DNA of 64,000 nt from Candidatus Laterigemmans baculatus (GTDB lineage Bacteria > Planctomycetota > Planctomycetia > Pirellulales > Pirellulaceae), in contig NZ_WRPR01000149.1 in NCBI RefSeq assembly GCF_010367455.1, positions 1 to 64,000 on the forward strand, read 5' to 3'. Position 1 is the stretch's first letter; every line of letters begins with the position of its first letter. Below, piece by piece: positions 1 through 64,000 of the stretch. Below the pieces are notes generated by a model. It did no database searches and had not been told where the DNA came from. It saw only the letters and a program-made list of their open reading frames with translations. A program made the translations under genes and the position numbers.

Positions 1-642
1 GTGCCATTCAGCTCTGCCCCCTTCAGGCGTTCAGGCGCTGACGGTCCTAAAGAAGCTCTGACCCCTTCAGACGCAGGCTCTGACCCCTTCAGGCGGGCCG
101 GCTCGCCAGCGGTTGGGCTGGCCGCTGGCGAGCTGCCGGCTGGAAACTCCGGACAGGCTCTGACCCCTTCAGACGCTGCCAGCCTAAAGAAGCTCTGACC
201 CCAAAGGAACCGGCTCCAGCGGACGGTGTTACCAACGGCTGACCCGACGCAGCTCCGGACGAGCAAACTTTGGACAGGCTCTGCCCCCTTCAGACGGTCC
301 TAAAGAAGCTCTGACTCCTGCGGGCACTGCCTCCTTGAGCACTAATTCTTCCGCTCGCAGTGCTAGCATTCCCTGCCGCCTAATACTGGCAGTGCTCAAC
401 GCCTAAAGCCCGTGCCATTCAGCTCTGCCCCCTTCAGGCGTTCAGGCGCTGACGGTCCTAAAGAAGCTCTGACCCCTTCAGGCGGGCCGGCTCGCCAGCG
501 GTTGGGCTGGCCGCTGGCGAGCTGCCGGCTGGAAACTCCGGACAGGCTCTGACCCCTTTGGAGCTCCTAGGGAATGGCCGAGGAGCTCTGACCCCTTGGA
601 GCTCTGGACCCCTTTGGAGCTCTGACCCCTTTGGAGAAGGGG
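1..642 (+). repeat. R1 array A: clustered TGACCCC-type short repeats
   Basis: About ten copies of a core of the type GCTCTGACCCCTT, all in the same orientation, are separated by variable spacers. The first ~160 bp recur at 412-556 (offset 411 bp) with a 22-bp deletion. Each copy carries a perfect 12-bp hairpin: GCTCGCCAGCGG at 101-112 pairs with 122-133, and 490-501 with 511-522. Repeats run to within 30 bp of the stop of the downstream minus-strand helicase gene. The short reading frames here are translations of the repeat, and I see no gene. The same core fills 32.28-34.06 kb. The array probably extends left of the window. Confidence 0.85.
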
Positions 643-668
643 GGCGGTGAGGGGTTCCGGGGCGAGAG

Positions 669-3278
669 TCAACGGTTGGGGACCGGAGGGGGGGGCTGGA
701 GATAAATCGGCTTGGCCGGACTGACCTCAGCCGACGGCTCGGGGAGCGGAGACAGGTGTCGCGCCCAGCCGGCGTCCCCAGCGGTGAACAGATCGGCCGT
801 CGACTGTGTCGGATCCTCCGTGCAGCCCAGCGCATGGTACAGCAGCGAGGCAGGGGTCCGCGTCTCAAACGACCGCTTGGCGGCTCGGTCGATGATCATG
901 TGCAGTGCATGCCGCGGCCGCGTGACCGCCACATACAACAGGCACAGCGCTTCGGTCACCAATCCAGCGGCATGCTGGCCAAACGCTTCCCGCCACTCCG
1001 CCGGAAGCATCTGCCACTGCGTTTGCGAAAGGTATCGGAGCATCGCCCGCGGAGGTTCCGTAGGCCCGTCGGTCCGAGCAATGCACTTCCGCGTTTGACG
1101 CACCAGCGTGCCGCCAAGCTCCGGCAGGACAACCGTATCGAACTCGAGCCCCTTGGCTTGGTGAATCGTCATCACGCGGACCTGAGCCGGACGCGGGCGC
1201 TCGACCCGCTTCTGCTGGACCAACTCCACAAAGCTGCTGATCCGCGGTTGCCGGTTCAGCTCATACGCATGAGCCAATCCAAGCAACTGCCGAAGCCGCG
1301 TCGCATCGGATTCGCTGCAGATCGGAATCAAGGAACGCGAGAGCCAAATCAAAGTCGCCGCTAAGCCCTCGTACTCCAGACGCTCGCGGACCCGCGTCGC
1401 CGCCGCGTCCACCCGATCGGCAACTCGATCGTCCCGCCTGCGAGGACCGATCGCTGGCAGCTCGAGCAGCGCCGAGAGGGGCGAGTGCGAGACGTGATAG
1501 GCCCACCGGCGGTCACCCGGGTGCTCGGCCATCCGAAGCGCCGAAAGAACCACCTCGACCGCGCCCGAATCGGTCAACGGATTGCCCCCCTCCTGCGACA
1601 CGTCGACGCCCAGCTCCCGAAGCAGATAAATCAGATATGCGACCGAACGATTGGTGCGAGTCAGGATCCCGATCGTCCGGCCCGGTGCTTCGCCGGCCAA
1701 GCGAGCGACTTCATCGGCCACGTACCGCAATCGTGCGACCTCCCGTCGTGCACTCGCTCCGGCACCCTCGGCGTCGACCTCCGGTCCCGTGTGCAGCCGA
1801 ACAAAACCGGGCAGCGTCGTTTTCGCGCTCGCATGCCTGGGGAACTGAGCGGCGAACTGCTGCAAGGCAGCCGCCTCATAGTCCTCGCGAGATTGCAGTA
1901 CCGGCTGCGAATCCGAGAACTTGGGATGCCGCCCGAGATGCTGAAAGACATTGGTCACGAACTGCGTGATCACCGGACTGCTGCGGAAGCTGAGATCCTG
2001 AGTCGCCTGTTCCACGCCCGGTATCTGCTCGGCTACGGCGTCGAAGATCGCGGCTCGGCCACCCCGCCAGCCATAGATCGCTTGCTTCGTGTCGCCTACG
2101 CAAAAGAAGGTCGTGCGAGGCGGATCGGTCGCGGCTCGCAGCGCCAGCGGGCGAAGCACCGACCACTGGGCCGGGGCCGTGTCCTGAAACTCGTCCAACA
2201 ACACATGGTGGATCGATCCGTCCATCCGCGAATCGAGCGTGTCGATCGCGACCGAGTCGATCCACCGGGCGAGCCGGAATGCCACGTCGTCAAATCCCAT
2301 CGCCCGCGACTGATGCTTGATCGCGTCAACGTGCTCGGCATAACTCCGCAGCACCTCTCCGGTCGCTTCGGTCTGCAGTCGCAACAAGCCGAGCACTTCC
2401 GTCTTGGCACCCGCGAAGGCCGTTTCCAGTGCGGCCACCACGTCGTCGCCCAGCGGTTTGCGATAGTAGGTCAAGCCGTCATCGCCCGACGAACGACCCG
2501 CCACGTCACCGATCAGCTTGTGACCGACAATGCCGGGCCAATGACGGCTCTCCAAATCCATCCCTAGCTTCCGCAGCTGGGCGTCGGCGCTCTTGTGCCC
2601 AACCAATGCCGATCCCAACACGCCCGCGGCCCGCGTCAGTTCGGCCGACTCGGGAGCCGAGGGGACCTGCAACGATTCCCATGCCGACGGCGGACACCAC
2701 CGCGACTCGGAAAATGCATCCAGCACAATCCCCTGCAGCTCGCGGTCGACCGAACGGGCTGTGTCCCCTTTGCCGAGCATCGAAAGCAGCGTCGAGAGAA
2801 TTTCACCGTCGATATCCGCCAACATCGTGTCGATCGCCCGGCGTCGCATCCACGCTTCCTCGATCTCGTCAGTCAGCCGCCACCCCGGGGGCAACCGCAA
2901 CTCGAACGCAAACGATCGCGCCAACTGCGAAAACAAACTGTCGAGCGTGCAGACCCGCAGCCGGTGGATGTCGCGCATCAAGCGGTGCAGCAGCCGCTGG
3001 CAGTCCGCGGCCGAGAGCCCGGCGATCTCGACCTGCCCGCGGAGAGCTTCCAGTGCCTCGGGCTCCTCGGCAGCCCGCGCCAACGTGACCAGCACGCGGT
3101 CGAGGATCTCACCGGCCGCTTTGCGGGTGAACGTCGTGGCCAATACCGATTCCACGTCGGCACCGCCAAGCAGTACGGTCAGCAACCGTCCGGTCAAGCG
3201 ATAGGTCTTGCCGGTACCGGCCGAGGCGCGAACCAGGAGCGGGGGAAGCGTCAGGCCATCCACGGCAACCTCACTCAT
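669..3278 (-). CDS. UvrD/AddA-like ATP-dependent helicase (exonuclease V beta-like)
   Basis: Superfamily 1A helicase of 869 aa. Walker A is ASAGTGKT at residues 18-25, motif II LLDEFQDT near 359-366, followed by GDTKQAIYGWRGG near 390-400, then TIHQAKGLEFDTVVLPEL near 705 and the last motif AVTRPRHAL near 782. The order and the ASAGTGKT form match AddA/RecB proteins. It is shorter than AddA (~1200 aa) and ends soon after the last helicase motif, so the C-terminal nuclease domain of AddA is absent. The ATG overlaps the stop of the upstream AddB-like gene as ATGA (3275-3278), implying translational coupling. Likely role: the motor of a double-strand break end-processing complex. The helicase family is certain; the AddA role is inferred from the neighbour. 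Confidence 0.9.
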   Translation of the reverse strand: MSEVAVDGLTLPPLLVRASAGTGKTYRLTGRLLTVLLGGADVESVLATTFTRKAAGEILDRVLVTLARAAEEPEALEALRGQVEIAGLSAADCQRLLHRLMRDIHRLRVCTLDSLFSQLARSFAFELRLPPGWRLTDEIEEAWMRRRAIDTMLADIDGEILSTLLSMLGKGDTARSVDRELQGIVLDAFSESRWCPPSAWESLQVPSAPESAELTRAAGVLGSALVGHKSADAQLRKLGMDLESRHWPGIVGHKLIGDVAGRSSGDDGLTYYRKPLGDDVVAALETAFAGAKTEVLGLLRLQTEATGEVLRSYAEHVDAIKHQSRAMGFDDVAFRLARWIDSVAIDTLDSRMDGSIHHVLLDEFQDTAPAQWSVLRPLALRAATDPPRTTFFCVGDTKQAIYGWRGGRAAIFDAVAEQIPGVEQATQDLSFRSSPVITQFVTNVFQHLGRHPKFSDSQPVLQSREDYEAAALQQFAAQFPRHASAKTTLPGFVRLHTGPEVDAEGAGASARREVARLRYVADEVARLAGEAPGRTIGILTRTNRSVAYLIYLLRELGVDVSQEGGNPLTDSGAVEVVLSALRMAEHPGDRRWAYHVSHSPLSALLELPAIGPRRRDDRVADRVDAAATRVRERLEYEGLAATLIWLSRSLIPICSESDATRLRQLLGLAHAYELNRQPRISSFVELVQQKRVERPRPAQVRVMTIHQAKGLEFDTVVLPELGGTLVRQTRKCIARTDGPTEPPRAMLRYLSQTQWQMLPAEWREAFGQHAAGLVTEALCLLYVAVTRPRHALHMIIDRAAKRSFETRTPASLLYHALGCTEDPTQSTADLFTAGDAGWARHLSPLPEPSAEVSPAKPIYLQPPPPVPNR

Positions 3279-6124
3279 GTATCGCTGGAAGTCAGATCGT
3301 CGGCCAGCAGATTCTGAGCCACGCCGGTCTGCAGAATCGCCGCGTAATCGTCGTACAACACCTCACCCACCTGGGGATCGAGTCCAAACGCTCCCTCGAG
3401 CACACCCCGCGCGACTTCCCTCGCCCGCGCCATTGCCGACGAAAGCAACTCGGGCGTGAACTCAGCGAGATGGATCCCGGTCTCGTCCGCCTTCTCGGCA
3501 ATGTTGAAGTAACCAACGTCGACGTGCTCGGCCGGAGCGTCGATCCGGAGCGCCGAGAGCATCTGCAGGTACAGCGGCAGTTGGAGGTCGAGCCAGCTCT
3601 CGGTGCGGCGGTCGTAATGTTTGGCCATCGGCGCGTGGCCGTGCGTCTTGTAATCGAGGATCGCCCAGCGACCGCTGGTGGGATGGTGGTCGATCCGATC
3701 AACGCGACCCTTCAGAGCAAGCCGGCGGCCGTCCTCCAGCTCAATGCACGCTCCGTCGCTGGCCACCACCGCAGCCTCGGCGGCGAAGATCTCCCAGCCC
3801 GCCGCACGACGCTCGGCCTGTCGCTCGGCGACCACCCGCAATCGCTTCTCGGCCTGAGCAATCTGCAGCCGAACCGCCGCCGACGGAGCGCTCCCGAACT
3901 GCTTCTCCGCGTAGGCATGCAGATGCTCCATCAGGGCGTCGGTAATTGCATCCACCTCGCGAGCCGCTCGAGCATCGCACTCGCCAAAACCCTCCACCGC
4001 AGCGTGCACCAAGTCCCCAAACTGATTCGCCGCGAGCTCAAAAGCCGCGTCGTCGAGCGGCCGCAGGCCGACGACATGCCGCAGGTAAAAACGAAACGGA
4101 CACGCCATGTAGTCGCGAAAAGCGGTCACGCTGATCGCCTCGAGCGACCTCCCCGGTTCGGCCTTCGGCAACGGCAGCTCGGTCGCGCCCGCCTCGCGAT
4201 GCCAGGAGGTGCGAACCCGCGAAGGGTTCGGCGGATGCTCCAGCAATTTCCGCACGCGACGCACCACCACCGGCGGCGGCGAAGCGGCCAACAACCGGCT
4301 CGGTGGCGTCGGCGAACCATCCGGACCATTGCGGCCAACGATCAGCGCTTTCGCCGGTCGCGTGCTGAGGATGACTTGCAGCACATAGGCGTCGCGGGCG
4401 AACCGCCGCTCGTTGTCGGCCACTCGCAGCTTCGCCCGCAACGTCCCCGGCAAAAACGGGTCGGACGTCACCGCCTGCGGCACAAACGGCGTGTTGAGCC
4501 CGATCACGACCACCGCGGCGGCGTCGTCGAGCGGCAGATCGAGCCAACCCGATATCTCGATCCGGTCCGCCGGCGGGTCGCTCAGCAGACGCGGGTCGGC
4601 GAGCCGTTGCAGAAGCATCTCGATCGCCGCCGATCCGCTCACTTCCACGTCCAAGTGGGAAGCCAAGTCGGCAAAATGCTCCAGGATCTCGTCAATCTGC
4701 TCCAGCGCCCGAGCCACCGCACCGAGCGGTCCCTCGCGCTCCTCGAGCGCGTCTCCCTCGCCAGTATTCTCCTCGCCAGTATTCTCCGCGGGCACGACTC
4801 CGCGGCGGGCGTACAAATCGCCGAGTACCTGACGCGTGCGTTCGCACCAGGCGGCCAGCGGTTGCCGCGGTGCCATCAGGGGTGCCAACCACTCCGAAAT
4901 TCGCGAAGCAGCCTCGTGGAGGTTGGCGTAGGTCTCGCCCGCGAGTGCCGCGGCCGGAAGCGGATGATTCATCCGCACCGGAAAATGGTTCGCCCGCAGA
5001 GCGTCCAACTCGGTCAGCAGATCGCTGCTGCGAGCCGTCCCCGAAAACACGCTCAGCACATCCGCGTGTCGCACGAGTGCCGCGAACGCCTGCCAGCTGT
5101 GGGAAGCGAGAAAGTCGCCGATCAGACGCAGCAGCCGGCCGGGAGCGGTCCGTGTCAGCGGAGTTCCGGCAACCCGATACGGCGTTAGCCCGCAGAGCGT
5201 CAGCTCCGTTTCCACGAGCGGAGCAAACGCGTCGTCGGTGATTCCAATCGTGATTTGATCGGGACTGAAGCGATCCCCCCAGTCGGCCAGCACCCCAGCA
5301 GCGGCCGAGCACTGCTGGTCGGCATCGCCGGCGGCAATCAAGTGGCGATCGACCACCTCAAGATGCTTGTCCGTCCAGAATGCCGGCTCGACCCGTCCGC
5401 AGCGGTCGAAGCCGGTCGCCTCGCTCTCGGGGACTCCGAGGAAAATCTCGACCGACTCCCCCACCGCATCGAGCATCTGGCAGATTCGCTGGCCAAAATC
5501 GACGCACGCGATCATCACGATCCGCTGCTCGGCGCGACACCGGCGTTGCTCGAGCGCTTGGCGGCGGGCTTCGTGGGGGTCGGAGAGTTCGGCCGCGTCG
5601 AGCAACCCCAAGTAGCGTTGATGCAGGCTGTCGATCAGCCGCCACCGCTGCCGCTCCGATTCAGTCTCCACATGCTCGATCACATCCAACGGCCCCAGCG
5701 CCTCGGCAGCCAAGTCTTCGTGCAACCGCCGCAGCGTCCCCGCCATCTCCACCCAAGGAGCAATCGGTTCACGCTCGGGAACCACCGGCATCAACGGCTG
5801 CAGTTCCGCGTCGGCCGTGGAGGTCAACGCTCGCGTCCAGGCCAAGGTTTGCTGCAGCTCCGATGCGATCGGGCGAGGGTTCTCATACAGCCACTCCGGC
5901 AGCGCGCCAATCGTCACTGCTCGTGGCGGCACGAGCGGCAAGTCGTGCTCCTCGGCATGCCGCTCGAGAAGTGTCAGCAGCCGACGGGCAGCCCGACCCA
6001 CCGGCAGCACGACCATCACCCCTCCCAAATCCCAGACATCGGCAGCCGCGTACCGCTCGAACAACTCCTCGACGGCCGAATGCAGGATCGGCCGCTCCCA
6101 GCCGAGATAGGTTCGCCGCAGCAC
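3275..6124 (-). CDS. AddB-like PD-(D/E)XK nuclease protein
   Basis: Large protein of about 949 aa. A RecB-type nuclease domain lies near the C-terminus: GRVDRIDHH around 806-814 and WAILDYKTHG around 818-828 give the D...DYK core, preceded by ACPFRFYLRHVVGL near 672, the usual lead-in of this domain. The N-terminal part resembles the inactivated-helicase region of AddB but shows no Walker A. AddB proteins often have three Cys after the nuclease core that help hold an Fe-S cluster; I see none here. I prefer the GTG at 6124 (protein begins LRRTYLGWERP). The frame is open back to a TTG at 6268, but that extension is low-complexity and its DNA contains direct repeats. A 15-bp in-frame duplication (ENTGE twice) lies near 4758-4792. 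It is coupled to the helicase gene downstream. Confidence 0.82.
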   Translation of the reverse strand: MLRRTYLGWERPILHSAVEELFERYAAADVWDLGGVMVVLPVGRAARRLLTLLERHAEEHDLPLVPPRAVTIGALPEWLYENPRPIASELQQTLAWTRALTSTADAELQPLMPVVPEREPIAPWVEMAGTLRRLHEDLAAEALGPLDVIEHVETESERQRWRLIDSLHQRYLGLLDAAELSDPHEARRQALEQRRCRAEQRIVMIACVDFGQRICQMLDAVGESVEIFLGVPESEATGFDRCGRVEPAFWTDKHLEVVDRHLIAAGDADQQCSAAAGVLADWGDRFSPDQITIGITDDAFAPLVETELTLCGLTPYRVAGTPLTRTAPGRLLRLIGDFLASHSWQAFAALVRHADVLSVFSGTARSSDLLTELDALRANHFPVRMNHPLPAAALAGETYANLHEAASRISEWLAPLMAPRQPLAAWCERTRQVLGDLYARRGVVPAENTGEENTGEGDALEEREGPLGAVARALEQIDEILEHFADLASHLDVEVSGSAAIEMLLQRLADPRLLSDPPADRIEISGWLDLPLDDAAAVVVIGLNTPFVPQAVTSDPFLPGTLRAKLRVADNERRFARDAYVLQVILSTRPAKALIVGRNGPDGSPTPPSRLLAASPPPVVVRRVRKLLEHPPNPSRVRTSWHREAGATELPLPKAEPGRSLEAISVTAFRDYMACPFRFYLRHVVGLRPLDDAAFELAANQFGDLVHAAVEGFGECDARAAREVDAITDALMEHLHAYAEKQFGSAPSAAVRLQIAQAEKRLRVVAERQAERRAAGWEIFAAEAAVVASDGACIELEDGRRLALKGRVDRIDHHPTSGRWAILDYKTHGHAPMAKHYDRRTESWLDLQLPLYLQMLSALRIDAPAEHVDVGYFNIAEKADETGIHLAEFTPELLSSAMARAREVARGVLEGAFGLDPQVGEVLYDDYAAILQTGVAQNLLADDLTSSDT

Positions 6125-6491
6125 CGATGGGCTGGCTGCTGGGCGGCTGGCTGCTCGGCGATCGTCGTCCGTCGGGCCCAAGTCGCTGGCTCCCAGAAGG
6201 CGTGCAGGGAAAAAACGCGTGCAGGGAAAATAGAGGCGTGCAGGCGGAAGAGAGACCGCAATAGCCAATCGTAGAGCCCAGCGGAGGCAATGGGTAGCGG
6301 GGGTACAGTAGGGGCTCGCGCGGCCGGCCGTGGGTCGCTAGCGGGGGGGTGCCGCGGAGGTTCGGTTTGGGACCGCTTGGCCGGATCGGCCGAATCTGAC
6401 GGTTGTGCTGAATTTACCGCAGCGGCGCGGCCGATAGTCAGGAGGGACTCAGATATGGCGGACCGAAGCGTGCGCGGGAGGCACCACGCCG
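6125..6491. other. Divergent intergenic region with GCGTGCAGG direct repeats
   Basis: Gap between the divergently transcribed AddB-like gene and the TIGR03546 gene. GCGTGCAGG occurs three times (starting at 6200, 6217 and 6236, i.e. 17 and 19 bp apart). The AddB-like frame stays open through this stretch as far as 6268. No convincing sigma-70 promoter was recognised. A GGGAGG at 6476-6481 probably serves as ribosome binding site for the gene starting at 6492. Confidence 0.4.
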
Positions 6492-7397
6492 ATGATTCTA
6501 TGGATAATCAAGCAGTTGCTGTCGTTGCGTCAGGCCGTCCTCGGCCGCGCTCGTCCGAGCGAGTTGGCGTGGGGGCTGGCGATCGGAGTGGGAATCGGCT
6601 TGATCCCCAAAGGGAATCTCGTTTCCGTGCTGCTGATCAGCTCGCTGGTGACGCTTCGTGTGAACCACGGAGTCGCCGCCCTCGCCGCCGTCGCATGCAG
6701 CTTCCTGGCCGCGCGATTCGATCCGTGGACGCATGAGCTGGGGGTGATGGTGCTCGGCGCCGAGCAGGTGCGGCCGTTCATGGAGCGGATCTGGAACTGG
6801 CCGCTCATGCCCTGGACCGACTTGAACAACACGGTCGTGATGGGCAGCACGGTTCTCGCCGGAGCTTCGCTGCTGCCGACCTACGCGATCTCGCTGCCGT
6901 TGTTCCAGTGGCTTGCGACCCGCACCGCGACGCGCGAGGTCCGCTTCGAGCCAGTCCCGCTGCCGAGCGCCGGTTCCGAAACGAAACCCGCACCCACCGC
7001 AAGCCCTTCACCCGACCGCGGTTTGCGGCCCAGCTTAAGTTCCGACACAACCGACCGAGAAGCGGTCCTCGCAAAGCTGATCGACGCCCAACCGGCTGGC
7101 GGGAACTCAGAGCAAGCCGCAGAGGAAGAGTGGGCCGACCCACTGGCCGACGGACTTGAGGCTGGCGAAGCTCAGCGGACCGAAGCTCAGCGGACCGAAG
7201 CTCAGCGGACCGAAGCTCAGCGGATTGAGACGCCGCATATCGAGACGCAAATCGACGTGATTCGGCTCAGGCCGGCGTTGGACGAAAACGTTGCATCGAC
7301 GGGCGGCGGTGAGCCCGTCTCGGGCGGACAAATGAACGAGGCACTCGGCTATTTGCTGCGTCGTTTGCGAGACTCGCGGCAGGGGAAAGCGGCATGA
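6492..7397 (+). CDS. TIGR03546/DUF2062-type membrane protein
   Basis: 301 aa. The N-terminal ~150 residues are hydrophobic with several membrane segments and the pattern LAWGLAIGVGIGLIPKGN, typical of the TIGR03546 family of unknown function. The second half is polar and variable and includes four in-frame copies of the pentapeptide QRTEA, encoded by a 15-bp unit repeated at 7167-7226. A GGGAGG lies 10 nt before the ATG. Its stop overlaps the next start as ATGA. The next gene belongs to TIGR03545, and the two families usually occur as a pair, which supports both calls. Probably an inner-membrane protein; no function is established. Confidence 0.8.
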   Translation: MILWIIKQLLSLRQAVLGRARPSELAWGLAIGVGIGLIPKGNLVSVLLISSLVTLRVNHGVAALAAVACSFLAARFDPWTHELGVMVLGAEQVRPFMERIWNWPLMPWTDLNNTVVMGSTVLAGASLLPTYAISLPLFQWLATRTATREVRFEPVPLPSAGSETKPAPTASPSPDRGLRPSLSSDTTDREAVLAKLIDAQPAGGNSEQAAEEEWADPLADGLEAGEAQRTEAQRTEAQRTEAQRIETPHIETQIDVIRLRPALDENVASTGGGEPVSGGQMNEALGYLLRRLRDSRQGKAA

Positions 7398-9139
7398 TTC
7401 GTTGGCGTTATGTGATCGTTCGGTTGCTGGTCGTGGGGGCGGTCCTCGCCGCACTTCGCTGGAGCGCCGGCCCGGTTTTGCAGTGGTGCGCGGTGCGAGG
7501 GCTGCAGAGTGCCACGGGGGCAAAGGTCGAGATCGCGAGCACCGAGGTCGGACTGTTTCCGCCGCGGCTGCAGTTCAGCGGCGTGCAGGTGGCCGATCCC
7601 CGCAAGGAGATGCGGAACGCGTTCGCCGCTGACCGCGTCGAGTTGATGATCGACGGCGCGGCGCTGCTGCAGCGTCGCTACGAGGTGCTCGGTGGGCGGA
7701 TCAGTGGGATTGAGATCGGCGGCGGGCGAAGCGAAAGCGGTCGTCTCGACGTCGTTCCGGCACCGCCGATTGAGGGGAGCGAACCGTCGCTGCTCAGCCA
7801 GTGGTGCGGCGAGTTGGCGGGCGACGCTGAAGAGCGGGCCAAAGCATTTGGCGACGGGCTGCAGACGGTCCAAGAAGCCAAGCGGATCCGCGACCGCTGG
7901 GAAGCCGAGTACGCGGACCTTCGCGCTCGGGCCGACCAGTTGGAAGAGGAGATCCGGGCGCTGAAAGGGGCCGCCCGCGGAATCGACAATCCGCTCCGCG
8001 ACCTGCCAAAAATGCAGGACGCGCTCCGCCGCGCCGAGGAGGTTCGCAAGCAGTTGCTCGCCGTCCACCAGCGGCTCGACGCGTTGCCGACGGAGATCCG
8101 CAGCGACCTCCATTCCCTGGAGGCGGCCAAGCGGGCTGACCGCGAGCGGATCGCATCGTATCTGCCTGCCGATTTTAGCGGCTCGCCAGCGGAGCTCGGT
8201 CCGGAACTGCTCGGCACGATCGTCCGCGACCAACTGGCTCAGGTCCGGGACTACCTCGATTCGGGACGCAGCATTGCCGGCGCGACGATCGCAGGGCCCA
8301 CAATCGAGCGGAGCCGCGGCGAGACGATCCAGCTCGGTGGGCCGCCCCGTCCGACGTGGTTGATCCAGCAGTGCGGCGTGGACGGCCGACTGACCGTCAA
8401 TGGCGATGCCTTCACCTTGTCGGGCGTGCTCGAAAACCTGACGCCCCAAACCGAGGTGATGGACGGGCCGCTGCGGGCTCGGCTCCGCCTCGAAGGCCCG
8501 CGGGTGGTCCGGATCGATTACCGCCGCTACTACGACCAGGCCGTGCCGCGGGACCATCTGCGGATCCACTGGCCGAGCCTCGACCTCCCCTCGCAGCGAC
8601 TCGGCAACCGGGACGCCTCCTTGGTCGTCGATGGTGGGCGGCTGGAGCTGTGGGTCGATCTGCAGTCGGTGGGCAATCGCATCGAAGGACGCCTGGTCTC
8701 CAAGCAGACGGGGACCAAGCTCGATCTGGCGACTAACGAAAAACTGCAGGACACCGTCATCATCCGCTCGCTCAAAGAGAGCCTCGCGAAGATCGATCAC
8801 GTCGATGTCGACGCTACGTTCGCCGGTACCTGGCGAAGCATCGACCTGGAGGTGCAGACAAACCTCACGTCGGGACTCTCGCGAGGCGTCCAGTTGGCAG
8901 TCGAAGCCCAGCTCGAGGCGACCCGGGCCAAGCTGGTCGCTCAGGTCGAGCGGGTTCACCAACAGCAGATGCAAGCGCTGCAAGAGTGGGTCAACGAACA
9001 GCAGATCGACGCCCGAACCTTGCTGGCCGAAACCCAAGCCTCGATCGATGCAGCCAGCCAAAAACTGGTCGGCGAGCTAGGAGCCCCCGAAGCCTACCTC
9101 GGTCGCCTCCGCGGCGGACTCGATAAAGCGCTGAAGTAA
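7394..9139 (+). CDS. TIGR03545-family membrane-anchored protein (AsmA-like)
   Basis: 581 aa. One N-terminal membrane segment (about residues 5-25), then an extracytoplasmic region. The early region (GAKVEIASTEVGLFPPRLQF) resembles the start of AsmA-type proteins, which act in envelope lipid transport or outer-membrane assembly. The middle, about residues 150-230, is charged and probably coiled coil (EERAKAFGDGLQTVQEAKR onward). The C-terminal ~80 residues are again helical and rich in Gln/Glu. Start is the ATG at 7394 overlapping the upstream TGA, so the pair is co-translated. Function is unknown; an envelope role is inferred from topology and resemblance. Confidence 0.8.
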   Translation: MIRWRYVIVRLLVVGAVLAALRWSAGPVLQWCAVRGLQSATGAKVEIASTEVGLFPPRLQFSGVQVADPRKEMRNAFAADRVELMIDGAALLQRRYEVLGGRISGIEIGGGRSESGRLDVVPAPPIEGSEPSLLSQWCGELAGDAEERAKAFGDGLQTVQEAKRIRDRWEAEYADLRARADQLEEEIRALKGAARGIDNPLRDLPKMQDALRRAEEVRKQLLAVHQRLDALPTEIRSDLHSLEAAKRADRERIASYLPADFSGSPAELGPELLGTIVRDQLAQVRDYLDSGRSIAGATIAGPTIERSRGETIQLGGPPRPTWLIQQCGVDGRLTVNGDAFTLSGVLENLTPQTEVMDGPLRARLRLEGPRVVRIDYRRYYDQAVPRDHLRIHWPSLDLPSQRLGNRDASLVVDGGRLELWVDLQSVGNRIEGRLVSKQTGTKLDLATNEKLQDTVIIRSLKESLAKIDHVDVDATFAGTWRSIDLEVQTNLTSGLSRGVQLAVEAQLEATRAKLVAQVERVHQQQMQALQEWVNEQQIDARTLLAETQASIDAASQKLVGELGAPEAYLGRLRGGLDKALK

Positions 9140-9159
9140 GGCTGCGTTCGCCTCAAAAT

Positions 9160-9677
9160 CAGCGAAGCGGTACCTCGTACTCGTGCACGTACTCAGCGAA
9201 GCGGTACTCGTACTCAGCGAAGCGGTACTCGTACTCGTACTCGAATCGAGCGCGGCGTGGGACTCAAACGCAGCCTCGCCCTGGGATGGTGAAAAGCCCG
9301 GAAGAAAAGGGCGCCAGAAGTAGAAACGGCGAGTCAAAACATCATCCTCCCGCCCCGCGGGAGGGTCGGGCTCTTAGGCCCGGGGAGGGCAATGAGTTTC
9401 GGCACGAACTCCCGATGAAGCCGTTAGAAAAGAAGCCAATTCGTTGAGGAAAAAGGGTCACACCCACTCATCGCGCGAGCGTCTACCGGCCCCTCCCCGC
9501 TCGTTCCTCGCGACCCTCCCGGGGGGAGGGTGATGTCTTGGGCGGAACAGCTTCAACTCATTTACGAGAAAATTTTCACCATCCCAGCCTCGCCCCATTG
9601 GCTCGATCACGAGTACCGCTGCGCTGAGTACGAGTACCGCTGCGCTGAGTACGAGTACCGCTGCGCTGAGTACGAGT
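9160..9677. repeat. Three-layer nested inverted-repeat island (R4, a 13-mer pair, R3)
   Basis: Outer layer (R4): 21-bp units at 9191-9211 and 9212-9232 with a partial unit before them, answered in inverted orientation by three exact 21-bp units at 9611-9631, 9632-9652 and 9653-9673; the arms differ mainly at one base (AGCGAAGCGG versus AGCGCAGCGG). Middle layer: GGGATGGTGAAAA at 9283-9295 and its reverse complement at 9573-9585. Inner layer (R3): GC-rich arms at 9341-9390 and 9490-9535. This accounts for most of the 551-bp gap between the TIGR03545 gene and the convergent FtsQ-like gene. The 21-bp units stay open in several frames, which creates spurious repetitive ORFs. Confidence 0.85.
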
Positions 9678-9690
9678 AGGGGAGGGAGAG

Positions 9691-10566
9691 TTACTTCGCT
9701 GGCAGTTTGGCGAGCCGGAGGTCGTCGACGCGGGAGGTGTCCGCCAGCAGGGCTTGGAGTTTGGCGGCAGCGGACGGTTCACCGCGAACTTCCTCACCCG
9801 GAGCGCTGCCCCAGATGAACCGCGTTCCGTCGGTGCGGATGATTGCGTAGACCCAGCTTTCGTTGAACGCTCGGTTGGGGTTGGTCAGCGTGATGGCCGC
9901 CAGGTTGCAAATCTCGCGGTGTTTTTCGAGCAACTCCGCCAGCGCCGCCGCGGCGATCACGCGTTGATCGCCAAACGGGCTGCCGATCCCGCCGGTCGGA
10001 TAGGTTCCGGGGACTTCGATGTGCAGGAGCGAGGTGGTGTCGAAACCGACAAAGTCCTCGGGCGGCAGAAGAATCCCTCGGCCATCGACGACAAACACGG
10101 CGGGTCCTTTGACCTCCGCATGCTGGCTGATCACGCGGACCATCGCCATCGGCTGCCGATAGCGGAGATGGATGTCGACGCCATCGGAGCGTTTTTCGAC
10201 CCGCACGACCTGTTGCACCCAGGGGTGGGTCTGGTAGGCCTGGGCGATCGTCGCCGTCGCTTGGCGATGGAGGAGCGACGTCTTTTCGAGCTGATGGGTC
10301 TCGAAGACAGCGGCGGTGATGTCCGACTGGACGAATGGCGGCGGGGGGGTAATCGACACCGCTTCGCGTTCGAGCCGGTAATACTGGCGGCCGATCCGCT
10401 CGGCGCCCCAGTGATGCCAGGCTACATAGCTGCCGACGAGCAGCGCCGCGGGCCAGATCAGCGAGAGCACAGCCGGGGCGCGAAGCACGCGCGCGGTCCA
10501 GGGGACCGGCGGCGGTTCAGGGGGCATCGGCGGATGCAGCTTCGGCACTTTCTTGTTCGCGCCCAC
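9691..10566 (-). CDS. FtsQ/DivIB-like POTRA-domain membrane protein
   Basis: 291 aa from a GTG start. A Pro-rich cytoplasmic N-terminus (residues 8-23), one membrane segment (about 31-50), then a region at about 60-130 that fits a POTRA domain: a hydrophobic stretch, then HPWVQQVVRVEK and VDIHLRYRQPMAMV, the signature seen in FtsQ. The C-terminal ~150 residues are extracytoplasmic. It lies 55 bp downstream of murB on the same strand; murB-ftsQ adjacency is common in division and cell-wall clusters. Many planctomycetes lack FtsZ, so the protein may serve a different division or wall-building machine. POTRA topology is fairly clear; the exact role is inferred. Confidence 0.7.
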   Translation of the reverse strand: MGANKKVPKLHPPMPPEPPPVPWTARVLRAPAVLSLIWPAALLVGSYVAWHHWGAERIGRQYYRLEREAVSITPPPPFVQSDITAAVFETHQLEKTSLLHRQATATIAQAYQTHPWVQQVVRVEKRSDGVDIHLRYRQPMAMVRVISQHAEVKGPAVFVVDGRGILLPPEDFVGFDTTSLLHIEVPGTYPTGGIGSPFGDQRVIAAAALAELLEKHREICNLAAITLTNPNRAFNESWVYAIIRTDGTRFIWGSAPGEEVRGEPSAAAKLQALLADTSRVDDLRLAKLPAK

Positions 10567-10621
10567 GGTCGACGACTTCCTTGCGTCCGGCGAGTTTCTG
10601 AGCCGTTCTCCGGCGGGAACC

Positions 10622-11500
10622 TTACCAAATCTTCAGATTTAGCTGCAAGTCGACTGCCAGCTGCCGCGAAACCTGCTCGCGAACCGACTCGATCAGCTCG
10701 AGCACTTCGTCGCTCGTCGCCCCGCTGTGGGCGACCAAGTAGGCGGCGTGATGGGAATCGAGGCTGACGTTTCCACGGCGGGTTCCTTTGAGCCCGACCT
10801 GTTCGATCAGGTTCGCCGCATCGGCGCCATCGGGATCGACGAACGGGAGCGAGATGCGGGGCTGGTCGGCCGGCCGCGCCGCCCGCCGGACGATCCACAA
10901 CTTTTGCAGTCGCCGGGTCAGTTCTGTCGCGTCGGCCGGTTCGAGTTCAAAATGGACGGTCAGCACGATCCGACCACCGAGGTCGCTTTTGCGGTGGCCG
11001 AATTGGATGTGGCTCCTCTCGAGCGTTTCGACCGTACCGTCGCTATTGACGCACTCGACCGCCGCGACCACCGAACCGATTTCCGCTCCGCCGGCGCTGG
11101 CGTTGCCCACGACCGCTCCACCGACCGAACCGGGGATTCCGGTCAGCCGTTCGAGGCCGCCGAGCCCTGCCCCGATCGCCCGCGTGATGGCGTGGGCGAG
11201 TTTCGCGCCGCTGCCGGCGATCAGGCGATTGCCCTGAACGTCCAGGGAAGACAGCGAAGCCGCGGCGGTATTGATCACCAAGCCATCGAAACCCGCTTCG
11301 CGCACTAGCACGTTGGAACCCTCGCCCAGCATCCGGACCGGGATTCCACTTTCGGCGGCGGCTTTGACCAGCCGGCAAAGCTCCTCGCGATCGGTCGGCT
11401 CGGCAAAGTACCGCGCCGGGCCTCCGATTCCGAGCCAAGTGTAGGGAGCCAGCGGCTCGTCGTTGCGGATCAGGTGGTCGAGGTCGGCGGGCAGAGGCAT
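10622..11500 (-). CDS. murB: UDP-N-acetylmuramate dehydrogenase (MurB)
   Basis: Flavoprotein that reduces UDP-GlcNAc-enolpyruvate to UDP-MurNAc in cytoplasmic peptidoglycan precursor synthesis. FAD-binding motifs are clear: TWLGIGGPARYF near the start, LGEGSNVLVREAGFDG, and LTGIPGSVGGAVVGNASAGG. The C-terminal domain keeps LIEQVGLKG and GNVSLDSHHAAYLVAHSGAT. Two places look unusual: the segment that is normally GSxFKNP reads ISLPFVDP, and the end reads LQLNLKIW where a catalytic Glu normally precedes the last residues. I use the ATG at 11500 (292 aa); an in-frame TTG at 11542 would add 14 residues. It precedes the FtsQ-like gene. Confidence 0.9.
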   Translation of the reverse strand: MPLPADLDHLIRNDEPLAPYTWLGIGGPARYFAEPTDREELCRLVKAAAESGIPVRMLGEGSNVLVREAGFDGLVINTAAASLSSLDVQGNRLIAGSGAKLAHAITRAIGAGLGGLERLTGIPGSVGGAVVGNASAGGAEIGSVVAAVECVNSDGTVETLERSHIQFGHRKSDLGGRIVLTVHFELEPADATELTRRLQKLWIVRRAARPADQPRISLPFVDPDGADAANLIEQVGLKGTRRGNVSLDSHHAAYLVAHSGATSDEVLELIESVREQVSRQLAVDLQLNLKIW

Positions 11501-11734
11501 CGCGAGCGTGGGATTCGAGGGCGATTCGTGCAGGACGAACAAGCAAATGCCGCGGGGCTCTTGGGGAGCGGCCCGGGCGGTCTCCGCCCTCGCTGACCGA
11601 GGGCGATCTGTCCAGATGATAGCGATCGAGGCGCAAAACGAAACGCGTCTGGTTCGAGCGCTGCGGATGGCGAGCGCGAACCAGACGCGTGACGATGGAA
11701 AGCGACCGCGAGAACACCGCGGTCGTCGATGGGT

Positions 11735-12139
11735 TTACGAGCTACGGCGACCGAGCGTCAATGCCTTGCGGATCAGCGTGCGGACGCGGCCTTCGGTTTG
11801 GAAACCGGTCAACTGGAGCCGCTTCCAGCCGCTGTCGGTCTGCGAGAAAACAATGATCTGCGGAATCATCGGGCCCCGCATCAGCTGTCCTGCCAACTCG
11901 GGCTCTTGGTCGCGATCGACCACCGTCAACGTCACGTCGCTCAACTGCCCGCTGCTCTTCAACTGCGAGAGCGTCGAAGCCTTCAACGTCTGGCAGGCCG
12001 GGCAGCCTTCGCCGCTGACGACGACCATCAAGGGCTTGCCGCTCTGCTGGGCGGTTCGATAGGCGTCGGAGTACTTTTGCGTTGGGGAATGCTCAGAGAC
12101 GACCGTTGCGAGAACTGCGGTCAGAAGCATCGACAACAT
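11735..12139 (-). CDS. Exported thioredoxin-like protein
   Basis: 134 aa. A short hydrophobic N-terminus (residues 1-15) looks like a signal sequence. The thioredoxin fold is indicated by GKPLMVVVSGEGCPACQ with the redox pair C46-P-A-C49, and by MIPQIIVFSQ, which carries the cis-Pro after Ile. The ATG at 12139 is chosen because AAAGG lies 7 nt upstream and the signal sequence follows; the frame is open further upstream. Probably a periplasmic thiol:disulfide protein; the partner is unknown. The gene is alone on its strand, ~230 bp upstream of murB. Confidence 0.75.
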   Translation of the reverse strand: MLSMLLTAVLATVVSEHSPTQKYSDAYRTAQQSGKPLMVVVSGEGCPACQTLKASTLSQLKSSGQLSDVTLTVVDRDQEPELAGQLMRGPMIPQIIVFSQTDSGWKRLQLTGFQTEGRVRTLIRKALTLGRRSS

Positions 12140-12597
12140 CAGTAGGCCTTTGTTACGGGTGGGCGATACCACAGCGGCCGCCGACAACGCGCCGACGTAG
12201 GAAGCAACACACAGGACGCGATGGTATCTTCCAACGGTTCCGCGAGTCCCTTCGCCCCGATCCTGCCAAAGGCCCAGATAAGTCAAACAAGAAGTAGGTG
12301 GCAGCGATCGCGAAGAATATGCGGGTTGGATGGAGCGGAGTATAGGAACCGAGTTTTCGTCGGCAACCGCTGCTGGGAATTTGCCCGGGAGAAACCGGGG
12401 GAGGCCACCCGCAAGGGAGGGTGTTGCCGAGGCCGGGTTACGGCTCGAGCCGAGCGCTGTAACATACGGTTTTCAAAATAGTTAAGGCCCCCGCGAGAAA
12501 TGCTAGAAATGGCCTGGCGGAGGGGCTCTCGGGGGAGCCAAAAAAGTTGGGCTCTCCCCCTCCCCTCGCTGCGAATCTTCTCTTCAGAAGCACTTGT
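12140..12597. other. Divergent intergenic region, no gene recognised
   Basis: 458 bp between the thioredoxin-like gene (-) and the MocA-like gene (+). A small hairpin, GGCTC with GAGCC around a 6-nt loop, lies near 12525-12540 and is followed by six A on the plus strand, so it is not a terminator in either direction. Short frames here have no recognisable protein content. Both promoters should be in this gap, but I could not pick convincing boxes. Confidence 0.4.
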
Positions 12598-13614
12598 ATG
12601 AAGCTCCGGATCGCGTTACTCGGACTCGGCGAAGCATGGCCACAACGGCACCGCCCGTCGCTGCGAATGCTGCACGATCGCTTTGAGGTCCGAGCGGTGT
12701 TCAACGATGTTCCGCTGCTGGCTGAACAGGCGGCGCGGGAGTTCGGCGCGGTCCAGTGCGACGGTTTCCGATCCATGGTGACCCGGGCCGACATCGACGC
12801 GGTGCTGATGCTCGAGAATTCCTGGCAAGGCTGGCTCCCAGTGCTCGCCGCCTGCGACGCCGGGAAAGCGATCTACTGGGCCGCGGATCTCGATTTTGAC
12901 TCCGCCATCGAGAGCGAGCTGACCCACCGCGTCGAGCGTGCCGGCGTCGCCTTCATGGCCGAATTCCCCCGCCGTTTCGCCCCCGCCACGTTGCGGCTGA
13001 AGGAGCTGATCGCCACCCGGCTCGGCCATCCCCAACTGCTGTTCTGCCATCGCCGCCTCCCACGCCAGGAGAAACGGCAGAGAAACGGCGCCCAGCACCC
13101 CGCTCGGCGGACCGATGCGGAACTGATCGAGTTGATCGACTGGTGCCGCTACGTCGTCGGCCGCGAACCGGTCTCGGTCAGCTCGATCCGCCACGGCCAG
13201 GCAGCCCATCCCGATTACTGGGCGATCACGCTCGAATTCGCCCCGGCCAGCGAGGGAGGAGACCCGGTCGTCGCCCAGATCAGTTGTGGCCGCTACATCC
13301 CGGCCGAATGGCACGAGGCGATCAGTTTTCGTCCCCCCTCGGCGATGCAAATCCGCTGCGACTCGGGCGTCGCATTCGTCGATCTGCCCACGACGCTCGT
13401 CTGGTTCGATGAAGCGGGAAGGCACCTCGAGTCGCTCGACACCGAACTGCCGGTCGGCGAGCAACTGCTCACCCAGTTTCACCGCGCCGTCACCAGCTTG
13501 GTCCGCAAGATGGGCGACCTCGAAGACGCCTGCCGATCGCTGCAGATCCTCCGCACGGCCCGCTTGGCCGCCGATGAAGGGCGGAAAATCAAGCTACCAG
13601 CCGCCGGGCGCTAA
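12598..13614 (+). CDS. GFO/IDH/MocA-like oxidoreductase (degenerate)
   Basis: 338 aa. The N-terminus MKLRIALLGLGEAW is a Rossmann dinucleotide-binding start with the GxG pattern, followed by REFGAVQCDGFRSMV and DAVLMLENSWQGWLPVL, as expected for the nucleotide domain. The usual EKP motif that supplies the catalytic Lys reads AIYWAAD here, so catalysis by the standard mechanism is doubtful. The C-terminal half has the mixed fold of the family (PDYWAITLEF, VAQISCGRY). Start is the ATG at 12598. The stop codon TAA (13612-13614) lies in a repeat edge related to R2. Family placement is good; substrate and activity are unknown. Confidence 0.75.
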   Translation: MKLRIALLGLGEAWPQRHRPSLRMLHDRFEVRAVFNDVPLLAEQAAREFGAVQCDGFRSMVTRADIDAVLMLENSWQGWLPVLAACDAGKAIYWAADLDFDSAIESELTHRVERAGVAFMAEFPRRFAPATLRLKELIATRLGHPQLLFCHRRLPRQEKRQRNGAQHPARRTDAELIELIDWCRYVVGREPVSVSSIRHGQAAHPDYWAITLEFAPASEGGDPVVAQISCGRYIPAEWHEAISFRPPSAMQIRCDSGVAFVDLPTTLVWFDEAGRHLESLDTELPVGEQLLTQFHRAVTSLVRKMGDLEDACRSLQILRTARLAADEGRKIKLPAAGR

Positions 13615-13796
13615 GCTCTGTCAGAGGACTCCAATTCACCACTACCCTCCCCCCGGAAGGATCGGGCTCTCAGGCCCGGGGAGGGCCTGCTGAATTCAGC
13701 CGCGCTCCGTGCTCGACGTTGCGCATCGCCCTCCCCGCTCGTTCCTCGCGACCCTCCCGGGGGGTGGGTATCGCTACCGGTTTTCTGAGAGAGCTT
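13613..13796. repeat. R3 palindromic element wrapped in an outer 13-bp inverted repeat
   Basis: Core R3 arms lie at about 13643-13690 and 13732-13770: CCCTCC-rich stems ending in GGCCCGGGGAGGG and the converse CCCTCCCCGCTCGTTCC. The outer layer is AAGCTCTGTCAGA at 13613-13625 and TCTGAGAGAGCTT at 13784-13796, inverted copies with one mismatch. The outer arm begins inside the TAA stop of the MocA-like gene. The element fills most of the gap between two convergent genes. Confidence 0.75.
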
Positions 13797-13854
13797 AGAT
13801 TCGCGCGGTGTCAGGCTCTGGAAAGTCAGGCTGGAAAGCCGGACGGACCGGGCG

Positions 13855-15594
13855 TCAGCGCTGGCCGATCAGGGCTTGCAGCTTTTTCCAGGGCCGGGTG
13901 TTGGCCACGTCGGCTGCGGTCAACCCGCCGCGGCGGGCTTGCAGGACGCCGTATCGCATCACGTCGAGGCCCTCGGGCGAGTGGGCATCGGTGTTGATGA
14001 CGATCGGAATCCCATGCCGGCGAGCCGCGGCACAGTGGATGTCGTGCAGATCGAGTCGCGCCGGATGGGCGTTCAGTTCCAACAGGGTGCCGGTTTCCGC
14101 TGCAGCGGCGAACACTTTCTCCATTTCGACTTCATAGGCCGGGCGGCGATTGATCAAGCGGCCGGTGGGATGGGCGATGCAGGTGACATGGGGGTTGTGA
14201 ATCGCTCCCAAAATCCGCTCGGTAATTTGTTCCCGCGACTGCTTTTGACCGTAGTGCACGCTCGCCAGAACCCAGTCGGCTTCGGCCAACACCTCGTCGG
14301 GCAGATCCATCCCGCCCGCCTCGAGGATGTCGCACTCGATCCCTTTGAGGATCGTCAGCCGATTCCTGTACTCCTTGCGAATCTCCTCGAGCTCTTCCCA
14401 CTGGGCCAGCAACCGCGCGGGTGTCAGCCCATTGGCCATCGAGACTCGGCGGCTGTGGTCGGTGATCGCAATGTATTCCAGGCCCCGCTCGAGCGCCGCA
14501 TCGGCCATCTCTCGGATCGTCGCCGTACCGTCGCTCGCCGACGTGTGCATGTGCAGATCGCCGCGAATTGCATCGAGCGTGAGCAGCAGCGGAAGTTTGT
14601 CGTTCTGGTCGGCCCACTCAAACTCGTAGCGGTCCTCGCGGATCTCGGGAGGGAACAGGGGAAGCCCGAGCGTCGCGTAGACCTCTTCCTCGCTGCGGCC
14701 GGCGAGTCGCTTGTTACCGTCCTCGCCGAACACGCCGTATTCGTTGATCTTCAAACCGCGGCGGCGGGCGATTGAGCGGAGGTGAATGTTGTGAGCCTGC
14801 GAGCCGGTGAAGTACTGCAGCGCCGCGCCAAACTCCTCGGCTTCCACCATCCGCAAGTCGACTTGCAGCGAACCGCCGACGCGGATCGACATCTTCGTTT
14901 TCTTCTCGTCTCCCCGCAGAATCGTCTCGGTCCGTTCCGGGAACGCCTGCAGATGGTCCATCACCGCGTCGCGGTCGCTGGCCACGCAGAGCATGTCGAG
15001 GTCGCCGACCGTCTCGCGGCCGCGGCGGTAGCTTCCGGCAAACTCCAGTTGCTCGACCGCCGCGCACTGACGCATGTACTCGCGGAGCTGCCCGACCACG
15101 ACGTCGGCGTCAGCCCATCGCATCCGCCGGTCCGCCGCTTCGGCGATCTCCAAGCCTTCGAGGATGGCTTGCTCGGTTTTGGCTCCAAAGCCTTTCAGCT
15201 TGTGGACTTCGCCCGCTTCACACGCTTTGCGAAGCGCTTCGAGGCTATCGATGCCGAGTTCGCGATGGAGCTGAGCCGCTTTCTTGGCACCCACGCCGGG
15301 GATTCGGACCATTGCGAGCACCGAGCTGGGAACCTCCTTGCGAAGGGCCTCGAGCTGCGGAAGCGAGCCGGTTTTGAGCAGGACCTGCGATTTCTCGACC
15401 AGTGTCTTGCCAATCCCGGGAACTGCAGCCAAATCGCGTTCGGGATCGGCGAGTATGTCGCGGACCGGTTCGTCCAAGTCGCGGATCGCCCGGGCACCAT
15501 TGCGGTAGGCCCGCACGCGGAACGGGTTCTCGCCTTTAAACTCAAGCAGCTCGGCGAGTTCTTCAAAGCAGTCCGCGATCTTGCTGTTGTCCAT
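13855..15594 (-). CDS. polX: DNA polymerase X family protein with PHP domain (PolX)
   Basis: 579 aa, the usual length of bacterial PolX. Helix-hairpin-helix repeats fall at about 45-140 (VPGIGKTLVEK, IPGVGAKKA, LKGFGAKTEQ). The polymerase-beta palm has GSYRRGRETVGDLDMLCV with D198 and D200 and the third Asp at D246 (LQVDLRMV). The C-terminal PHP domain starts at GDLHMHTSASDG (H348, H350) with ITDHS and NTDAHSPEG further on, giving the metal ligands of a 3'-5' exonuclease. The likely job is gap filling in base-excision repair. The ATG at 15594 begins one base after the stop of the upstream secreted-protein gene, an odd coupling partner. Confidence 0.95.
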   Translation of the reverse strand: MDNSKIADCFEELAELLEFKGENPFRVRAYRNGARAIRDLDEPVRDILADPERDLAAVPGIGKTLVEKSQVLLKTGSLPQLEALRKEVPSSVLAMVRIPGVGAKKAAQLHRELGIDSLEALRKACEAGEVHKLKGFGAKTEQAILEGLEIAEAADRRMRWADADVVVGQLREYMRQCAAVEQLEFAGSYRRGRETVGDLDMLCVASDRDAVMDHLQAFPERTETILRGDEKKTKMSIRVGGSLQVDLRMVEAEEFGAALQYFTGSQAHNIHLRSIARRRGLKINEYGVFGEDGNKRLAGRSEEEVYATLGLPLFPPEIREDRYEFEWADQNDKLPLLLTLDAIRGDLHMHTSASDGTATIREMADAALERGLEYIAITDHSRRVSMANGLTPARLLAQWEELEEIRKEYRNRLTILKGIECDILEAGGMDLPDEVLAEADWVLASVHYGQKQSREQITERILGAIHNPHVTCIAHPTGRLINRRPAYEVEMEKVFAAAAETGTLLELNAHPARLDLHDIHCAAARRHGIPIVINTDAHSPEGLDVMRYGVLQARRGGLTAADVANTRPWKKLQALIGQR

Positions 15595-15595
15595 C

Positions 15596-17332
15596 TCAGC
15601 GACCGGGCGACGACGACCAGCCGGAGTTGTCATAGACCCGCTTCGGCCGCTGCGGCGGTTGCCCGTGGTCCACGAAGTTCGCCACGGGGCGGACGTCCCC
15701 GCGGGAGTCGACCGGCTGCGGCTCGCTGATCGTGCGGGAATTCGCCTCGCCGCGGCTCGCATCGCTCTGCCAGTGAATCGGCTTGTAGCCCCAGTGCTGA
15801 GCCTGAGCGACCCGGCCCTCGGCCTCGCTCGGTGCGACCAAACGCGGCTGGGAGTCGCGGGCCGGACGGTGTCCCTGCGCGTCGTTGCTCCGCGGATACG
15901 GATACTCCGGCGCCGGCAGCGGCCGGATATCAGTTCGCGGAGCGGCCGTCGGAGGCTGCAGCTGCGGTGCGGCGAGCGGCTGGGAAGGGCGAGCCTGCGT
16001 CGTGCGTCCCGAATCAACCGAAGCGGCCCGATCGACCGAAGCGGCCCGATCGACCGAAGCGGCCCGATCGACCGAGCGGGGCCACCAGGTCGGCGCGGGC
16101 TCAGTCAGCGACGTCGAGGGCGAGTTCGACGTGGCGGACGACAAGGGGCGTCCGCTGGGATCCAGTTGCGGCTGGGGAACCGTCGATTGGTCGATGCTCG
16201 GGCCATACGGATTCGGCGCCGAAGTCCCCGGAACAGTCCCGTTGGCCGGAACGGTCCCGTTGGCCGGAACGGTCCCGCTGGCTGGGAGCGGTGGAGCGTA
16301 GTAACCGGCCGGCGCGTTGGTGCCTCCGGAGTACCCAGTGGCCGGCGCAACCGTGCCGTTACCGAGGGTGCCGTGACCCAGGGTCCCGCTTGCCGGAGCC
16401 GTGCCGCCGTAGGGATTGTAGGCTGGGGCGGTGGCCGCCGGTGGGCAATATCCCGGAGCCGGAGCGACCGCGACCGGCGCTTGAGCCGCCGGAGCGAACG
16501 AGGTGACCGGCGACCGCTGGAGCTGCTGCTGGTAGGAAGTGCATGGCTGCTGAACGACGACCGCGGCTCCGGTGTTCGGATCGGTGGTCGTCACCGGCCG
16601 GTAGTACGTCACCGGCGCCGAGTAGTAGGACGAGGAGTAGCTCGTGCCGAAAAACTTCGACAGCCCGCCCAGCAGTCCCGGACGCGATGCGGGGATGCCC
16701 GGGTAGGTCTGAATGGTCGACGGGACCGTGTTGACGGGCACTTGATACGCCGTCACGGGAGCCACTGCCGCGGGAGCAGCGGCCTGCGGGTAGACGTTCC
16801 CCGTGCCGTAGAACGAAGTCTGCGGCGTCGGAGCGACCGGGAAAGTCGTCCCCGCCGGGGGCGAAAACATCCCATACCCCCGGTCGTTCGCCCCTTGAGC
16901 GGGGATCGCCGCGGGGTACGCCGCCGAATAGCTCGGCATCTGGAGTGCGGAGGCGCCGGTTGCGCTACTTGGCGCGACCACCGCGGGGGCCGCTGCGACC
17001 GGAGCAGCTGCGACCGGAGCCGCCGCCGGAGGATAGGCCGCCGCGTAAGTCACAGGCGCTACCGCGGGAGCGTAAGCGGCTGCGTACGGGTAGGCCGCGG
17101 CGTACGGATAGGCTGCCGCGTAGGGGGCGGTGGTTGCGGCCGGGTAGGCCGCGGCGTAACCGGCTGCGTACGTCGGAGCGGGCGCCACCGGCACGTAGGC
17201 GGCGGTGTGGTGTTTGCCGAACAGCCAGTCGCACAGCGGGCCCCCATGAGCGGATTGTTCGGGGAGGGCCAGGCCGGCGACAGCCAACAACGTGGCTGCG
17301 GTTTTGTGTTTTGCAAACTTCAGTTGAGACAT
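15596..17332 (-). CDS. Secreted Ala/Pro/Tyr-rich low-complexity protein
   Basis: 578 aa, no known domain. A signal peptide is visible (KTAATLLAVAGLALPEQSAHG), followed by GPLCDWLFGKHH, then a region of about 100 residues dominated by AAAYP/AAYAP repeats. Later in-frame tandem repeats are an 18-bp unit (GTVPAN) at about 16230-16287 and another 18-bp unit (SVDRAA) at about 16018-16074. Composition suggests an extended, disordered, surface or periplasmic protein. The opposite strand carries a 601-codon open frame that I treat as a GC-bias shadow, because only this strand has a signal peptide and coherent composition. No function assigned. Confidence 0.7.
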   Translation of the reverse strand: MSQLKFAKHKTAATLLAVAGLALPEQSAHGGPLCDWLFGKHHTAAYVPVAPAPTYAAGYAAAYPAATTAPYAAAYPYAAAYPYAAAYAPAVAPVTYAAAYPPAAAPVAAAPVAAAPAVVAPSSATGASALQMPSYSAAYPAAIPAQGANDRGYGMFSPPAGTTFPVAPTPQTSFYGTGNVYPQAAAPAAVAPVTAYQVPVNTVPSTIQTYPGIPASRPGLLGGLSKFFGTSYSSSYYSAPVTYYRPVTTTDPNTGAAVVVQQPCTSYQQQLQRSPVTSFAPAAQAPVAVAPAPGYCPPAATAPAYNPYGGTAPASGTLGHGTLGNGTVAPATGYSGGTNAPAGYYAPPLPASGTVPANGTVPANGTVPGTSAPNPYGPSIDQSTVPQPQLDPSGRPLSSATSNSPSTSLTEPAPTWWPRSVDRAASVDRAASVDRAASVDSGRTTQARPSQPLAAPQLQPPTAAPRTDIRPLPAPEYPYPRSNDAQGHRPARDSQPRLVAPSEAEGRVAQAQHWGYKPIHWQSDASRGEANSRTISEPQPVDSRGDVRPVANFVDHGQPPQRPKRVYDNSGWSSSPGR

Positions 17333-17542
17333 GCGTCACCAAGGAGGTGCGTTCGAATGAAAGGTCCGCTCAAGTGTTGGACTTAAATGCTGAGAAGGCC
17401 ACAAGTCTTTCACTGCAATTTTCCAATAAATCAGGCGGTTGAGCGGTGCCGCGGGTGGGGATGCGCTGGTCCGGCAGGATGTTGCGCCGCCACGGCGTTC
17501 CGGTCGCTGCCTGAGCCGCCTGAGCCGTCACCGCAGCGGGGG

Positions 17543-19192
17543 CTACGGCAATCGGCTGAGGCGAGCGGAATCGCGGGCATGTCCCAGTGCGGCTTTGAGA
17601 ATGGCATCGTCCTCGACCGTCGCCAAGCGTCCATCCTCGGTGGGCCGAGCGGCGATGTAGGTCGGCTGGACGGTCACGTGCGGGGCGACGCCGCGCTCGC
17701 TGATCGCGACGTTGTTGGGCGAGTAAAACTTGGCGGTCGTCAGGCAGAGCCCCGCGTGGGCCGACTGCATGCGGAAGATGCCTTGCACGCTCCCTTTGCC
17801 GTAGGTCCGCGTGCCGATCAGCGTCCCGCGGTTCTGGTCGCGAATCGCTCCGGCAAAGATCTCGCTGGCACTGGCGCTGTCGCCGTCGATCAACACGATC
17901 AGCGGAACGTCCCAGGTGTTGGTGTCGTGGGCGACGTAGTCGAAGTTTTCTCGGGCGTTGCGGCCACGCGTGGTCACGATTCGGCCGCGAGTGACGAAGT
18001 GGTCCGCAACCTCCACGGCGGCGGAAAGGAGCCCGCCGGGGTTTCCTCGCACGTCGATGATCAACTGTTGCATCCCCTGGCGATGCAAGTTCCAGAGTGC
18101 ACGCTCGACGTCGCGGGTCGTCGTCTTTTGGAAGTTCGTCAGGCGGAAGTAACCCACGCCGCGATCCGGGTCGGCCAGGTGTACGTTTTCCACGCAGGGA
18201 ACTTCCACGCGACGACGCTGCACTTGCAGATCGCGACGCTGGCCATCGGCTCCGAGGATCCCAACGCGAACGTAGCTGTTCTCCGGACCTCGCAGCAGAT
18301 CGGCCACATGATCGGGATCGGCCGAATCGGTCCGCGTCCCATCGACTTCGATGATCGAATCGCCGGGGACGATCCCCGCCACGTCGGCCGGTCCTTCAGG
18401 TATCACGTTGACGATCGCCAGCCGGTCGGTGTCGGCTTTGAGCTCAACGCCGAGTCCCACGAAGTTACCCTCGATGTTGGAGAACGTCTCGTCGAGCTGG
18501 GCGCCGGTCAGAAACCGCGAGTAGGGGTCGAGCGTCAGAATCGCCCCGCACACGTATTCCATCACGGTCGCCGTCCCGCTCAGTCCCAATTCCTGGCGAG
18601 CTAGCCCGGCGACATAGGCAGCGTTGGCTCGCAGGTCGAACCGCGTTTCCGATGGCCGCGAGATCACGTAGCGGTGAACCGTTTGGCGGAAGGCCTCGAT
18701 TCGCTCTGCCGGGACATCGGCCAATTGCTGCTGGCGGAAAGCTTTCTCGGAGAGCGCCACCTCGAGCGAGGCGGTGCCATGCAGGAGCAGCTTCGCCCAA
18801 TCGGGCTCTTCCACATAGTGCGTCTCGATGTTCGCGAGCACTTCCGCGTACAGGTCGAGCGCCTGCTGGGTTGGCAGACGTCGTGCGGCGTCGACGAAGG
18901 AGCTATCGTCGTAGCGGCGGCGGACGTCGTAGTGCAGTCGGCTGATCAGCAGCCGCTGACGAAGCTGCGCGTCTTCCTCCCAGGTGCGGAGGGCCGACTC
19001 GTAGTGGCGGATCGCGTCCCCCCAGAGCTGCTCACTCTCGAGCTCCAGACCCTCGGCCAAAGCCGTGGAGGCGGTGGAGCCGGCAGCCGCACCCGGCTGA
19101 AACTCCTCGGCAGCCGTGAGGCGGGGTCCGAAACCGGCCGCAACCCAGGCTGCAGCAAACCAAAAGACCAAGGTGCGGAAAGTAGCAGTCAT
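17543..19192 (-). CDS. S41-family C-terminal processing peptidase (PDZ protease)
   Basis: 549 aa. A signal peptide of about 27 residues (TLVFWFAAAWVAAGFGP) is followed by a helical region, a PDZ domain (FVGLGVELKADTDRL to GDSIIEVDGTRT), and the S41 core: GVGYFRLTNFQ, IIDVRGNPGGLLSAAVEVAD and DGDSASASEIFAGAI. The predicted Ser-Lys dyad is S440 and K465 (TYGKGS), 25 residues apart as in E. coli Prc. It acts outside the cytoplasm, trimming or degrading periplasmic proteins. The ATG at 19192 is chosen because the signal peptide starts there. The repetitive secreted protein lies 210 bp downstream on the same strand. Confidence 0.92.
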   Translation of the reverse strand: MTATFRTLVFWFAAAWVAAGFGPRLTAAEEFQPGAAAGSTASTALAEGLELESEQLWGDAIRHYESALRTWEEDAQLRQRLLISRLHYDVRRRYDDSSFVDAARRLPTQQALDLYAEVLANIETHYVEEPDWAKLLLHGTASLEVALSEKAFRQQQLADVPAERIEAFRQTVHRYVISRPSETRFDLRANAAYVAGLARQELGLSGTATVMEYVCGAILTLDPYSRFLTGAQLDETFSNIEGNFVGLGVELKADTDRLAIVNVIPEGPADVAGIVPGDSIIEVDGTRTDSADPDHVADLLRGPENSYVRVGILGADGQRRDLQVQRRRVEVPCVENVHLADPDRGVGYFRLTNFQKTTTRDVERALWNLHRQGMQQLIIDVRGNPGGLLSAAVEVADHFVTRGRIVTTRGRNARENFDYVAHDTNTWDVPLIVLIDGDSASASEIFAGAIRDQNRGTLIGTRTYGKGSVQGIFRMQSAHAGLCLTTAKFYSPNNVAISERGVAPHVTVQPTYIAARPTEDGRLATVEDDAILKAALGHARDSARLSRLP

Positions 19193-19771
19193 GCGCGTTG
19201 TCCGTCTGACGCGGGCGGGAGATCCGGCTCGGGAGGAAAGCCGGAGTGGCCCCGACAAAAGCGGCGGCCACGGGAATCTAGCTCACAGTTCATGCCCGGT
19301 CAAAAATCCGTTGCGGGCTTCTGGGCTCGGATTCCGCACGACCTGCGTGCTCCGCAGAGCCAGCGACAGATCGATCCGGATGTGCGGTCTGTTCCGCACG
19401 ACTCGTGCCAAAAAAGATCAGGGAATTTTTTGCACGAGGCCGCCCGGGGGGCGGGCCCAGTTGCCGTGACTGTTTGGAGCGCTTCCCGGCGCGAGGTCGA
19501 CGATCGCCGCTTCACTTCCTTCGTCCAGCGATTCGTCGGTGGGCGTCGCAGCAACGGTATGCGGCGCTGTAGCCCCGGTCAACGATCGCCCCGGCCGCCC
19601 GCACTCGCCACTCAAGCCGGCCGAGCCCCGGGCGGTTTCTTGAAGCCATGCGGTCGATGTTGACACTGCGCGGCGGCTGCTTCTAACCTTCCCGCCGGAC
19701 GCCCCCTTTCGCCGCTCTGCCCTGGCCGCAGGACTCCGCAGTCGCTTTGTCACGACACCGAGTTTTCACGG
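19193..19771. other. Divergent regulatory region with repeated 11-mer and A/T-stem hairpin
   Basis: 579 bp between the S41 peptidase (-) and the hydrolase lipoprotein (+); no gene recognised. The 11-mer TTCCGCACGAC occurs at 19332-19342 and again exactly 60 bp later at 19392-19402. A hairpin follows: CTCGTGC plus six A (19402-19415) pairs with six T plus GCACGAG (19426-19438), with one bulged C and a 10-nt loop. The Us are inside the stem, so it does not look like an ordinary terminator. Operator sites or a leader structure are possible. Confidence 0.4.
19660..19687 (+). promoter_or_regulatory. Candidate sigma-70-type promoter for the hydrolase lipoprotein gene
   Basis: TTGACA at 19660-19665 is a perfect -35 hexamer; TCTAAC at 19682-19687 after a 16-bp spacer is a fair -10. 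Transcription would start near 19695, about 77 nt before the ATG at 19772. Read by eye only. Confidence 0.4.
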
Positions 19772-21973
19772 ATGAAGATCCCGGCACGGATGCCGACGAA
19801 ACACCGCGTGTCGCCGGGCGACCGGCGATGTGATTGCGCGATCGCGGATCGACCAGCGGAGGTTCGCCGCGGGCTCTTGGCCGCCTGCAGCCTCACGCTG
19901 GTCCTTGCAATCAGCGGATGCGCTTCGACCCAGTATCTCACACTGCGTTCGACGCGGGAGAATGCACTCGCCGGGACACTTAAGCTGGTCTCCCGGCAAG
20001 GTCCCCAGATCCGCGACCGGACGGCCCATTTGCTACGCCGCTATGGGCTGTCGGATCAGTATGCAAAAGATCCCGTCGGCACGATTGAAGCGCTGCGGAC
20101 GCGAACCGACGCCGCGGATGCCGATGAGCGGAAGTTCGCCGTCGCGGAACTGGCGTATATCGAGGGCAAGCGAGCTGAACGCGAACGCCAGATCGGCCAG
20201 GCGCTCGATCACTACGCCGTAACGCTGATCAGCAGTTACGACTATCTGTTTTCAGAGGATTATAGCGCAACTCGCAATCCTTATGATCCGCAGTTCCGCG
20301 GTGCCTGCGACCTTTATAACGAAGCGCTCGAAGATACCTTGCGGTTGCTCTGCGCCGAACACCAGTTGCGGCCCGGCCAGAACTACACCATCCAGACCGG
20401 GAAGCGTGAATTCACGATCGAAACCAAAATGCGCGGTAGTTGGTCGGCCGAAGATTTTGATCATTTTGAATTCGTCAGCGATTATCAGATTCAAACTCTC
20501 AACAATCGCCATAAGACCTACGGACTCGGCGTGCCGCTGATCGCGGTTCGCAAGCCACCGGTCGATTCGAGCGGCGTCGAGGCCTACTATCCCGAGGGAG
20601 TGAGCTTTGCGGTGACCGCGATGATTCGCGGTGTTCGCGATCGACGCTCCCGTCAGCCCCAGGCCGCGATCGCTTCGGCCCATGATGATTCCGACGCTGG
20701 TTATGGAGCCTTCCGCGGTGGTGCCGGCGAGCTGCAGGCTGTGGAAGAGGGTCGCGAGCACACCCCGCGGTGCGTGTTGGAGTTCTTCGACCCGCTACGT
20801 CAGAACCAAATCTATCTGGCGAACCAGTGGGTTCCATTGCAAACCGATCTGACGACCCCGCTCGCATACTTTCTCGACACACCACAGTTTCGCAAACGGA
20901 ATACGCCCACCGCCGGCCTGCTCGATCCCAATCAGCAGCAGGAGACAAAGGGTCTATTCATGCTAGAACCCTATGACCCGGAGCGGATTCCGGTCGTCAT
21001 GGTGCATGGGTTGTGGTCGAGCCCGCTGACCTGGATGGATATGTTCAACGACTTGCGGAGCTTCCCGGAGATTCGCGAGCGTTATCAGTTTTGGTTTTAC
21101 CTCTACCCTACCGGTCAACCCTTCTGGATTAGCGCAACACAGATGCGGGCCGATCTGGTCAAGGCTCGGCAGGTATTTGATCCTCGAGCCGAACATGCGA
21201 CGGTCGATCAAATGGTACTGGTCGGGCACAGCATGGGAGGGCTGGTCAGCCGGATGCAGTCGATCGACAGCGGCGATGAATTCTGGCGAATCGTCAGCGA
21301 TCAACCAATCGACCAGCTTCGCGGAGAGCCCGAGGATGTGCAGAAGCTCGTCAGCACGCTCAAATTCCGCCCCAACAATTCTGTCGCTCGCGTGATCACC
21401 ATCGCGACGCCGCATCGCGGCAGCGATTTCGCCAACGAGTACACGCGGTGGCTGGGGCGGCGGCTGATCAAATTGCCGAACTTTGCGGTCAGCACTGGCA
21501 ACCGGTTGGCGAAGGAGAACCCCGACTTCTTCAAGGACAGCGAACTGCTGACGATGAACACGGCCATCGACTCGCTCGCTCCCGACTCACCGATCTTCCC
21601 AGTGATGCTCCGCGCCAAACGGTCGCCGCGCGTCGTCTACCACAACATTGTGGGAGTCGTCGACAGCGAGAGTTGGCTCGGCAGCGTGGCCCCTGCCTCC
21701 GACGGAGTGGTAGCATACCCAAGCGCGCACATGGATGACGTGGAGAGCGAGTTGATCGTCAACGCCGACCACACCACGATTCATACCGAGCCCGAGTCGA
21801 TCCTCGAAGTCCGGCGGATCTTGCTCGAGCACATCGCCGAGATCGACGCCCAGGACCGCGTCGCCCGCGAAGGAGTTCGCTCGCAAGCCGTGCAACCCGC
21901 CGCAGCGATCCGTCGCGAAGAGGCAACTGCGAAGCCGCCCCGCTACCGCTTCGGGCTCGAGCCCGCCCAGTGA
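19772..21973 (+). CDS. Alpha/beta-hydrolase lipoprotein (lipase/esterase-like)
   Basis: 733 aa. A long N-terminus leads to a hydrophobic stretch and lipobox at LVLAISGC (lipidated Cys at residue 50). The first ~380 residues have no recognised domain. The hydrolase starts at VVMVHGLWSSPLTW (about 407-420); the nucleophile elbow is GHSMGG with S487; the likely catalytic His is H667 (NADHTTIHTE); PHRGSDFA follows the usual lipase pattern. Probably anchored in a membrane facing the periplasm and hydrolysing lipids or esters; substrate unknown. The codon mix in the first half is less GC-rich than in neighbours (many AT-ending codons around 20.1-20.7 kb). The TGA stop (21971-21973) is the first triplet of the R2 repeat. 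Confidence 0.85.
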   Translation: MKIPARMPTKHRVSPGDRRCDCAIADRPAEVRRGLLAACSLTLVLAISGCASTQYLTLRSTRENALAGTLKLVSRQGPQIRDRTAHLLRRYGLSDQYAKDPVGTIEALRTRTDAADADERKFAVAELAYIEGKRAERERQIGQALDHYAVTLISSYDYLFSEDYSATRNPYDPQFRGACDLYNEALEDTLRLLCAEHQLRPGQNYTIQTGKREFTIETKMRGSWSAEDFDHFEFVSDYQIQTLNNRHKTYGLGVPLIAVRKPPVDSSGVEAYYPEGVSFAVTAMIRGVRDRRSRQPQAAIASAHDDSDAGYGAFRGGAGELQAVEEGREHTPRCVLEFFDPLRQNQIYLANQWVPLQTDLTTPLAYFLDTPQFRKRNTPTAGLLDPNQQQETKGLFMLEPYDPERIPVVMVHGLWSSPLTWMDMFNDLRSFPEIRERYQFWFYLYPTGQPFWISATQMRADLVKARQVFDPRAEHATVDQMVLVGHSMGGLVSRMQSIDSGDEFWRIVSDQPIDQLRGEPEDVQKLVSTLKFRPNNSVARVITIATPHRGSDFANEYTRWLGRRLIKLPNFAVSTGNRLAKENPDFFKDSELLTMNTAIDSLAPDSPIFPVMLRAKRSPRVVYHNIVGVVDSESWLGSVAPASDGVVAYPSAHMDDVESELIVNADHTTIHTEPESILEVRRILLEHIAEIDAQDRVAREGVRSQAVQPAAAIRREEATAKPPRYRFGLEPAQ

Positions 21974-22157
21974 GCCGAAGGCGCTAGCCTCGGGCCTCCT
22001 TTCTTCTGAGCCGAAGGCGCTAGCCTCGGGTCTTCTTTCCTTTGAGCCGAAGGCGCTAGCCTCGGGCCTTCTTTCCCTTGAGCCGAAGGCGCTAGCCTCG
22101 GGCTTTCGCCAGCTCGGCATCTCCGCTGCAGAACCCGCGGCTAGCGCCGTCGGCTGA
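21971..22157. repeat. R2 palindromic element with one arm iterated four times (36-bp period)
   Basis: The left arm starts TGAGCCGAAGGCGCTAGCC and occurs at 21971, 22007, 22043 and 22079, an exact 36-bp period. The answering arm CCCGCGGCTAGCGCCGTCGG occurs once at about 22134-22153. The first unit supplies the stop codon of the hydrolase gene. The element ends about 36 bp before the stop of csrA, which is convergent. Related copies occur at 29082, 36235, 51004 and 60016. Confidence 0.9.
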
Positions 22158-22193
22158 GGGTTCTCTGACAGCGTTCCGTGAGGCCGAACCAGT

Positions 22194-22595
22194 TCACCGT
22201 ACCGCCATCGTGCTGAGCGCCGCGGTGCGGACGAACCGCGACAGCGGTGCAACGGTTCGCATCTGATAGACCTGCGGCTCGCTCGCCGCAGACTTTTCCG
22301 CGGGCTTCTCAGTGGCGGGCTGGGCGGCGGCGTTAGCCGGGGCGGACTCGGTGGCGGCCAGGACGGACGCGAGCTCCGAGCCGTCGAATTCGAGGTCGAA
22401 TTCCAATTTCTCGGTGGCCGGGGCCTGACGGGGCGCCGCTGCCTGATGGGGCTCGAGTTCACCGCGGAGCACGCGGACATCGCGGGGGGCTTCGACGCCG
22501 AGGCGAATCGAGTTGCCCTGGACGCGGAGCACGGTGATGGTGATCTCTTCGCCCAAACGGATTTGTTGGTTGACTTTGCGGGTCAAGACGAGCAT
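22194..22595 (-). CDS. csrA: Carbon storage regulator CsrA with long C-terminal tail
   Basis: RNA-binding translational regulator. Residues 1-50 are a standard CsrA fold (MLVLTRKVNQQIRLGEEITI, then VLRVQGNSIRLGVEAP and DVRVLRGEL, keeping the Arg that contacts GGA in target mRNAs). Classical CsrA is ~61-75 aa; this one is 133 aa because of an ~80-residue Ala/Glu/Pro-rich tail containing KLEFDLEFDG. GGAGA lies 6 nt before the ATG. It lies apart from the flagellar cluster, although CsrA often controls motility genes. A sigma-54-like box lies ~90 nt upstream. Confidence 0.95.
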   Translation of the reverse strand: MLVLTRKVNQQIRLGEEITITVLRVQGNSIRLGVEAPRDVRVLRGELEPHQAAAPRQAPATEKLEFDLEFDGSELASVLAATESAPANAAAQPATEKPAEKSAASEPQVYQMRTVAPLSRFVRTAALSTMAVR

Positions 22596-22684
22596 GGCAA
22601 TCTCCTTCTGCCGTTCCGAAGAGGTTCGGTGGTAGCTTCCTTTTTGGTCAGCACCGCGTCGCTCGCAGTGCGGTGACTCTTAAG

Positions 22685-22700
22685 AGCACGAGCCGTGCCA
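22685..22700 (-). promoter_or_regulatory. Candidate sigma-54 promoter upstream of csrA
   Basis: On the minus strand the sequence reads TGGCACGGCTCGTGCT, which fits the -24/-12 consensus TGGCACG-N4-TTGC(A/T) at all defined positions but one. The -12 element would give a transcript starting near 22673, with an ~78-nt leader before csrA. The same bases form a short palindrome (GCACG-AGC-CGTGC), so chance or a protein-binding site is an alternative. Confidence 0.4.
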
Positions 22701-22811
22701 AAAGTTCGGTCCCGACCGTCGCCTTGTGTCGCAACCAATTGTCTCGCAATCAGTTAAGGTAAATCCAGCGAGTCCGGGTTTGGGCTCGCGGGGCGGCTCC
22801 CGCGGAATCTT

Positions 22812-23045
22812 TTACAACCGCTTGTAATCCGCCCGCCCGTCCTCGTACTCAGCGCAGCGGTACTCGTACTCAGCGAAGCGGTACTCGTACTCAGCGAAGC
22901 AGTACTCGTAATCGAGGTCCGAGGACAACGGCGCAGGAGCTCCATCTGCTTATCGGGATCGGCACCGGCTCTCAACCGGATTCGAGTACGAGTACGAGTA
23001 CCGCTGCGCTGACTACGAGTACGATTTCGAGTACGAGGACGAGTA
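22812..23045. repeat. R4 element with 3x21-bp left arm, plus a TTACAA palindrome
   Basis: Three 21-bp units (core CTCAGCGAAGCGGTACTCG) lie at 22847-22867, 22868-22888 and 22889-22909. About 85 bp later the inverted arm (GAGTACCGCTGCGCTGACTAC and neighbouring GAGTAC hexamers) runs from 22983 to 23045. Just before the left arm, 22812-22827 is a perfect 6-4-6 palindrome TTACAA-CCGC-TTGTAA, operator-like. No gene is recognised between csrA and 23157. Confidence 0.8.
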
Positions 23046-23156
23046 CGCGTCCGACTGGCGGACCTCTGGACTCGGCTTAGGGTGCTAGGGGATGATGGGC
23101 GGCAGGACCGCGTGACGACGTGGTGCCGATCGTCCCCCGCCCGAGGAGTGAACCGC

Positions 23157-23993
23157 GTGCCGATGCTCGACCGTGCCGAATACGTCGAACAGGCACACCT
23201 CTTCAAAATTCTCGTCGCCCGGCTCAGCGAGCAGATCCCGCTTCAAGACCTGCTCGGGGTCCTCCGCCACGAGTTGCTGGCCAGCACCAAACTGCCGATG
23301 GCGGTCGACTTCCTGCTGACTGAGCTCAAGCACAGTGGGATGATGTCGCCAGCGATGCTCCGGCTCGGCCACTACTTCACGCCCTACCAGGCCTACTTGA
23401 TCAGCGAAGCGGAGGCCGAGCGGGGGCAGTTCGATATGCGGATTGCGGTCCGCATCCTGCAAGCCGAAGCGGAGTACCGAAGCGAAGGAGCCAGCCCGCA
23501 GGGGATTTTCTTCTTCCAGTTCGAGTCGATCTCTCGCAATCGGCTGCGGTACAGCCCGGGGCTGAAGGCGATCAGCCAGGACCCGGCGTACGATGAGCCC
23601 TGGACGCACTTTATTCTCGAAGTCCGCAACCAGGTGGGGCTGATCGATCTGGCCGACTTGATCTTCATGCGGTCGGAGGACTACCACCGCCGCCGGACCG
23701 CCGCCGGGGCCGACAATTCGAAGCTCCCACCGCCGCTGTTCGGTGAAAAGGAAGGCCGGATTGCGTTTGCCAATCGCCACAAAGATCCGCTCTACCTCTT
23801 CTCCGCAATGCAGCGCCACCTCGGCTACCCTCAGGTACCGCGGCCCGAACCGCCGGACCCCAGCAAGGAGCTGCTGCCACAGCTGATGCGACGGATGGAG
23901 CGGCTCGAGACGCGGATGAAGCTGATGGAAGAGGAGAATCGGCAAGGGATCGACATCACCAAATTCTACGGCGACCGCCCCCCGAGTCCCTAG
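23157..23993 (+). CDS. Conserved-looking hypothetical protein, no domain recognised
   Basis: 278 aa from a GTG at 23157, preferred because GAGGAG (23143-23148) is 8 nt upstream; an in-frame ATG two codons later is the alternative. Mostly helical and soluble: EQAHLFKILVARLSEQI, an internal stretch MLRLGHYFTPYQAYLISEAE, and an acidic-basic C-terminal helix with heptad-like MRRMERLETRMKLMEEENR (about 240-262), probably coiled coil. No signal peptide or membrane segment. Composition and ribosome binding site support a real gene. I do not recognise its function. Confidence 0.75.
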   Translation: MPMLDRAEYVEQAHLFKILVARLSEQIPLQDLLGVLRHELLASTKLPMAVDFLLTELKHSGMMSPAMLRLGHYFTPYQAYLISEAEAERGQFDMRIAVRILQAEAEYRSEGASPQGIFFFQFESISRNRLRYSPGLKAISQDPAYDEPWTHFILEVRNQVGLIDLADLIFMRSEDYHRRRTAAGADNSKLPPPLFGEKEGRIAFANRHKDPLYLFSAMQRHLGYPQVPRPEPPDPSKELLPQLMRRMERLETRMKLMEEENRQGIDITKFYGDRPPSP

Positions 23994-24015
23994 AAAGTCG
24001 CCTTTCGCTCCGCTC

Positions 24016-24082
24016 ATAGTCGCCTTTCGCTCCGCGAAAGTTGTGTTCAGTGCGCTACTTTCGCGGAGCGAAAGGCGACTAT
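24016..24082. repeat. R5 perfect 26-bp palindrome between convergent genes
   Basis: Arm 24016-24041 (starting ATAGTCGCCTTTCGCTCCGC) is a perfect reverse complement of 24057-24082, with a 15-nt loop. One extra partial arm precedes it at about 23998-24012. It sits between the stop of the hypothetical gene (23993) and the stop of the DUF1501 gene (24090). Without a T-run, intrinsic termination is uncertain, but the RNA hairpin would form on either strand. A longer copy is at 52037-52154. Confidence 0.9.
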
Positions 24083-24089
24083 CGCTCCG

Positions 24090-25586
24090 CTAGGCGATCA
24101 GCTCCTCGATGACGTTTCCGTGGACGTCGGTCAGGCGGAAATCGCGACCGGCGTAGGGGAACGTCAGCCGTTTGTGGTCGAAGCCCATCAGCTTGAGGAT
24201 CGTAGCGTGCAGGTCGTGGACGTGGACGCGGTTTTCCTCCGCGCGGAAGCCGAGCTCGTCGGTGGCTCCGTGCACATAGCCACCCCGGACTCCGCCGCCC
24301 GCCATCCACATCGAGAAGCCGTGGTGGTTGTGGTCGCGGCCGTTCATCTTGCCTTGATTGCTTCCCTCCTTGGGCATCTCGACCACCGGCGTGCGACCGA
24401 ACTCCCCGCCCCAGATGACCAGCGTGTCTTTGAGTAAGCCCCGCTGCTTGAGGTCTTTGAGCAGCGCCCCGATCGCCTGATCGCACTCGCCCGCCAAGGC
24501 GCGGTGACGGGCTTCGAGATCATCGTGGTTATCCCAAGGCTGCCCCGCGCCGTGCCAAACCTGCACGTACCGCACGCCCCGCTCGACCAGCCGCCGGGCG
24601 ATCAGAATCTGCCGGGCTTGGGTTCCCGGTCCGTACAGGTCGAGAATGTGCTGGGGCTCGCGAGAGACGTCGAACGCTTCGGCCGCTTCGGACTGCATCC
24701 GGTAGGCGAGCTCGAACGATTGGATCCGGCTCTCCAGTCGCGGATCGTGTTCTCGAGGTTCCTGATGCACGCGGTTGAGGGCAGCGAGCAGGTCGAGCTG
24801 CTCACGCTGATCGGACCGCGATAGCCCGTCGTTGGTGACGTGTTCGATCAGCCGATCGATTCGCGTTTGACTGCTGTCGACGTACGTCCCTTGGTAGACG
24901 CCTGGCAGAAAGCCGGCTTGCCAGTTCTGCGTCTCCTTGATCGGATAGCCGCCGGGACACATCGCGATGAAGGCGGGGAGGTTTTGGTTCTCGGTCCCCA
25001 GGCCATAGGTCAACCATGAGCCCATGCTGGGGCGCACCAGCCGCGACTCGCCGGTGTTCATCAGCATCAGCGACGGCTCGTGGTTTGGCACGTCGGCCCG
25101 CATCGAGCGGATCACGGCGATCTCGTCGATCGACTCGGCGGTTTTTGCGAACAGCTCGCTGACTTCGATGCCGCTTTCGCCGTAGGGGCGGAACTTGAAC
25201 GGCGACGGCATCACCGCGCCGGTGGGCCGCTCGGTTTTGAGATTTCCGCCAGGTGCTGTTTTACCCGCGAATTTTTCCAGTGCGGGCTTGGGATCGAACG
25301 TGTCGACTTGGCTGGGCCCGCCGTTCATGAACAGATGGATGACGTGCTTGGCGCGGGCCGGGAAGTGGGGTTCGCGGGGGGCGAGCGGCCCGTTCTGATC
25401 CAGGCTGTTCCGTGTCAGCCCATTCTCAGCCACCGCCGCCGCGACGCTCTGGCCATCGGCGAGCAATTCGTGCAGCGCGAGGCCGCCGATTCCCATGCCG
25501 CAGGCCCGCAGCATTTGCCGCCGCGTGTATCCGCCGCAGCCCGAGTGGTGGCCGTCGCTCGAAGAGTCGTGATTCATGCGATGCAT
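24090..25586 (-). CDS. DUF1501 protein with Tat-type signal
   Basis: 498 aa. The N-terminus has a twin-Arg motif (YTRRQMLRACGMGIGGLAL), so Tat export is likely. The body is a typical DUF1501 protein (related to the alkaline phosphatase/sulfatase superfamily): HVIHLFMNGGPSQVDTFDPK, GRTPVVEMPKEGSNQGKMNG, GRDHNHHGFSMWMAGGGVRGG and a C-terminal HDLHATILKLMGFDHKRLTF. It follows the cytochrome/DUF1549/DUF1553 gene by 19 bp on the same strand, the standard planctomycete pairing. Substrate and reaction are not established. An ATG three codons inside (25577) is an alternative start. Confidence 0.93.
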   Translation of the reverse strand: MHRMNHDSSSDGHHSGCGGYTRRQMLRACGMGIGGLALHELLADGQSVAAAVAENGLTRNSLDQNGPLAPREPHFPARAKHVIHLFMNGGPSQVDTFDPKPALEKFAGKTAPGGNLKTERPTGAVMPSPFKFRPYGESGIEVSELFAKTAESIDEIAVIRSMRADVPNHEPSLMLMNTGESRLVRPSMGSWLTYGLGTENQNLPAFIAMCPGGYPIKETQNWQAGFLPGVYQGTYVDSSQTRIDRLIEHVTNDGLSRSDQREQLDLLAALNRVHQEPREHDPRLESRIQSFELAYRMQSEAAEAFDVSREPQHILDLYGPGTQARQILIARRLVERGVRYVQVWHGAGQPWDNHDDLEARHRALAGECDQAIGALLKDLKQRGLLKDTLVIWGGEFGRTPVVEMPKEGSNQGKMNGRDHNHHGFSMWMAGGGVRGGYVHGATDELGFRAEENRVHVHDLHATILKLMGFDHKRLTFPYAGRDFRLTDVHGNVIEELIA

Positions 25587-25605
25587 CCACGGTCGATTGA
25601 GGAGA

Positions 25606-28302
25606 TCAGTCGACGAAGGCGAACTCGTTGCTCATCAACAGTGCCTGCGCCAGTTGCTCGCGGCGATTGAGGCCGGGCTTCGGGCCGCGGCGATCACCGG
25701 GACCACGAAAGTCGTCTTGGGAATGAAAGGCGTAGCTGGTTTGCTCGACATCGAGGCGTATTGCGAGCTCGCTGGAAAAACCGTCGAAGCTGGTCGTGCC
25801 GTTGTCGTCGACCACGAGATCGAGCGGCTGCCCCGCGGCGACGTCGACCTGCAGCGAGCCAGAGCTCTGGCGGTTCTCGTGCGCCACACCGCTCCAGAGA
25901 ACCGCTTCGCCGAGGACCAATGTCGCGCGGACTCCGTCCCCTTTGGGGTTGGGATGGTTGACGCTCGCGGAGACCTCCACGCGGCCGCCGCGAGGGGCGA
26001 TCCAGCGGCGGACGACTGCTCGCTTTCGACCGCCGCCTGGATGTCCGCCGCGGCTGGTGAGCGAAGCATAGCCCCACTCGGGATGCGGGAACTTCTCGCC
26101 TCCCGCATACCGGTTTTCGCTGAAGTGGGGAAAGGGCTGAAACTCGCTGACCGTCCCTTGCTCGTCGAGCGTCGCGATTCCGTACTGCCAAGCCGATTGG
26201 TAGTCGACGGGCTCGAAATCGTCGGCCGGTTCGCGCACAAAAGCTTCGGCCAAACTGCGTTCCCGATCGCTCGGGGATCGCCGCAGCACGCGTCGGTAGA
26301 GCGCTTCGACGAATCGTTCGGCGTCGTCCGCTGATCCGCTCGGCGGCGAGTTGTCAGTCGCGGAGGCTGCGAGTTCGCGCTCGACGGCCGCGGCGGAGTC
26401 CCGCGCCGCTTGCAGTGCAAACGGGCTGTTCATCAAGTACAGGGCTTGCTGCGGGACGGTCGTCGCGTGGCGTTCGGGCGTGTGGGCGTCGGGGCTGGCC
26501 AGATCAAAGACGCGAAATACGCCCGGCAGTTGCTGGCGGTCGATGAAGGCGTAGACGGTTCGCCGCGGCGGTGTGGAGGCCTCGGTGATCTTCACCGGCT
26601 CACCCCCGAGCGTTCGCTGGAGATGGCCCGAGACCACCAGCGTCGAGTCCCGCAGCGCTTCGAAGCCGAGCCGCCGACGATTGCCGCGGGCCAGCAGCCG
26701 GTTCTCGGGGTCGGCTTGCATCTGCCGCTCGCTGGCACGGGATCGCTGCTGGTACAGGTGCGTCAGCACGATGCGGCGGACGAGCCACTTCGTGCTGTAC
26801 CCTTGGGCGACGAACTCCGCGGCCAAGTCATCGAGCAACTCGGGGTGGGCTGGTCGCTCGGTGCGAACGCCAAAGTCGCTCGGCGTGTCGACCAGGGGAC
26901 GCCCCAGCAAATGTCCCCAGACGCGGTTGACGTAGACGCGAGCCGTCAGCGGGTTTGCCGGGTCGGCGATCCGCATCGCGAGATCGAAACGGCCGCTGCC
27001 GGTGGTGAACGGTTCCGGGGTGGCGTCTTCAAGAATCGAGACGAACTGCCGTGGTGCGACCGGGCCGCGGTTGCCGGCTTGGCCGCGCACGAACACGCGA
27101 ACGTCTTGCGGCTTCTCGATGTCGGTCATCCGCAGCGGCCACGGACTGTCGTCCCCTTCCTCGGTCTGGCTGCTGTTGAAGACGCCGTACAACGCGTAGT
27201 AGTCGGTCGTCGGCACCGGATCGAACTTGTGGTCGTGACAGCGGGCACAGGCGACGGTCAGTCCGAGCAGTCCACGCGTCACGACGTCGATCCGATCGTC
27301 GATCGTATCGTGTTTGGAGAGGAAACGCCGGCCGATCGTCAGGAATCCCATGGCGTCGAGATGCCCCTGTTCGCCTTCGGGATCGAGCCGATCGGCAGCC
27401 AACTGGTAACGAATCATCTCGTCGTAGGGCAGGTCGCCGTTGTAGTGGCGGATCAGCCAATCCCGGTACCGCTCGCTGCCACGCAACCGACGCTCGCGGC
27501 CGGCGAGCGTGTACCCGATCGTGTCGGCGTACCGCGCCACGTCCATCCAGTGCCGCGCCCATCGCTCGCCGAATTCGGGCGACGCCAGCAGCGAATCGAC
27601 CAGCCGGGCATAGGCGTCGGGCCGCTCGCTGGCGACAAAACGCTCGACGGCAGCTTCGCTCGGCGGCAGCCCGGTCAGATCGTAGGTCAGCCGGCGAACG
27701 AGGGTCCGTCGATCGGCCGGCTCGGCCGGAGCGAGTTGGTGTTCGGTCAACCGTTCGGCGACGACTGCATCGAGCACGTCGCGGGCGGAGTCGGCCACTA
27801 CCTGCGGCGGCGGAGTCCGCTCGGGAAGCTGAAACGCCCAGTGCTCTCGCGGATCGGCCGCCGGCTCCGCATCTTCCGGTTCGTGCTCGAGCGGCTCGCG
27901 AGGGTCGTACGCACCGCTGGCGATCCACTGCCGCAGGACTTCGATCTCCTCGTCCGCGAGCTTCCCTTCCGGGGGCATTTGAAGATCGGGCGAGTCGTAC
28001 TTCACGGCAGTCAGCAGCAAACTCTGTTGCTCATCGCCAGGGACGACGGCCGGACCACGCGAGCCGCCGCGGCGGGTGGCTGCGGCGTCGTCGAGCCTCA
28101 AGTCGCCGGAGGAATCTCCCAACTCGAGCGAGTGGCAGTCGTAGCAGTGTTCGACCAGCAGCGGACGCACTCGCGACTCGAAGAAGGCCTCCTCTTGGCG
28201 GTCCGCAGCGATCGCCTCGGCGGCACCGGCCCTCCCCGCCAGCGGCTCCAATCGAGCGGCGCCGAGCAGCGTCGCTAGGATCAGGAACATGCGAAGAGTC
28301 AT
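25606..28302 (-). CDS. Planctomycete cytochrome c / DUF1549 / DUF1553 protein
   Basis: About 898 aa. Signal peptide (MTLRMFLILATLLGAARLEP), then a c-type haem-binding domain with CYDCH (HCYDCHSLELGDSSGD) and the typical PPEGKLADEEIEVLRQWIASG. DUF1549 follows (RRLTYDLTGLPPSEAAVE, WARHWMDVARYADT, CARCHDHKFDPV) and DUF1553 after it (TARVYVNRVWGHLLGRPLV, TPERHATTVPQQALYLMNSP). Exported haem protein of unknown reaction, expressed with the DUF1501 protein downstream. The ATG at 28302 is used because the signal peptide starts there; the leader just upstream repeats an ~18-bp phrase that includes ACAGGCCA, so the frame is open to 28350. A TATACT at 28454-28459 on this strand may be a -10 element. Confidence 0.93.
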   Translation of the reverse strand: MTLRMFLILATLLGAARLEPLAGRAGAAEAIAADRQEEAFFESRVRPLLVEHCYDCHSLELGDSSGDLRLDDAAATRRGGSRGPAVVPGDEQQSLLLTAVKYDSPDLQMPPEGKLADEEIEVLRQWIASGAYDPREPLEHEPEDAEPAADPREHWAFQLPERTPPPQVVADSARDVLDAVVAERLTEHQLAPAEPADRRTLVRRLTYDLTGLPPSEAAVERFVASERPDAYARLVDSLLASPEFGERWARHWMDVARYADTIGYTLAGRERRLRGSERYRDWLIRHYNGDLPYDEMIRYQLAADRLDPEGEQGHLDAMGFLTIGRRFLSKHDTIDDRIDVVTRGLLGLTVACARCHDHKFDPVPTTDYYALYGVFNSSQTEEGDDSPWPLRMTDIEKPQDVRVFVRGQAGNRGPVAPRQFVSILEDATPEPFTTGSGRFDLAMRIADPANPLTARVYVNRVWGHLLGRPLVDTPSDFGVRTERPAHPELLDDLAAEFVAQGYSTKWLVRRIVLTHLYQQRSRASERQMQADPENRLLARGNRRRLGFEALRDSTLVVSGHLQRTLGGEPVKITEASTPPRRTVYAFIDRQQLPGVFRVFDLASPDAHTPERHATTVPQQALYLMNSPFALQAARDSAAAVERELAASATDNSPPSGSADDAERFVEALYRRVLRRSPSDRERSLAEAFVREPADDFEPVDYQSAWQYGIATLDEQGTVSEFQPFPHFSENRYAGGEKFPHPEWGYASLTSRGGHPGGGRKRAVVRRWIAPRGGRVEVSASVNHPNPKGDGVRATLVLGEAVLWSGVAHENRQSSGSLQVDVAAGQPLDLVVDDNGTTSFDGFSSELAIRLDVEQTSYAFHSQDDFRGPGDRRGPKPGLNRREQLAQALLMSNEFAFVD

Positions 28303-28502
28303 CGCTGGCCTGTGAGTGGGCATCGGTGGCCTGTGCGAGGGGAGTGGCACGGGAAAGGACGCTTCGCAGGCGGGACCGCTCCCATCGCAGCGACAGGAAC
28401 GGCGCGAAGCGACAGGCGAACGAAACCCGCTCGCCCGTCCTAGCTACCGATAAAGTATAGCTGTGCGGTGGTCGGGGGAGCAAATCCGCGCCCCCACCCG
28501 CT

Positions 28503-28961
28503 TTACTCGTCCGAGGCCCGCATGACCGGAGTCAACAGCGGGCTGGAGGAACAGATTTCCGAGTCGCGGAAGTACAGCTGCCGCTCCCGCTCGGCCGCTT
28601 CGGGACCGTCGGAGGCATGGACGAGGTTCATCTGTCGGCTGCTGCTGAAGTCGCCGCGGATCGTTCCCGGAGCCGCTTTGAGCCCGTTGGTCGCGCCGAG
28701 CATCTCGCGAACGACCGAGATCGCTTCGAGCCCTTCGAGGACCATCGCGACGATCGGTGCCGAGGTGATGAAGGCCTCGAGTCCCGGGTAGAACGGCTTT
28801 TCCACGTGTTCGGCGTAGTGTTGCCGAGAAAGTTCGGGCGTCACGCGGAGCATTTTCATCGCCACGATCTGCAGCCCCTTGGCTTCGAAGCGAGCGGTGA
28901 TTTCGCCGATCAATCGGCGCTCTACACAGTCGGGTTTGAGCAGGACGAGTGTCTGTTGCAT
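28503..28961 (-). CDS. ndk: Nucleoside diphosphate kinase
   Basis: 152 aa, family-typical length. Transfers the gamma-phosphate of ATP to NDPs through a phospho-His intermediate, balancing nucleotide pools in the cytoplasm. The active His is H115 in NLVHASDG; the start TLVLLKPDCVERRLIGEI, with the Lys of the KPD motif, and GTIRGDF are also standard. Monocistronic as far as I can see, about 200 bp downstream of the DUF1549 gene start region, which is transcribed away from it on the same strand. Confidence 0.97.
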   Translation of the reverse strand: MQQTLVLLKPDCVERRLIGEITARFEAKGLQIVAMKMLRVTPELSRQHYAEHVEKPFYPGLEAFITSAPIVAMVLEGLEAISVVREMLGATNGLKAAPGTIRGDFSSSRQMNLVHASDGPEAAERERQLYFRDSEICSSSPLLTPVMRASDE

Positions 28962-29081
28962 GGGAGTGTTGGTTCGATCGGTTGAGCACGGAATTGCGAA
29001 GGCCGCAATTGTGCCCCAACGGCGAACTAGCGTGAAGGGTGGTCAGCCCGCTCCCGATTGGGGCTAACGCCTCAACCTTGC

Positions 29082-29170
29082 TGAGCCGTAGGCGCTAGCC
29101 TCGGGCCTCGCGGTCCCCGGAGGTTCCGCTGCAGAACCCGCGGCTAGCGTTGTCGGCGCAGGGTTTCTGA
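29082..29170. repeat. R2 palindromic element (single copy of each arm)
   Basis: Left arm TGAGCCGTAGGCGCTAGCC at 29082-29100 and right arm ACCCGCGGCTAGCGTTGTCGG from 29136, with the shared inner phrase CCGCTGCAGA before the right arm, as at 22125. Here neither arm is iterated. It lies between ndk and the end of the small exported protein gene. Confidence 0.8.
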
Positions 29171-29176
29171 CCGAGT

Positions 29177-29659
29177 CTAACGCTGGAGCGGCCCCCAGAA
29201 GGGACTCGACGCCGGCTGGCCGGCAACGCTCGGCGAAGCGGGAGGCGCTGCCGGCGGGACCGGCAGCCCCTTGGCGGCAGCCAGCCAGGGGAGGCGAACG
29301 TATTCGGGATCAATGAACCGGGGACCGTCTTGCGCAGGACCGTGGTGCACAGGGCCGTGGTGCACAGGGCCGTGGTGCGCAGGCGAGTCGTAATAGGTGG
29401 CCGGCGGAGCGTCGGCGAGATGCCCCGCCCGGCGCGGCTGGCAGGCATGGTAGCCATCGCCCCAGCCGATGCCCAACCAGCGGCCGAGTTGGTTGCCGGC
29501 TGGCGTCGCGCGGTTTTCCTGCCCGCGGGCGTGGCCGCTGAATCCAAAGTCAGCACCGGCCGCGGGGACCGCTGCGGTCGAAAGGACCGTGCCGCTGCAG
29601 CAGGCCAACGTCAACGGCAGAGTGAGCGACCGCAGGGTGGAGTGGAGGGAGGTGCGCAT
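29177..29659 (-). CDS. Small exported protein, unknown function
   Basis: 160 aa. A signal peptide is likely (LTLPLTLACCSGTVLSTAAVPAAG). The mature part is Pro/Gly/His-rich with three in-frame HHGPV pentapeptides (15-bp DNA unit at about 29338-29384) and a C-terminus KGLPVPPAAPPASPSVAGQP. ATG at 29659 is used because the signal sequence begins there. No domain recognised. It could be a lipoprotein-like or surface protein: two Cys follow the hydrophobic core (LACCSG). Confidence 0.55.
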   Translation of the reverse strand: MRTSLHSTLRSLTLPLTLACCSGTVLSTAAVPAAGADFGFSGHARGQENRATPAGNQLGRWLGIGWGDGYHACQPRRAGHLADAPPATYYDSPAHHGPVHHGPVHHGPAQDGPRFIDPEYVRLPWLAAAKGLPVPPAAPPASPSVAGQPASSPFWGPLQR

Positions 29660-29865
29660 AGCAGCTACCGGCAAAGGGGGGCGGGAGGTGTCGGCGCGAG
29701 CGAGCGCCGCTGGCAGGACTTTCGACCGTCTGCCCGGCCGGGCACCAGCGGTTGTCGGGTTAAGGCAGTTCGTCGGTCGAGAGGGCCTGGCGCGGCAATC
29801 GGCCCTGTGACGCTTGTCGCAGTCGCACCGCGTTCAGCTAAAACCCGGCTCAGTAGGGGCCCGGC

Positions 29866-30834
29866 TCAGACCACCGCCGCTGGCAATGGCTGGTCGAACA
29901 GACCGGCCAGCAGGTTGTCGGCGGCGATGCGTGCCATCGCTTCCCGGGCCTCACGCGTGGCGCTGCCGATGTGCGGAGCGATCACACAGTTGGCGGCCTG
30001 GGCCAGCGGATGTTCCGGCGAAAGCGGCTCGGGATCGGTGACGTCCAATCCGGCTCCGAGCAGCGGCCCGTTGCGGAGAGCCTCGAGCAGCGCATCCTGA
30101 TCCACCACTCCCCCGCGTGCCGTGTTGACCAGCACCGAGCCTGGCTTCATCCGCTGCAAGGCTGCGGCGTCAAACATGCCCGCGGTTTCCGGATTGAGGT
30201 CGCAGTGGATGGAGACGAAATCGCTCTCCTCCAAGAGCTCTTCGAACGAGACGCGACGGGCTCCGGTGGCTTGCTCGAGGTCTCGCTTGTCGCTCCGGGC
30301 CGTGTACAGCACGCGCATCTTCCAACCGCCATGTAGCCGCTGGGCGACTGCCGCACCAATCCGCCCGCCGCCGACAATCCCGATCGTGCGGTCACTCAAT
30401 TCGACCCCCAGATAGCCGAGCGGCTTCCAGGTTTGCCAGCGGCCCTCGCGAACATCGTCGACGCCTTCGCGGAGATGGCGGGCGGCGGCCAGCAGCAGGG
30501 CAACGGCCATGTCGGCGGTCGCTGCGGTAAGGACGTCGGGCGTGTTGCCGACTCGGACCCCACGCTTTTGCGCTTCGACGGTGTCGATGTTGTTGTAGCC
30601 GACGGCGTAATTGCTGACGACTTTCAGCTGCGGTCCGGCCGCGGCAAATACCTCGGCGTCGATCCGGTCGCTGAGCAACGTCAGCAGCCCTGCCGCACCG
30701 GGCACCTTCGCCAGCAATGTATTGCGGTCCGGGGGCAATTCGCCGGGCCAGACTTCCACGTCGCAGTGTTCCGACAGCCGCTCCAGGCCGATGCAAGGAA
30801 TCTGCCGGGTCACAAACACACGCGGTGCAGCCAT
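29866..30834 (-). CDS. D-2-hydroxyacid dehydrogenase (glyoxylate/hydroxypyruvate reductase-like)
   Basis: 322 aa, NAD(P)H-dependent. The NAD-binding motif is GIVGGGRIGAAVA (152-164). The catalytic triad is intact: R240 (NTARGG), E269 (DVTDPEP) and H288 (APHIGSAT). YAVGYNNID at 76-84 and the overall spacing are closest to the glyoxylate/hydroxypyruvate reductase branch. It is third in a cysH-rrf2-dehydrogenase row with only 13 bp between the rrf2 stop and this ATG, so co-transcription is likely. The link to sulfur metabolism is not obvious: hydroxypyruvate is related to serine, the precursor of cysteine, which is only a suggestion. Confidence 0.88.
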   Translation of the reverse strand: MAAPRVFVTRQIPCIGLERLSEHCDVEVWPGELPPDRNTLLAKVPGAAGLLTLLSDRIDAEVFAAAGPQLKVVSNYAVGYNNIDTVEAQKRGVRVGNTPDVLTAATADMAVALLLAAARHLREGVDDVREGRWQTWKPLGYLGVELSDRTIGIVGGGRIGAAVAQRLHGGWKMRVLYTARSDKRDLEQATGARRVSFEELLEESDFVSIHCDLNPETAGMFDAAALQRMKPGSVLVNTARGGVVDQDALLEALRNGPLLGAGLDVTDPEPLSPEHPLAQAANCVIAPHIGSATREAREAMARIAADNLLAGLFDQPLPAAVV

Positions 30835-30847
30835 ACCACTTTCTTTC

Positions 30848-31288
30848 TTAGATGTAGAACATCGTTTCGGGGCTCTCGGTGCACTGCCGCACGAGATCGA
30901 TCAGCCGCGTCTGGGCGAGGATCTCGCGGGCGGCTTCGTCAGCTTTGGACCAGACGCCGCGGAGGGCCGCGAGCTCGCTGGATTGGTCATTCGCATCGGC
31001 GGCCGGGGAAGCTGACTCGCCGCAGCCGATTGCCTCGGCGATGTCCATCAGCGTGACCCGCTCCGGTTCGACCGCCAAGCGATACCCGCCTTGGCTCCCG
31101 CGCGTGCTGGTGACGAACCCCGCGGCCTTCAGCGTCTGGAGGATCTGCACCAGGAACGGCTGCGGAATCTGGTGTTGGGAGACGATCTCGCGAAGCGTGA
31201 CCGGCCGCTCCTGATCGTGGCGGACGGCCAACTCCAGCATCGCTAGACAGCCGTAATGCACCCTCGCGGAAACCTGCAAAGCAATCAC
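30848..31288 (-). CDS. Rrf2-family transcriptional regulator
   Basis: 146 aa from a GTG. Winged helix-turn-helix of the Rrf2 family: ARVHYGCLAMLELAVRHD, LREIVSQHQIPQPFLVQILQ, and GSQGGYRLAVEPERVTLMDI are diagnostic. The three-Cys Fe-S cluster of IscR/NsrR is not present; only one Cys (GCGES) lies in that loop, so it resembles the cluster-free CymR type, which controls cysteine synthesis. It sits 36 bp downstream of cysH, making it a probable local sulfur-assimilation regulator. The regulatory target is inferred from position. Confidence 0.88.
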   Translation of the reverse strand: MIALQVSARVHYGCLAMLELAVRHDQERPVTLREIVSQHQIPQPFLVQILQTLKAAGFVTSTRGSQGGYRLAVEPERVTLMDIAEAIGCGESASPAADANDQSSELAALRGVWSKADEAAREILAQTRLIDLVRQCTESPETMFYI

Positions 31289-31324
31289 CCTCGAAAACTT
31301 GGGGAGAGGAAAGCGGAACCGAGC

Positions 31325-32179
31325 TCAACTGCTATGCAGCCCGCATTCGGTTTTCTCGAACCCACTCCAGCGACCCGCCCGCTCGTCCTCTCCGTCCATC
31401 ACGCTCCGGGTGCAGGGCCAGCAGCCGACGCTGGGGTAACCGCGGTCGTGTAGCGGGTTGTAGGGAATGTTTTGGGAGGTGATGAGGCCCCAGACCTGCT
31501 GTTTGGTCCAGTTCGCCAAGGGGCTAACTTTGACCAACTGGAATTTTTTGTCCCAACCTACAATCGGGGCCTTGGCCCGGTCTGGGCTCTGGTCGCGACG
31601 GATCGCACTTGCCCAGGCGTACTGGCCGCGAGCGGCGCGGTGCAGCACTTCAAGCTTGCGTTCACCGCAGCAGCGGTTGGGGTCGGTTTTGTAAACCGGA
31701 CCGCCGTTGGCCGCTTCGTACTGCTCGACCGTCAGCTCGGGATACTTGTACTCGACTTCGATCCCATAGCGACGGCGGACCGTCTCGCGAAGCTCGAGCG
31801 TCTCTTTGAACTGGTAGCCCGTCTCCAAATTGAAGATCGGTGTCTTCGGTGCCACCTCGGCCAGCATGTGGATCAAGCACATCCCCTCGGGGCCGAATGC
31901 AGTCGCCATCGTGAATCGGGGAGCAAACCGCTCGGCCGCCCACCGCAAGATCTCTTCAGGCGAAGCCGACTCGAGCCGCTGGCTTTCCTCGGCTAACTCG
32001 GCCAAAAACGTCTCGGTCGGCTCCAGCGGCGGATCAGCGGCCAAGGCCCCCCGCAATTCCAGCTGATCCGAAGCATCCCCGGGGACATCATTGAGGACGC
32101 GGAGCTTGGGAGGAGAGGATGCGCCCGACGAGGCTACTGGCAGAGATGAGGACGTGCGGGCTGGAAGCGGCGCGGCCAT
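31325..32179 (-). CDS. cysH: APS/PAPS reductase (CysH)
   Basis: 284 aa. Reduces adenylyl-sulfate to sulfite with thioredoxin or glutathione. FTMATAFGPEGMCLIHMLAE is the PP-loop-like nucleotide site; the Fe-S ligands are the pair RCCGERK and the pair GCWPC (YPSVGCWPCTRSV); the catalytic Cys is in the terminal ECGLHSS. Presence of the CC...CxxC set points to the APS-specific, 4Fe-4S form. The ATG at 32179 is selected over upstream in-frame starts because a good promoter lies at 32226-32253, downstream of those starts. First gene of an operon with rrf2. Confidence 0.95.
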   Translation of the reverse strand: MAAPLPARTSSSLPVASSGASSPPKLRVLNDVPGDASDQLELRGALAADPPLEPTETFLAELAEESQRLESASPEEILRWAAERFAPRFTMATAFGPEGMCLIHMLAEVAPKTPIFNLETGYQFKETLELRETVRRRYGIEVEYKYPELTVEQYEAANGGPVYKTDPNRCCGERKLEVLHRAARGQYAWASAIRRDQSPDRAKAPIVGWDKKFQLVKVSPLANWTKQQVWGLITSQNIPYNPLHDRGYPSVGCWPCTRSVMDGEDERAGRWSGFEKTECGLHSS

Positions 32180-32225
32180 GGTGGAACCCGTTTCGATCGA
32201 CGGCAATGATTGCGGAAGAACAGCA

Positions 32226-32253
32226 ATACTACAATGATGATCCAAAAGGTCAA
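32226..32253 (-). promoter_or_regulatory. Sigma-70-type promoter of the cysH operon
   Basis: On the minus strand TTGACC (32253-32248) and TAGTAT (32231-32226) are separated by 16 bp in a locally AT-rich stretch that stands out against the GC-rich surroundings. Transcription would begin near 32219, ~40 nt before the cysH ATG. The TAGTATTGCTG stretch is a plausible place for Rrf2 binding, but no operator is proven. Confidence 0.6.
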
Positions 32254-32279
32254 GTATGCGTATCATCGGCCGCTGATCC

Positions 32280-34060
32280 GCCGCCACTTGGCCCCTTTTT
32301 CAGCGGATTTGCACAATCCGTAGCCTCGCTCTGTGCAGCCAGTGCCAGCCGCCCGCCGCCCAAAATCTCCCCCCACCCCGCCCCAACTCTCGCTAACCTC
32401 AGGAGCCGGCCGCCCGCGAGTCTCCGCGCCAATCAAGGCCCTCCCGCAGAACTCGGCTCCCCCGTTGTGCTCCGGCCCCTTTCCTCCCTGACCCCCTTTC
32501 CCACCACTGACCACCTGTCCTCCCTGGGCTCTGCACCTATTTCGAAAGACTGGGGGGGAGAGCGGAAGCGGGGCGTTGGGGATGGTTGGGTGGGCGTAAT
32601 CGAGATCCACCACAGCTCTGGAGGAAGAGCTCTCGCCCCCTTCCGAGTCTCTGACCCTTTGGCGCCTCTAGATGATTCTCCTCGGGGCTCTGACCCCTCT
32701 GTGCTAGTAACCCCTTTGCGCTACTAGGTTGGCGAGCTTGGGAGGACGGGGTTGTGGGGGCAGCTTAGGTCGTCGCGACCGAGGCTCCGTTAGGAAGTTG
32801 CTCGTCAGGGCAGTGCCCCCCTTCCGAACTCGGCTCTCCCGTTGTGCTCCGGCCCCTTTCCTCCCTGACCCCCTTTCCCACCACTGACCCCCTGTCCTCC
32901 GTGGGCCCTGACCCCAATTCGAAAGACTGGGGGGGAGAGCGAAAGCGGGGCGTTGGGGATGGTTGGGTGGGTGTAATCGAAATCCACCACAGCTCTGGCG
33001 GAAGAGCTCTGCCCCCTTCCGAGTCTCTGACCCTTTGGCGCCTCTGGAGGATTCTCCTCGGGGGCTCTGACCCCCTTGTGCTAGTGACCCCTTTGCGCTA
33101 CTAGGTTGGTGAGCTTGGGAGGACGGGGTTGCGGGGGCGACTTGGGTCGTCGCGACCGAGGCTCCGTTAGGAAGTTGCTCGTTAAGGCAGTGACCCCTTT
33201 GCTCGTTACGGCTATGACCCCTTGCGGGCGCTTGCTGCTAAATTGGAGGGCTTGAGAGGGTCGCGTTGCTGGGGAAGTTCAGGTCCTCGCCGCCGCAGCC
33301 CTGATAGGGGGAGTCTCGTTAGGGCTATGACCCCTTCTGGGCGAGGGCTGTGACCCCTTCTGGGCGGTGACCCCTTCTGGGCGGGCGAGCTTGGGAGGGT
33401 GGGATTGCGGGGGCAGCTTAGCTCGTGGCGGTCGAGGCTCCGTTAGGTAGTTGTACGTCAGGGCTGTGACCCCTTCTGTGGTGTGCAGGGCCGCTTGATG
33501 GACGGGGGGGCTGGCGAGGGTGGTGAGCTTGGGGTTCCTGGGTGGCCGGAGGACCGTCAGGGCTCTGACCCCTTTATGCTGGGGGGCGTCTCCTTAGGGC
33601 TGTGCCCCCTTGTGGGGGTTTAGGCTGTGACCCCTTCCGAACGGTGACCCCTTCTGGGCAAGAGCTGTGACCCCTTCATGTCAAGCGATCCGAACTGCTA
33701 GCGTTGGGGCTGTGACCCCTTCCGAACTAGTGACCCCATCCGGGCACTCGGTAGACTGGAGGGTCTGGCGAGGATAGGTGTCTTGGGGTCTGCGGGTGGC
33801 CGAAGGGGAGTCTCATTAGAGCTGTGACCCCTTCTGGGTTAGGGCTGTGACCCCTTCTGGGTTAGGGCTGTGACCCCTTCTGGGCAGGGCCCTAACCGCT
33901 TGCAGGGCCTCTCGGTAGACTGGATGGGCTGGCGAGGATGGGGGAGGTTGGTTTCTTCGGGTGGCCAAAGTCTCGTCAGGGCTCTGACCCCTTTGGGACT
34001 GACCCCTTTGTGAGAGAGGGAGCTGACCTCTTTCTGTTTCCCCTCTTGAGGGTGGGGCGC
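32280..34060 (+). repeat. R1 array B: gene-free TGACCCC repeat array
   Basis: About 26 copies of a core such as GGGCTGTGACCCCTTCTGGG or CTCTGACCCCTTT, all in the plus orientation, spaced irregularly from ~16 to ~110 bp. Longer modules between cores recur: a ~85-bp block beginning GCGAGCTTGGGAGG and ending CGTTAGGAAGTTG is at about 32731-32818, 33110-33194 and 33384-33470, and degenerate forms follow at 33507, 33756 and 33900. Strongly G-rich on the plus strand. No protein-coding signal. It separates cysH from nhaA, both on the minus strand. Not a CRISPR: spacing is irregular and spacers are themselves repeats. Confidence 0.88.
32451..33195. repeat. ~370-bp tandem direct duplication inside R1 array B
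   Basis: Copy 1 runs from about 32451 to 32818 and copy 2 from about 32828 to 33195, offset 377 bp. They share the phrases CCCGTTGTGCTCCGGCCCCT, GAAAGACTGGGGGGGAGAGC, ATCCACCACAGCTCTGG and CGACCGAGGCTCCGTTAGG with few differences, indicating a recent duplication. Confidence 0.85.
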
Positions 34061-34117
34061 GATTCGGCGGGTTGGTGTGCTCCTGATGGGGTGTGGGCGT
34101 CGGATCGGTGTGGGGGT

Positions 34118-35524
34118 TCAGGTGGCGAGGTCGATGTGCAGCCGCTCGACGATTTCGTCCGGCCCTCCGCTTTCGCTGCTACCCTCGTCCGTCCTTTGCT
34201 CTTCGGCAACGGTGCCCGATCCGGCGAGGATCGCCATCCCCACAATGGCACTTGCTAGCGATCCGAACAGCACGCCCACCTTGGCCGAGCGGAGGAGGCT
34301 TTCCTCCAGCGCCAACTCCGTGATGAACAATGCCATCGTGAACCCGATCCCTGCCAAAAATCCGCCGCCGATGATGTGCCGCCAACGGACTCCGGCCGGA
34401 TGCGGAGCAATCCGCAGCTTGATCGCCAACCAGCAGATGAGCACGATCCCGAGCGGTTTGCCAACCGCCAAACCGACGATCACCGCGAGCGCCACGGGCG
34501 AGACGATGTCAGCCAACTCAAAGGCCACCCCCGCGTTTGCCAGCGCGAACAGGGGCATGATCAAAAAGGCCACCCACGGGTGGAGCAGACGGATCAAGTA
34601 CTCCAGCGGCGAAACGACTTCCCGCGTTACCCGGCGAAACCGCACCACTCGTTCGGCCAGTCGCGACTCCGATTCCCAACGCTCGCCCTGCAGCCCATGC
34701 CGCGCTCGGCTCAGAACATCGGCGATCAAACCGCGATTGAGGTAGGCGTGGGCCGGCGTCATCAGCCCCAGAATCACGCCGGCGATCGTGGCATGCACTC
34801 CCGATTCGTGGAACCCTAGCCAGATCCACGTTCCCATAAAGACATAAATCCCCATGCTGCGGACGCCTACCCGCTGCATCAGCCACACGACCGCGATTCC
34901 GACACCTCCGAAGAGCAACCAGTTGAACTCGATCCCCGAGGTGTAGCCGACAGCGATCACCAGAATCGCGCCGATGTCGTCGACGATCGCCAGCGAGAGC
35001 AGCATCACGCGGAGGTTGGCCGGAATCCGCCGACCGAGCAACGCCATGCAGCCGACGACAAAGGCAATGTCGGTGGCCATCGGAATGCCCCAGCCATCCT
35101 GCCCTTCCTGGCCAGCCTGCAGGGCCAGGTAGAGGCCCGCCGGAACCAGCATCCCGCCGAGCGCAGCGGCAACGGGTAACGTGGCGCGGCGAATCTCTCG
35201 CAGTTCCCCGAGCACCAGTTCCCGCTTCACCTCCAGCCCAATCACGAAGAAGAAAATTACCATCAGCCCATCGTTGATCCAGTGCTTGAGCGAATGGTTC
35301 AGTTCGAATTCGCCCAAGGAGATCCCGATCGGGAGCTTCCAAAACCCCAGAAAGCTTTCCGCCCAGGGAGAGTTGGCTAAGAGGAGCGCGGCGACCGAAG
35401 TGGCCAGGAGCACAAAACCGCTCGACGCTTCGATGTGCATGAAGCGGGCGAGCGGTTTGATCCAGACGTGGATCCGTTCGTTGGGCAGCAAAGAGGGTTC
35501 GTCGGAGTCGTGATGTTCGGCCAT
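34118..35524 (-). CDS. nhaA: Na+/H+ antiporter NhaA
   Basis: 468 aa, about 12 membrane segments. Inner-membrane antiporter exporting Na+ for H+ import. The key Asp residues are visible: MATDIAFVVG and LSLAIVDDIGAILVIA, matching D133, D163 and D164 of E. coli NhaA. The first family signature is HWINDGLMVIFFFVIGLEVKRE. The C-terminal ~40 residues (EEQRTDEGSSESGGPDEI) are hydrophilic and longer than usual. Start ATG at 35524 gives the normal N-terminus; the frame is open upstream without support. Confidence 0.95.
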   Translation of the reverse strand: MAEHHDSDEPSLLPNERIHVWIKPLARFMHIEASSGFVLLATSVAALLLANSPWAESFLGFWKLPIGISLGEFELNHSLKHWINDGLMVIFFFVIGLEVKRELVLGELREIRRATLPVAAALGGMLVPAGLYLALQAGQEGQDGWGIPMATDIAFVVGCMALLGRRIPANLRVMLLSLAIVDDIGAILVIAVGYTSGIEFNWLLFGGVGIAVVWLMQRVGVRSMGIYVFMGTWIWLGFHESGVHATIAGVILGLMTPAHAYLNRGLIADVLSRARHGLQGERWESESRLAERVVRFRRVTREVVSPLEYLIRLLHPWVAFLIMPLFALANAGVAFELADIVSPVALAVIVGLAVGKPLGIVLICWLAIKLRIAPHPAGVRWRHIIGGGFLAGIGFTMALFITELALEESLLRSAKVGVLFGSLASAIVGMAILAGSGTVAEEQRTDEGSSESGGPDEIVERLHIDLAT

Positions 35525-35579
35525 GGTCTCGAAGGGGCTGCGGACGGATTCGCGGAAAAAGCTTACAGCGGCAAAAGTG

Positions 35580-36176
35580 TCAGCGGACCAGGTCGGCGCT
35601 GGTTCCCCAAACGCCCGCGAAGACCTGCTCGCTGAGCGGCAGCCGAGTGCGGGGTTGGCGGTCGCGGGAGGCAAGGGGATCATCTGCATCGCGGGCCTCC
35701 CCGGGATAGCCAATCGCGATCGCCGTTTGCGGCTCGTGGCCCTCGGGAACGCGATACGCCTGGCGAACGCGGCTGAGATTCACGCCTGCCATTTGATGCA
35801 CCTGCAATCCTTCCGCGGTGGCTTGCAGCGCCATGCCGGCCGCGGCGGCCCCCAGGTCGTGCAGGGCCACGCGGTTCGGCTTGCCGTTGCGGCGAAACGT
35901 CGTGCGGATCACCGTCAGCAACAACACCCCGGCGTGTTGCGCCCACTGTTGGTTCGCCTCCAGAAGACACGACAGCGCGGTCTCGAATGCCTTGCCATCT
36001 TGCCGCCTCGCAAACATGAACGACCACGGCTGATCGTTGTAGCTGCTCGCCGCCCACCGCGCCGCCTCGAGGCAACGCAGGACCTTCGCATCCTCGACCA
36101 CTCGCGGCTCGAACCGGTAGGGGCTCCACCGCTCAGCAATCGCTGGCAGTACCTCGTGGTCGGTTTCGGATCGCAT
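35580..36176 (-). CDS. Nitroreductase-family protein
   Basis: 198 aa. FMN-dependent nitroreductase fold: RWSPYRFEPRVVEDAKVLRC, ARWAASSYNDQPWSFMFARR (the SSYNxQPW flavin segment), HDLGAAAAGMALQATAEGL and an AIGYPG segment. Probably reduces nitro- or quinone-like compounds using NAD(P)H. The ATG at 36176 has GGAGAG five bases upstream. It is monocistronic or loosely linked to nhaA (55 bp from its stop to the nhaA start, same strand). Confidence 0.88.
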   Translation of the reverse strand: MRSETDHEVLPAIAERWSPYRFEPRVVEDAKVLRCLEAARWAASSYNDQPWSFMFARRQDGKAFETALSCLLEANQQWAQHAGVLLLTVIRTTFRRNGKPNRVALHDLGAAAAGMALQATAEGLQVHQMAGVNLSRVRQAYRVPEGHEPQTAIAIGYPGEARDADDPLASRDRQPRTRLPLSEQVFAGVWGTSADLVR

Positions 36177-36234
36177 GAGTCTCTCCAGGGGGGGCAGGTT
36201 CAGTCGCTCGCCGTACGGCACAATCTTCGTCGCA

Positions 36235-36307
36235 CCAGCCGTCGGGCGCTAGCCCCCCGAATTCCGGAAAACGGTAAAACCGAACGCAAGAAGCGTGGCG
36301 GCTGATG
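36235..36307. repeat. Degenerate R2-related palindrome
   Basis: The arms CAGCCGTCGGGCGCTAGCC (from 36237) and GAAGCGTGGCGGCTGATGG (to about 36307) resemble the better preserved palindrome at 51004-51076. One GCTAGC half is lost in the right arm. It lies between the nitroreductase start and the stop of the ATPase gene. Confidence 0.5.
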
Positions 36308-36331
36308 GGGTGAGAAGCTTCCGGCCACCGC

Positions 36332-39300
36332 CTATAGTCGATGGACGTGAAACGCGTCGTCCGGCAAATTCTCTTTGGCTAGATCGATCAAGTGCTGGTG
36401 GTGGGTGAAGAAAACCACCTGCGTCTTGCGGCCAATCTCCGCGAGCACGCCGAGTGCCGCTGCCGATCGCTGGTCGTCGAACTGGACCAGGATGTCGTCG
36501 AGGATCAAGGGCACCGGGCCGCGCCGCTCGAGGTGCGCCTCGAGGCTGGCCAAGCGGAGGGCGAGGAAGAGCGCATCGGCCGTCCCTTCGCTCAAGCAGG
36601 GAGCCGGAACGGCCGCGTCATCGGGGCCGCGGATCCCGACCAAGATCGGCGTTCCTTTGTCGTCGAACTGGGGCCGCAGGGCGTGGTAGTCACCGCAGGT
36701 CAGGCGGCTGAAGATCGCTTCGGCGCGGCTCAGGATCGGCCCTTGGTTTTTCTGCCGGTAATCCTCGATGGCCCGGCCAAGGGCAACCGCGGCGACCCGC
36801 AGCTGGGCGTAGCTCCGCGCTTGCCGCGCCGCCCGCGCCGTCAGATCCTGGATCTGCTGGCCGATCTCCGCCGCCTGTCCGCTCCCATCCATCGACTCGA
36901 CCACGCTGCGGAGGGCGCCGACCTGCTCACGCACATCGCCGTGCTTCCCCGCGAGCGACTCGGCGGAGATCCGCAGCTGTTCGATCTCCGCCGCCAGGGG
37001 CTCGCTTTCGCAGGCGAGGCTGTCGGCGACCAAGTCCTCGAGGGGCCGTCCGGCGGCTAGTCGTTCGAGCTGCGATTCGGTTTGCCGGAGTTCCGTTTCG
37101 AGTCGCCGCCGTTCCGTCGACCGCCGTTCGATTTCCGGCAGTTGATCGACCGCTTCGCATCCGACTTCGCGGCACAGCTCCCGCAAGATGGCTTCGAAAC
37201 GCACGATCGAACGCTCGGCGGTTTGCATCTGTCGTTCATTTTCTTCCCATTGCTCGGTAAGAGTCTGGCGTTCACGTGCCGCTGTCTGAAACTGAAGCAA
37301 CCGCTGATGGAGCCGGTCCATCGCCTGGTAGGGCGACATCGCGTCCAAGGCAGCATCCTCAAGAATCCCCGCGGTGTCGGCGACGAGCGCCGCGACCTGG
37401 GCGGCGAACGCCTCGCTGTCGCGGCGGATTCCGTCGATCCGCTGCTGGTGCTGGTCCCGCTCCCGTTTCTTCTCGAAAATCTCGTCGATCCGACCCACGC
37501 GGTGACGGACCTCGTCTGGGGTCGCATCGGCCGGAGCTCCGATCGGTTCAACCGCAGCAGCCCATTCGGCCTGCCACCGTGTAAGACGCTCCGTGGCCGA
37601 TGCAAGTTCGCCCGCAATCCGTTCAGCCTGCGTCCGCAGCTGGACGACTTCCTTTTCGGCCGCCTCGTACGCCTCTCGCTGCTTGGCCAACCCATCCCGC
37701 AACCGCTCGGCCGCATCGCAGAGGCTGAGCAGATCCTCGCCCTCGGCAAAGTCGCTCTCAGAGCCGTCTCTCTTGGGGCCGTCTCTCTCGGGATCGGGAA
37801 ATAGACTCGCGGTGCCCGAGCTGGCGGTGCCCGAGCTGGCGGCAGTGCGCGCGGCAGCCGGTTGGGGACGCACGCCTCGAGCGGCGGCCAGCGACGTGCG
37901 GACGGCTTTGACGGCAGCGTCGCGATCGGCAACCAAAGCAGCCACCGCTCGATCCGCGGCCTCCGCCTCCGCCACGGCTTCCACGACCGCCTCGTGCGCG
38001 TCCAGCCAGTGCCGCATCTCGTCGGGCCAAGCTGCTTCGATCCCAGCTTTCTCCCACAGCGTCCGCCACTCCTCCCAGCACCGATCGCGAACCTGCTCGG
38101 CCGTCGCCAGTCGCTGTTGGAGTTCGCTGCCCTCGTGCTCGAGCGCTGCCAGCTGCGATTCGGCCCGCGCCCGCTGGGCGACCCGTTCGGCTTCCTGCCG
38201 CATCCGGTCGACGATCCGGTCGGCGTGCAGGATCGCTCGCCGGAGGGCATCGCGAAGGGCATCGCGGCGGGCGTCGCGGCGGGCGGCTGCCGCAGCGTCG
38301 GCGGTCGCGACCCACGACTCGAGTTGTTCATCGCGCTCGCGACGAGCGGCTTCCAGTTCGGCTTCACTGGGAATTGCATGCTCGCCGCGCAGTCCCTCCA
38401 GTTCTGCGTTCAGCCGGGAGCGGTTTCGCTGCCAAATCTTCGCTTCCCCCTCGAGCCGCTCGTGTTCCGCGACAGCGTCGCTGAGTGCTTGTGCCACCCG
38501 CTGGACGGTCGGTTCGGCGGGCGGACGCAGCCGCACGGCCTCGCGGAGCGAGCCATGAAAGCCGCTCAGCCGTCGCACCGCCGCGTCGGCTCGGGCCGCG
38601 TGGTGCGCGGCGACTTCTTCGGCTTTGCGAAGCTCGCTCAGCAACCGCTGGGGATTGCCGACCCGCCGCAGCACCGCGTCGAGTGGAGCGGGATCGGCTG
38701 GCGGCTCACTCACCGTCCACTGCTGTTCGGCCAACGCCAGATCGCGGCGGCTCGCGGACAAGCGGGCGGTGTCGGATTCGACCTGCTGGTGAAGCCGAGT
38801 GCCTTCGTCGGTGAGCCGCCAGATGCGATCCTTGACCGCGTCGGGGATCCGCAGCGAATCGAGGTCGACGTCCGCCGAGGAGCCGATCCGGGCGAGCAAT
38901 TCGGCGATATCCGCGTCGGCCTGGTCGCGGCGTTTTTCGATCCCGCGGAGATGCTCGCGGGCTTCGTCCCGAGCTCCGACCTGGCGGGCAAGCGATTCGA
39001 TCCGCGGCGCGAAGGGAGTCAACGCATTCTCGTTCGGCAGCGCCGCCAGCCGTTGCTGGAGTTTTGCCCCCCGCTCTTTCAACTGGGTGTGCTCGACCGC
39101 GGCCACCCGCAGATCGATCTCTGCTTGTCGGCGGCGAGTGCTGAAGGCTTCGTCGAGCAGCGGCACGTCAGCGAGCGGTTTGAGAGTTTCGCGGATCGCC
39201 TCCCGGGCGTGGGCCAGGGGGACCGCTTCGAGCGTCCGTTCGGCAGCAGCCAGCTTGGTCCGCACCTCGACCAGTTGCTCGGCGAGCTGATTCGATTCGT

Positions 39301-39955
39301 CGCGAGCGGCTTCGAGTTCCGCACATCGCCGCTTGTATTCGTTCGTCGGCAAGGTTGCCGCCCGCATCGCGGTGCGGAGCGTGTTCAGCTCGCTCAGTGT
39401 TTGATTCAGCGCAGGCTTCGTGCCGCTGGGCAAAAACAGATCGCGGCATTCCTTCTCGAGCCTCGCTTGGACTTCCCGCAAGCTGCTGACCCCAACGCCG
39501 GCGGCGAACAGGATCTCTCCCATGTCCCCCTGCCCTTCGACGATCGCTCGGCCTCCTTCGACCAGCCGGTCGCGGTCGAGCCCAAATCCCTGGATGAACG
39601 ACTCCTCGTCCATCCCGCCGAGCATCGCGGCTAGCTCGGCCGGGTCGATCGCCTCGCTCTCGTCCGGCGTCAGCAGCGTCTTGGCTTTTCCCTTGCGACG
39701 GACGCATTCGAGCGCGCGGCCGTCGGCCGCCGAGAGCCGTCCGCCGACGCGGAGATTCGCGTAGCTGTGCAGATAGCTGTCGGTGCTTCGCGTCGGGACG
39801 CCGAACAGCCAGGCGAGGATCGCCCGCAGGCTGGTCGATTTGCCCGACTCGTTGGGTCCGTAAATTAGATGAAAGCGGTTCGGACCGGCCGACAAATCCA
39901 GCGACGTGTCGGTGAAGCGGCCAAAAGCCTTCAGATCAACGCGGTCGATGCGCAC
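36332..39955 (-). CDS. SbcC/YhaN-like AAA ATPase with long coiled coil
   Basis: 1207 aa from a GTG. The N-terminal ABC-type half-domain starts RIDRVDLKAFGRF with Walker A GPNESGKST (33-41). A ~850-residue, Arg/Glu/Ala-rich coiled coil follows, interrupted near the middle by a low-complexity TASSG repeat. The C-terminal half-domain has the signature LSEGTADALFLALRLA and Walker B PLILDDILVQFDD. This is the architecture of Rad50/SbcC proteins and especially of the YhaN group. It lies 47 bp after the phosphoesterase gene, so the two are likely a nuclease complex that processes DNA ends or hairpins. In-frame DAL/DAR repeats near 38.23-38.29 kb. Confidence 0.9.
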   Translation of the reverse strand: MRIDRVDLKAFGRFTDTSLDLSAGPNRFHLIYGPNESGKSTSLRAILAWLFGVPTRSTDSYLHSYANLRVGGRLSAADGRALECVRRKGKAKTLLTPDESEAIDPAELAAMLGGMDEESFIQGFGLDRDRLVEGGRAIVEGQGDMGEILFAAGVGVSSLREVQARLEKECRDLFLPSGTKPALNQTLSELNTLRTAMRAATLPTNEYKRRCAELEAARDESNQLAEQLVEVRTKLAAAERTLEAVPLAHAREAIRETLKPLADVPLLDEAFSTRRRQAEIDLRVAAVEHTQLKERGAKLQQRLAALPNENALTPFAPRIESLARQVGARDEAREHLRGIEKRRDQADADIAELLARIGSSADVDLDSLRIPDAVKDRIWRLTDEGTRLHQQVESDTARLSASRRDLALAEQQWTVSEPPADPAPLDAVLRRVGNPQRLLSELRKAEEVAAHHAARADAAVRRLSGFHGSLREAVRLRPPAEPTVQRVAQALSDAVAEHERLEGEAKIWQRNRSRLNAELEGLRGEHAIPSEAELEAARRERDEQLESWVATADAAAAARRDARRDALRDALRRAILHADRIVDRMRQEAERVAQRARAESQLAALEHEGSELQQRLATAEQVRDRCWEEWRTLWEKAGIEAAWPDEMRHWLDAHEAVVEAVAEAEAADRAVAALVADRDAAVKAVRTSLAAARGVRPQPAAARTAASSGTASSGTASLFPDPERDGPKRDGSESDFAEGEDLLSLCDAAERLRDGLAKQREAYEAAEKEVVQLRTQAERIAGELASATERLTRWQAEWAAAVEPIGAPADATPDEVRHRVGRIDEIFEKKRERDQHQQRIDGIRRDSEAFAAQVAALVADTAGILEDAALDAMSPYQAMDRLHQRLLQFQTAARERQTLTEQWEENERQMQTAERSIVRFEAILRELCREVGCEAVDQLPEIERRSTERRRLETELRQTESQLERLAAGRPLEDLVADSLACESEPLAAEIEQLRISAESLAGKHGDVREQVGALRSVVESMDGSGQAAEIGQQIQDLTARAARQARSYAQLRVAAVALGRAIEDYRQKNQGPILSRAEAIFSRLTCGDYHALRPQFDDKGTPILVGIRGPDDAAVPAPCLSEGTADALFLALRLASLEAHLERRGPVPLILDDILVQFDDQRSAAALGVLAEIGRKTQVVFFTHHQHLIDLAKENLPDDAFHVHRL

Positions 39956-40002
39956 GGGCGGAACGAGCTGGCGGAGCGGGCGGAGAACAGAATCGCGACG
40001 TA

Positions 40003-41262
40003 CTACGGTGAACTACTGTCGCCGATTCCACGCAGTCTGGCCAGCAGGGAGGGCCGCGCTTCGGCGACGAGCTCCGCGATGTCAGCCTCAAAAATCTCCG
40101 CGGGCACTTTGCGGCTGAGCTCAGCAAAGGCTTTGCCAAGGGTCTCATCGGCTTCCCCATCCCCGCCCAGTTCGTCGAGCACCAACAGCAAGCTGGCGAT
40201 CGGTCCATCCCAGTCGATGTCCGGATCTCGAGCCGCCGGCAACTCGCTGCGGATCCGCAGGCTCTCGACCCAGACTCGCCCCCCGCCGATGTCAAGCGCC
40301 CGCGCCCGGAGCGCGTTCTCGTAGTGCGTGTGCTGGCCGATCAGGGTCGTATGCAGTTCCGAGCGTCCAGAGACGCGAGCCCGCACGACCAACGAGCGAT
40401 CGTCGCAGTGCTCGAGCCGTTCGCTGAGAAAATTGCCGAAGCGATCGACGATCTCGTCGACGTGGTCGTGCTCGCCAAGGTCGATCGGGCAGATCTCCCA
40501 CCGCACGACGTCGAGCGGCACGAACGTCCGCGTCGTCTGCCGGTTCCCGCCAATGTCAACGAGCACGCACCCCTTGGGGCCCGTCTCGCGGGTGTGGCGA
40601 CCTTGCACGTTGCCCGCGAAAACCACGGGAGCGGTTCCCTCGAGATGACGCTCGCCGCGGAGATGGATGTGCCCGAGAGCCCAGTAGTCGTAGCCCTTGT
40701 CGGCCAGATGCTGGGGAGTGCAGGGAGCGTAGGGTTCGTGCCCTTCTCCGCCGGTCAGACTCGTGTGCAGCAGCCCCAGATTGAACATTCCGGCGTCGGG
40801 TTCGGGATACTGCAGGGCCAAGTTATCGGTCTCGGCGCGGTTGCGAAACGAGAGCCCATGGATCGAGACGCCGAGCGACTCGAGCCGCACCGTCTCGGGA
40901 CGCTTGGAGGAGAGCAGGATCGGCGAGCCGTCGGGGTTCTGGGGCAACGGCAACGACTGCGTGAGTATGCTCGCCGCGTCGTGGTTCCCGCGGATCACGT
41001 ACAACGGGATCCCGTGGCTGATCAGCTTCGTCGCTTGGCGGACGAAGAACAGCCCAGTGTTGTGGTCCCGCCAATCGCCGTCGTAGAGATCGCCGGCGAT
41101 GACCACGAAGTCGACCTCTTCGCGGATCGCCAGATCGACCAGATTCTCCAGCGCTCGCCGAGTGGCTCCGCGAATCTCCTCGACCGGAGCCCCCTCGTAC
41201 GATTCGAGCCGTTGCAGCGGACTGTCGAGATGGATGTCGGCAGCGTGGATGAAGCGTGGCAT
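40003..41262 (-). CDS. SbcD/YhaM-like metallophosphoesterase (DNA repair exonuclease)
   Basis: 419 aa. Calcineurin-like phosphoesterase with all metal motifs: HAADIHLDSPL (D9, H11), VIAGDLYDGDW, VIRGNHDA and ALGHIHLRGERH. Length and motif spacing fit SbcD/Mre11-type nucleases. The C-terminal third is helical and probably binds the ATPase. Chosen ATG at 41262 gives the standard beginning MPRFIHAADIH. The partner ATPase gene is next downstream; sufS ends 32 bp upstream, so these may be one transcript. Mn-dependent DNA end or hairpin cleavage is expected from the family. Confidence 0.92.
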   Translation of the reverse strand: MPRFIHAADIHLDSPLQRLESYEGAPVEEIRGATRRALENLVDLAIREEVDFVVIAGDLYDGDWRDHNTGLFFVRQATKLISHGIPLYVIRGNHDAASILTQSLPLPQNPDGSPILLSSKRPETVRLESLGVSIHGLSFRNRAETDNLALQYPEPDAGMFNLGLLHTSLTGGEGHEPYAPCTPQHLADKGYDYWALGHIHLRGERHLEGTAPVVFAGNVQGRHTRETGPKGCVLVDIGGNRQTTRTFVPLDVVRWEICPIDLGEHDHVDEIVDRFGNFLSERLEHCDDRSLVVRARVSGRSELHTTLIGQHTHYENALRARALDIGGGRVWVESLRIRSELPAARDPDIDWDGPIASLLLVLDELGGDGEADETLGKAFAELSRKVPAEIFEADIAELVAEARPSLLARLRGIGDSSSP

Positions 41263-41294
41263 AGGAAAATCGTACGAGAGTCGGCCGGCATCCG

Positions 41295-42563
41295 CTACTG
41301 CCGCTTGCGGCCCCGCTTGCGGAACCGATCTCGCGCTTCCCCCACCGCGTCGACCATCGCATCGACCTCGTCCGGGGTGTTGTAGAAATAGAAGCTCGCC
41401 CGCGTGCTCGCCGTGATCCCCAGCGACTGGTGCAGCGGCATTGCGCAGTGATGGCCGGCGCGGACAGCAATTCCTCGCGTGTCGAGCCACTGGGCGATGT
41501 CGTGGGCGTGGATCCCTTCGATCGCAAAACTGACGATGCCCGCTTTATGCTCCGGAGCCGGACCCAAAATCTCCAGTCCCGGAATCTCTCGCAAACCGGC
41601 TTCGGCTCGTTCGACCAGCTGACGCTCGTATCGACCAATCGCTTCGAGACCGACGTGGCCGAGATACTCGACCGCCGCTTCCAGACCGATCGCTTCGGTG
41701 ATCGGCGGCGTCCCCGCTTCAAACTTTTCGGGCAGCGGTGCGGGTTCGAAGCCCCGCGTCGTGACGCGGTGGATCATCGCGCCGCCACCGAGGAACGGCG
41801 GCATCGCGTCGAGCACTGCTTCGCGGCCGTAGAGGACGCCGATACCGGTCGGTCCGCAGACTTTATGACCGCTGAAGACGACGAAATCCGCCCCCCACTC
41901 GCGCACGTCCACCGGCCCATGCGGCGCTGCTTGAGCTGCATCGACCAGCGTCGCTGAGCCTCGCTCGCGAGCCATCTCCACGAGTGCGGCGACTGGATTG
42001 ACCGTCCCCAGCACGTTGCTGACGGCCGTGAAGGCGAACATCTTGGGACGCAGCGCGTCGAGCATTCTGGCGACGCTCTCCAGATCCAACCGGCCGTCGT
42101 CGGTGAGCGGCACGAAATGGACGTGCGCCCCGACCTGCGTCGCCAACTGAAACCAGGGGACGATGTTCGCGTGATGCTCGGCCATCGTCAGCAGGATATG
42201 GTCACCTTCGCCGACGTTTGCCGACCCCCAAGCCCGGGCAACCGTGTTGATCGCGGCGGTCGTGCCGGCCGTGAAAATCAGCTCGCGGGCGTGCTCGGTG
42301 TTGAGGAACCGGGCGACCGTCTTGCGTGCTCGCTCGTACCGCTCGGTCGACTCTTCGCTGAGCGTATGGATTCCGCGGTGGACGTTGGCGTAATAGCCGC
42401 GATAGCAGTCGGCGATCGCGTCGATGACCGCCGCCGGGTGCTGTGTGCTGGCGGCGTTGTCGAGGTAGGCCAGCGGCGCACCGCTCCGCGAGCGGGTCGT
42501 GAGCACCGGAAAATCGCTTCGGAAGCGGCCTGCGTCGAGCGCGAAGGCTTCGGTCACCGTCAT
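41295..42563 (-). CDS. sufS: Cysteine desulfurase SufS
   Basis: 422 aa, PLP enzyme releasing sulfur from L-cysteine for Fe-S cluster assembly. PLP-Lys lies in VVFSGHKVCGPTGIGVLYG (about residue 232) and the persulfide Cys in RAGHHCAMPLHQ (about 372). The short lobe around the Cys and ASFYFYNTPDEVD are typical of the SufS (group II) type. It overlaps sufU by one base (TGATG at 42561-42565). Confidence 0.96.
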   Translation of the reverse strand: MTVTEAFALDAGRFRSDFPVLTTRSRSGAPLAYLDNAASTQHPAAVIDAIADCYRGYYANVHRGIHTLSEESTERYERARKTVARFLNTEHARELIFTAGTTAAINTVARAWGSANVGEGDHILLTMAEHHANIVPWFQLATQVGAHVHFVPLTDDGRLDLESVARMLDALRPKMFAFTAVSNVLGTVNPVAALVEMARERGSATLVDAAQAAPHGPVDVREWGADFVVFSGHKVCGPTGIGVLYGREAVLDAMPPFLGGGAMIHRVTTRGFEPAPLPEKFEAGTPPITEAIGLEAAVEYLGHVGLEAIGRYERQLVERAEAGLREIPGLEILGPAPEHKAGIVSFAIEGIHAHDIAQWLDTRGIAVRAGHHCAMPLHQSLGITASTRASFYFYNTPDEVDAMVDAVGEARDRFRKRGRKRQ

Positions 42564-43009
42564 CAGCTCTCCTCACTCAAACTCGGTCCGCCAAAGCTGT
42601 CCACCTCGGCATCTTCATCCTCGCCGTCGATTGGCGAATGCATCGCTGCCTGCAGCACTCGCCAAGAGAGCAGGCAGCATTTTTGTCGGTTCGGCGTCAG
42701 GCTCGCCTGGAACAGCGCGAGCATGTCCTCGGCCGAGAACTGCTTGAGTTCCTCGACCGTCATCCCCTCGATCCGCTCCATCAGCATCGAAGCGGAAGAC
42801 TGGCTGACCGTGCAACCGTCGCCTTCGAACCACGCCTGGCGGACCCGCCCCTCGTCATCGAGTTCGATCTCGACGCGGACGACGTCGCCGCAAAGCGGAT
42901 TGTCCCCCTCGTGAGCATGCGTAGCCACTTCGCAGTGGCCGCGATGGTAGGGATCTTCGTAGTGCGGCAGCACGTGTTCTTCGTAGATGTCGCGTTCGTC
43001 GATCGACAT
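42563..43009 (-). CDS. sufU: SufU/IscU-type Fe-S cluster scaffold
   Basis: 148 aa. Zinc/Fe-S assembly protein that accepts sulfur from SufS. Three ligand Cys are seen: NPLCGD, EGDGCTVSQSSASM and QKCCLLSW. The 18-residue spacer between the second and third regions is the SufU form. First gene of the sufU-sufS pair; the ATG at 43009 lies 240 bp from the divergent flagellar cluster. The C-terminal ~20 residues are acidic (DGEDEDAEVD). Confidence 0.93.
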   Translation of the reverse strand: MSIDERDIYEEHVLPHYEDPYHRGHCEVATHAHEGDNPLCGDVVRVEIELDDEGRVRQAWFEGDGCTVSQSSASMLMERIEGMTVEELKQFSAEDMLALFQASLTPNRQKCCLLSWRVLQAAMHSPIDGEDEDAEVDSFGGPSLSEES

Positions 43010-43248
43010 GTCGTCAGCAAGCGAAAGAGCGGATGGAGAAACGAGCAGATCGATTTAAGTCTACGCGAGTTGTCAAAAATCGGACAGGGGCAGCCCCCAG
43101 CCCCCTCTTCCGCAGACGTCGGAAAGTCGAGCCTCCATTGTGGCTCGTAGATCGTCCCACGCTGGGGTTGCTCTCGGGGGGCGGTCGTTGCTATTGCTCA
43201 TCATCGTCGATGGTGGGGGGATCACCACCTGGAAATTCATCCGCTGCT

Positions 43249-44001
43249 ATGCCCTACGGACTGTACGTCTCGGCTGCCGGTGCCAACGCTCAGAATCACC
43301 GGCTGCAAGTTCTCAGCAATAATCTGGCCAACGTCCAGACGGCTGGTTACAAGCCGCAGCAGGCGATCATGCAGGCCCGTTTTGCCGAGCTGATTGAGCG
43401 CGGTGAAGTGCCTCCAGGTACGGGCGGGATCGACGACGTCGGGGGCGGAGTCACCGTCCAGCCGGTCGCCACCCAGTTTGGAGAGGGATTGCTCCGCAGT
43501 ACCGGCAACGAAACCGATTTTGCGATCAACGACAGCGAGTCTTTTTTCGTCGTCCAGCGGGGCGACAAATCGCTGCTGACTCGAGCCGGTGACTTTCTGT
43601 TCGACAGCGCGGGGCGGTTGATCAATCAGGCAGGCGATCCGGTGCTCGACACCGGCGGCCGACCCATCGCCATCGATCCGACGCTGCCGCACAGCGTGCT
43701 CGACGGCGGCCGGATCCAGCAGGCCGGCGAAACGTTCCAGTTGATGCTGGCGCGGCCGCAGGAACTCGGCGAGCTGAAGCATCTCGGTGGCAACCTGTTC
43801 GAGGCGCCAGCGGAATTTGACCTTGTTCGCGGCAACGCGCGTCCGGTAGTCAGCGGGTTCATCGAGCAGTCGGGAGTCAAGCCGACGGCGGCGATGATGG
43901 AGTTGATCGAGGCCAGCCGGGCCTACGAGGCAAACGTGCGGATGATCCAGAACCAGGACCACGTCATCGGCTCGCTGATCTCCCGCGTGTTGCAAGCCTA
44001 G
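43249..44001 (+). CDS. flgF: Flagellar basal-body rod protein FlgF
   Basis: 250 aa. Rod/hook family N-terminus (MPYGLYVSAAGANAQNHR, LSNNLANVQTAGYKP) and C-terminus (ASRAYEANVRMIQNQDHVIG). It is shorter than FlgG, lies directly before flgG and carries GVTVQPVATQFGEG, the pattern expected for FlgF, the proximal-rod protein. First gene of the plus-strand flagellar cluster. The ATG at 43249 fits the family start; the frame is open upstream without family similarity. No sigma-28 or sigma-54 promoter was recognised in the 240 bp before it. Confidence 0.9.
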   Translation: MPYGLYVSAAGANAQNHRLQVLSNNLANVQTAGYKPQQAIMQARFAELIERGEVPPGTGGIDDVGGGVTVQPVATQFGEGLLRSTGNETDFAINDSESFFVVQRGDKSLLTRAGDFLFDSAGRLINQAGDPVLDTGGRPIAIDPTLPHSVLDGGRIQQAGETFQLMLARPQELGELKHLGGNLFEAPAEFDLVRGNARPVVSGFIEQSGVKPTAAMMELIEASRAYEANVRMIQNQDHVIGSLISRVLQA

Positions 44002-44021
44002 GTTTCACCCAAGGAAGTTGG

Positions 44022-44828
44022 ATGAGCGTTCAAACGTTGTATACCGCGGCCACTGGCATGGACGCGATGCAGACCAAGCTGGACGTGATCGCCAACAACT
44101 TGGCGAACATCAACACGACCGGCTTCAAGAAGGACCGCGCGAACTTCGAAGACTTGCTCTACCGCACCGAGGTCTACCCCGGCGTGCAGGATGCTTCGCA
44201 GCAGTCAACGGCCGTCGGGACGCAAGTCGGTCTCGGTGTCCGGATCTCGAGCACGCAAGCCGATCAGCGGCAGGGGACGCTGCAGCAAACGGGGCGCGAT
44301 CTTGATATCGCGATCGAAGGCTCAGGGTTGTTGCGAGTGCTCGACCCCGGCACGCAGGCGCCGATGTACACGCGGGCCGGAAATCTCAATATCAACGCCG
44401 ACGGCCAACTCGTTATTGGTTCGGCCCAGACCGGGCGGTTGCTCGATCCGCCGATCCAGATTCCCAACGACGCGATCAATATCGTGATCAATCCCAATGG
44501 GCAGGTCATGGTGCGGCAGCCGGGAAATGTCGAGTTGCAGCAGCAGGGGCAAATCCAGCTCTCCCAGTTCGTGAACCCCGATGGGCTGCTCAAGGTCGGC
44601 GAAAATATGTATGTCCAGACCGACGCTTCGGGGCCCGAGCAGAACAGTGAGCCCGGTCAGAACGGCGTCGGAATTATTCGGCAGCAGAACCTGGAAGCTT
44701 CCAATGTCGAGCCGGTGCAGGAATTAATCGATCTGATAACCACGCAGCGGGCGTTCGAATTAAATAGCCAGGCAGTTCAGGCCGGCGACCAAATGATGCA
44801 GACGATTTCCAATCTGCGTCGGTTCTAA
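44022..44828 (+). CDS. flgG: Flagellar distal rod protein FlgG
   Basis: 268 aa, family-typical. N-terminus SVQTLYTAATGMDAMQTKLD with VIANNLANINTTGFKKDRANF and C-terminus SNVEPVQELIDLITTQRAFELNS are the FlgG signatures. AAGGAAG lies just upstream. It forms the distal rod inside the ring passage made by FlgH/FlgI, whose genes follow. Confidence 0.97.
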   Translation: MSVQTLYTAATGMDAMQTKLDVIANNLANINTTGFKKDRANFEDLLYRTEVYPGVQDASQQSTAVGTQVGLGVRISSTQADQRQGTLQQTGRDLDIAIEGSGLLRVLDPGTQAPMYTRAGNLNINADGQLVIGSAQTGRLLDPPIQIPNDAINIVINPNGQVMVRQPGNVELQQQGQIQLSQFVNPDGLLKVGENMYVQTDASGPEQNSEPGQNGVGIIRQQNLEASNVEPVQELIDLITTQRAFELNSQAVQAGDQMMQTISNLRRF

Positions 44829-44840
44829 GGTGAGTATGTT

Positions 44841-46103
44841 GTGAACTGCGTATCCGGCTTCCTTGCGACGACCGTGCGCCGCCACTCTATTCTCGGGGGT
44901 GTTGGTGGCATGCGCGTGGCGACGCAGTTCATTTGCGCGCTGGCAGGTTTGGTTTTGGCGGCCGGCTCGTTCGTATTCGCGGCTCCGCCGGAGTCTCCGT
45001 CGGCCCAGTTGGCTGCGCTGCCTGGCGGAGTGCGAGATGCGCCTGAGTCGGTTGGCGGAGCGGCAACGCCGATGGCGATGCTTCAGCTCCGCGGCGATGT
45101 CGTCCTCGACAGTGTGATCGTGCGACTCGCCGATGTGGCCGCGCCGGTGGGTCAAGCTCCAGCGGGCTGGGAGCGGGCCGCCGCAGCCGCGGTGGGATTG
45201 CTGCCGACCGATGGACGGCGCCTGCGAATCGAACGTCAGCGGCTGAGCGAGATGCTGTATCGGTCGGGGTTGCTCGGGGAGCGAGTGCGGTGGAGTGGTC
45301 CCGAAACGGTCACGCTCCGGTATGCCGAGCCTGTGGGCAAAACGTTCGCCGGCCGGGTTCGCCCTGTCGCCGCAGTCGGGCCGGTCGTCGCAGCGGGGCT
45401 TGCGGCCGACGCCGCGCCGCTGGCGCCCGCCGAGCGGAACCGAATCCGGCGAATGATCGAAGTCGCTTTCGAGCAGACGTACGAGCGTCTTGACGAGCGG
45501 TACGAATTCACAGTTGACCATCGGCAGGCGAATTTTGCGGCCCTCGACGGGCTGCGGGCGATCCGCTCGTTGCAGCTTGCCGATGAGCCCACCTCCGGAA
45601 AGCCTGGCGGTCAGACGCTCGCGATGATCATCCGTGGCGAGACGGAGTTCGAGCGAGTCGAGGCGACGCTTCGAATCGAGTTGGTCGAGCTGCCGCTGGC
45701 AGTCGTTGCCGGCCGGACGCTTACCCGTGGGGACATTATCGCCGACGGGGACGTGCGTCTCGAGCCCGTCGCCCGCGAGCGATTTCACGATTCCTTGATT
45801 CGCGATTTGGAATCCGTCGTGGGCATGGAAGTCAAACGCTCGATCTCCGAGGGGCGGCTGATGGATCTCGATGACGTGACAGCCCCGCTGGTGATCCGCC
45901 GTGGCGACTTGGTCGAGCTCCGCGTCGTCGGTGGAGGTGTCACGGTTACCACGGCAGCACGAGCGCTGGACTCCGCAGCGGCCGGGGAGCCGGTGAGCGT
46001 GGAAACGCAATCGCCACGCCGCAAGCTGTTCGGACACGCGGTCGCTCACGGTGTCGTCGAGATCGTCACCCGGCCGCCGGCGACAGCCAACCCGGGCCAG
46101 TAG
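44841..46103 (+). CDS. flgA: Flagellar P-ring assembly chaperone FlgA
   Basis: 420 aa, longer than FlgA of E. coli (~219) because of an N-terminal half without clear similarity. Secreted: a signal sequence is visible at FICALAGLVLAAGSFVFAAP. The C-terminal SAF-type domain is recognisable from VVAGRTLTRGDIIADGDVRLEPV through GRLMDLDDVTAPLVIRRGDLVELRV. It helps FlgI assemble the P-ring in the periplasm. The GTG at 44841 has AAGGTGAG upstream; an ATG at 44910 would place the signal peptide at the very start and is the alternative. Confidence 0.9.
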   Translation: MNCVSGFLATTVRRHSILGGVGGMRVATQFICALAGLVLAAGSFVFAAPPESPSAQLAALPGGVRDAPESVGGAATPMAMLQLRGDVVLDSVIVRLADVAAPVGQAPAGWERAAAAAVGLLPTDGRRLRIERQRLSEMLYRSGLLGERVRWSGPETVTLRYAEPVGKTFAGRVRPVAAVGPVVAAGLAADAAPLAPAERNRIRRMIEVAFEQTYERLDERYEFTVDHRQANFAALDGLRAIRSLQLADEPTSGKPGGQTLAMIIRGETEFERVEATLRIELVELPLAVVAGRTLTRGDIIADGDVRLEPVARERFHDSLIRDLESVVGMEVKRSISEGRLMDLDDVTAPLVIRRGDLVELRVVGGGVTVTTAARALDSAAAGEPVSVETQSPRRKLFGHAVAHGVVEIVTRPPATANPGQ

Positions 46104-46192
46104 AGATCGGAGAGCTGGAACCCGGCTGGGGATTTGAGGTTTGAGATTTTGGTTGCTGGTGTTTGTTTGTTTCCCGCTGAGCTGACACAACG

Positions 46193-47053
46193 ATGATGGA
46201 TAATTTTGCTACCGCCCGGCGATGCCTTTTGGCTGTGGCGGTCGGTGGGCTCGTCACCGCAGCGGAGACGTCGGCTCGCGGGCAGGACGGATCGTTGCTG
46301 CATGCCGCGCCGCCGGTCGCCATGGCGCCGCCAGTCGCCATGGCGCCCCCGGTCGCTGCGGCGCCTCCGACCACAGTGGGAACCGCCGGTGGCGTGCGGC
46401 AAGTCGCTGCGACCGCTGGGGTTCCTCCGGCACTCACGCCACCGCCGCGCAGTGCTGGAGGTGCGGGCTATCCGGCGAGCCCCTACGTGCCGCAGGGGAT
46501 CCCGCTCAGCGGAGCGAGTTGGACTTACGTACCACCGGCTGCGGTGCGGACTTATCAGAAAAACGACATCGTCACGATCCGCGTCGATGAGCTGTCGCGA
46601 ATGCAGGCCGAAGGGAACGCCGAGAATCGCCGCAACGCGCTGTACGACGCGCTGTTGAAAGATTGGATTGAGCTCGACGGGCTCGACCTCAAGCCAGCGC
46701 CGCAAAATGACGGCGACCCGCGGGCGCAAGGTTCGCTCAATCAGCTCTATCGGGCGGACGCTTCGCTCGAGTCTCGCGAGTCGCTGTCGTTCAACATCGC
46801 GGCCCGCATCGTGGACGTTCGGCCCAATGGTGATCTGGTGCTGGAGGCGCGAAAAACGATAAAGGTCAACGAGAACGTTTGGGAGACGTCCCTTTCGGGG
46901 ATCTGCCGACCGGTCGACATCGCTCCGGATAACGTGGTGCTGAGCCGAGATTTGCTGGACATTCGGATCGACAAGCAGGACCGGGGAAGGCTCCGCGATG
47001 GGTATCGTCGAGGTTGGTTCACGCGGTGGTGGGAAACGCTCGCCCCGTTCTAG
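46193..47053 (+). CDS. flgH: Flagellar L-ring protein FlgH
   Basis: 286 aa. The ring domain is clear from YQKNDIVTIRVDELSRMQAEG through ESLSFNIAARIVDVRPNGDLVLEARK and NVWETSLSGICRPVDIAPDN. A signal sequence is present (CLLAVAVGGLVTAAETSARG), but no lipobox Cys follows it, unlike ordinary lipoprotein FlgH. An ~18-bp unit is repeated three times in frame near residues 40-60 (PPVAMA), expanding a flexible stretch before the ring domain. Located in the outer membrane around the rod. Confidence 0.93.
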   Translation: MMDNFATARRCLLAVAVGGLVTAAETSARGQDGSLLHAAPPVAMAPPVAMAPPVAAAPPTTVGTAGGVRQVAATAGVPPALTPPPRSAGGAGYPASPYVPQGIPLSGASWTYVPPAAVRTYQKNDIVTIRVDELSRMQAEGNAENRRNALYDALLKDWIELDGLDLKPAPQNDGDPRAQGSLNQLYRADASLESRESLSFNIAARIVDVRPNGDLVLEARKTIKVNENVWETSLSGICRPVDIAPDNVVLSRDLLDIRIDKQDRGRLRDGYRRGWFTRWWETLAPF

Positions 47054-47089
47054 ACGCTGTTCACTCTGCCATTGAATCCGAGTTTGCCG

Positions 47090-48217
47090 ATGTGGTTCCC
47101 TCGCCATCACCGCCCGTTTCCTGCCGTCCTGCTGCTGGTCGGGTTCGTGCTGGCAGTGGAGGTTTCGCCCGCGCGTGGGGAGGGACTTCGGCTTCGCGAC
47201 GTGTGCCGTCTGAAGGGGCAGGAGGTCAACACGCTGCAGGGTTTAGGATTAGTCGTCGGGCTTCGGGGAACCGGGGATGCGGACGCCAAACCCACCGCTC
47301 GTGCACTCTCGCGGATGATGCAGTTGATGGGGGGCCAGATGTCGACGGATCCCCGCGGCCAGCTGATGCTTGAGGACGTGGAGGATGCCCGGAACGTTGC
47401 GCTGGTGTTCGTCAGCGCTCGGATTCCTCCCGTCGGAGCCCAGCAGGGAGACCGTCTCGACTTGGTCGTCAATGCGATCAGCGCCAAGAGCCTGGAGGGG
47501 GGCTACTTGATGCTGACTCCGCTGCTCGGGCCACGTGCTGACAATCCCACCGTCTATGCCGTCGCCGAAGGTCCGCTGCGGATATCCGAGAACGGTTCGG
47601 CGACCACGGCCACGGTGCATCAGGGGGCCAAGATGGAGGCCAACGTGATGGCGCCATTTCACCGCGATGGCAAATTGACGCTGATCATCGACCGCGACAT
47701 CGCAGATTTCGACACCAGTCAGCGGATCGAAGAAGCAATCAACTCGCTCCCCGATTTCTCCTTCGGCGGCGGTAGTGAGGGTTTCTCGCCGGGGATGGCG
47801 GGCTCTCGTTCGGAGCCCAGCGCCCGAGCGATCGACCAACTGCATATCGAGGTGCAGATTCCCGAAGTCTATCGCGACAACCCCATCATGTTCGTCTCGG
47901 GGATGATGGCGGCCCCAATCTCGCTGCCTTCCAAGTCGAACCGCGTCGTGATCAACGAGCGTGAGGGAGTCGTGGTCATCGGGGAGGATGTGGAGATCGC
48001 ACCGGCGCTGATCACCCACCAAAACCTCCGCATCGAAGCCAAGGGCGAAGCGGGGCTCGTTCCGCTTGACCAAATGGGACGCCCGGGGAGCAACGCAAAG
48101 CTCAAAGCTCTGGCCGATGCTCTCAACGCGCTCGACGTTCCCGCGGCCGATCTCATCGCCATCATCAAAGCGCTCAAGCGCAAAGGCGATTTGTACGGCG
48201 AGGTGATTTTTCAATAA
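47090..48217 (+). CDS. flgI: Flagellar P-ring protein FlgI
   Basis: 375 aa, family length. Signal peptide AVLLLVGFVLAVEVSPARG, then VCRLKGQEVNTLQGLGLVVG (family: GvR.NqLvGyGlVvGL), VFVSARIPPVGAQQGDRLDL and VVGEDVEIAPALITHQNL region, ending LKALADALNALDVPAADLIA. Forms the periplasmic peptidoglycan ring. ATG at 47090 chosen over a TTG at 47072; neither has a strong ribosome binding site. The small gap after flgH suggests one operon. Confidence 0.95.
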   Translation: MWFPRHHRPFPAVLLLVGFVLAVEVSPARGEGLRLRDVCRLKGQEVNTLQGLGLVVGLRGTGDADAKPTARALSRMMQLMGGQMSTDPRGQLMLEDVEDARNVALVFVSARIPPVGAQQGDRLDLVVNAISAKSLEGGYLMLTPLLGPRADNPTVYAVAEGPLRISENGSATTATVHQGAKMEANVMAPFHRDGKLTLIIDRDIADFDTSQRIEEAINSLPDFSFGGGSEGFSPGMAGSRSEPSARAIDQLHIEVQIPEVYRDNPIMFVSGMMAAPISLPSKSNRVVINEREGVVVIGEDVEIAPALITHQNLRIEAKGEAGLVPLDQMGRPGSNAKLKALADALNALDVPAADLIAIIKALKRKGDLYGEVIFQ

Positions 48218-48249
48218 GACAGCCATAGGCAGTGCAAGAGCGCACATCC

Positions 48250-48353
48250 CATCACCCTCCCGCTTGCGGGAGGGTCGGGCTCTCAGGCCCGGGGAGGGTT
48301 TTTGCACGCCCTCCCCGCTCGTTCCTCGCGACGCTCCCGGGGGGAGGGTGATG
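48250..48353. repeat. R3 palindromic element
   Basis: A complete, compact R3 copy. Its left half has a GGCCCGGGGAGGG ending (48250-48299) and its right half CCCTCCCCGCTCGTTCCTCG to the GGGAGGGTGATG end (48308-48353). It separates flgI from the flgJ-like gene inside the flagellar cluster. The stem-loop may attenuate transcription between the two. Confidence 0.8.
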
Positions 48354-48387
48354 GAACAAACTCGCACCCCAGTTTTTGAAGTACCCC

Positions 48388-48690
48388 ATGAACATTTTGC
48401 CGAATCAGACGCAGCGGCTGACTCCCCCGTCAACGCTCGGCGCGCCCCCCTCCCCCGCGGCCGATCCGGCGCGGGAAGCGTTTCGCGATTTCGTGGGCCA
48501 AACGCTGTTCGGCCAGATGCTCTCTTCGATGCGAAGCACCGTCGGAACTCCCGCCTATTTTCATGGCGGCAGGACTGAGGAAATTTTCCAGGAGCAGATG
48601 GACCAGATTCTGGTCGAGGATATCACCGAGAAGTCGGCAGACACGATCGCTGATCCGATGTACGAACTGTTCTCCCTGCGGAGGTCGTGA
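48388..48690 (+). CDS. flgJ: FlgJ-like rod-binding protein (no muramidase domain)
   Basis: 100 aa. Corresponds only to the N-terminal rod-binding part of FlgJ: FVGQTLFGQMLSSMRST, PAYFHGGRTEEIFQEQMDQ and DPMYELFSL. The C-terminal muramidase of enterobacterial FlgJ is absent, as in many other phyla. Helps cap and assemble the rod. The stop is four bases before the next start, so it is probably coupled to the flgN-like gene. Confidence 0.85.
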   Translation: MNILPNQTQRLTPPSTLGAPPSPAADPAREAFRDFVGQTLFGQMLSSMRSTVGTPAYFHGGRTEEIFQEQMDQILVEDITEKSADTIADPMYELFSLRRS

Positions 48691-48694
48691 GCGA

Positions 48695-49186
48695 ATGGTT
48701 GATGCGAATTGGATAGACGCCGTTGCCGCGTACCTCAAGCGACTCGACCTGGCTGTCGGTGCGCTCGCCGCGGCGCTCGATCGCTTTGAAGCTTTGCCGG
48801 CTCTGACGGGCGAGGGCGATCCGTCGGAACCCGCCGTGGCCACAGCCGAAGCCTCCGCACAGCTCGAGTCGCTGCTCGAAGAGCGTGCCGAGTTGCTCGC
48901 CGGCTCGCGAGTCGAAGGACGGCGAGGGCGTTCGCTTCGTACGGTGCTCGAGCACTGCGGCGAAGCGGAGTTGCTGCAGGAGTGCGAGCGAATCGCCGCG
49001 CGGATCGAGGAGCAGCGAGTCCGGACGATCAGCAGCTTTGTCACGCACTTTCATCTGGCCGAGGCGAGCAAGGACTTGGTGCGAATTCTGACGCGTTCCG
49101 GTTCCTCGCCGGGAACGTACGCGGGACCAGGAGCCATTCGTGCTCAGGGATACGCTGGCGGCGGGTTGCTCGACGAAGCGGCCTGA
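48695..49186 (+). CDS. FlgN-like flagellar chaperone (tentative)
   Basis: 163 aa, all-helical and acidic, with DAVAAYLKRLDLAVGALAAAL and ECERIAARIEEQRVRTISSF. Length, helix content and location directly before flgK match FlgN, the cytosolic export chaperone of FlgK/FlgL. Sequence conservation in this family is low, so the call rests mainly on context. GGAGG at 48679-48683 is an appropriate ribosome binding site. It could instead be another small flagellar protein. Confidence 0.6.
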   Translation: MVDANWIDAVAAYLKRLDLAVGALAAALDRFEALPALTGEGDPSEPAVATAEASAQLESLLEERAELLAGSRVEGRRGRSLRTVLEHCGEAELLQECERIAARIEEQRVRTISSFVTHFHLAEASKDLVRILTRSGSSPGTYAGPGAIRAQGYAGGGLLDEAA

Positions 49187-49233
49187 CGTTTCGGGCGACT
49201 TTGCGGATTGTATCGATCGTCGGGCGGGCAATC

Positions 49234-49241
49234 GCCGATAC
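49234..49241 (+). promoter_or_regulatory. Possible sigma-28 (FliA) -10 element before flgK
   Basis: GCCGATAC matches the FliA -10 consensus GCCGATAA in seven of eight bases and lies 40 bp before the flgK ATG. The -35 region (GATC at the expected place, TATC four bases earlier) is weak. flgK is commonly a late, FliA-dependent gene, which makes the match worth noting. Confidence 0.3.
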
Positions 49242-49281
49242 CGATGGATGAGTAGCTCTCGTCCACGGTGGAGGTATTGCA

Positions 49282-50976
49282 ATGTCCCTGTTCAGCACGA
49301 TCCACAACTCCGCCGGTGCGCTGCAGTCCGCTCAGATCGGGTTGCAGACGGTTGGCAACAACATTGCCAACGCGAACACCGAAGGCTACATCCGCCAGAA
49401 CTATATTCAGACGACTCCGGCCCCCTCGCGCTCTGGTCAGCTAATTATCGGTCATGGCGTCCGCCCGGCCGGAATCACCCAGCAGATCGATCAAGCGCTG
49501 GCCGAACGGATGTGGGACGCGGGCAGCCAGCTGGCGTCGGGGGCACTGCAGGACAAGACCCTCACACAGCTCCTGTCGCTGATGAACGATCTCGACGGGA
49601 CCGGGCTCAATGACGAGCTCACGGCGCTCAATGGAGCGCTGCACGACTTGGCCAATGAGCCAAATGATGCCTCGCTTCGCCAAGTCGTGATCCTCACCGC
49701 CGAGTCGCTCACGCTGAAGATGAATCGAACGCACAAAGAGGCGCTTCGCGTCCGTTCGGATCTCGACGCGGCATTGGTCGACACGGTCGATCGGGTCAAC
49801 GACCTCGGTGAAAAGATTGCTAAGCTCAATCTCCAGATCAGCACGATCGAGGGGGGGCGACTGATCGGCAGCGATGCGACCGGTTTGCGAGACGACCGCT
49901 ATCGAGCGATCGAGGAGCTTTCGCAACTGATCGACGTCAACGTCCAGGAGCAGGCGACCGGGACCGTGAGCATCTTCGTGCAAGGTGACTATCTGGTCTC
50001 GGAGATCTACAACCGCGAACTGAAGATCGACTACACCAAAGTTGAGGAGGGGGGGGAGATCCGTTTTCGCGACAACAATGCTGAGCTGCAACTCAGCGGC
50101 GGCGAGTTGTACGCGATCAAGCGAGGCCGGGATGTTCAGGTGGGCGAAGTGCTCAACGATCTCGACGACCTCGCCCGAACCCTGGCGCGGGAGTTCAACA
50201 CGCTTCACTCTCAGGGACAGGGGCACCGCGGGTACGACTCGCTGACCACCGCCGAGGCGTTCGTTCCGGACGCCGCGCTCGACGCCGCCGGGCTGGCTTG
50301 GACCCCTGAGGCGGGCGCGTTCGATTTGACGCTAGTCGACGAGGCGGGCAAGCGGCTGTCAACGCATCGGATCGACGTCCGGCTCGGCGATCCCGACCGA
50401 GACGGGGGAAGCACGGTCGCCTCGATCATCGCCGATATCGATCGGATCGATGGGCTGAGCGCGGAACTGACGCCGAATGGACAGCTGCGAATTGCCAGCG
50501 ATCTGCCGGGAGTCGAATTCACCTTCGGCGGCGACACCTCTGGATTTGTCGCGGCGGCCGGGCTCAACACGTTCTTCGTGGGCCGCGGAGCCGAGTCGCT
50601 GGCGGTCAATTCGGTGCTCAAAGACGACCCCAGCATGTTGGCGATCAGCCGTGGAGGGATCGGTGCCGACACCGACGGACTGACCGAAATAGTCGATCTG
50701 CTCGATGCTGACATCGAACGGGAAGGAGGCGTCTCGATCCGCGACAAGTACGCGAAGATGGCCAACCGCCTCGCCTTGGCGACCTCCAATCAGCAAGCGG
50801 CGACGCAGGGTCTGCAGTCGTTCTACGCCACGCTGCAGGGTGAGCACTTGGCGATCACGGGCGTCAACATGGATGAGGAAGCGCTGCGGATGATCACTTA
50901 CCAACGCGCCTTCCAAGCGGCATCGCGCGTGATCGCCACGGCCAGCGAGATGCTCGAATTACTGACGTCGCTCTAA
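49282..50976 (+). CDS. flgK: Flagellar hook-associated protein FlgK
   Basis: 564 aa. Hook-filament junction protein. N-terminus STIHNSAGALQSAQIGLQTVGNNIANANTEGY and C-terminus GVNMDEEALRMITYQRAFQAAS are the conserved coiled-coil ends of FlgK. The interior (EVLNDLDDLARTLAREFNTLHSQ etc.) is the expected variable core. GGAGG lies 7 nt upstream of the ATG. Last gene of the cluster; flgL is not in the window. Confidence 0.96.
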   Translation: MSLFSTIHNSAGALQSAQIGLQTVGNNIANANTEGYIRQNYIQTTPAPSRSGQLIIGHGVRPAGITQQIDQALAERMWDAGSQLASGALQDKTLTQLLSLMNDLDGTGLNDELTALNGALHDLANEPNDASLRQVVILTAESLTLKMNRTHKEALRVRSDLDAALVDTVDRVNDLGEKIAKLNLQISTIEGGRLIGSDATGLRDDRYRAIEELSQLIDVNVQEQATGTVSIFVQGDYLVSEIYNRELKIDYTKVEEGGEIRFRDNNAELQLSGGELYAIKRGRDVQVGEVLNDLDDLARTLAREFNTLHSQGQGHRGYDSLTTAEAFVPDAALDAAGLAWTPEAGAFDLTLVDEAGKRLSTHRIDVRLGDPDRDGGSTVASIIADIDRIDGLSAELTPNGQLRIASDLPGVEFTFGGDTSGFVAAAGLNTFFVGRGAESLAVNSVLKDDPSMLAISRGGIGADTDGLTEIVDLLDADIEREGGVSIRDKYAKMANRLALATSNQQAATQGLQSFYATLQGEHLAITGVNMDEEALRMITYQRAFQAASRVIATASEMLELLTSL

Positions 50977-51003
50977 CCTCCCCGTGACCCTCTCCGATTC
51001 ATC

Positions 51004-51214
51004 ATCAGCCGCCGGGCGCTAGCCCCCGGTTCCCGAAAACGCTGTGATAACCGGACGCTAGCGCGTTGCGGCTGATTGAACACAGCGTGATGCGACGTTA
51101 GTTGCTCAGCGCACCGGAACCCGCGGCTAGCGCCGTCGGCACACCCGCGGCTAGCGCCGTCGGCTCACCCGCGGCTAGCGCCGTCGGCTCACCCGCGGCT
51201 AGCGCCGTCGGCTC
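51004..51214. repeat. Two R2-type elements, one with an arm iterated four times (24-bp period)
   Basis: The first is a palindrome: arm ATCAGCCGCCGGGCGCTAGC at 51004-51023 pairs 17 of 20 with 51057-51076. The second consists of four copies of a 24-bp unit (ACCCGCGGCTAGCGCCGTCGG plus three bases) at 51119-51142, 51143-51166, 51167-51190 and 51191-51214. The last unit provides the stop codon of the minus-strand bpt gene. The opposite arm of the second element is absent here. Confidence 0.85.
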
Positions 51215-51965
51215 AGGTATTGGTGACGAAGATCGGTTGCCAACGACCATCGATCCGCCGCTCCTGCGGCACGAACCGTGACTTGTAATTCAGGTGCGGA
51301 TTCCCGGCGACGTACATGCCCAGGTAGACGTACCGCCGTGAAGTGGCGGCGGCCAGTTCGATCTGTTTGAGGATCGAATAAGTCCCGAGACTGAGTTTGG
51401 CACAGTCGGGATCGAAGAAGCAGTAGACTGCTGAAAGGCTGGTCGCTCCCAGGTCGACCGTCGCCAGGGCCACCAGCCGCTCGCCCATCCAGTACGATAG
51501 TTCCTGCGTGTCGCAGCAGCTCTCGACCAAGAACGCTTCGTAGTCGGCCAAGCTGAGCGGTCCACCACTCGACGCCAAATTCCGTTCGTCACGATGGCGA
51601 TTGAGCAGATCGACGCGACTGCGATCGGCCATCGGCGGCTGCAAGCGGCACTCCAGGACTCGATCGCCGCGATCGCGAACCCGCCGCAGCGAACGGCTCC
51701 AGCAAAACCGCTCCACGTCCAACCGCGTCGGCTCGCAGGCTTGGCAGCCCCCGCACCGGGTGCGGTACAAAAAGGTTCCACTGCGGCGGTAGCCCGCCTC
51801 CATGTACGCGTCAAACTCCGCGGGGCTGACCAGTCGGATTGGCCAGTGCAGCGGCATCCGCGCCTGACGACCCTCGAGATACGGACAGGGCTGCGGCTGG
51901 TCGTGGATCATCACCAGCGCATTGCTGGTCAGCGGGCTATCGACGGGGGTCAGTTGATGGCGCAT
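51213..51965 (-). CDS. bpt: Aspartate/glutamate leucyl- or arginyl-tRNA-protein transferase
   Basis: 250 aa. N-end-rule transferase of the Bpt/ATE family, adding an amino acid to protein N-termini for ClpS/ClpAP degradation. Conserved Cys-rich start CPYLEGRQARM, then TFLYRTRCGGCQACEPTRLDV, and the GNAT-like end YCFFDPDCAKLSLGTYSILKQ with YLGMYVAGNPHLNYKSRF. The stop codon TGA lies at the beginning of the R2 repeat (51213-51215). Start ATG at 51965; the ATG 18 codons inside is an alternative. Confidence 0.93.
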   Translation of the reverse strand: MRHQLTPVDSPLTSNALVMIHDQPQPCPYLEGRQARMPLHWPIRLVSPAEFDAYMEAGYRRSGTFLYRTRCGGCQACEPTRLDVERFCWSRSLRRVRDRGDRVLECRLQPPMADRSRVDLLNRHRDERNLASSGGPLSLADYEAFLVESCCDTQELSYWMGERLVALATVDLGATSLSAVYCFFDPDCAKLSLGTYSILKQIELAAATSRRYVYLGMYVAGNPHLNYKSRFVPQERRIDGRWQPIFVTNT

Positions 51966-52036
51966 GAGGGGACAGCCCGGAAGGGGACGAGCAGAGCCGC
52001 CGAAGTTACCCCTATTCTAGCGGTTCACCGTGGGTG

Positions 52037-52154
52037 AGTCGCCTTTCGCTCCGCGTTTAGTCGCCTTTCGCTCCGCGTTTAGTCGCCTTTCGCTCCGCGA
52101 AAGTAGCGCATCGAACCGTGCATTTGCGCTACTTTCGCGGAGCGAAAGGCGACT
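52037..52154. repeat. R5 palindrome with left arm iterated (22-bp period)
   Basis: A perfect 30-bp inverted repeat: 52081-52110 (AGTCGCCTTTCGCTCCGCGA...) pairs with 52125-52154 around a 14-nt loop. The first 18 bases of the left arm plus TTT are iterated at 52037-52058 and 52059-52080, at a 22-bp period. It lies between bpt and the dnaB stop, both minus strand. Confidence 0.9.
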
Positions 52155-52167
52155 CTGCTCGGGCGGC

Positions 52168-53730
52168 TCAGGAGAACTCGGCGTATTCGTCGAATTCGCT
52201 GTGCCGGTCGGGAGCCTTATCGTAGAACCGGGTGAAGTCCTTCTCCCACACCAGTTCGACTTCGCCGACCGGACCGTTACGCTGCTTGGCGATGATGATC
52301 TCGGCCTGCCCAGCGTACTGGGCCTGGTCCTCGCCGCGGTGGTAGTACTCTTCGCGGTGGACGAACATCACGACGTCGGCGTCCTGTTCGATGGCCCCCG
52401 ATTCCCGCAAGTGGCTCAGCCGCGGGCGGTGGTCCTTGCCCTCTTCGGCTTGCCGGTTGAGCTGGGAGAGGCAGAGCACCGGGACGTCGAGCTCACGGGC
52501 CATCCCTTTCAGGCGGCGGGCGATTTTCGCCACCTGTTCTTGGCGCGGGTCGCGGGGGTTGTCCGGCTCGATCAACTGCAGGTAGTCGATCACGATCAAT
52601 CCGAGTTTGCCGTGGCGGCGCTTGATCCGCCGGGCGCCGGCGGCGATCTCGCTGACCGTGCGGCTCGGCGAATCGTCGACGAACAGTGGCGATTGGCTGA
52701 TCTCGCTGGCCGTCTGGCTCAGCCGAATCCGATCGTCGTTGCTGATCGTTCCGTTTCGCAGCCGGTGACCATTGACCTTGGCCAACGAGCAGAGCATTCG
52801 GTCAGCCAACTCGATCGCCGCCATTTCCAAGCTGATGAACAGCACCGGCTCTTGGAGCTCGATCGCCACGAACTGGGCGATGTTCATCGCGAACGCCGTT
52901 TTCCCCATACTCGGGCGAGCGGCGAGAATGATCATCTCGGTGTTGTGCAGCCCGCCGGTCATGTCGTCGAAGTCTTTGAAGCCCGTCTCGACTCCCCCTT
53001 CGACGTGCTCGCCGGCCAAACGGGCGTCGATGCGGTCCATCGACTGGTGCAACACGTCGCTGATCGCGTTCAGCGAATTGGCCGTCCGCCCGTCCATGAT
53101 CGAGAAGATTTTCTGCTCGGCCTGGGCGACGAGATCACGAGCATCGTGCGTCTGCTCGTAGGCGTCGGCGAGGATCTCGGTGCTCGACTCGATCAGCTTC
53201 CGGAAAGTGGCTTTCTCGGCGACGATCTGGGCGTAGTAGACGGCGTGGGCCGCGTTCGGAACCGCTTGGCTCAGCTGCCCGAGGTAGGCGGCCCCGCCGA
53301 TCGCTTCGAACTGCTCCTTGCGTTTGAGTCGCGAGACGAGCAGGGTGATGTCGATCTTTTCCCCTTCGTCGTACATCTCGCGAAGGACCGCATAGAGTTT
53401 GCGGTTAGCGTCGTCGTAGAAGTCGTCCGGACGCAGCAAGGTCGCCAAATCGTCGCAGCATTCGGGCAGGATCAGAACGCTTCCCAGGACCCCCATTTCG
53501 GCCTCGAGGTCGAACGGGGGATGGCGTTTGAGGATCTCCGCGGTACTGCTCCGCCGCGGTTTGTCGCCGCGCTGCCGCGATCCACTGCCCTTGCCGTCGT
53601 TGCTATTGGCGATCAAAGCCGATCCACTCCGTTTGGATTTGCTGGTTTGCGGCACACGTGCCCACTGCTTCGCTCTCCCGGGAATCGGGCCCCAAGGTCT
53701 TGAGGCCCCCGGGTTTTGAGGTCCCAGCAT
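52168..53730 (-). CDS. dnaB: Replicative DNA helicase DnaB
   Basis: 520 aa. The N-terminal domain is visible as PPFDLEAEMGVLGSVLI. The RecA-like motor has Walker A ARPSMGKTAFAMNIAQ, then LFISLEMAAIELADRML, Walker B LGLIVIDYLQL, and ELDVPVLCLSQLNRQAE; the arginine finger is near SHLRESGAIEQDADV. Unwinds the chromosome at the fork as a hexamer. The ~60 residues before the N-terminal domain are rich in Arg, Ser and Lys. ATG at 53730 is preferred; the frame is open to 53757. No intein or split site seen. Confidence 0.97.
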   Translation of the reverse strand: MLGPQNPGASRPWGPIPGRAKQWARVPQTSKSKRSGSALIANSNDGKGSGSRQRGDKPRRSSTAEILKRHPPFDLEAEMGVLGSVLILPECCDDLATLLRPDDFYDDANRKLYAVLREMYDEGEKIDITLLVSRLKRKEQFEAIGGAAYLGQLSQAVPNAAHAVYYAQIVAEKATFRKLIESSTEILADAYEQTHDARDLVAQAEQKIFSIMDGRTANSLNAISDVLHQSMDRIDARLAGEHVEGGVETGFKDFDDMTGGLHNTEMIILAARPSMGKTAFAMNIAQFVAIELQEPVLFISLEMAAIELADRMLCSLAKVNGHRLRNGTISNDDRIRLSQTASEISQSPLFVDDSPSRTVSEIAAGARRIKRRHGKLGLIVIDYLQLIEPDNPRDPRQEQVAKIARRLKGMARELDVPVLCLSQLNRQAEEGKDHRPRLSHLRESGAIEQDADVVMFVHREEYYHRGEDQAQYAGQAEIIIAKQRNGPVGEVELVWEKDFTRFYDKAPDRHSEFDEYAEFS

Positions 53731-53999
53731 GGTCGTCGCTCGCTGGCGAGGACGCAACCGAGGCTGTCCCGGCGTGCCCGCCGAACCGGGGTTTACCTCT
53801 TTTTATCGGCACTTCCCGGAGTCTCGATCCACTCCGAGCGGCTGTGGACAACCGGTCGAGCGACTGCTGCGCGACGCCAGCGGGGAATTTTACCATGCGT
53901 CGGTGACCGCTGGGGGGCAAGGCTGGGGGGGCAGCAGCTTGCTGGCCGTTTGGCTGGTTGTTTACAACGGGGCGGTCTCCCGATCCCTATGTCTCTCGA

Positions 54000-55118
54000 G
54001 TGGTTGAGGCCGGTTTGTCTAAGAAGAAACGCCGTCGCATCTTCAAACCGTTTCGTCGTGCCTCGCGTCCCGGTGCGGTGCCCGGTACGATCCGCCCGGC
54101 GGCCGATGCGCCCCCGCCGCTGATCGATTTGTTCGCCTACGACGAACACCGGGTCCACCGAGCCAAGAACGTCACGGCCGAGGAAGTCGCCCGCGCTCGA
54201 GGCTCGGCCCGCGTCGTGTGGATCAATGTCAGCGGGCTCGGCGACGCCGACGTGATCCGCTCGGTGGGGCAGACGTTCGGGCTTCACGAGTTGGCCCTCG
54301 AAGACGTGGTCAACGTGCACCAGCGGGCGAAGGTCGAGGAGTTCGAGCACTATCTGTTCGTCGTCGCCCGGATGGTGAGAAACCACCAGGAGCGGCTCGA
54401 GAGCGAGCAGTTCAGTCTGTTCATCGGATCGAACTTCATCGTCACGTTTCAGGAGCATGTGGGGGACTGCTTCAACGGGATCCGCAATCGCTTGCGGTCC
54501 CCCGAGAGCCCGCTGCGGTCGCGGGGGCCCGACTTTCTCGCCTACGCGTTGCTCGACGCCGTGATCGATGCCTACTTTGCTCCGATCGAAGCCTTTGGTG
54601 AGTCGCTCGAGCGAATCGAAGACGAGCTCGAGATCCGTCCGACTCCGGAGCTGGTCGGACAATTGCACCAGATCCGTAGCGATTTGCTCCTGCTCAGGCG
54701 ATCGATCTGGCCTCAGCGAGAAGCGATCAACAACTTGCTCCGCGACGACAACCGCTTGATCACCCGCGACACGCGACTGTTCCTCCGCGACGTCTACGAC
54801 CATACCGTCCAGCTGGTCGACGTCACCGAGACCTACCGAGAGCTATGCGCCGATTTGCGCGAACTGCACTACGCGCGGATCGGCCATCGGACCAACGAAG
54901 TGATGAAAGTCCTCACGATCATCTCCACGATCTTCATGCCGCTGAGCTTCATCACCGGACTCTACGGGATGAACTTCGACACCTCCGCCTCGCCGTTCAA
55001 CATGCCGGAGCTGCACGCCCGGTACGGCTATCCGATGGCTTTGGCGGCGATGGCCACGACCGCCGGAATCCTGCTCTACTTCTTCCGCCGCCGAGGCTGG
55101 CTCCATCGCGAGATCTGA
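54000..55118 (+). CDS. corA: CorA-type magnesium/cobalt transporter
   Basis: About 372 aa. Large cytoplasmic N-terminal domain (VVWINVSGLGDADVIRSVGQ, EEFEHYLFVVARMV) and two C-terminal membrane helices carrying the diagnostic LYGMNFDTSASPF: the GMN selectivity motif. Pentameric inner-membrane channel for Mg2+. The start is uncertain: in-frame TTG (53958), GTG (54000) and TTG (54015) all lie before the basic segment KKKRRRIFKPFRR. I use the GTG. Divergent from dnaB. Confidence 0.93.
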   Translation: MVEAGLSKKKRRRIFKPFRRASRPGAVPGTIRPAADAPPPLIDLFAYDEHRVHRAKNVTAEEVARARGSARVVWINVSGLGDADVIRSVGQTFGLHELALEDVVNVHQRAKVEEFEHYLFVVARMVRNHQERLESEQFSLFIGSNFIVTFQEHVGDCFNGIRNRLRSPESPLRSRGPDFLAYALLDAVIDAYFAPIEAFGESLERIEDELEIRPTPELVGQLHQIRSDLLLLRRSIWPQREAINNLLRDDNRLITRDTRLFLRDVYDHTVQLVDVTETYRELCADLRELHYARIGHRTNEVMKVLTIISTIFMPLSFITGLYGMNFDTSASPFNMPELHARYGYPMALAAMATTAGILLYFFRRRGWLHREI

Positions 55119-55157
55119 TGGTCTGCCTTAGTCGCAGCAGGATGGCTCGCGGATCGA

Positions 55158-55226
55158 TCGTTTAACGGCAAGCCGAAGGCGACGGAGTTTTGAAAAAGCA
55201 GTCGTCTTCGGCTTGCCATTAAACGA
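55158..55226. repeat. R6 long imperfect palindrome
   Basis: Arms of 26 bp at 55158-55183 and 55201-55226 match with two mismatches (TCGTTTAACGGCAAGCCGAA against its partner). The loop contains an A/T-rich TTTTGAAAAA. It follows the corA stop by 40 bp. The remaining 340 bp to the next gene contain no recognisable feature apart from an AAGGGGGTGG ~12 nt before the decarboxylase ATG. Confidence 0.8.
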
Positions 55227-55566
55227 ACCGAGCAGCAGTTTTTTTGGATGTCCACTCGGGGCTCGTCCAAGGGGGATTCCCCCGCGATTTGCGGCATTTC
55301 CGCAGGTCTGGGCGGTGGAGAGCTGAGGTCGGGGGGAGGATTTTTCAAGAAATTGAAAAGACGGATAGACGGCGGGAACCGGCGGTCGTAATCTTCCGCC
55401 TCGCAGCGTCGAAGGGCAGCGAAAAAGTTGCCCGCCGCACGTTACGCGGAACCGGGAATTTTCGGTTGAACCGGAACTCGAGTTCCGCGGTCATTGCAGC
55501 CGAAAGTGTACCTCGTTCGAAGATCGTCCGAACCAAATTTTCTTAAGGGGGTGGTCATCCACCTGT

Positions 55567-56733
55567 ATGCTCACCGACATCCTGACGCCGCCGACGTTGC
55601 GGCAGCCCCAGCCCGTACTGAACTTTGATCAAGCACGAGCGTTGGGTGACCAGCACGGAACTCCGCTGTTGGTCGTGTCACGATCCCGGGTCATCGAAAC
55701 CTACCGCACGATGCGGGAGAATTTGCCGGGAGTGGAGCTGTTCTACGCGGCGAAAGCCAACCCCGATCCGCACATCCTCAAGGTCCTGTGCGAAGAGGGT
55801 TGCAGCGTAGATGTCTGTTCCTACGGGGAACTTCAGGCGGCTCTCCAAGCCGGCTTCACCCCCGAGTCGATGTTGCATACGCACCCCTGTAAGACCGACC
55901 GCAACCTCTTGGACTGCTATGCCGAGGGCGTGCGGTGGTTTGTTTACGACAATCCGGCGGAATTGGACAAAATCGCCCGGCTGACCCCCGACGTGAATCT
56001 GCTCCTGCGATTGGCCGTTTCGGCCGACTCGAGCATGATCAATCTGTCCGCCAAGTTCGGCGCCGAACTCAGTTCAGCGATCGAGATGCTGCTCGAGGCC
56101 CGGCACCGGGGGCTGAACGTTCGCGGATTCTCGTTCCACGTCGGTTCGCAGTGCCTCAACCCTGGGGACTACGAAGCGGCGCTGGCCGGAGTGCGGCGAG
56201 TGTGGGATGAAGCGCTGCGGCTGGGCTTCGAACTGGAAGTGCTCGATATCGGCGGCGGTTTTCCCGCCCCGTATCGCGACGACCGGTTGATGCTCCTGGC
56301 CGAGTTCTGCCAGACCGTCTCGCGGGGACTGCAAGCAACCTTTGGCGATCTTCCGGTGCGGTTGATCGCTGAACCGGGCCGCGGGTTGTGTGCCGAGAGC
56401 GTCACCTTGATCACTCGGGTGATCGGCAAAAGCGTCCGCAGTGGCACCGCGTGGTACTTCATCGACGACGGCCTGTACGGCTCGTTCTCGGGCAAGGCGT
56501 TCGACCACACCGACTTCCAGCTGCTCGCGGACAATCCGTTTGGCCTGCCGACCAGCCCCTGCGTGGTCGCCGGACCGACGTGTGACAGTAGCGACGTGGT
56601 CTCTCGCGATCAGCTGCTGCCCGAGTTGAACATCGGCGACCTGTTGCTGGTCCCCACGATGGGAGCCTACACCGGCGCCAGCGCCTGTCCCTTCAACGGC
56701 CTGCCGGTCGCTAGCTCGGTCGCGATCGACTGA
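55567..56733 (+). CDS. Fold-III PLP-dependent decarboxylase (ornithine/lysine decarboxylase-like)
   Basis: 388 aa. Alanine-racemase-fold amino acid decarboxylase. PLP-Lys is K63 in FYAAKANPDP; the phosphate-binding glycines are LDIGGGFP; EPGRG follows; the Cys of the partner active site is C339 in GPTCDSSD; and YTGASACPFNG completes the site. The GPTCDSSD form fits ornithine or lysine decarboxylase better than diaminopimelate decarboxylase, which has a different loop. Probably the first step of polyamine synthesis. Monocistronic, with a strong terminator 28 bp after the stop. Confidence 0.88.
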   Translation: MLTDILTPPTLRQPQPVLNFDQARALGDQHGTPLLVVSRSRVIETYRTMRENLPGVELFYAAKANPDPHILKVLCEEGCSVDVCSYGELQAALQAGFTPESMLHTHPCKTDRNLLDCYAEGVRWFVYDNPAELDKIARLTPDVNLLLRLAVSADSSMINLSAKFGAELSSAIEMLLEARHRGLNVRGFSFHVGSQCLNPGDYEAALAGVRRVWDEALRLGFELEVLDIGGGFPAPYRDDRLMLLAEFCQTVSRGLQATFGDLPVRLIAEPGRGLCAESVTLITRVIGKSVRSGTAWYFIDDGLYGSFSGKAFDHTDFQLLADNPFGLPTSPCVVAGPTCDSSDVVSRDQLLPELNIGDLLLVPTMGAYTGASACPFNGLPVASSVAID

Positions 56734-56761
56734 GCGGCAACGTCCCGCCGAGCAAACAACA

Positions 56762-56804
56762 AAAACGGGACTTTCGCCAAGCCGGCGGAAGTCCCGTTTT
56801 TTTT
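56762..56804 (+). terminator. Rho-independent terminator of the decarboxylase gene
   Basis: Stem 56762-56778 (AAAACGGGACTTTCGCC) pairs with 56784-56800, interrupted only by one G-U, around the loop AAGCC, and runs into eight T. This is the clearest intrinsic terminator in the window. Confidence 0.93.
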
Positions 56805-56817
56805 GTAGGGTCGCGTC

Positions 56818-57015
56818 CAGATACCCTCCTCCCGAACATTGGGCTCTACACAAGTCCAAGAGCTAGAAAAGGCACCGCCATCACCCTCCCCCCGGGAGGG
56901 TCGCGAGGAACGAGCGGGGAGGGTTTCCGCAACGGTGAGTTTCACGTAGGGCTATCGTTCGGGATTGCTCTCCCTCCCCTCGCTGACGCTCGACCCTCCC
57001 GGGGGGAGGGTGATG
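56818..57015. repeat. R3 element with conserved left flank
   Basis: Inverted orientation. Flank 56818-56878 contains GGGCTCTACACAAGTC and AAAAGGCACC, also found before the R3 remnant at 63.89 kb. The two arms are 56879-56923 and 56970-57015. The gap to the next CDS (stop at 57068) contains nothing else recognised. Confidence 0.75.
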
Positions 57016-57067
57016 ACAGGTCGTGCGACTTGCCTAGAGACCAGTGCACCGAGGGAGGGTGACGCGA

Positions 57068-57625
57068 CTACCGGGCCTCGACCGCTTCTTCGGCTTCCGC
57101 CCCTTCGACTTGCGGCTCTTCGACCTCGATCGGTTCGACCTCGACCGGTTCGCCGGCGTCGATATCCGAGGCATCGAAGACGCCGTCATCTCCGGTGTTC
57201 TCGATCGGCACGGGAATCGAGCGTCCGTCCTCGGTCTCGAGCGTGGCCGAGATAATCTGGTTGTTGCCTTGCGGCGAGGTTTCGACCAGCAGGACGCCGT
57301 CGGCTTGGCTGCCGTCGACGTGCAGCACCATCACCGGAGTCCCCGTGTTGTTCTCGTTCCGCTGGGCCGTCTCCACCAGGCTGACCGACATCGATTCAAT
57401 CTCTCCCAGCTCCTGTTCGATCACCGGGTTGCCCTGCAGTTGGCGTTTGAACTCTTCGCCCATCGCCGTCTGCGCTTGGTTCCAGCCGAAGTAGATCAAG
57501 GCCGCGAAGCCGCCGCAGATCAAGAGCCCGATCAAGGCCAGGACGGCGAGCACGATCAGGACGATCTTCAGGCCCGAAGTGGACTTGGCCGGCGGAGTGG
57601 CGTCGGGTTGGAAGGTGGCAGACAT
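57068..57625 (-). CDS. Single-pass membrane protein, unknown function
   Basis: 185 aa. Short cytoplasmic N-terminus (MSATFQPDATPPAKSTSGLK), one long membrane segment (about 20-47: IVLIVLAVLALIGLLICGG), then an extracytoplasmic domain and a strongly acidic tail rich in Glu, Val and Pro (EPVEVEPIEVEEPQVE). AAGGAA lies 8 nt before the ATG at 57625. No family recognised; such glutamate-rich tails often bind cations or are simply disordered. Confidence 0.6.
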   Translation of the reverse strand: MSATFQPDATPPAKSTSGLKIVLIVLAVLALIGLLICGGFAALIYFGWNQAQTAMGEEFKRQLQGNPVIEQELGEIESMSVSLVETAQRNENNTGTPVMVLHVDGSQADGVLLVETSPQGNNQIISATLETEDGRSIPVPIENTGDDGVFDASDIDAGEPVEVEPIEVEEPQVEGAEAEEAVEAR

Positions 57626-57736
57626 GGGGGCGATTCCTTGTGAGTTGAGAATGCTTGGGGGAGTGGGAGAGGTGGCAAAGGTAGGTCGCATCCGGCGGAG
57701 CGATGTCTCCACGAGAGTCGCGCGTACAGCGTACCG

Positions 57737-58699
57737 CTAACGGCTGCGAATGTAAGATCCCGAGTCGATTCCCAGCCGCCGGGCGAGGGGCTGAATCTGC
57801 TCGCAAAAACGGCCGGCGTCGCTCGGGTAACCGGCGGTGGGTACCAACGGTTCGCCATGGTGCGATTGCCAAAAAGCGTTGAACCGTTCCATCAGTCGCT
57901 CCCGAAGGTACTTGGCGATCATCGAGGCGAGCGCGACCGGCACGAAGCGATCCCCCTTGACCGTGAAACGCCAATCGATCGTCCGCTCCGCCTCCTCTAA
58001 GTGATAGCGACTTTCGGGCGAGCCTTCTCGCAAAATCCGCAGCCCGCCGTCGGGCCGCGTGTGCTGCAGCAGTCCGCCGTAGCGGTGGCGTCCCCCGTGG
58101 CGGTCGCTGAAGACGTGCACTTCCCCTTCGGCTGGAACCGCATCGATCCGCTCGCTAGCAAGTCGCAGTGTCGCCTCCGACAGCAGCGACGCTTTGTTGC
58201 CCAGCGATTCGCAGAGCCGATTGAAGGGGCCGGCGTCGATCACGCGAGCGGCGACGGCAACGAGCTGCAGGCCAGACTCCGCCAAAACCTTCTCGACCAA
58301 CTCCCGGTGACGGAGCGTGCGGTCGCTCGGAGCCGCGAGCGGAAAGGGGACCTGCAGACGGCCGGACCAGGGGCACCGGCTCAGCTCTGCGTGATCCTCC
58401 GGGCAGAGACGAGCGAGCAAGTCGCCGAGCGTGTGCGGGTCGCGAAAGGCGGAAGCACCGAAGGCAGCGATCGTCGATTCGAGTCCCGCCAGGCTCCCGG
58501 CGGCGCGCGGGTTGAACAGTTTCTTGGAGTCGCCGATCGGCAACCGCTCGCCCTCCTCGGTCGTCAAACCGCCTTCGAATGGGGCAAAGGCGTCGGCGAC
58601 CGAGCGGCCCTCGGGCGTCTTCCAGACCGTGGCCACGATTACCAGCGGACCGAGCGTTGGGCCGTAGCCTGCTTCGTCCGTTCCAATCAGCAGTGGCAC
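57737..58699 (-). CDS. Divergent RNase HII-like protein
   Basis: 320 aa from a GTG at 58699 with GGAG seven bases upstream (an ATG at 58765 would add 22 residues). RNase HII features: IGTDEAGYGPTLGPLVIVA (D8, E9, compare GIDEAGRGP), PIGDSKKLFNP, VFSDRHGGRHRYGG, and ASMIAKYLRERLM (compare SIAAKVTRD). It is much longer than RNase HII (~200 aa): extra sequence of ~100 residues is inserted in the middle, and the last acidic residue is Glu instead of Asp. Probably a nuclease of RNA-DNA hybrids, or a relative that has gained another role. Confidence 0.7.
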   Translation of the reverse strand: MPLLIGTDEAGYGPTLGPLVIVATVWKTPEGRSVADAFAPFEGGLTTEEGERLPIGDSKKLFNPRAAGSLAGLESTIAAFGASAFRDPHTLGDLLARLCPEDHAELSRCPWSGRLQVPFPLAAPSDRTLRHRELVEKVLAESGLQLVAVAARVIDAGPFNRLCESLGNKASLLSEATLRLASERIDAVPAEGEVHVFSDRHGGRHRYGGLLQHTRPDGGLRILREGSPESRYHLEEAERTIDWRFTVKGDRFVPVALASMIAKYLRERLMERFNAFWQSHHGEPLVPTAGYPSDAGRFCEQIQPLARRLGIDSGSYIRSR

Positions 58700-58908
58700 C
58701 GAAGAGCTCCAGGAATTGGGGCGGCGAAGCGAACGGGGCGGCGAAGCGGGCAAAGCACTGAGCATGAAGGGGCCACCGGAAGCGGTGGGGGCTCGAGTAT
58801 AGTAACAGCTCGCCGGCGCTCGAAGCCCCGCGTTTCGGGTATAGTCGTCGCCGTCAGGCTTACAGCATTGAGTTATCGCCCTTCCCTTGATTTCCTGGGA
58901 GTATTCGT

Positions 58909-59922
58909 ATGCGTACCCGTCTCTCGGAGGCCGCTCGCGGTGGTCTCTTCACGTTCGGTCTCGGTTTGACGCTGGCGGTGGTTGGCACCGCCAGCACCCA
59001 CGCTCGCGGCGAGTCCGATCGGGCGTCTTCGAACGGTGACTCCCCCGCGGCCCAGTACACCGTCAAAGCGACTCCCGAAGGCAAGGCGGTTTACCGCGAC
59101 GGCGAACTGCTCACCGAGTACATCACCCTCAGCGGCCGCAAACCGATCCTGTGGCCGGTCATCGGCCCCGACGGCGTCGCGATGACCCGCTCCTACCCGA
59201 TGGGACCGACCAAGGAACAGGAGCGGGAGGATCACATCCACCATCGCTCGTTCTGGTTCACCCACGGGGAAGTCAACGGGATCGACTTCTGGGCCGAAAC
59301 CGAGAACGGGGGGACGACCAAGCACCGCGAGTTCACCGCGGTCGAGGAAGGCTCGACCGCCAAAATTTCCACCACCAACGATTGGGTCGGCCCGGATGGC
59401 AAGCGCGTGCTCAGCGACGAGCGGACGCTCGTGTTTGGTGACGACGGCGGCCATCGCTACATCGACGTCGATATCACCTTGAAAGCGACCGACGGTCCGG
59501 TCCACTTCGGCGACACCAAAGAAGGCTCGTTCGGGCTCCGGCTCGCCGGGACGATGAAGCTGGACGCCGAGCCGGGTGGAAGCATCCTGACCAGCCGCGG
59601 CGTCAAAGATGCGAAAGCCTGGGGAACCGAGGCCGAGTGGGTCGATTACGTCGGACCGATCGACGGCAAGACGTACGGCGTCACGATCATGAACCACCCG
59701 TCGAGCTTCGGATTCCCCAACCGCTGGCACGTCCGTTCCTACGGCTTGTTCGCAGCCAACCCGTTCGGCCAGTACCACTTTACCGGCGGCGAGCCGACCG
59801 ACGGCGTGCGGCTCGAGGCCGGCGACTCGCTGCGGCTCCGCTACCGCGTCGTGCTGCACCGCGGCGACAGCGAACAGGCTCAAATTGCCCAGGCCTGGAA
59901 ACGCTACGAAGCGACGGAGTGA
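58909..59922 (+). CDS. Exported PmoA-like (DUF6807) protein
   Basis: 337 aa. Signal peptide (GLFTFGLGLTLAVVGTASTHARG) after GGGAG seven bases upstream of the ATG. The body has the DUF6807 pattern: YRDGELLTEY, KPILWPVIGPDGVAMTRSYP, DHIHHRSFWFTHGEVNGIDFW and YGVTIMNHPSSFGFPNRWHV. This beta-sandwich family is frequent in planctomycetes, often near carbohydrate metabolism genes; the original PmoA name does not imply methane oxidation here. No partner genes adjacent. Confidence 0.85.
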   Translation: MRTRLSEAARGGLFTFGLGLTLAVVGTASTHARGESDRASSNGDSPAAQYTVKATPEGKAVYRDGELLTEYITLSGRKPILWPVIGPDGVAMTRSYPMGPTKEQEREDHIHHRSFWFTHGEVNGIDFWAETENGGTTKHREFTAVEEGSTAKISTTNDWVGPDGKRVLSDERTLVFGDDGGHRYIDVDITLKATDGPVHFGDTKEGSFGLRLAGTMKLDAEPGGSILTSRGVKDAKAWGTEAEWVDYVGPIDGKTYGVTIMNHPSSFGFPNRWHVRSYGLFAANPFGQYHFTGGEPTDGVRLEAGDSLRLRYRVVLHRGDSEQAQIAQAWKRYEATE

Positions 59923-59942
59923 CAGCGGAGCGCGATCATTCC

Positions 59943-60220
59943 GTCACCCTCCCCCCGGGAGGGTCGCGAGGAACGAGCGGGGAGGGCTCAGTCGCTAAGC
60001 GCTGTCAGAAAACCCTGAGCCGACGGCGCTAGCCGCGGGTGCTGCAGCGAAAATTCCGGGGCTGCGAGGCCCGAGGCTAGCGCCTGCGGCTCACCCGAGG
60101 CTAGCGCCTGCGGCTCACCCGAGGCTAGCGCCTGCGGCTCACCCGAGGCTAGCGCCTGCGGCTCAAAAGACTGAAGCCCTCCCCGGGCCTCAGAGCCCGA
60201 CCCTCCCGGGGGGAGGGTGA
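59943..60220. repeat. R3 halves enclosing an R2 element with 4x24-bp arm
   Basis: Outer layer: R3 arms in inverted orientation at 59943-59988 and 60176-60220. Inner: R2 left arm TGAGCCGACGGCGCTAGCC at 60016-60034 (preceded by GCTGTCAGA), then four exact 24-bp copies of the other arm (CCCGAGGCTAGCGCCTGCGG plus four) at 60070-60093, 60094-60117, 60118-60141 and 60142-60165. It fills the 332-bp gap between the convergent PmoA-like and GspE-like genes. Confidence 0.88.
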
Positions 60221-60254
60221 ATTTCGCGCTCGTAGCACTCCCCCGCCGCGTCCG

Positions 60255-61604
60255 CTACTTGCCGGAAAACACCCGCTTCAGTTCGTCGAGGCTGGTGAGC
60301 CCGCGGGCGACTGTCAGGACCGCTTCGGCCTGCAGCCCGCGGTGTCCTTCCGAGGCGGCGACGGCGCGCAGCTTTTGGAGGTCCTGCGTCTTGTGCAGCG
60401 CGTCGAGCAATTTGGGACCGGGGGTCAGCAGCTCAAAAATTCCGATCCGTCCATAGTAGCCGCGGCCGTTGCACTGCGGGCAGGGCGGGATCGGGGCAGG
60501 CCGCCCTTTTTCGTCCACCTGTTGCTCGATCGGCGGCGGGACGAAGGGCTGGTAGAGCATCGTCACGCGGCCGGCCGGAATCCCCAGCTTTTGAAGTAGC
60601 GCCGGCGGGGGCTGAAAACCTTGTTTGCAGTTTTCGCACAATCGGCGGGCGATCCGCTGGTTGAGGACGCCTTGCAGGATCGCCGTGATCGACTTGGCCG
60701 CCCCGCGGTACTGGCCGACCAACCGGGCCGCCGCTTCGACCGCGTCGCCGGCGACCATCCGCACGTAAACATGTTTGTCGTGCAGTTTGACCTGCTCGCA
60801 AATCGTCTTGAGCGACTCTTCGTCGGGGATCTCCGGCAACAGGAAGACGTCGGGTTCCTTGAGCAGCATGCGGCGGAGCAGTTCGCTCGGCGTCGGCCCT
60901 TCCTGCGGATCGTAGAAGTTTTGGTTGATGTTGATCGTCTCGGGCTCGGGCCGCGATTGGGGCTCGATCGACTGAAAGTCGCGGACGAATTTATCGGCGG
61001 CGTTGAGTGAGATTTGCCAACTCGTCGTCAGCCCCAAGCCTTTGGGAGCGCTGACGACCACCATTCCCTCGGAGCCGTTGAGCAGCCCCCGATAGGACTC
61101 GATCATCTTCTCCCGCATCCCGAGATCGGCGAGCGTCGTAAACGGCATCGCGTCGGGTTCAATCTTCAGCAGCACCCGTTCACCGGTCGGCACCCCTTGG
61201 CTCTGCAGAGTCCCGGTGAACTTGTCGCGTCCCACCTTGATCTTCCACTGACCCGATTGGGCCGAGCGGCGGTCCTGAGGATTGAGACTGCAGAGGGTTT
61301 TGAGTGCGACCAACATCGCGTCCCCCGCTTCCCGGTCGAGCGGCGGGATCGGCTCCCAGAGCCCATCGATCTGATAGCGGATGCCGACTCCCTGCTGGGT
61401 GTAATCGAGCAGCGCGTGGGTGGCCCGCGAGGCCATCGCGTGGGCGATCTGTCCGGCGGCGACCGGAAATCCGGGAGCCTGCCGGGCCTGGATCAACAGC
61501 GACTGCTCGGCGGTTTTGTCCTTGAGCGCCGGACTGATCTCGGCCGGCGGGAACAATTGCCACGGCTGGAGATCTTCGACAGCCTGCTTTTTCTTTCTAA
61601 TCAT
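60255..61604 (-). CDS. GspE/PilB-like protein with degenerate ATPase motifs
   Basis: 449 aa. Clear relative of GspE/PulE secretion and pilus ATPases: HALLDYTQQGVGIRYQIDGLW, ILQGVLNQRIARRLCENC (C321, C324) and PPCPQCNGRGYYGRIGIFEL (C373, C376) form the C-terminal zinc part. The Walker A region reads SAPKGLGLTTSW: the invariant Lys is Leu (L192) and the first Gly is Ala (A186). Walker B reads DVFLLPEIPDEES instead of the usual xxVGEIRDxET. It therefore probably cannot hydrolyse ATP in the standard way and may act as a structural or regulatory partner. It follows pilT by 51 bp. Confidence 0.85.
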   Translation of the reverse strand: MIRKKKQAVEDLQPWQLFPPAEISPALKDKTAEQSLLIQARQAPGFPVAAGQIAHAMASRATHALLDYTQQGVGIRYQIDGLWEPIPPLDREAGDAMLVALKTLCSLNPQDRRSAQSGQWKIKVGRDKFTGTLQSQGVPTGERVLLKIEPDAMPFTTLADLGMREKMIESYRGLLNGSEGMVVVSAPKGLGLTTSWQISLNAADKFVRDFQSIEPQSRPEPETININQNFYDPQEGPTPSELLRRMLLKEPDVFLLPEIPDEESLKTICEQVKLHDKHVYVRMVAGDAVEAAARLVGQYRGAAKSITAILQGVLNQRIARRLCENCKQGFQPPPALLQKLGIPAGRVTMLYQPFVPPPIEQQVDEKGRPAPIPPCPQCNGRGYYGRIGIFELLTPGPKLLDALHKTQDLQKLRAVAASEGHRGLQAEAVLTVARGLTSLDELKRVFSGK

Positions 61605-61655
61605 CAGCTTCGGTGAGAGTCAGGGAGATGCGGGATCGACGCGCGATCAAATCGA

Positions 61656-62867
61656 TCAGATGATACCCGGCGCTTTGACGTCGATGCCTTTGAGCGCCAT
61701 CTTCAGCGCGTCCTTGTTCGGCGCAACGGCGAACGCCGTGGGACGGTCGATCAACTCATCGTCGATCAACTGCTTGAGGCTCATCGTGAAGTCCTGCATG
61801 CCGTCCTCGGCACCGATCCGGATCGCGTCGGGCAGCTTTTCATCTTTGCCCTCGAGAACGAGTTTGCGGATCATCGGCGAGAACGTCATGACTTCCACCG
61901 TCGGCACGCGAGAGACGCCCGGCTTGATGCTCCGCAACAGCTTCTGAGCCACGATCCCTTTCATGTTGAAGGCGATCGCGCTACGAATCGCCCCGTGCAT
62001 CTCTTCAGGGAACAAGTCCAGAATACGGCCGATCGTCGTCGAGGCGCTCGAGGCGTGGATCGTGCCGAACACCAAGTGCCCCGTCTCGGCCGCGTGGATC
62101 GCCGTCATGAACGTCTCTTCGTCACGCAACTCGCCGACGAGGATGATGTCCGGGTCTTCACGCACCGCGTGCTTCATTCCAATCCCAAAATCCTTCACGT
62201 CCTGACCGATCTCGCGTTGGTTGATCAGACACTTGTCTTCGGTGTAGACGAATTCGATCGGGTCCTCGAGCGTCAGGATGTGCTTGCGATAGATGCTGTT
62301 GATGTAGTTCAGCATCGAAGCGATCGTGGTCGATTTTCCCGAGCCCGTGACGCCGGCCAGCAGGATCATGCCCTGGTCGAAGTGGCACAGCGATTCCATG
62401 ACCGGGGGCAGGTAGAGTCCTTCGAAGTTGGGGATGAAGTTATTGACTCGCCGCGCCACCAGCCCAATCTTGCCGAGTTGCTTGAGCATGTTGATCCGGA
62501 ACCGCCAGGAGACGCCATCGACGTTGCAGATGTAGGCGAAGTCGGCTCCCCCTTCTTCCTCGAAAATCCGCCGGTTCCGCTCGTCCATCATTGGGACCAG
62601 CAACCGCACCATCTCCTCGTTGTCGATCGGAGGGCGGTTCAGCGGACGGAGTTCGCCGCCGACGCGGACCATCGGCGGATTGCCCACCTTGAGGTGCAAG
62701 TCGGAGCCGTCGAGTTTGACGAGGGCCCGGAAAATCTTGTCGACTTCGAGCTCTTTGCGCTCGACGAGCAGGCTCGCCTTGAGCCGATCCATCGTCTCGT
62801 CCGCAGTGCCTCCCGCCGAGGCCGCACCGTTGCTCGCTGATCCGCTGGATTTCGTGGCGCTGGACAT
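61656..62867 (-). CDS. pilT: Type IV pilus retraction ATPase PilT
   Basis: 403 aa. Intact motor: Walker A GVTGSGKST (172-180), Asp box and Walker B DIILVGELRDEETFMTAIHA, His box GHLVFGTIHASSASTTI. The PilT-specific AIRSAIAFNMKGIVAQKLL follows. The ~40 extra N-terminal residues (Ser/Ala-rich) are not part of the fold. Powers pilus retraction and twitching. It sits between hisF and the GspE-like gene on the same strand. Confidence 0.96.
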   Translation of the reverse strand: MSSATKSSGSASNGAASAGGTADETMDRLKASLLVERKELEVDKIFRALVKLDGSDLHLKVGNPPMVRVGGELRPLNRPPIDNEEMVRLLVPMMDERNRRIFEEEGGADFAYICNVDGVSWRFRINMLKQLGKIGLVARRVNNFIPNFEGLYLPPVMESLCHFDQGMILLAGVTGSGKSTTIASMLNYINSIYRKHILTLEDPIEFVYTEDKCLINQREIGQDVKDFGIGMKHAVREDPDIILVGELRDEETFMTAIHAAETGHLVFGTIHASSASTTIGRILDLFPEEMHGAIRSAIAFNMKGIVAQKLLRSIKPGVSRVPTVEVMTFSPMIRKLVLEGKDEKLPDAIRIGAEDGMQDFTMSLKQLIDDELIDRPTAFAVAPNKDALKMALKGIDVKAPGII

Positions 62868-62972
62868 CGCTGCCTATATCTTCAGAAAAGGGGGGGGAAT
62901 CGTGCCTCACCAACTGCCGCTGGCCTCACAGACCGCCGCTAGTCGCGCAGCCCGCTCAGTCGCGCAGCCCGC

Positions 62973-63746
62973 TCAGACGGGCAGCCGCACGGGGATCCCG
63001 GCGGCGGCCATCGTTCGCTTGGTCTCTTCGATTGTATAGTGGCCGAAGTGGAAAATGCTGGCCGCCAGTGCCGCATCCGCTTTGCCTTTGAGGATCGCGT
63101 CGACCAAGTGCTCCGGTTTCCCCGCTCCGCCGCTGGCGACCACCGGGATGCGGACCGCTGCGGAGATTGCCGCGGTGACCGGCAAGTCGTAGCCGTCGCA
63201 AGTACCGTCGGCGTCCATGCTGGTTAACACGATCTCGCCCGCACCGAGGCGTTCGACCTCGCGGGCCCAAGCGACCGCTTCGAGCCCCGTCGGCTTGCGG
63301 CCCCCGTTGATGTGCACTTCCCACACTTCCCGCCCCTCGCGGACCACCCGTTTCGGATCGATGTTGACGACGATGCACTGCGATCCGAACCGCTCGGCGG
63401 CCCGCCGGACGAACTCGGGATCGGTCACCGCCGCGGAATTGATGGACACCTTGTCACTGCCCGCCTGCAGCAGCGCCCGGACATCCTCGATCGTGCGGAT
63501 CCCGCCGCCGACGGTCAGCGGCATGAAGACCTGCTCGGCCGTTCGCCGCACGACGTCGATCATGATCGCCCGGTCCTCGTGCGAAGCCCCGATGTCGAGG
63601 AAGACCAGTTCATCCGCCCCCTCGGCCTCGTACCGCCGCGCGACTTCGACCGGATCGCCCGCGTCCCGCAGATTGACGAAATTCGTCCCTTTGACCACGC
63701 GGCCGTGATCGACGTCGAGACAGGGAATCACACGTTTGGCAAGCAT
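62973..63746 (-). CDS. hisF: Imidazole glycerol phosphate synthase, cyclase subunit HisF
   Basis: 257 aa, family length. TIM-barrel enzyme converting PRFAR and ammonia to IGP and AICAR in histidine synthesis. Catalytic Asp D11 lies in [14 protein letters not shown] and the second Asp in [11 protein letters not shown] (near 130); phosphate-binding motifs are TVGGGIRT and [11 protein letters not shown]. The partner glutaminase hisH is not in the window. Confidence 0.97.
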
Positions 63747-63860
63747 CGGTAACAGCCGAGGAAAAGACGCAAAACAGTATCGTACGAGCGGAGTTCAAGG
63801 TAAAGAATCGGCAGTCGCTTGACAGCCGGGGCGATGTTGGGAGCAGGCAGGAGCCTCTTT

Positions 63861-63943
63861 CGATACCCGCCCCCCGGGCCCTGCTCTCTACACAAGTCGA
63901 AGAAAAAAAAGGCACCACCAACACCCTCCCAGGGGGCGGGTGA
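63861..63943. repeat. Truncated R3 element with conserved flank
   Basis: CTCTACACAAGTC at 63886-63898 and AAAAGGCACCACCAACACCCT repeat the flank of the R3 element at 56.84 kb. After CACCCTCCC the copy degenerates (AGGGGGCGGGTGACG). No gene is seen from 63747 to the window end. Confidence 0.6.
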
Positions 63944-64000
63944 CGCTTGTGTTTTCTGGGCCTACCGCGGGGCACCCGGATGCCAGGGAGATCGGCGGCT

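Follow-up and report, generated by a model that had tools for sequence, protein, structure and literature searches.

In Pseudomonas fluorescens SBW25, REPINs occur together with cognate RAYTs and form ordered tandem clusters that include flanking sequence (Bertels and Rainey 2011, PMC3116915). Tandem expansion of REP arms is partly known already from Pseudomonas REP clusters. Tandem REP clusters with flanking DNA have also been reported from many genomes (PMC3733652); the same paper describes the supply of TAG stop codons as a habit of GTAG REPs and mentions repeats that flank tyrosine transposases in R. baltica. Neither the spread of REP elements nor the formation of REP clusters is settled.

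Here, we analysed R5, a repeat family of Candidatus Laterigemmans baculatus, starting from an array at positions 52037-52154 of the window, i.e. the whole stretch of 64,000 nucleotides that was analysed. We propose that R5 is a REPIN-like element dispersed by a RAYT encoded on contig C139, and that its arms then expand in tandem, most likely by slippage and independently on the two sides. We assign this reading a probability of about 0.72. The linkage to a RAYT combined with the arm arrays points to a REPIN/RAYT-type system with minisatellite-like arm expansion.

The array consists of a 30-bp stem, whose arms are 100% complementary and enclose a 14-nt loop, preceded by two extra left units of 22 bp that are identical in sequence. 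The first-pass annotation had described the perfect stem and the two extra left arms at this period. Each arm forms its own hairpin, CTTTCGC-TCC-GCGAAAG. Folded as single-stranded DNA, the region 52037-52154 reaches -47.8 kcal/mol (z = -9.6), with 0 of 200 shuffles as good. The array and its neighbouring genes are as follows.

51213..51965, minus strand: arginyltransferase gene, separated from dnaB by R5; its TGA stop codon falls on the initial bases (TGAGCC) of an R2 array
52037..52058, plus strand: R5 extra left unit 1, a half-arm with the outer strand of the hairpin only, ending in CTCCGCG + TTT
52059..52080, plus strand: R5 extra left unit 2, same sequence as unit 1
52081..52110, plus strand: complete left arm of R5, with its own hairpin inside
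52111..52124, no strand: loop of 14 nt separating the R5 arms
52125..52154, minus strand: complete right (inverted) arm of R5, 13 bp from the dnaB stop codon
52168..53757, minus strand: dnaB (replicative DNA helicase; TIGR00665, E=1.6e-153), its 3' end adjoining the R5 array

The window holds a second R5 element and further repeats of the families R2, R4 and R6.

9609..9678, minus strand: R4 array of 3 arms, 21 bp period; opposite-strand copies at 9158-9236
21971..22107, plus strand: R2 array of 4 T-type arms, 36 bp period; inverted partner at ~22138-22156
22842..22910, plus strand: R4 array of 3 arms, 21 bp period; inverted partner at 22990-23023
23993..24082, plus strand: second R5 element, with one extra left half-arm followed by arms 24016-24041 / 24057-24082
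51119..51215, minus strand: R2 array of 4 A-type arms, 24 bp period, without an inverted partner nearby
55158..55226, no strand: R6 palindrome, a simple arm pair of the family that also flanks a RAYT on contig C30
60070..60165, minus strand: R2 array of 4 arms, 24 bp period; inverted partner at ~60017-60040

The R2 and R4 arrays had been considered to share the design of the R5 array. All of them exist. Two, however, the R2 array at 51119 and the R4 array at 9609, do not qualify as palindromes with an amplified arm, because no inverted partner lies close by; for the latter (9609-9678), none was found within 120 bp, and the opposite-strand R4 copies are ~400 bp away. Other repeats occur in the window as well. 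Inverted copies of CACCCTCCCCCCGGGAGGGTCG at 56879-57015 are part of a further repeated palindrome, whose 13-mer core is found 113 times in 2.0 Mb. A 377-bp direct duplication (92%) at 32449-33197 contains short repeats of the CCCCTTTCC type, and arrays of 17-24 bp at 582-636 and 33175-33884 are related to those in this duplication.

Searching the 5.76-Mb genome for the R5 arm with at most one mismatch yielded 334 matches, 167 per strand, compared with 0 for the reversed control. We catalogued repeat loci in ~2.0 Mb, about a third of the genome, sampled mostly from contig starts plus some stretches picked for holding R5 or RAYT hits. This catalogue comprises 69 loci with 184 arms for R5, 95 loci with 215 arms for R2, 52 loci with 123 arms for R4 and 86 loci with 130 arms for R6; extrapolated from the sample, the genome holds ~190 R5 copies. 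The inverted arm pair that is the basic unit of REPINs is found in R5, with both orientations within 120 bp at 44 of the 69 loci. Moreover, 47 of 60 R5 loci lie outside predicted ORFs, which makes R5 short, palindromic, high-copy and largely extragenic, as are REP and REPIN sequences.

A pattern scan of a species collection placed R5, among the matches listed, in Rhodopirellula, Rubripirellula, Roseimaritima, Fuerstiella and Mariniblastus as well as in many uncultured planctomycetes. Simple >< pairs are common in other planctomycetes. In Rubripirellula and others (L204, L211, L213, L241, L246), R5 is embedded in a longer palindrome whose ends are TTAGGAACG...CGTTCCTTA-like.

A RAYT-like enzyme elsewhere in the genome had been suggested from the window alone, and our genome search found one. 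The Y1_Tnp model retrieved three transposase genes, two IS200-like and one RAYT-like on contig C30, and missed the R5 RAYT, whereas the NCBIfam RAYT model NF047646 detected a further gene at C139:129-791. The encoded protein of 221 aa scores 46.6 bits (E=3e-12) with NF047646, below the curated cut-off of 80, and 17.2 with Y1_Tnp, where the cut-off is 23. Its best match among solved structures is TnpArep (4ER8), a weak one (E=0.07; profile 0.037) via the HUH and Tyr regions. In the alignment to 4ER8, the protein shows the HUH motif, PNHVH, invariant in 3/3 orthologues, and YLR-YI--NG-KAGL with the predicted catalytic tyrosine. The AlphaFold model, with a pLDDT of 43.5, is too uncertain to be used.

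This gene is bracketed by R5 arms. In two other planctomycetes (L219, L300), orthologues sharing 69% identity are likewise bracketed by such arms, and each of the three genes (3/3) has its TAG stop codon within an R5 arm. Orthologues at 57-58% identity in G011 and G019 have an exact R5 arm 19-23 bp away. All of these loci show the arrangement typical of REP/REPIN systems, a RAYT flanked by its own repeat. Across genomes, exact R5 arms were present in 5/5 with a RAYT orthologue of at least 57% identity and in 6/55 others (Fisher, 8.5e-5), the 57% cut-off having been set after seeing the data and P rising to 5e-4 if a 56% orthologue is included. These findings support that the C139 RAYT accounts for the dispersal of R5, as distinct from the making of its tandem arms, and we infer that it mobilises the element.

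The RAYT on C30 is flanked by R6, with three tandem arms on one side and a single inverted arm on the other. One genome contains several REP-like families, two of which, R5 and R6, have a RAYT bracketed by their own repeat, and R5, which extends across several planctomycete genera, gains a named candidate enzyme to test. In one relative, G019, a RAYT is placed between R2-type arms. No RAYT was found beside R4 in G010, the R4-richest relative. We rejected the two IS200-like transposases, L001:932-2280 (C9) and L002:969-1997 (C83), as the R5 enzyme; their flanks carry complex direct and inverted repeats unrelated to R5.

Among the described systems closest to R5, the SBW25 REPINs (PMC3116915) likewise are dispersed inverted REP pairs with a cognate RAYT beside the same repeat and with some ordered tandem clusters. 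R5 differs in that the repeated unit of its arrays is mostly a single arm or precisely half of one, the spacers being particular to each locus, and this at a large share of the loci, and in belonging to a different phylum with a different sequence. The GTAG/CGTC REPs and TIR repeats that occur with RAYT/TIRYT genes resemble R5 in that the repeat termini supply TAG stops (PMC3733652). Unlike in GTAG REPs, GTAG is present in only part of the R5 arms (72 GTAG, 47 GTTG, 6 GCAG, others) and sits on the loop side of the stem, so R5 lacks the conserved unpaired GTAG at one end that marks this superfamily. R5 was not identified in the accessible part of that paper. The BIMEs of Escherichia coli share with R5 the inverted REP arms and an HUH/Y1 enzyme, TnpAREP (PMC8266576), the same protein that gave the best structure match. 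However, BIME-2 repeats two-REP units in alternating orientation, while R5 arrays are runs in one orientation (>>>< etc.). Pneumococcal BOX elements (PMC3049150) have terminal modules and a tandem-copy module, and the copy number of the internal module varies among strains; the likeness considered is one of architecture, and the repeated boxB is an internal module rather than a copy of a terminal arm. For tandem units of half an arm, and for R5 itself, we found no earlier description in the partially covered literature that was searched.

The first-pass annotation had further held that only one arm is amplified, as a rule common to R5, R2 and R4, and had named equally frequent amplification of both arms genome-wide as an observation that would speak against it. 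We counted two-armed loci in the ~2.0 Mb by the number of amplified sides. At R5 (n=44), none, one or both sides were amplified at 15, 24 and 5 loci, with 6.4 expected for both if the sides are independent (P(<=5)=0.27). At R2, the counts were 24, 18 and 1, with 2.2 expected for both (P=0.27). Only at R4 (2, 13 and 0; 2.7 expected) is the deficit real (P=0.007). The common rule fails, since loci amplified on both sides are as frequent in R5 and R2 as independence predicts; the restriction to one arm stands for R4 only. In mag.21, an R5-rich planctomycete, the counts were 2, 9 and 6, where independence predicts 6.4 for both. The two R2 arms can be told apart (GCCGACGG...CGCGGG and GCCGTAGG...CTCGGG), and each kind is amplified about equally often. 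The sides of R5 (and R2) elements amplify independently, and either arm or both can be copied. The one-arm look of R5 and R2 arrays is a sampling effect; independent duplications holding one arm yield such arrays.

A tie between amplified side and replication direction was not seen either: there was no association with a GC-skew proxy (P=0.70), which makes for a weak test. A conserved R4 loop was sought as a polarity marker and none was found. At the two-sided R5 loci L037:4045, L088:11328, L123:3910, L136:3756 and L193:1987, half-arm units occupy one side and whole-arm units the other; this short-versus-long pairing holds in 5/5 cases here and 2/4 in other planctomycetes, few cases that were grouped post hoc.

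The exact period that had been noted holds inside a locus. Counting R5 sides that offer two or more spacings, 20 of 21 have a single uniform period, compared with 1.7 expected when periods are shuffled between loci. From locus to locus, R5 periods differ, ranging from 20 to 54 bp. Uniform, locus-specific periods indicate that the units are copies of their neighbours and that the arrays grew in place. This within-locus homogeneity is that of VNTRs or minisatellites, and the outermost units are often degenerate, like minisatellite edges. A period of 35 bp recurs at about ten R5 loci (L037, L086, L088, L158, L159, L168, L170, L193, L015, L017), with fillers of ~5 nt that differ.

Two types of R5 units can be recognized. 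Short units (20-23 bp) represent the outer half of the hairpin and end in CTCCGC, the second half being absent in 31/31, whereas long units (at least 30 bp) keep it in 40/40. The loop-side arm of short arrays is always complete (17/17). This two-type rule was followed in other planctomycetes in 12/12, 26/30 and 10/10 cases. The constant CTCCGC boundary suggests a structural or enzymatic cause; an enzyme or a structural stall site could produce the cut. Judging by its sequence, a CGC direct repeat that flanks the second strand of the hairpin (CTC-CGC-GAAAGTAG-CGC) may offer a route for slippage. R6 differs from R5 in hardly ever being tandem, 39 of its 40 two-armed loci being simple, and R5 is often tandem with two exact unit types, so that dispersal and expansion become separable for study.

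In our proposal, R5 would be a non-autonomous unit of two inverted REP arms, each a hairpin, dispersed by its cognate RAYT, a predicted Y1/HUH transposase encoded on C139 and itself bracketed by R5 arms. It favours sites directly after stop codons. Once inserted, the element would gain tandem copies of a segment with one arm, for which slippage of replication at the hairpin is the most likely route, and these would expand as minisatellites do, the two sides independently. We infer that slippage is the likely cause of the tandem expansion rather than an enzyme. Slippage, as suggested before, is compatible with the uniform locus periods, the median border homology of 7 bp in R4 and the short direct repeats that border some R2/R5 arrays. 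Clear cases of slippage include L166:6304 with GTGA and L186:12100 with TTCTGC at both borders. The median border homology is 0 in R2, -1 in short and -5 in long R5 units, where negative values denote junction filler found at neither border. Such filler, frequent in R5 arrays, is not predicted by, and argues against, simple slippage.

An unlikely alternative is that the RAYT itself builds the arrays, cutting at the outer end of R5 and at the tip or foot of the hairpin and repeatedly joining half or whole arms beside an existing arm. The single inner boundary shared by the half-units of all short R5 arrays, other genomes included, would fit this, as would the tandem arms carried by RAYT loci (L196:13-125; the three R6 arms beside the C30 RAYT). 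E. coli TnpAREP cleaves and joins single-stranded REP DNA (PMC8266576), and Nunvar et al. held slippage alone unlikely for BIMEs (PMC2817692). However, joining standard pieces should give a standard unit, and the observed spacers and periods are locus-specific yet uniform per locus. R6 has its own RAYT and nearly always stays simple, and R4 is highly tandem without a RAYT found beside it in G010. In a sharper form, an R5-recognising RAYT would cut the hairpin tip and join half-arms, CTCCGC would be an enzymatic signature and RAYTs would actively build one-orientation REP arrays, which we regard as doubtful.

Template switching across the palindrome, in which replication stalled by the hairpin lets the right arm serve as template for extra left units, or the left arm for extra right ones, appears improbable. 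At L051:7020, the junction of the extra left units, CATCGT, equals the outer flank of the right arm and not that of the outermost left unit, and similar, weaker junctions exist at L165, L136 and L093. Most such junctions, however, equal the family consensus (C)CATAGT, leaving L051 as the only informative one; those at L123 and L166:17658 match their own side, and the GC-skew proxy gave no association.

It is very improbable that the arrays arose from single REP arms inserting independently, one after another, next to an element, as in mosaic BIME/REP clusters. Whole elements do form clusters at some R2 loci (><><), and the 35-bp period with its different fillers would agree with such insertions, but they should vary, whereas periods are uniform per side and units near-identical per locus.

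Of 51 R5 cases measured, 45 are no more than 30 bp from a stop codon, with the TAG of the element itself ending the gene in 9 of them, and convergent gaps are enriched for it (18/43 vs 179/825, P=0.003); ORFs were called by a simple greedy rule, which makes these placement counts approximate. That the arrays are selected functional modules, e.g. 3' hairpins tuned for mRNA stability or termination, would account for this placement but is the least probable reading, as half-arm units are unable to form their own hairpin and tolerance of insertions also predicts proximity to stop codons. The TGA stop codon of the arginyltransferase gene (51213-51965) is apparently provided by the first arm of the R2 array at 51119-51215, one of 7 such R2 loci.
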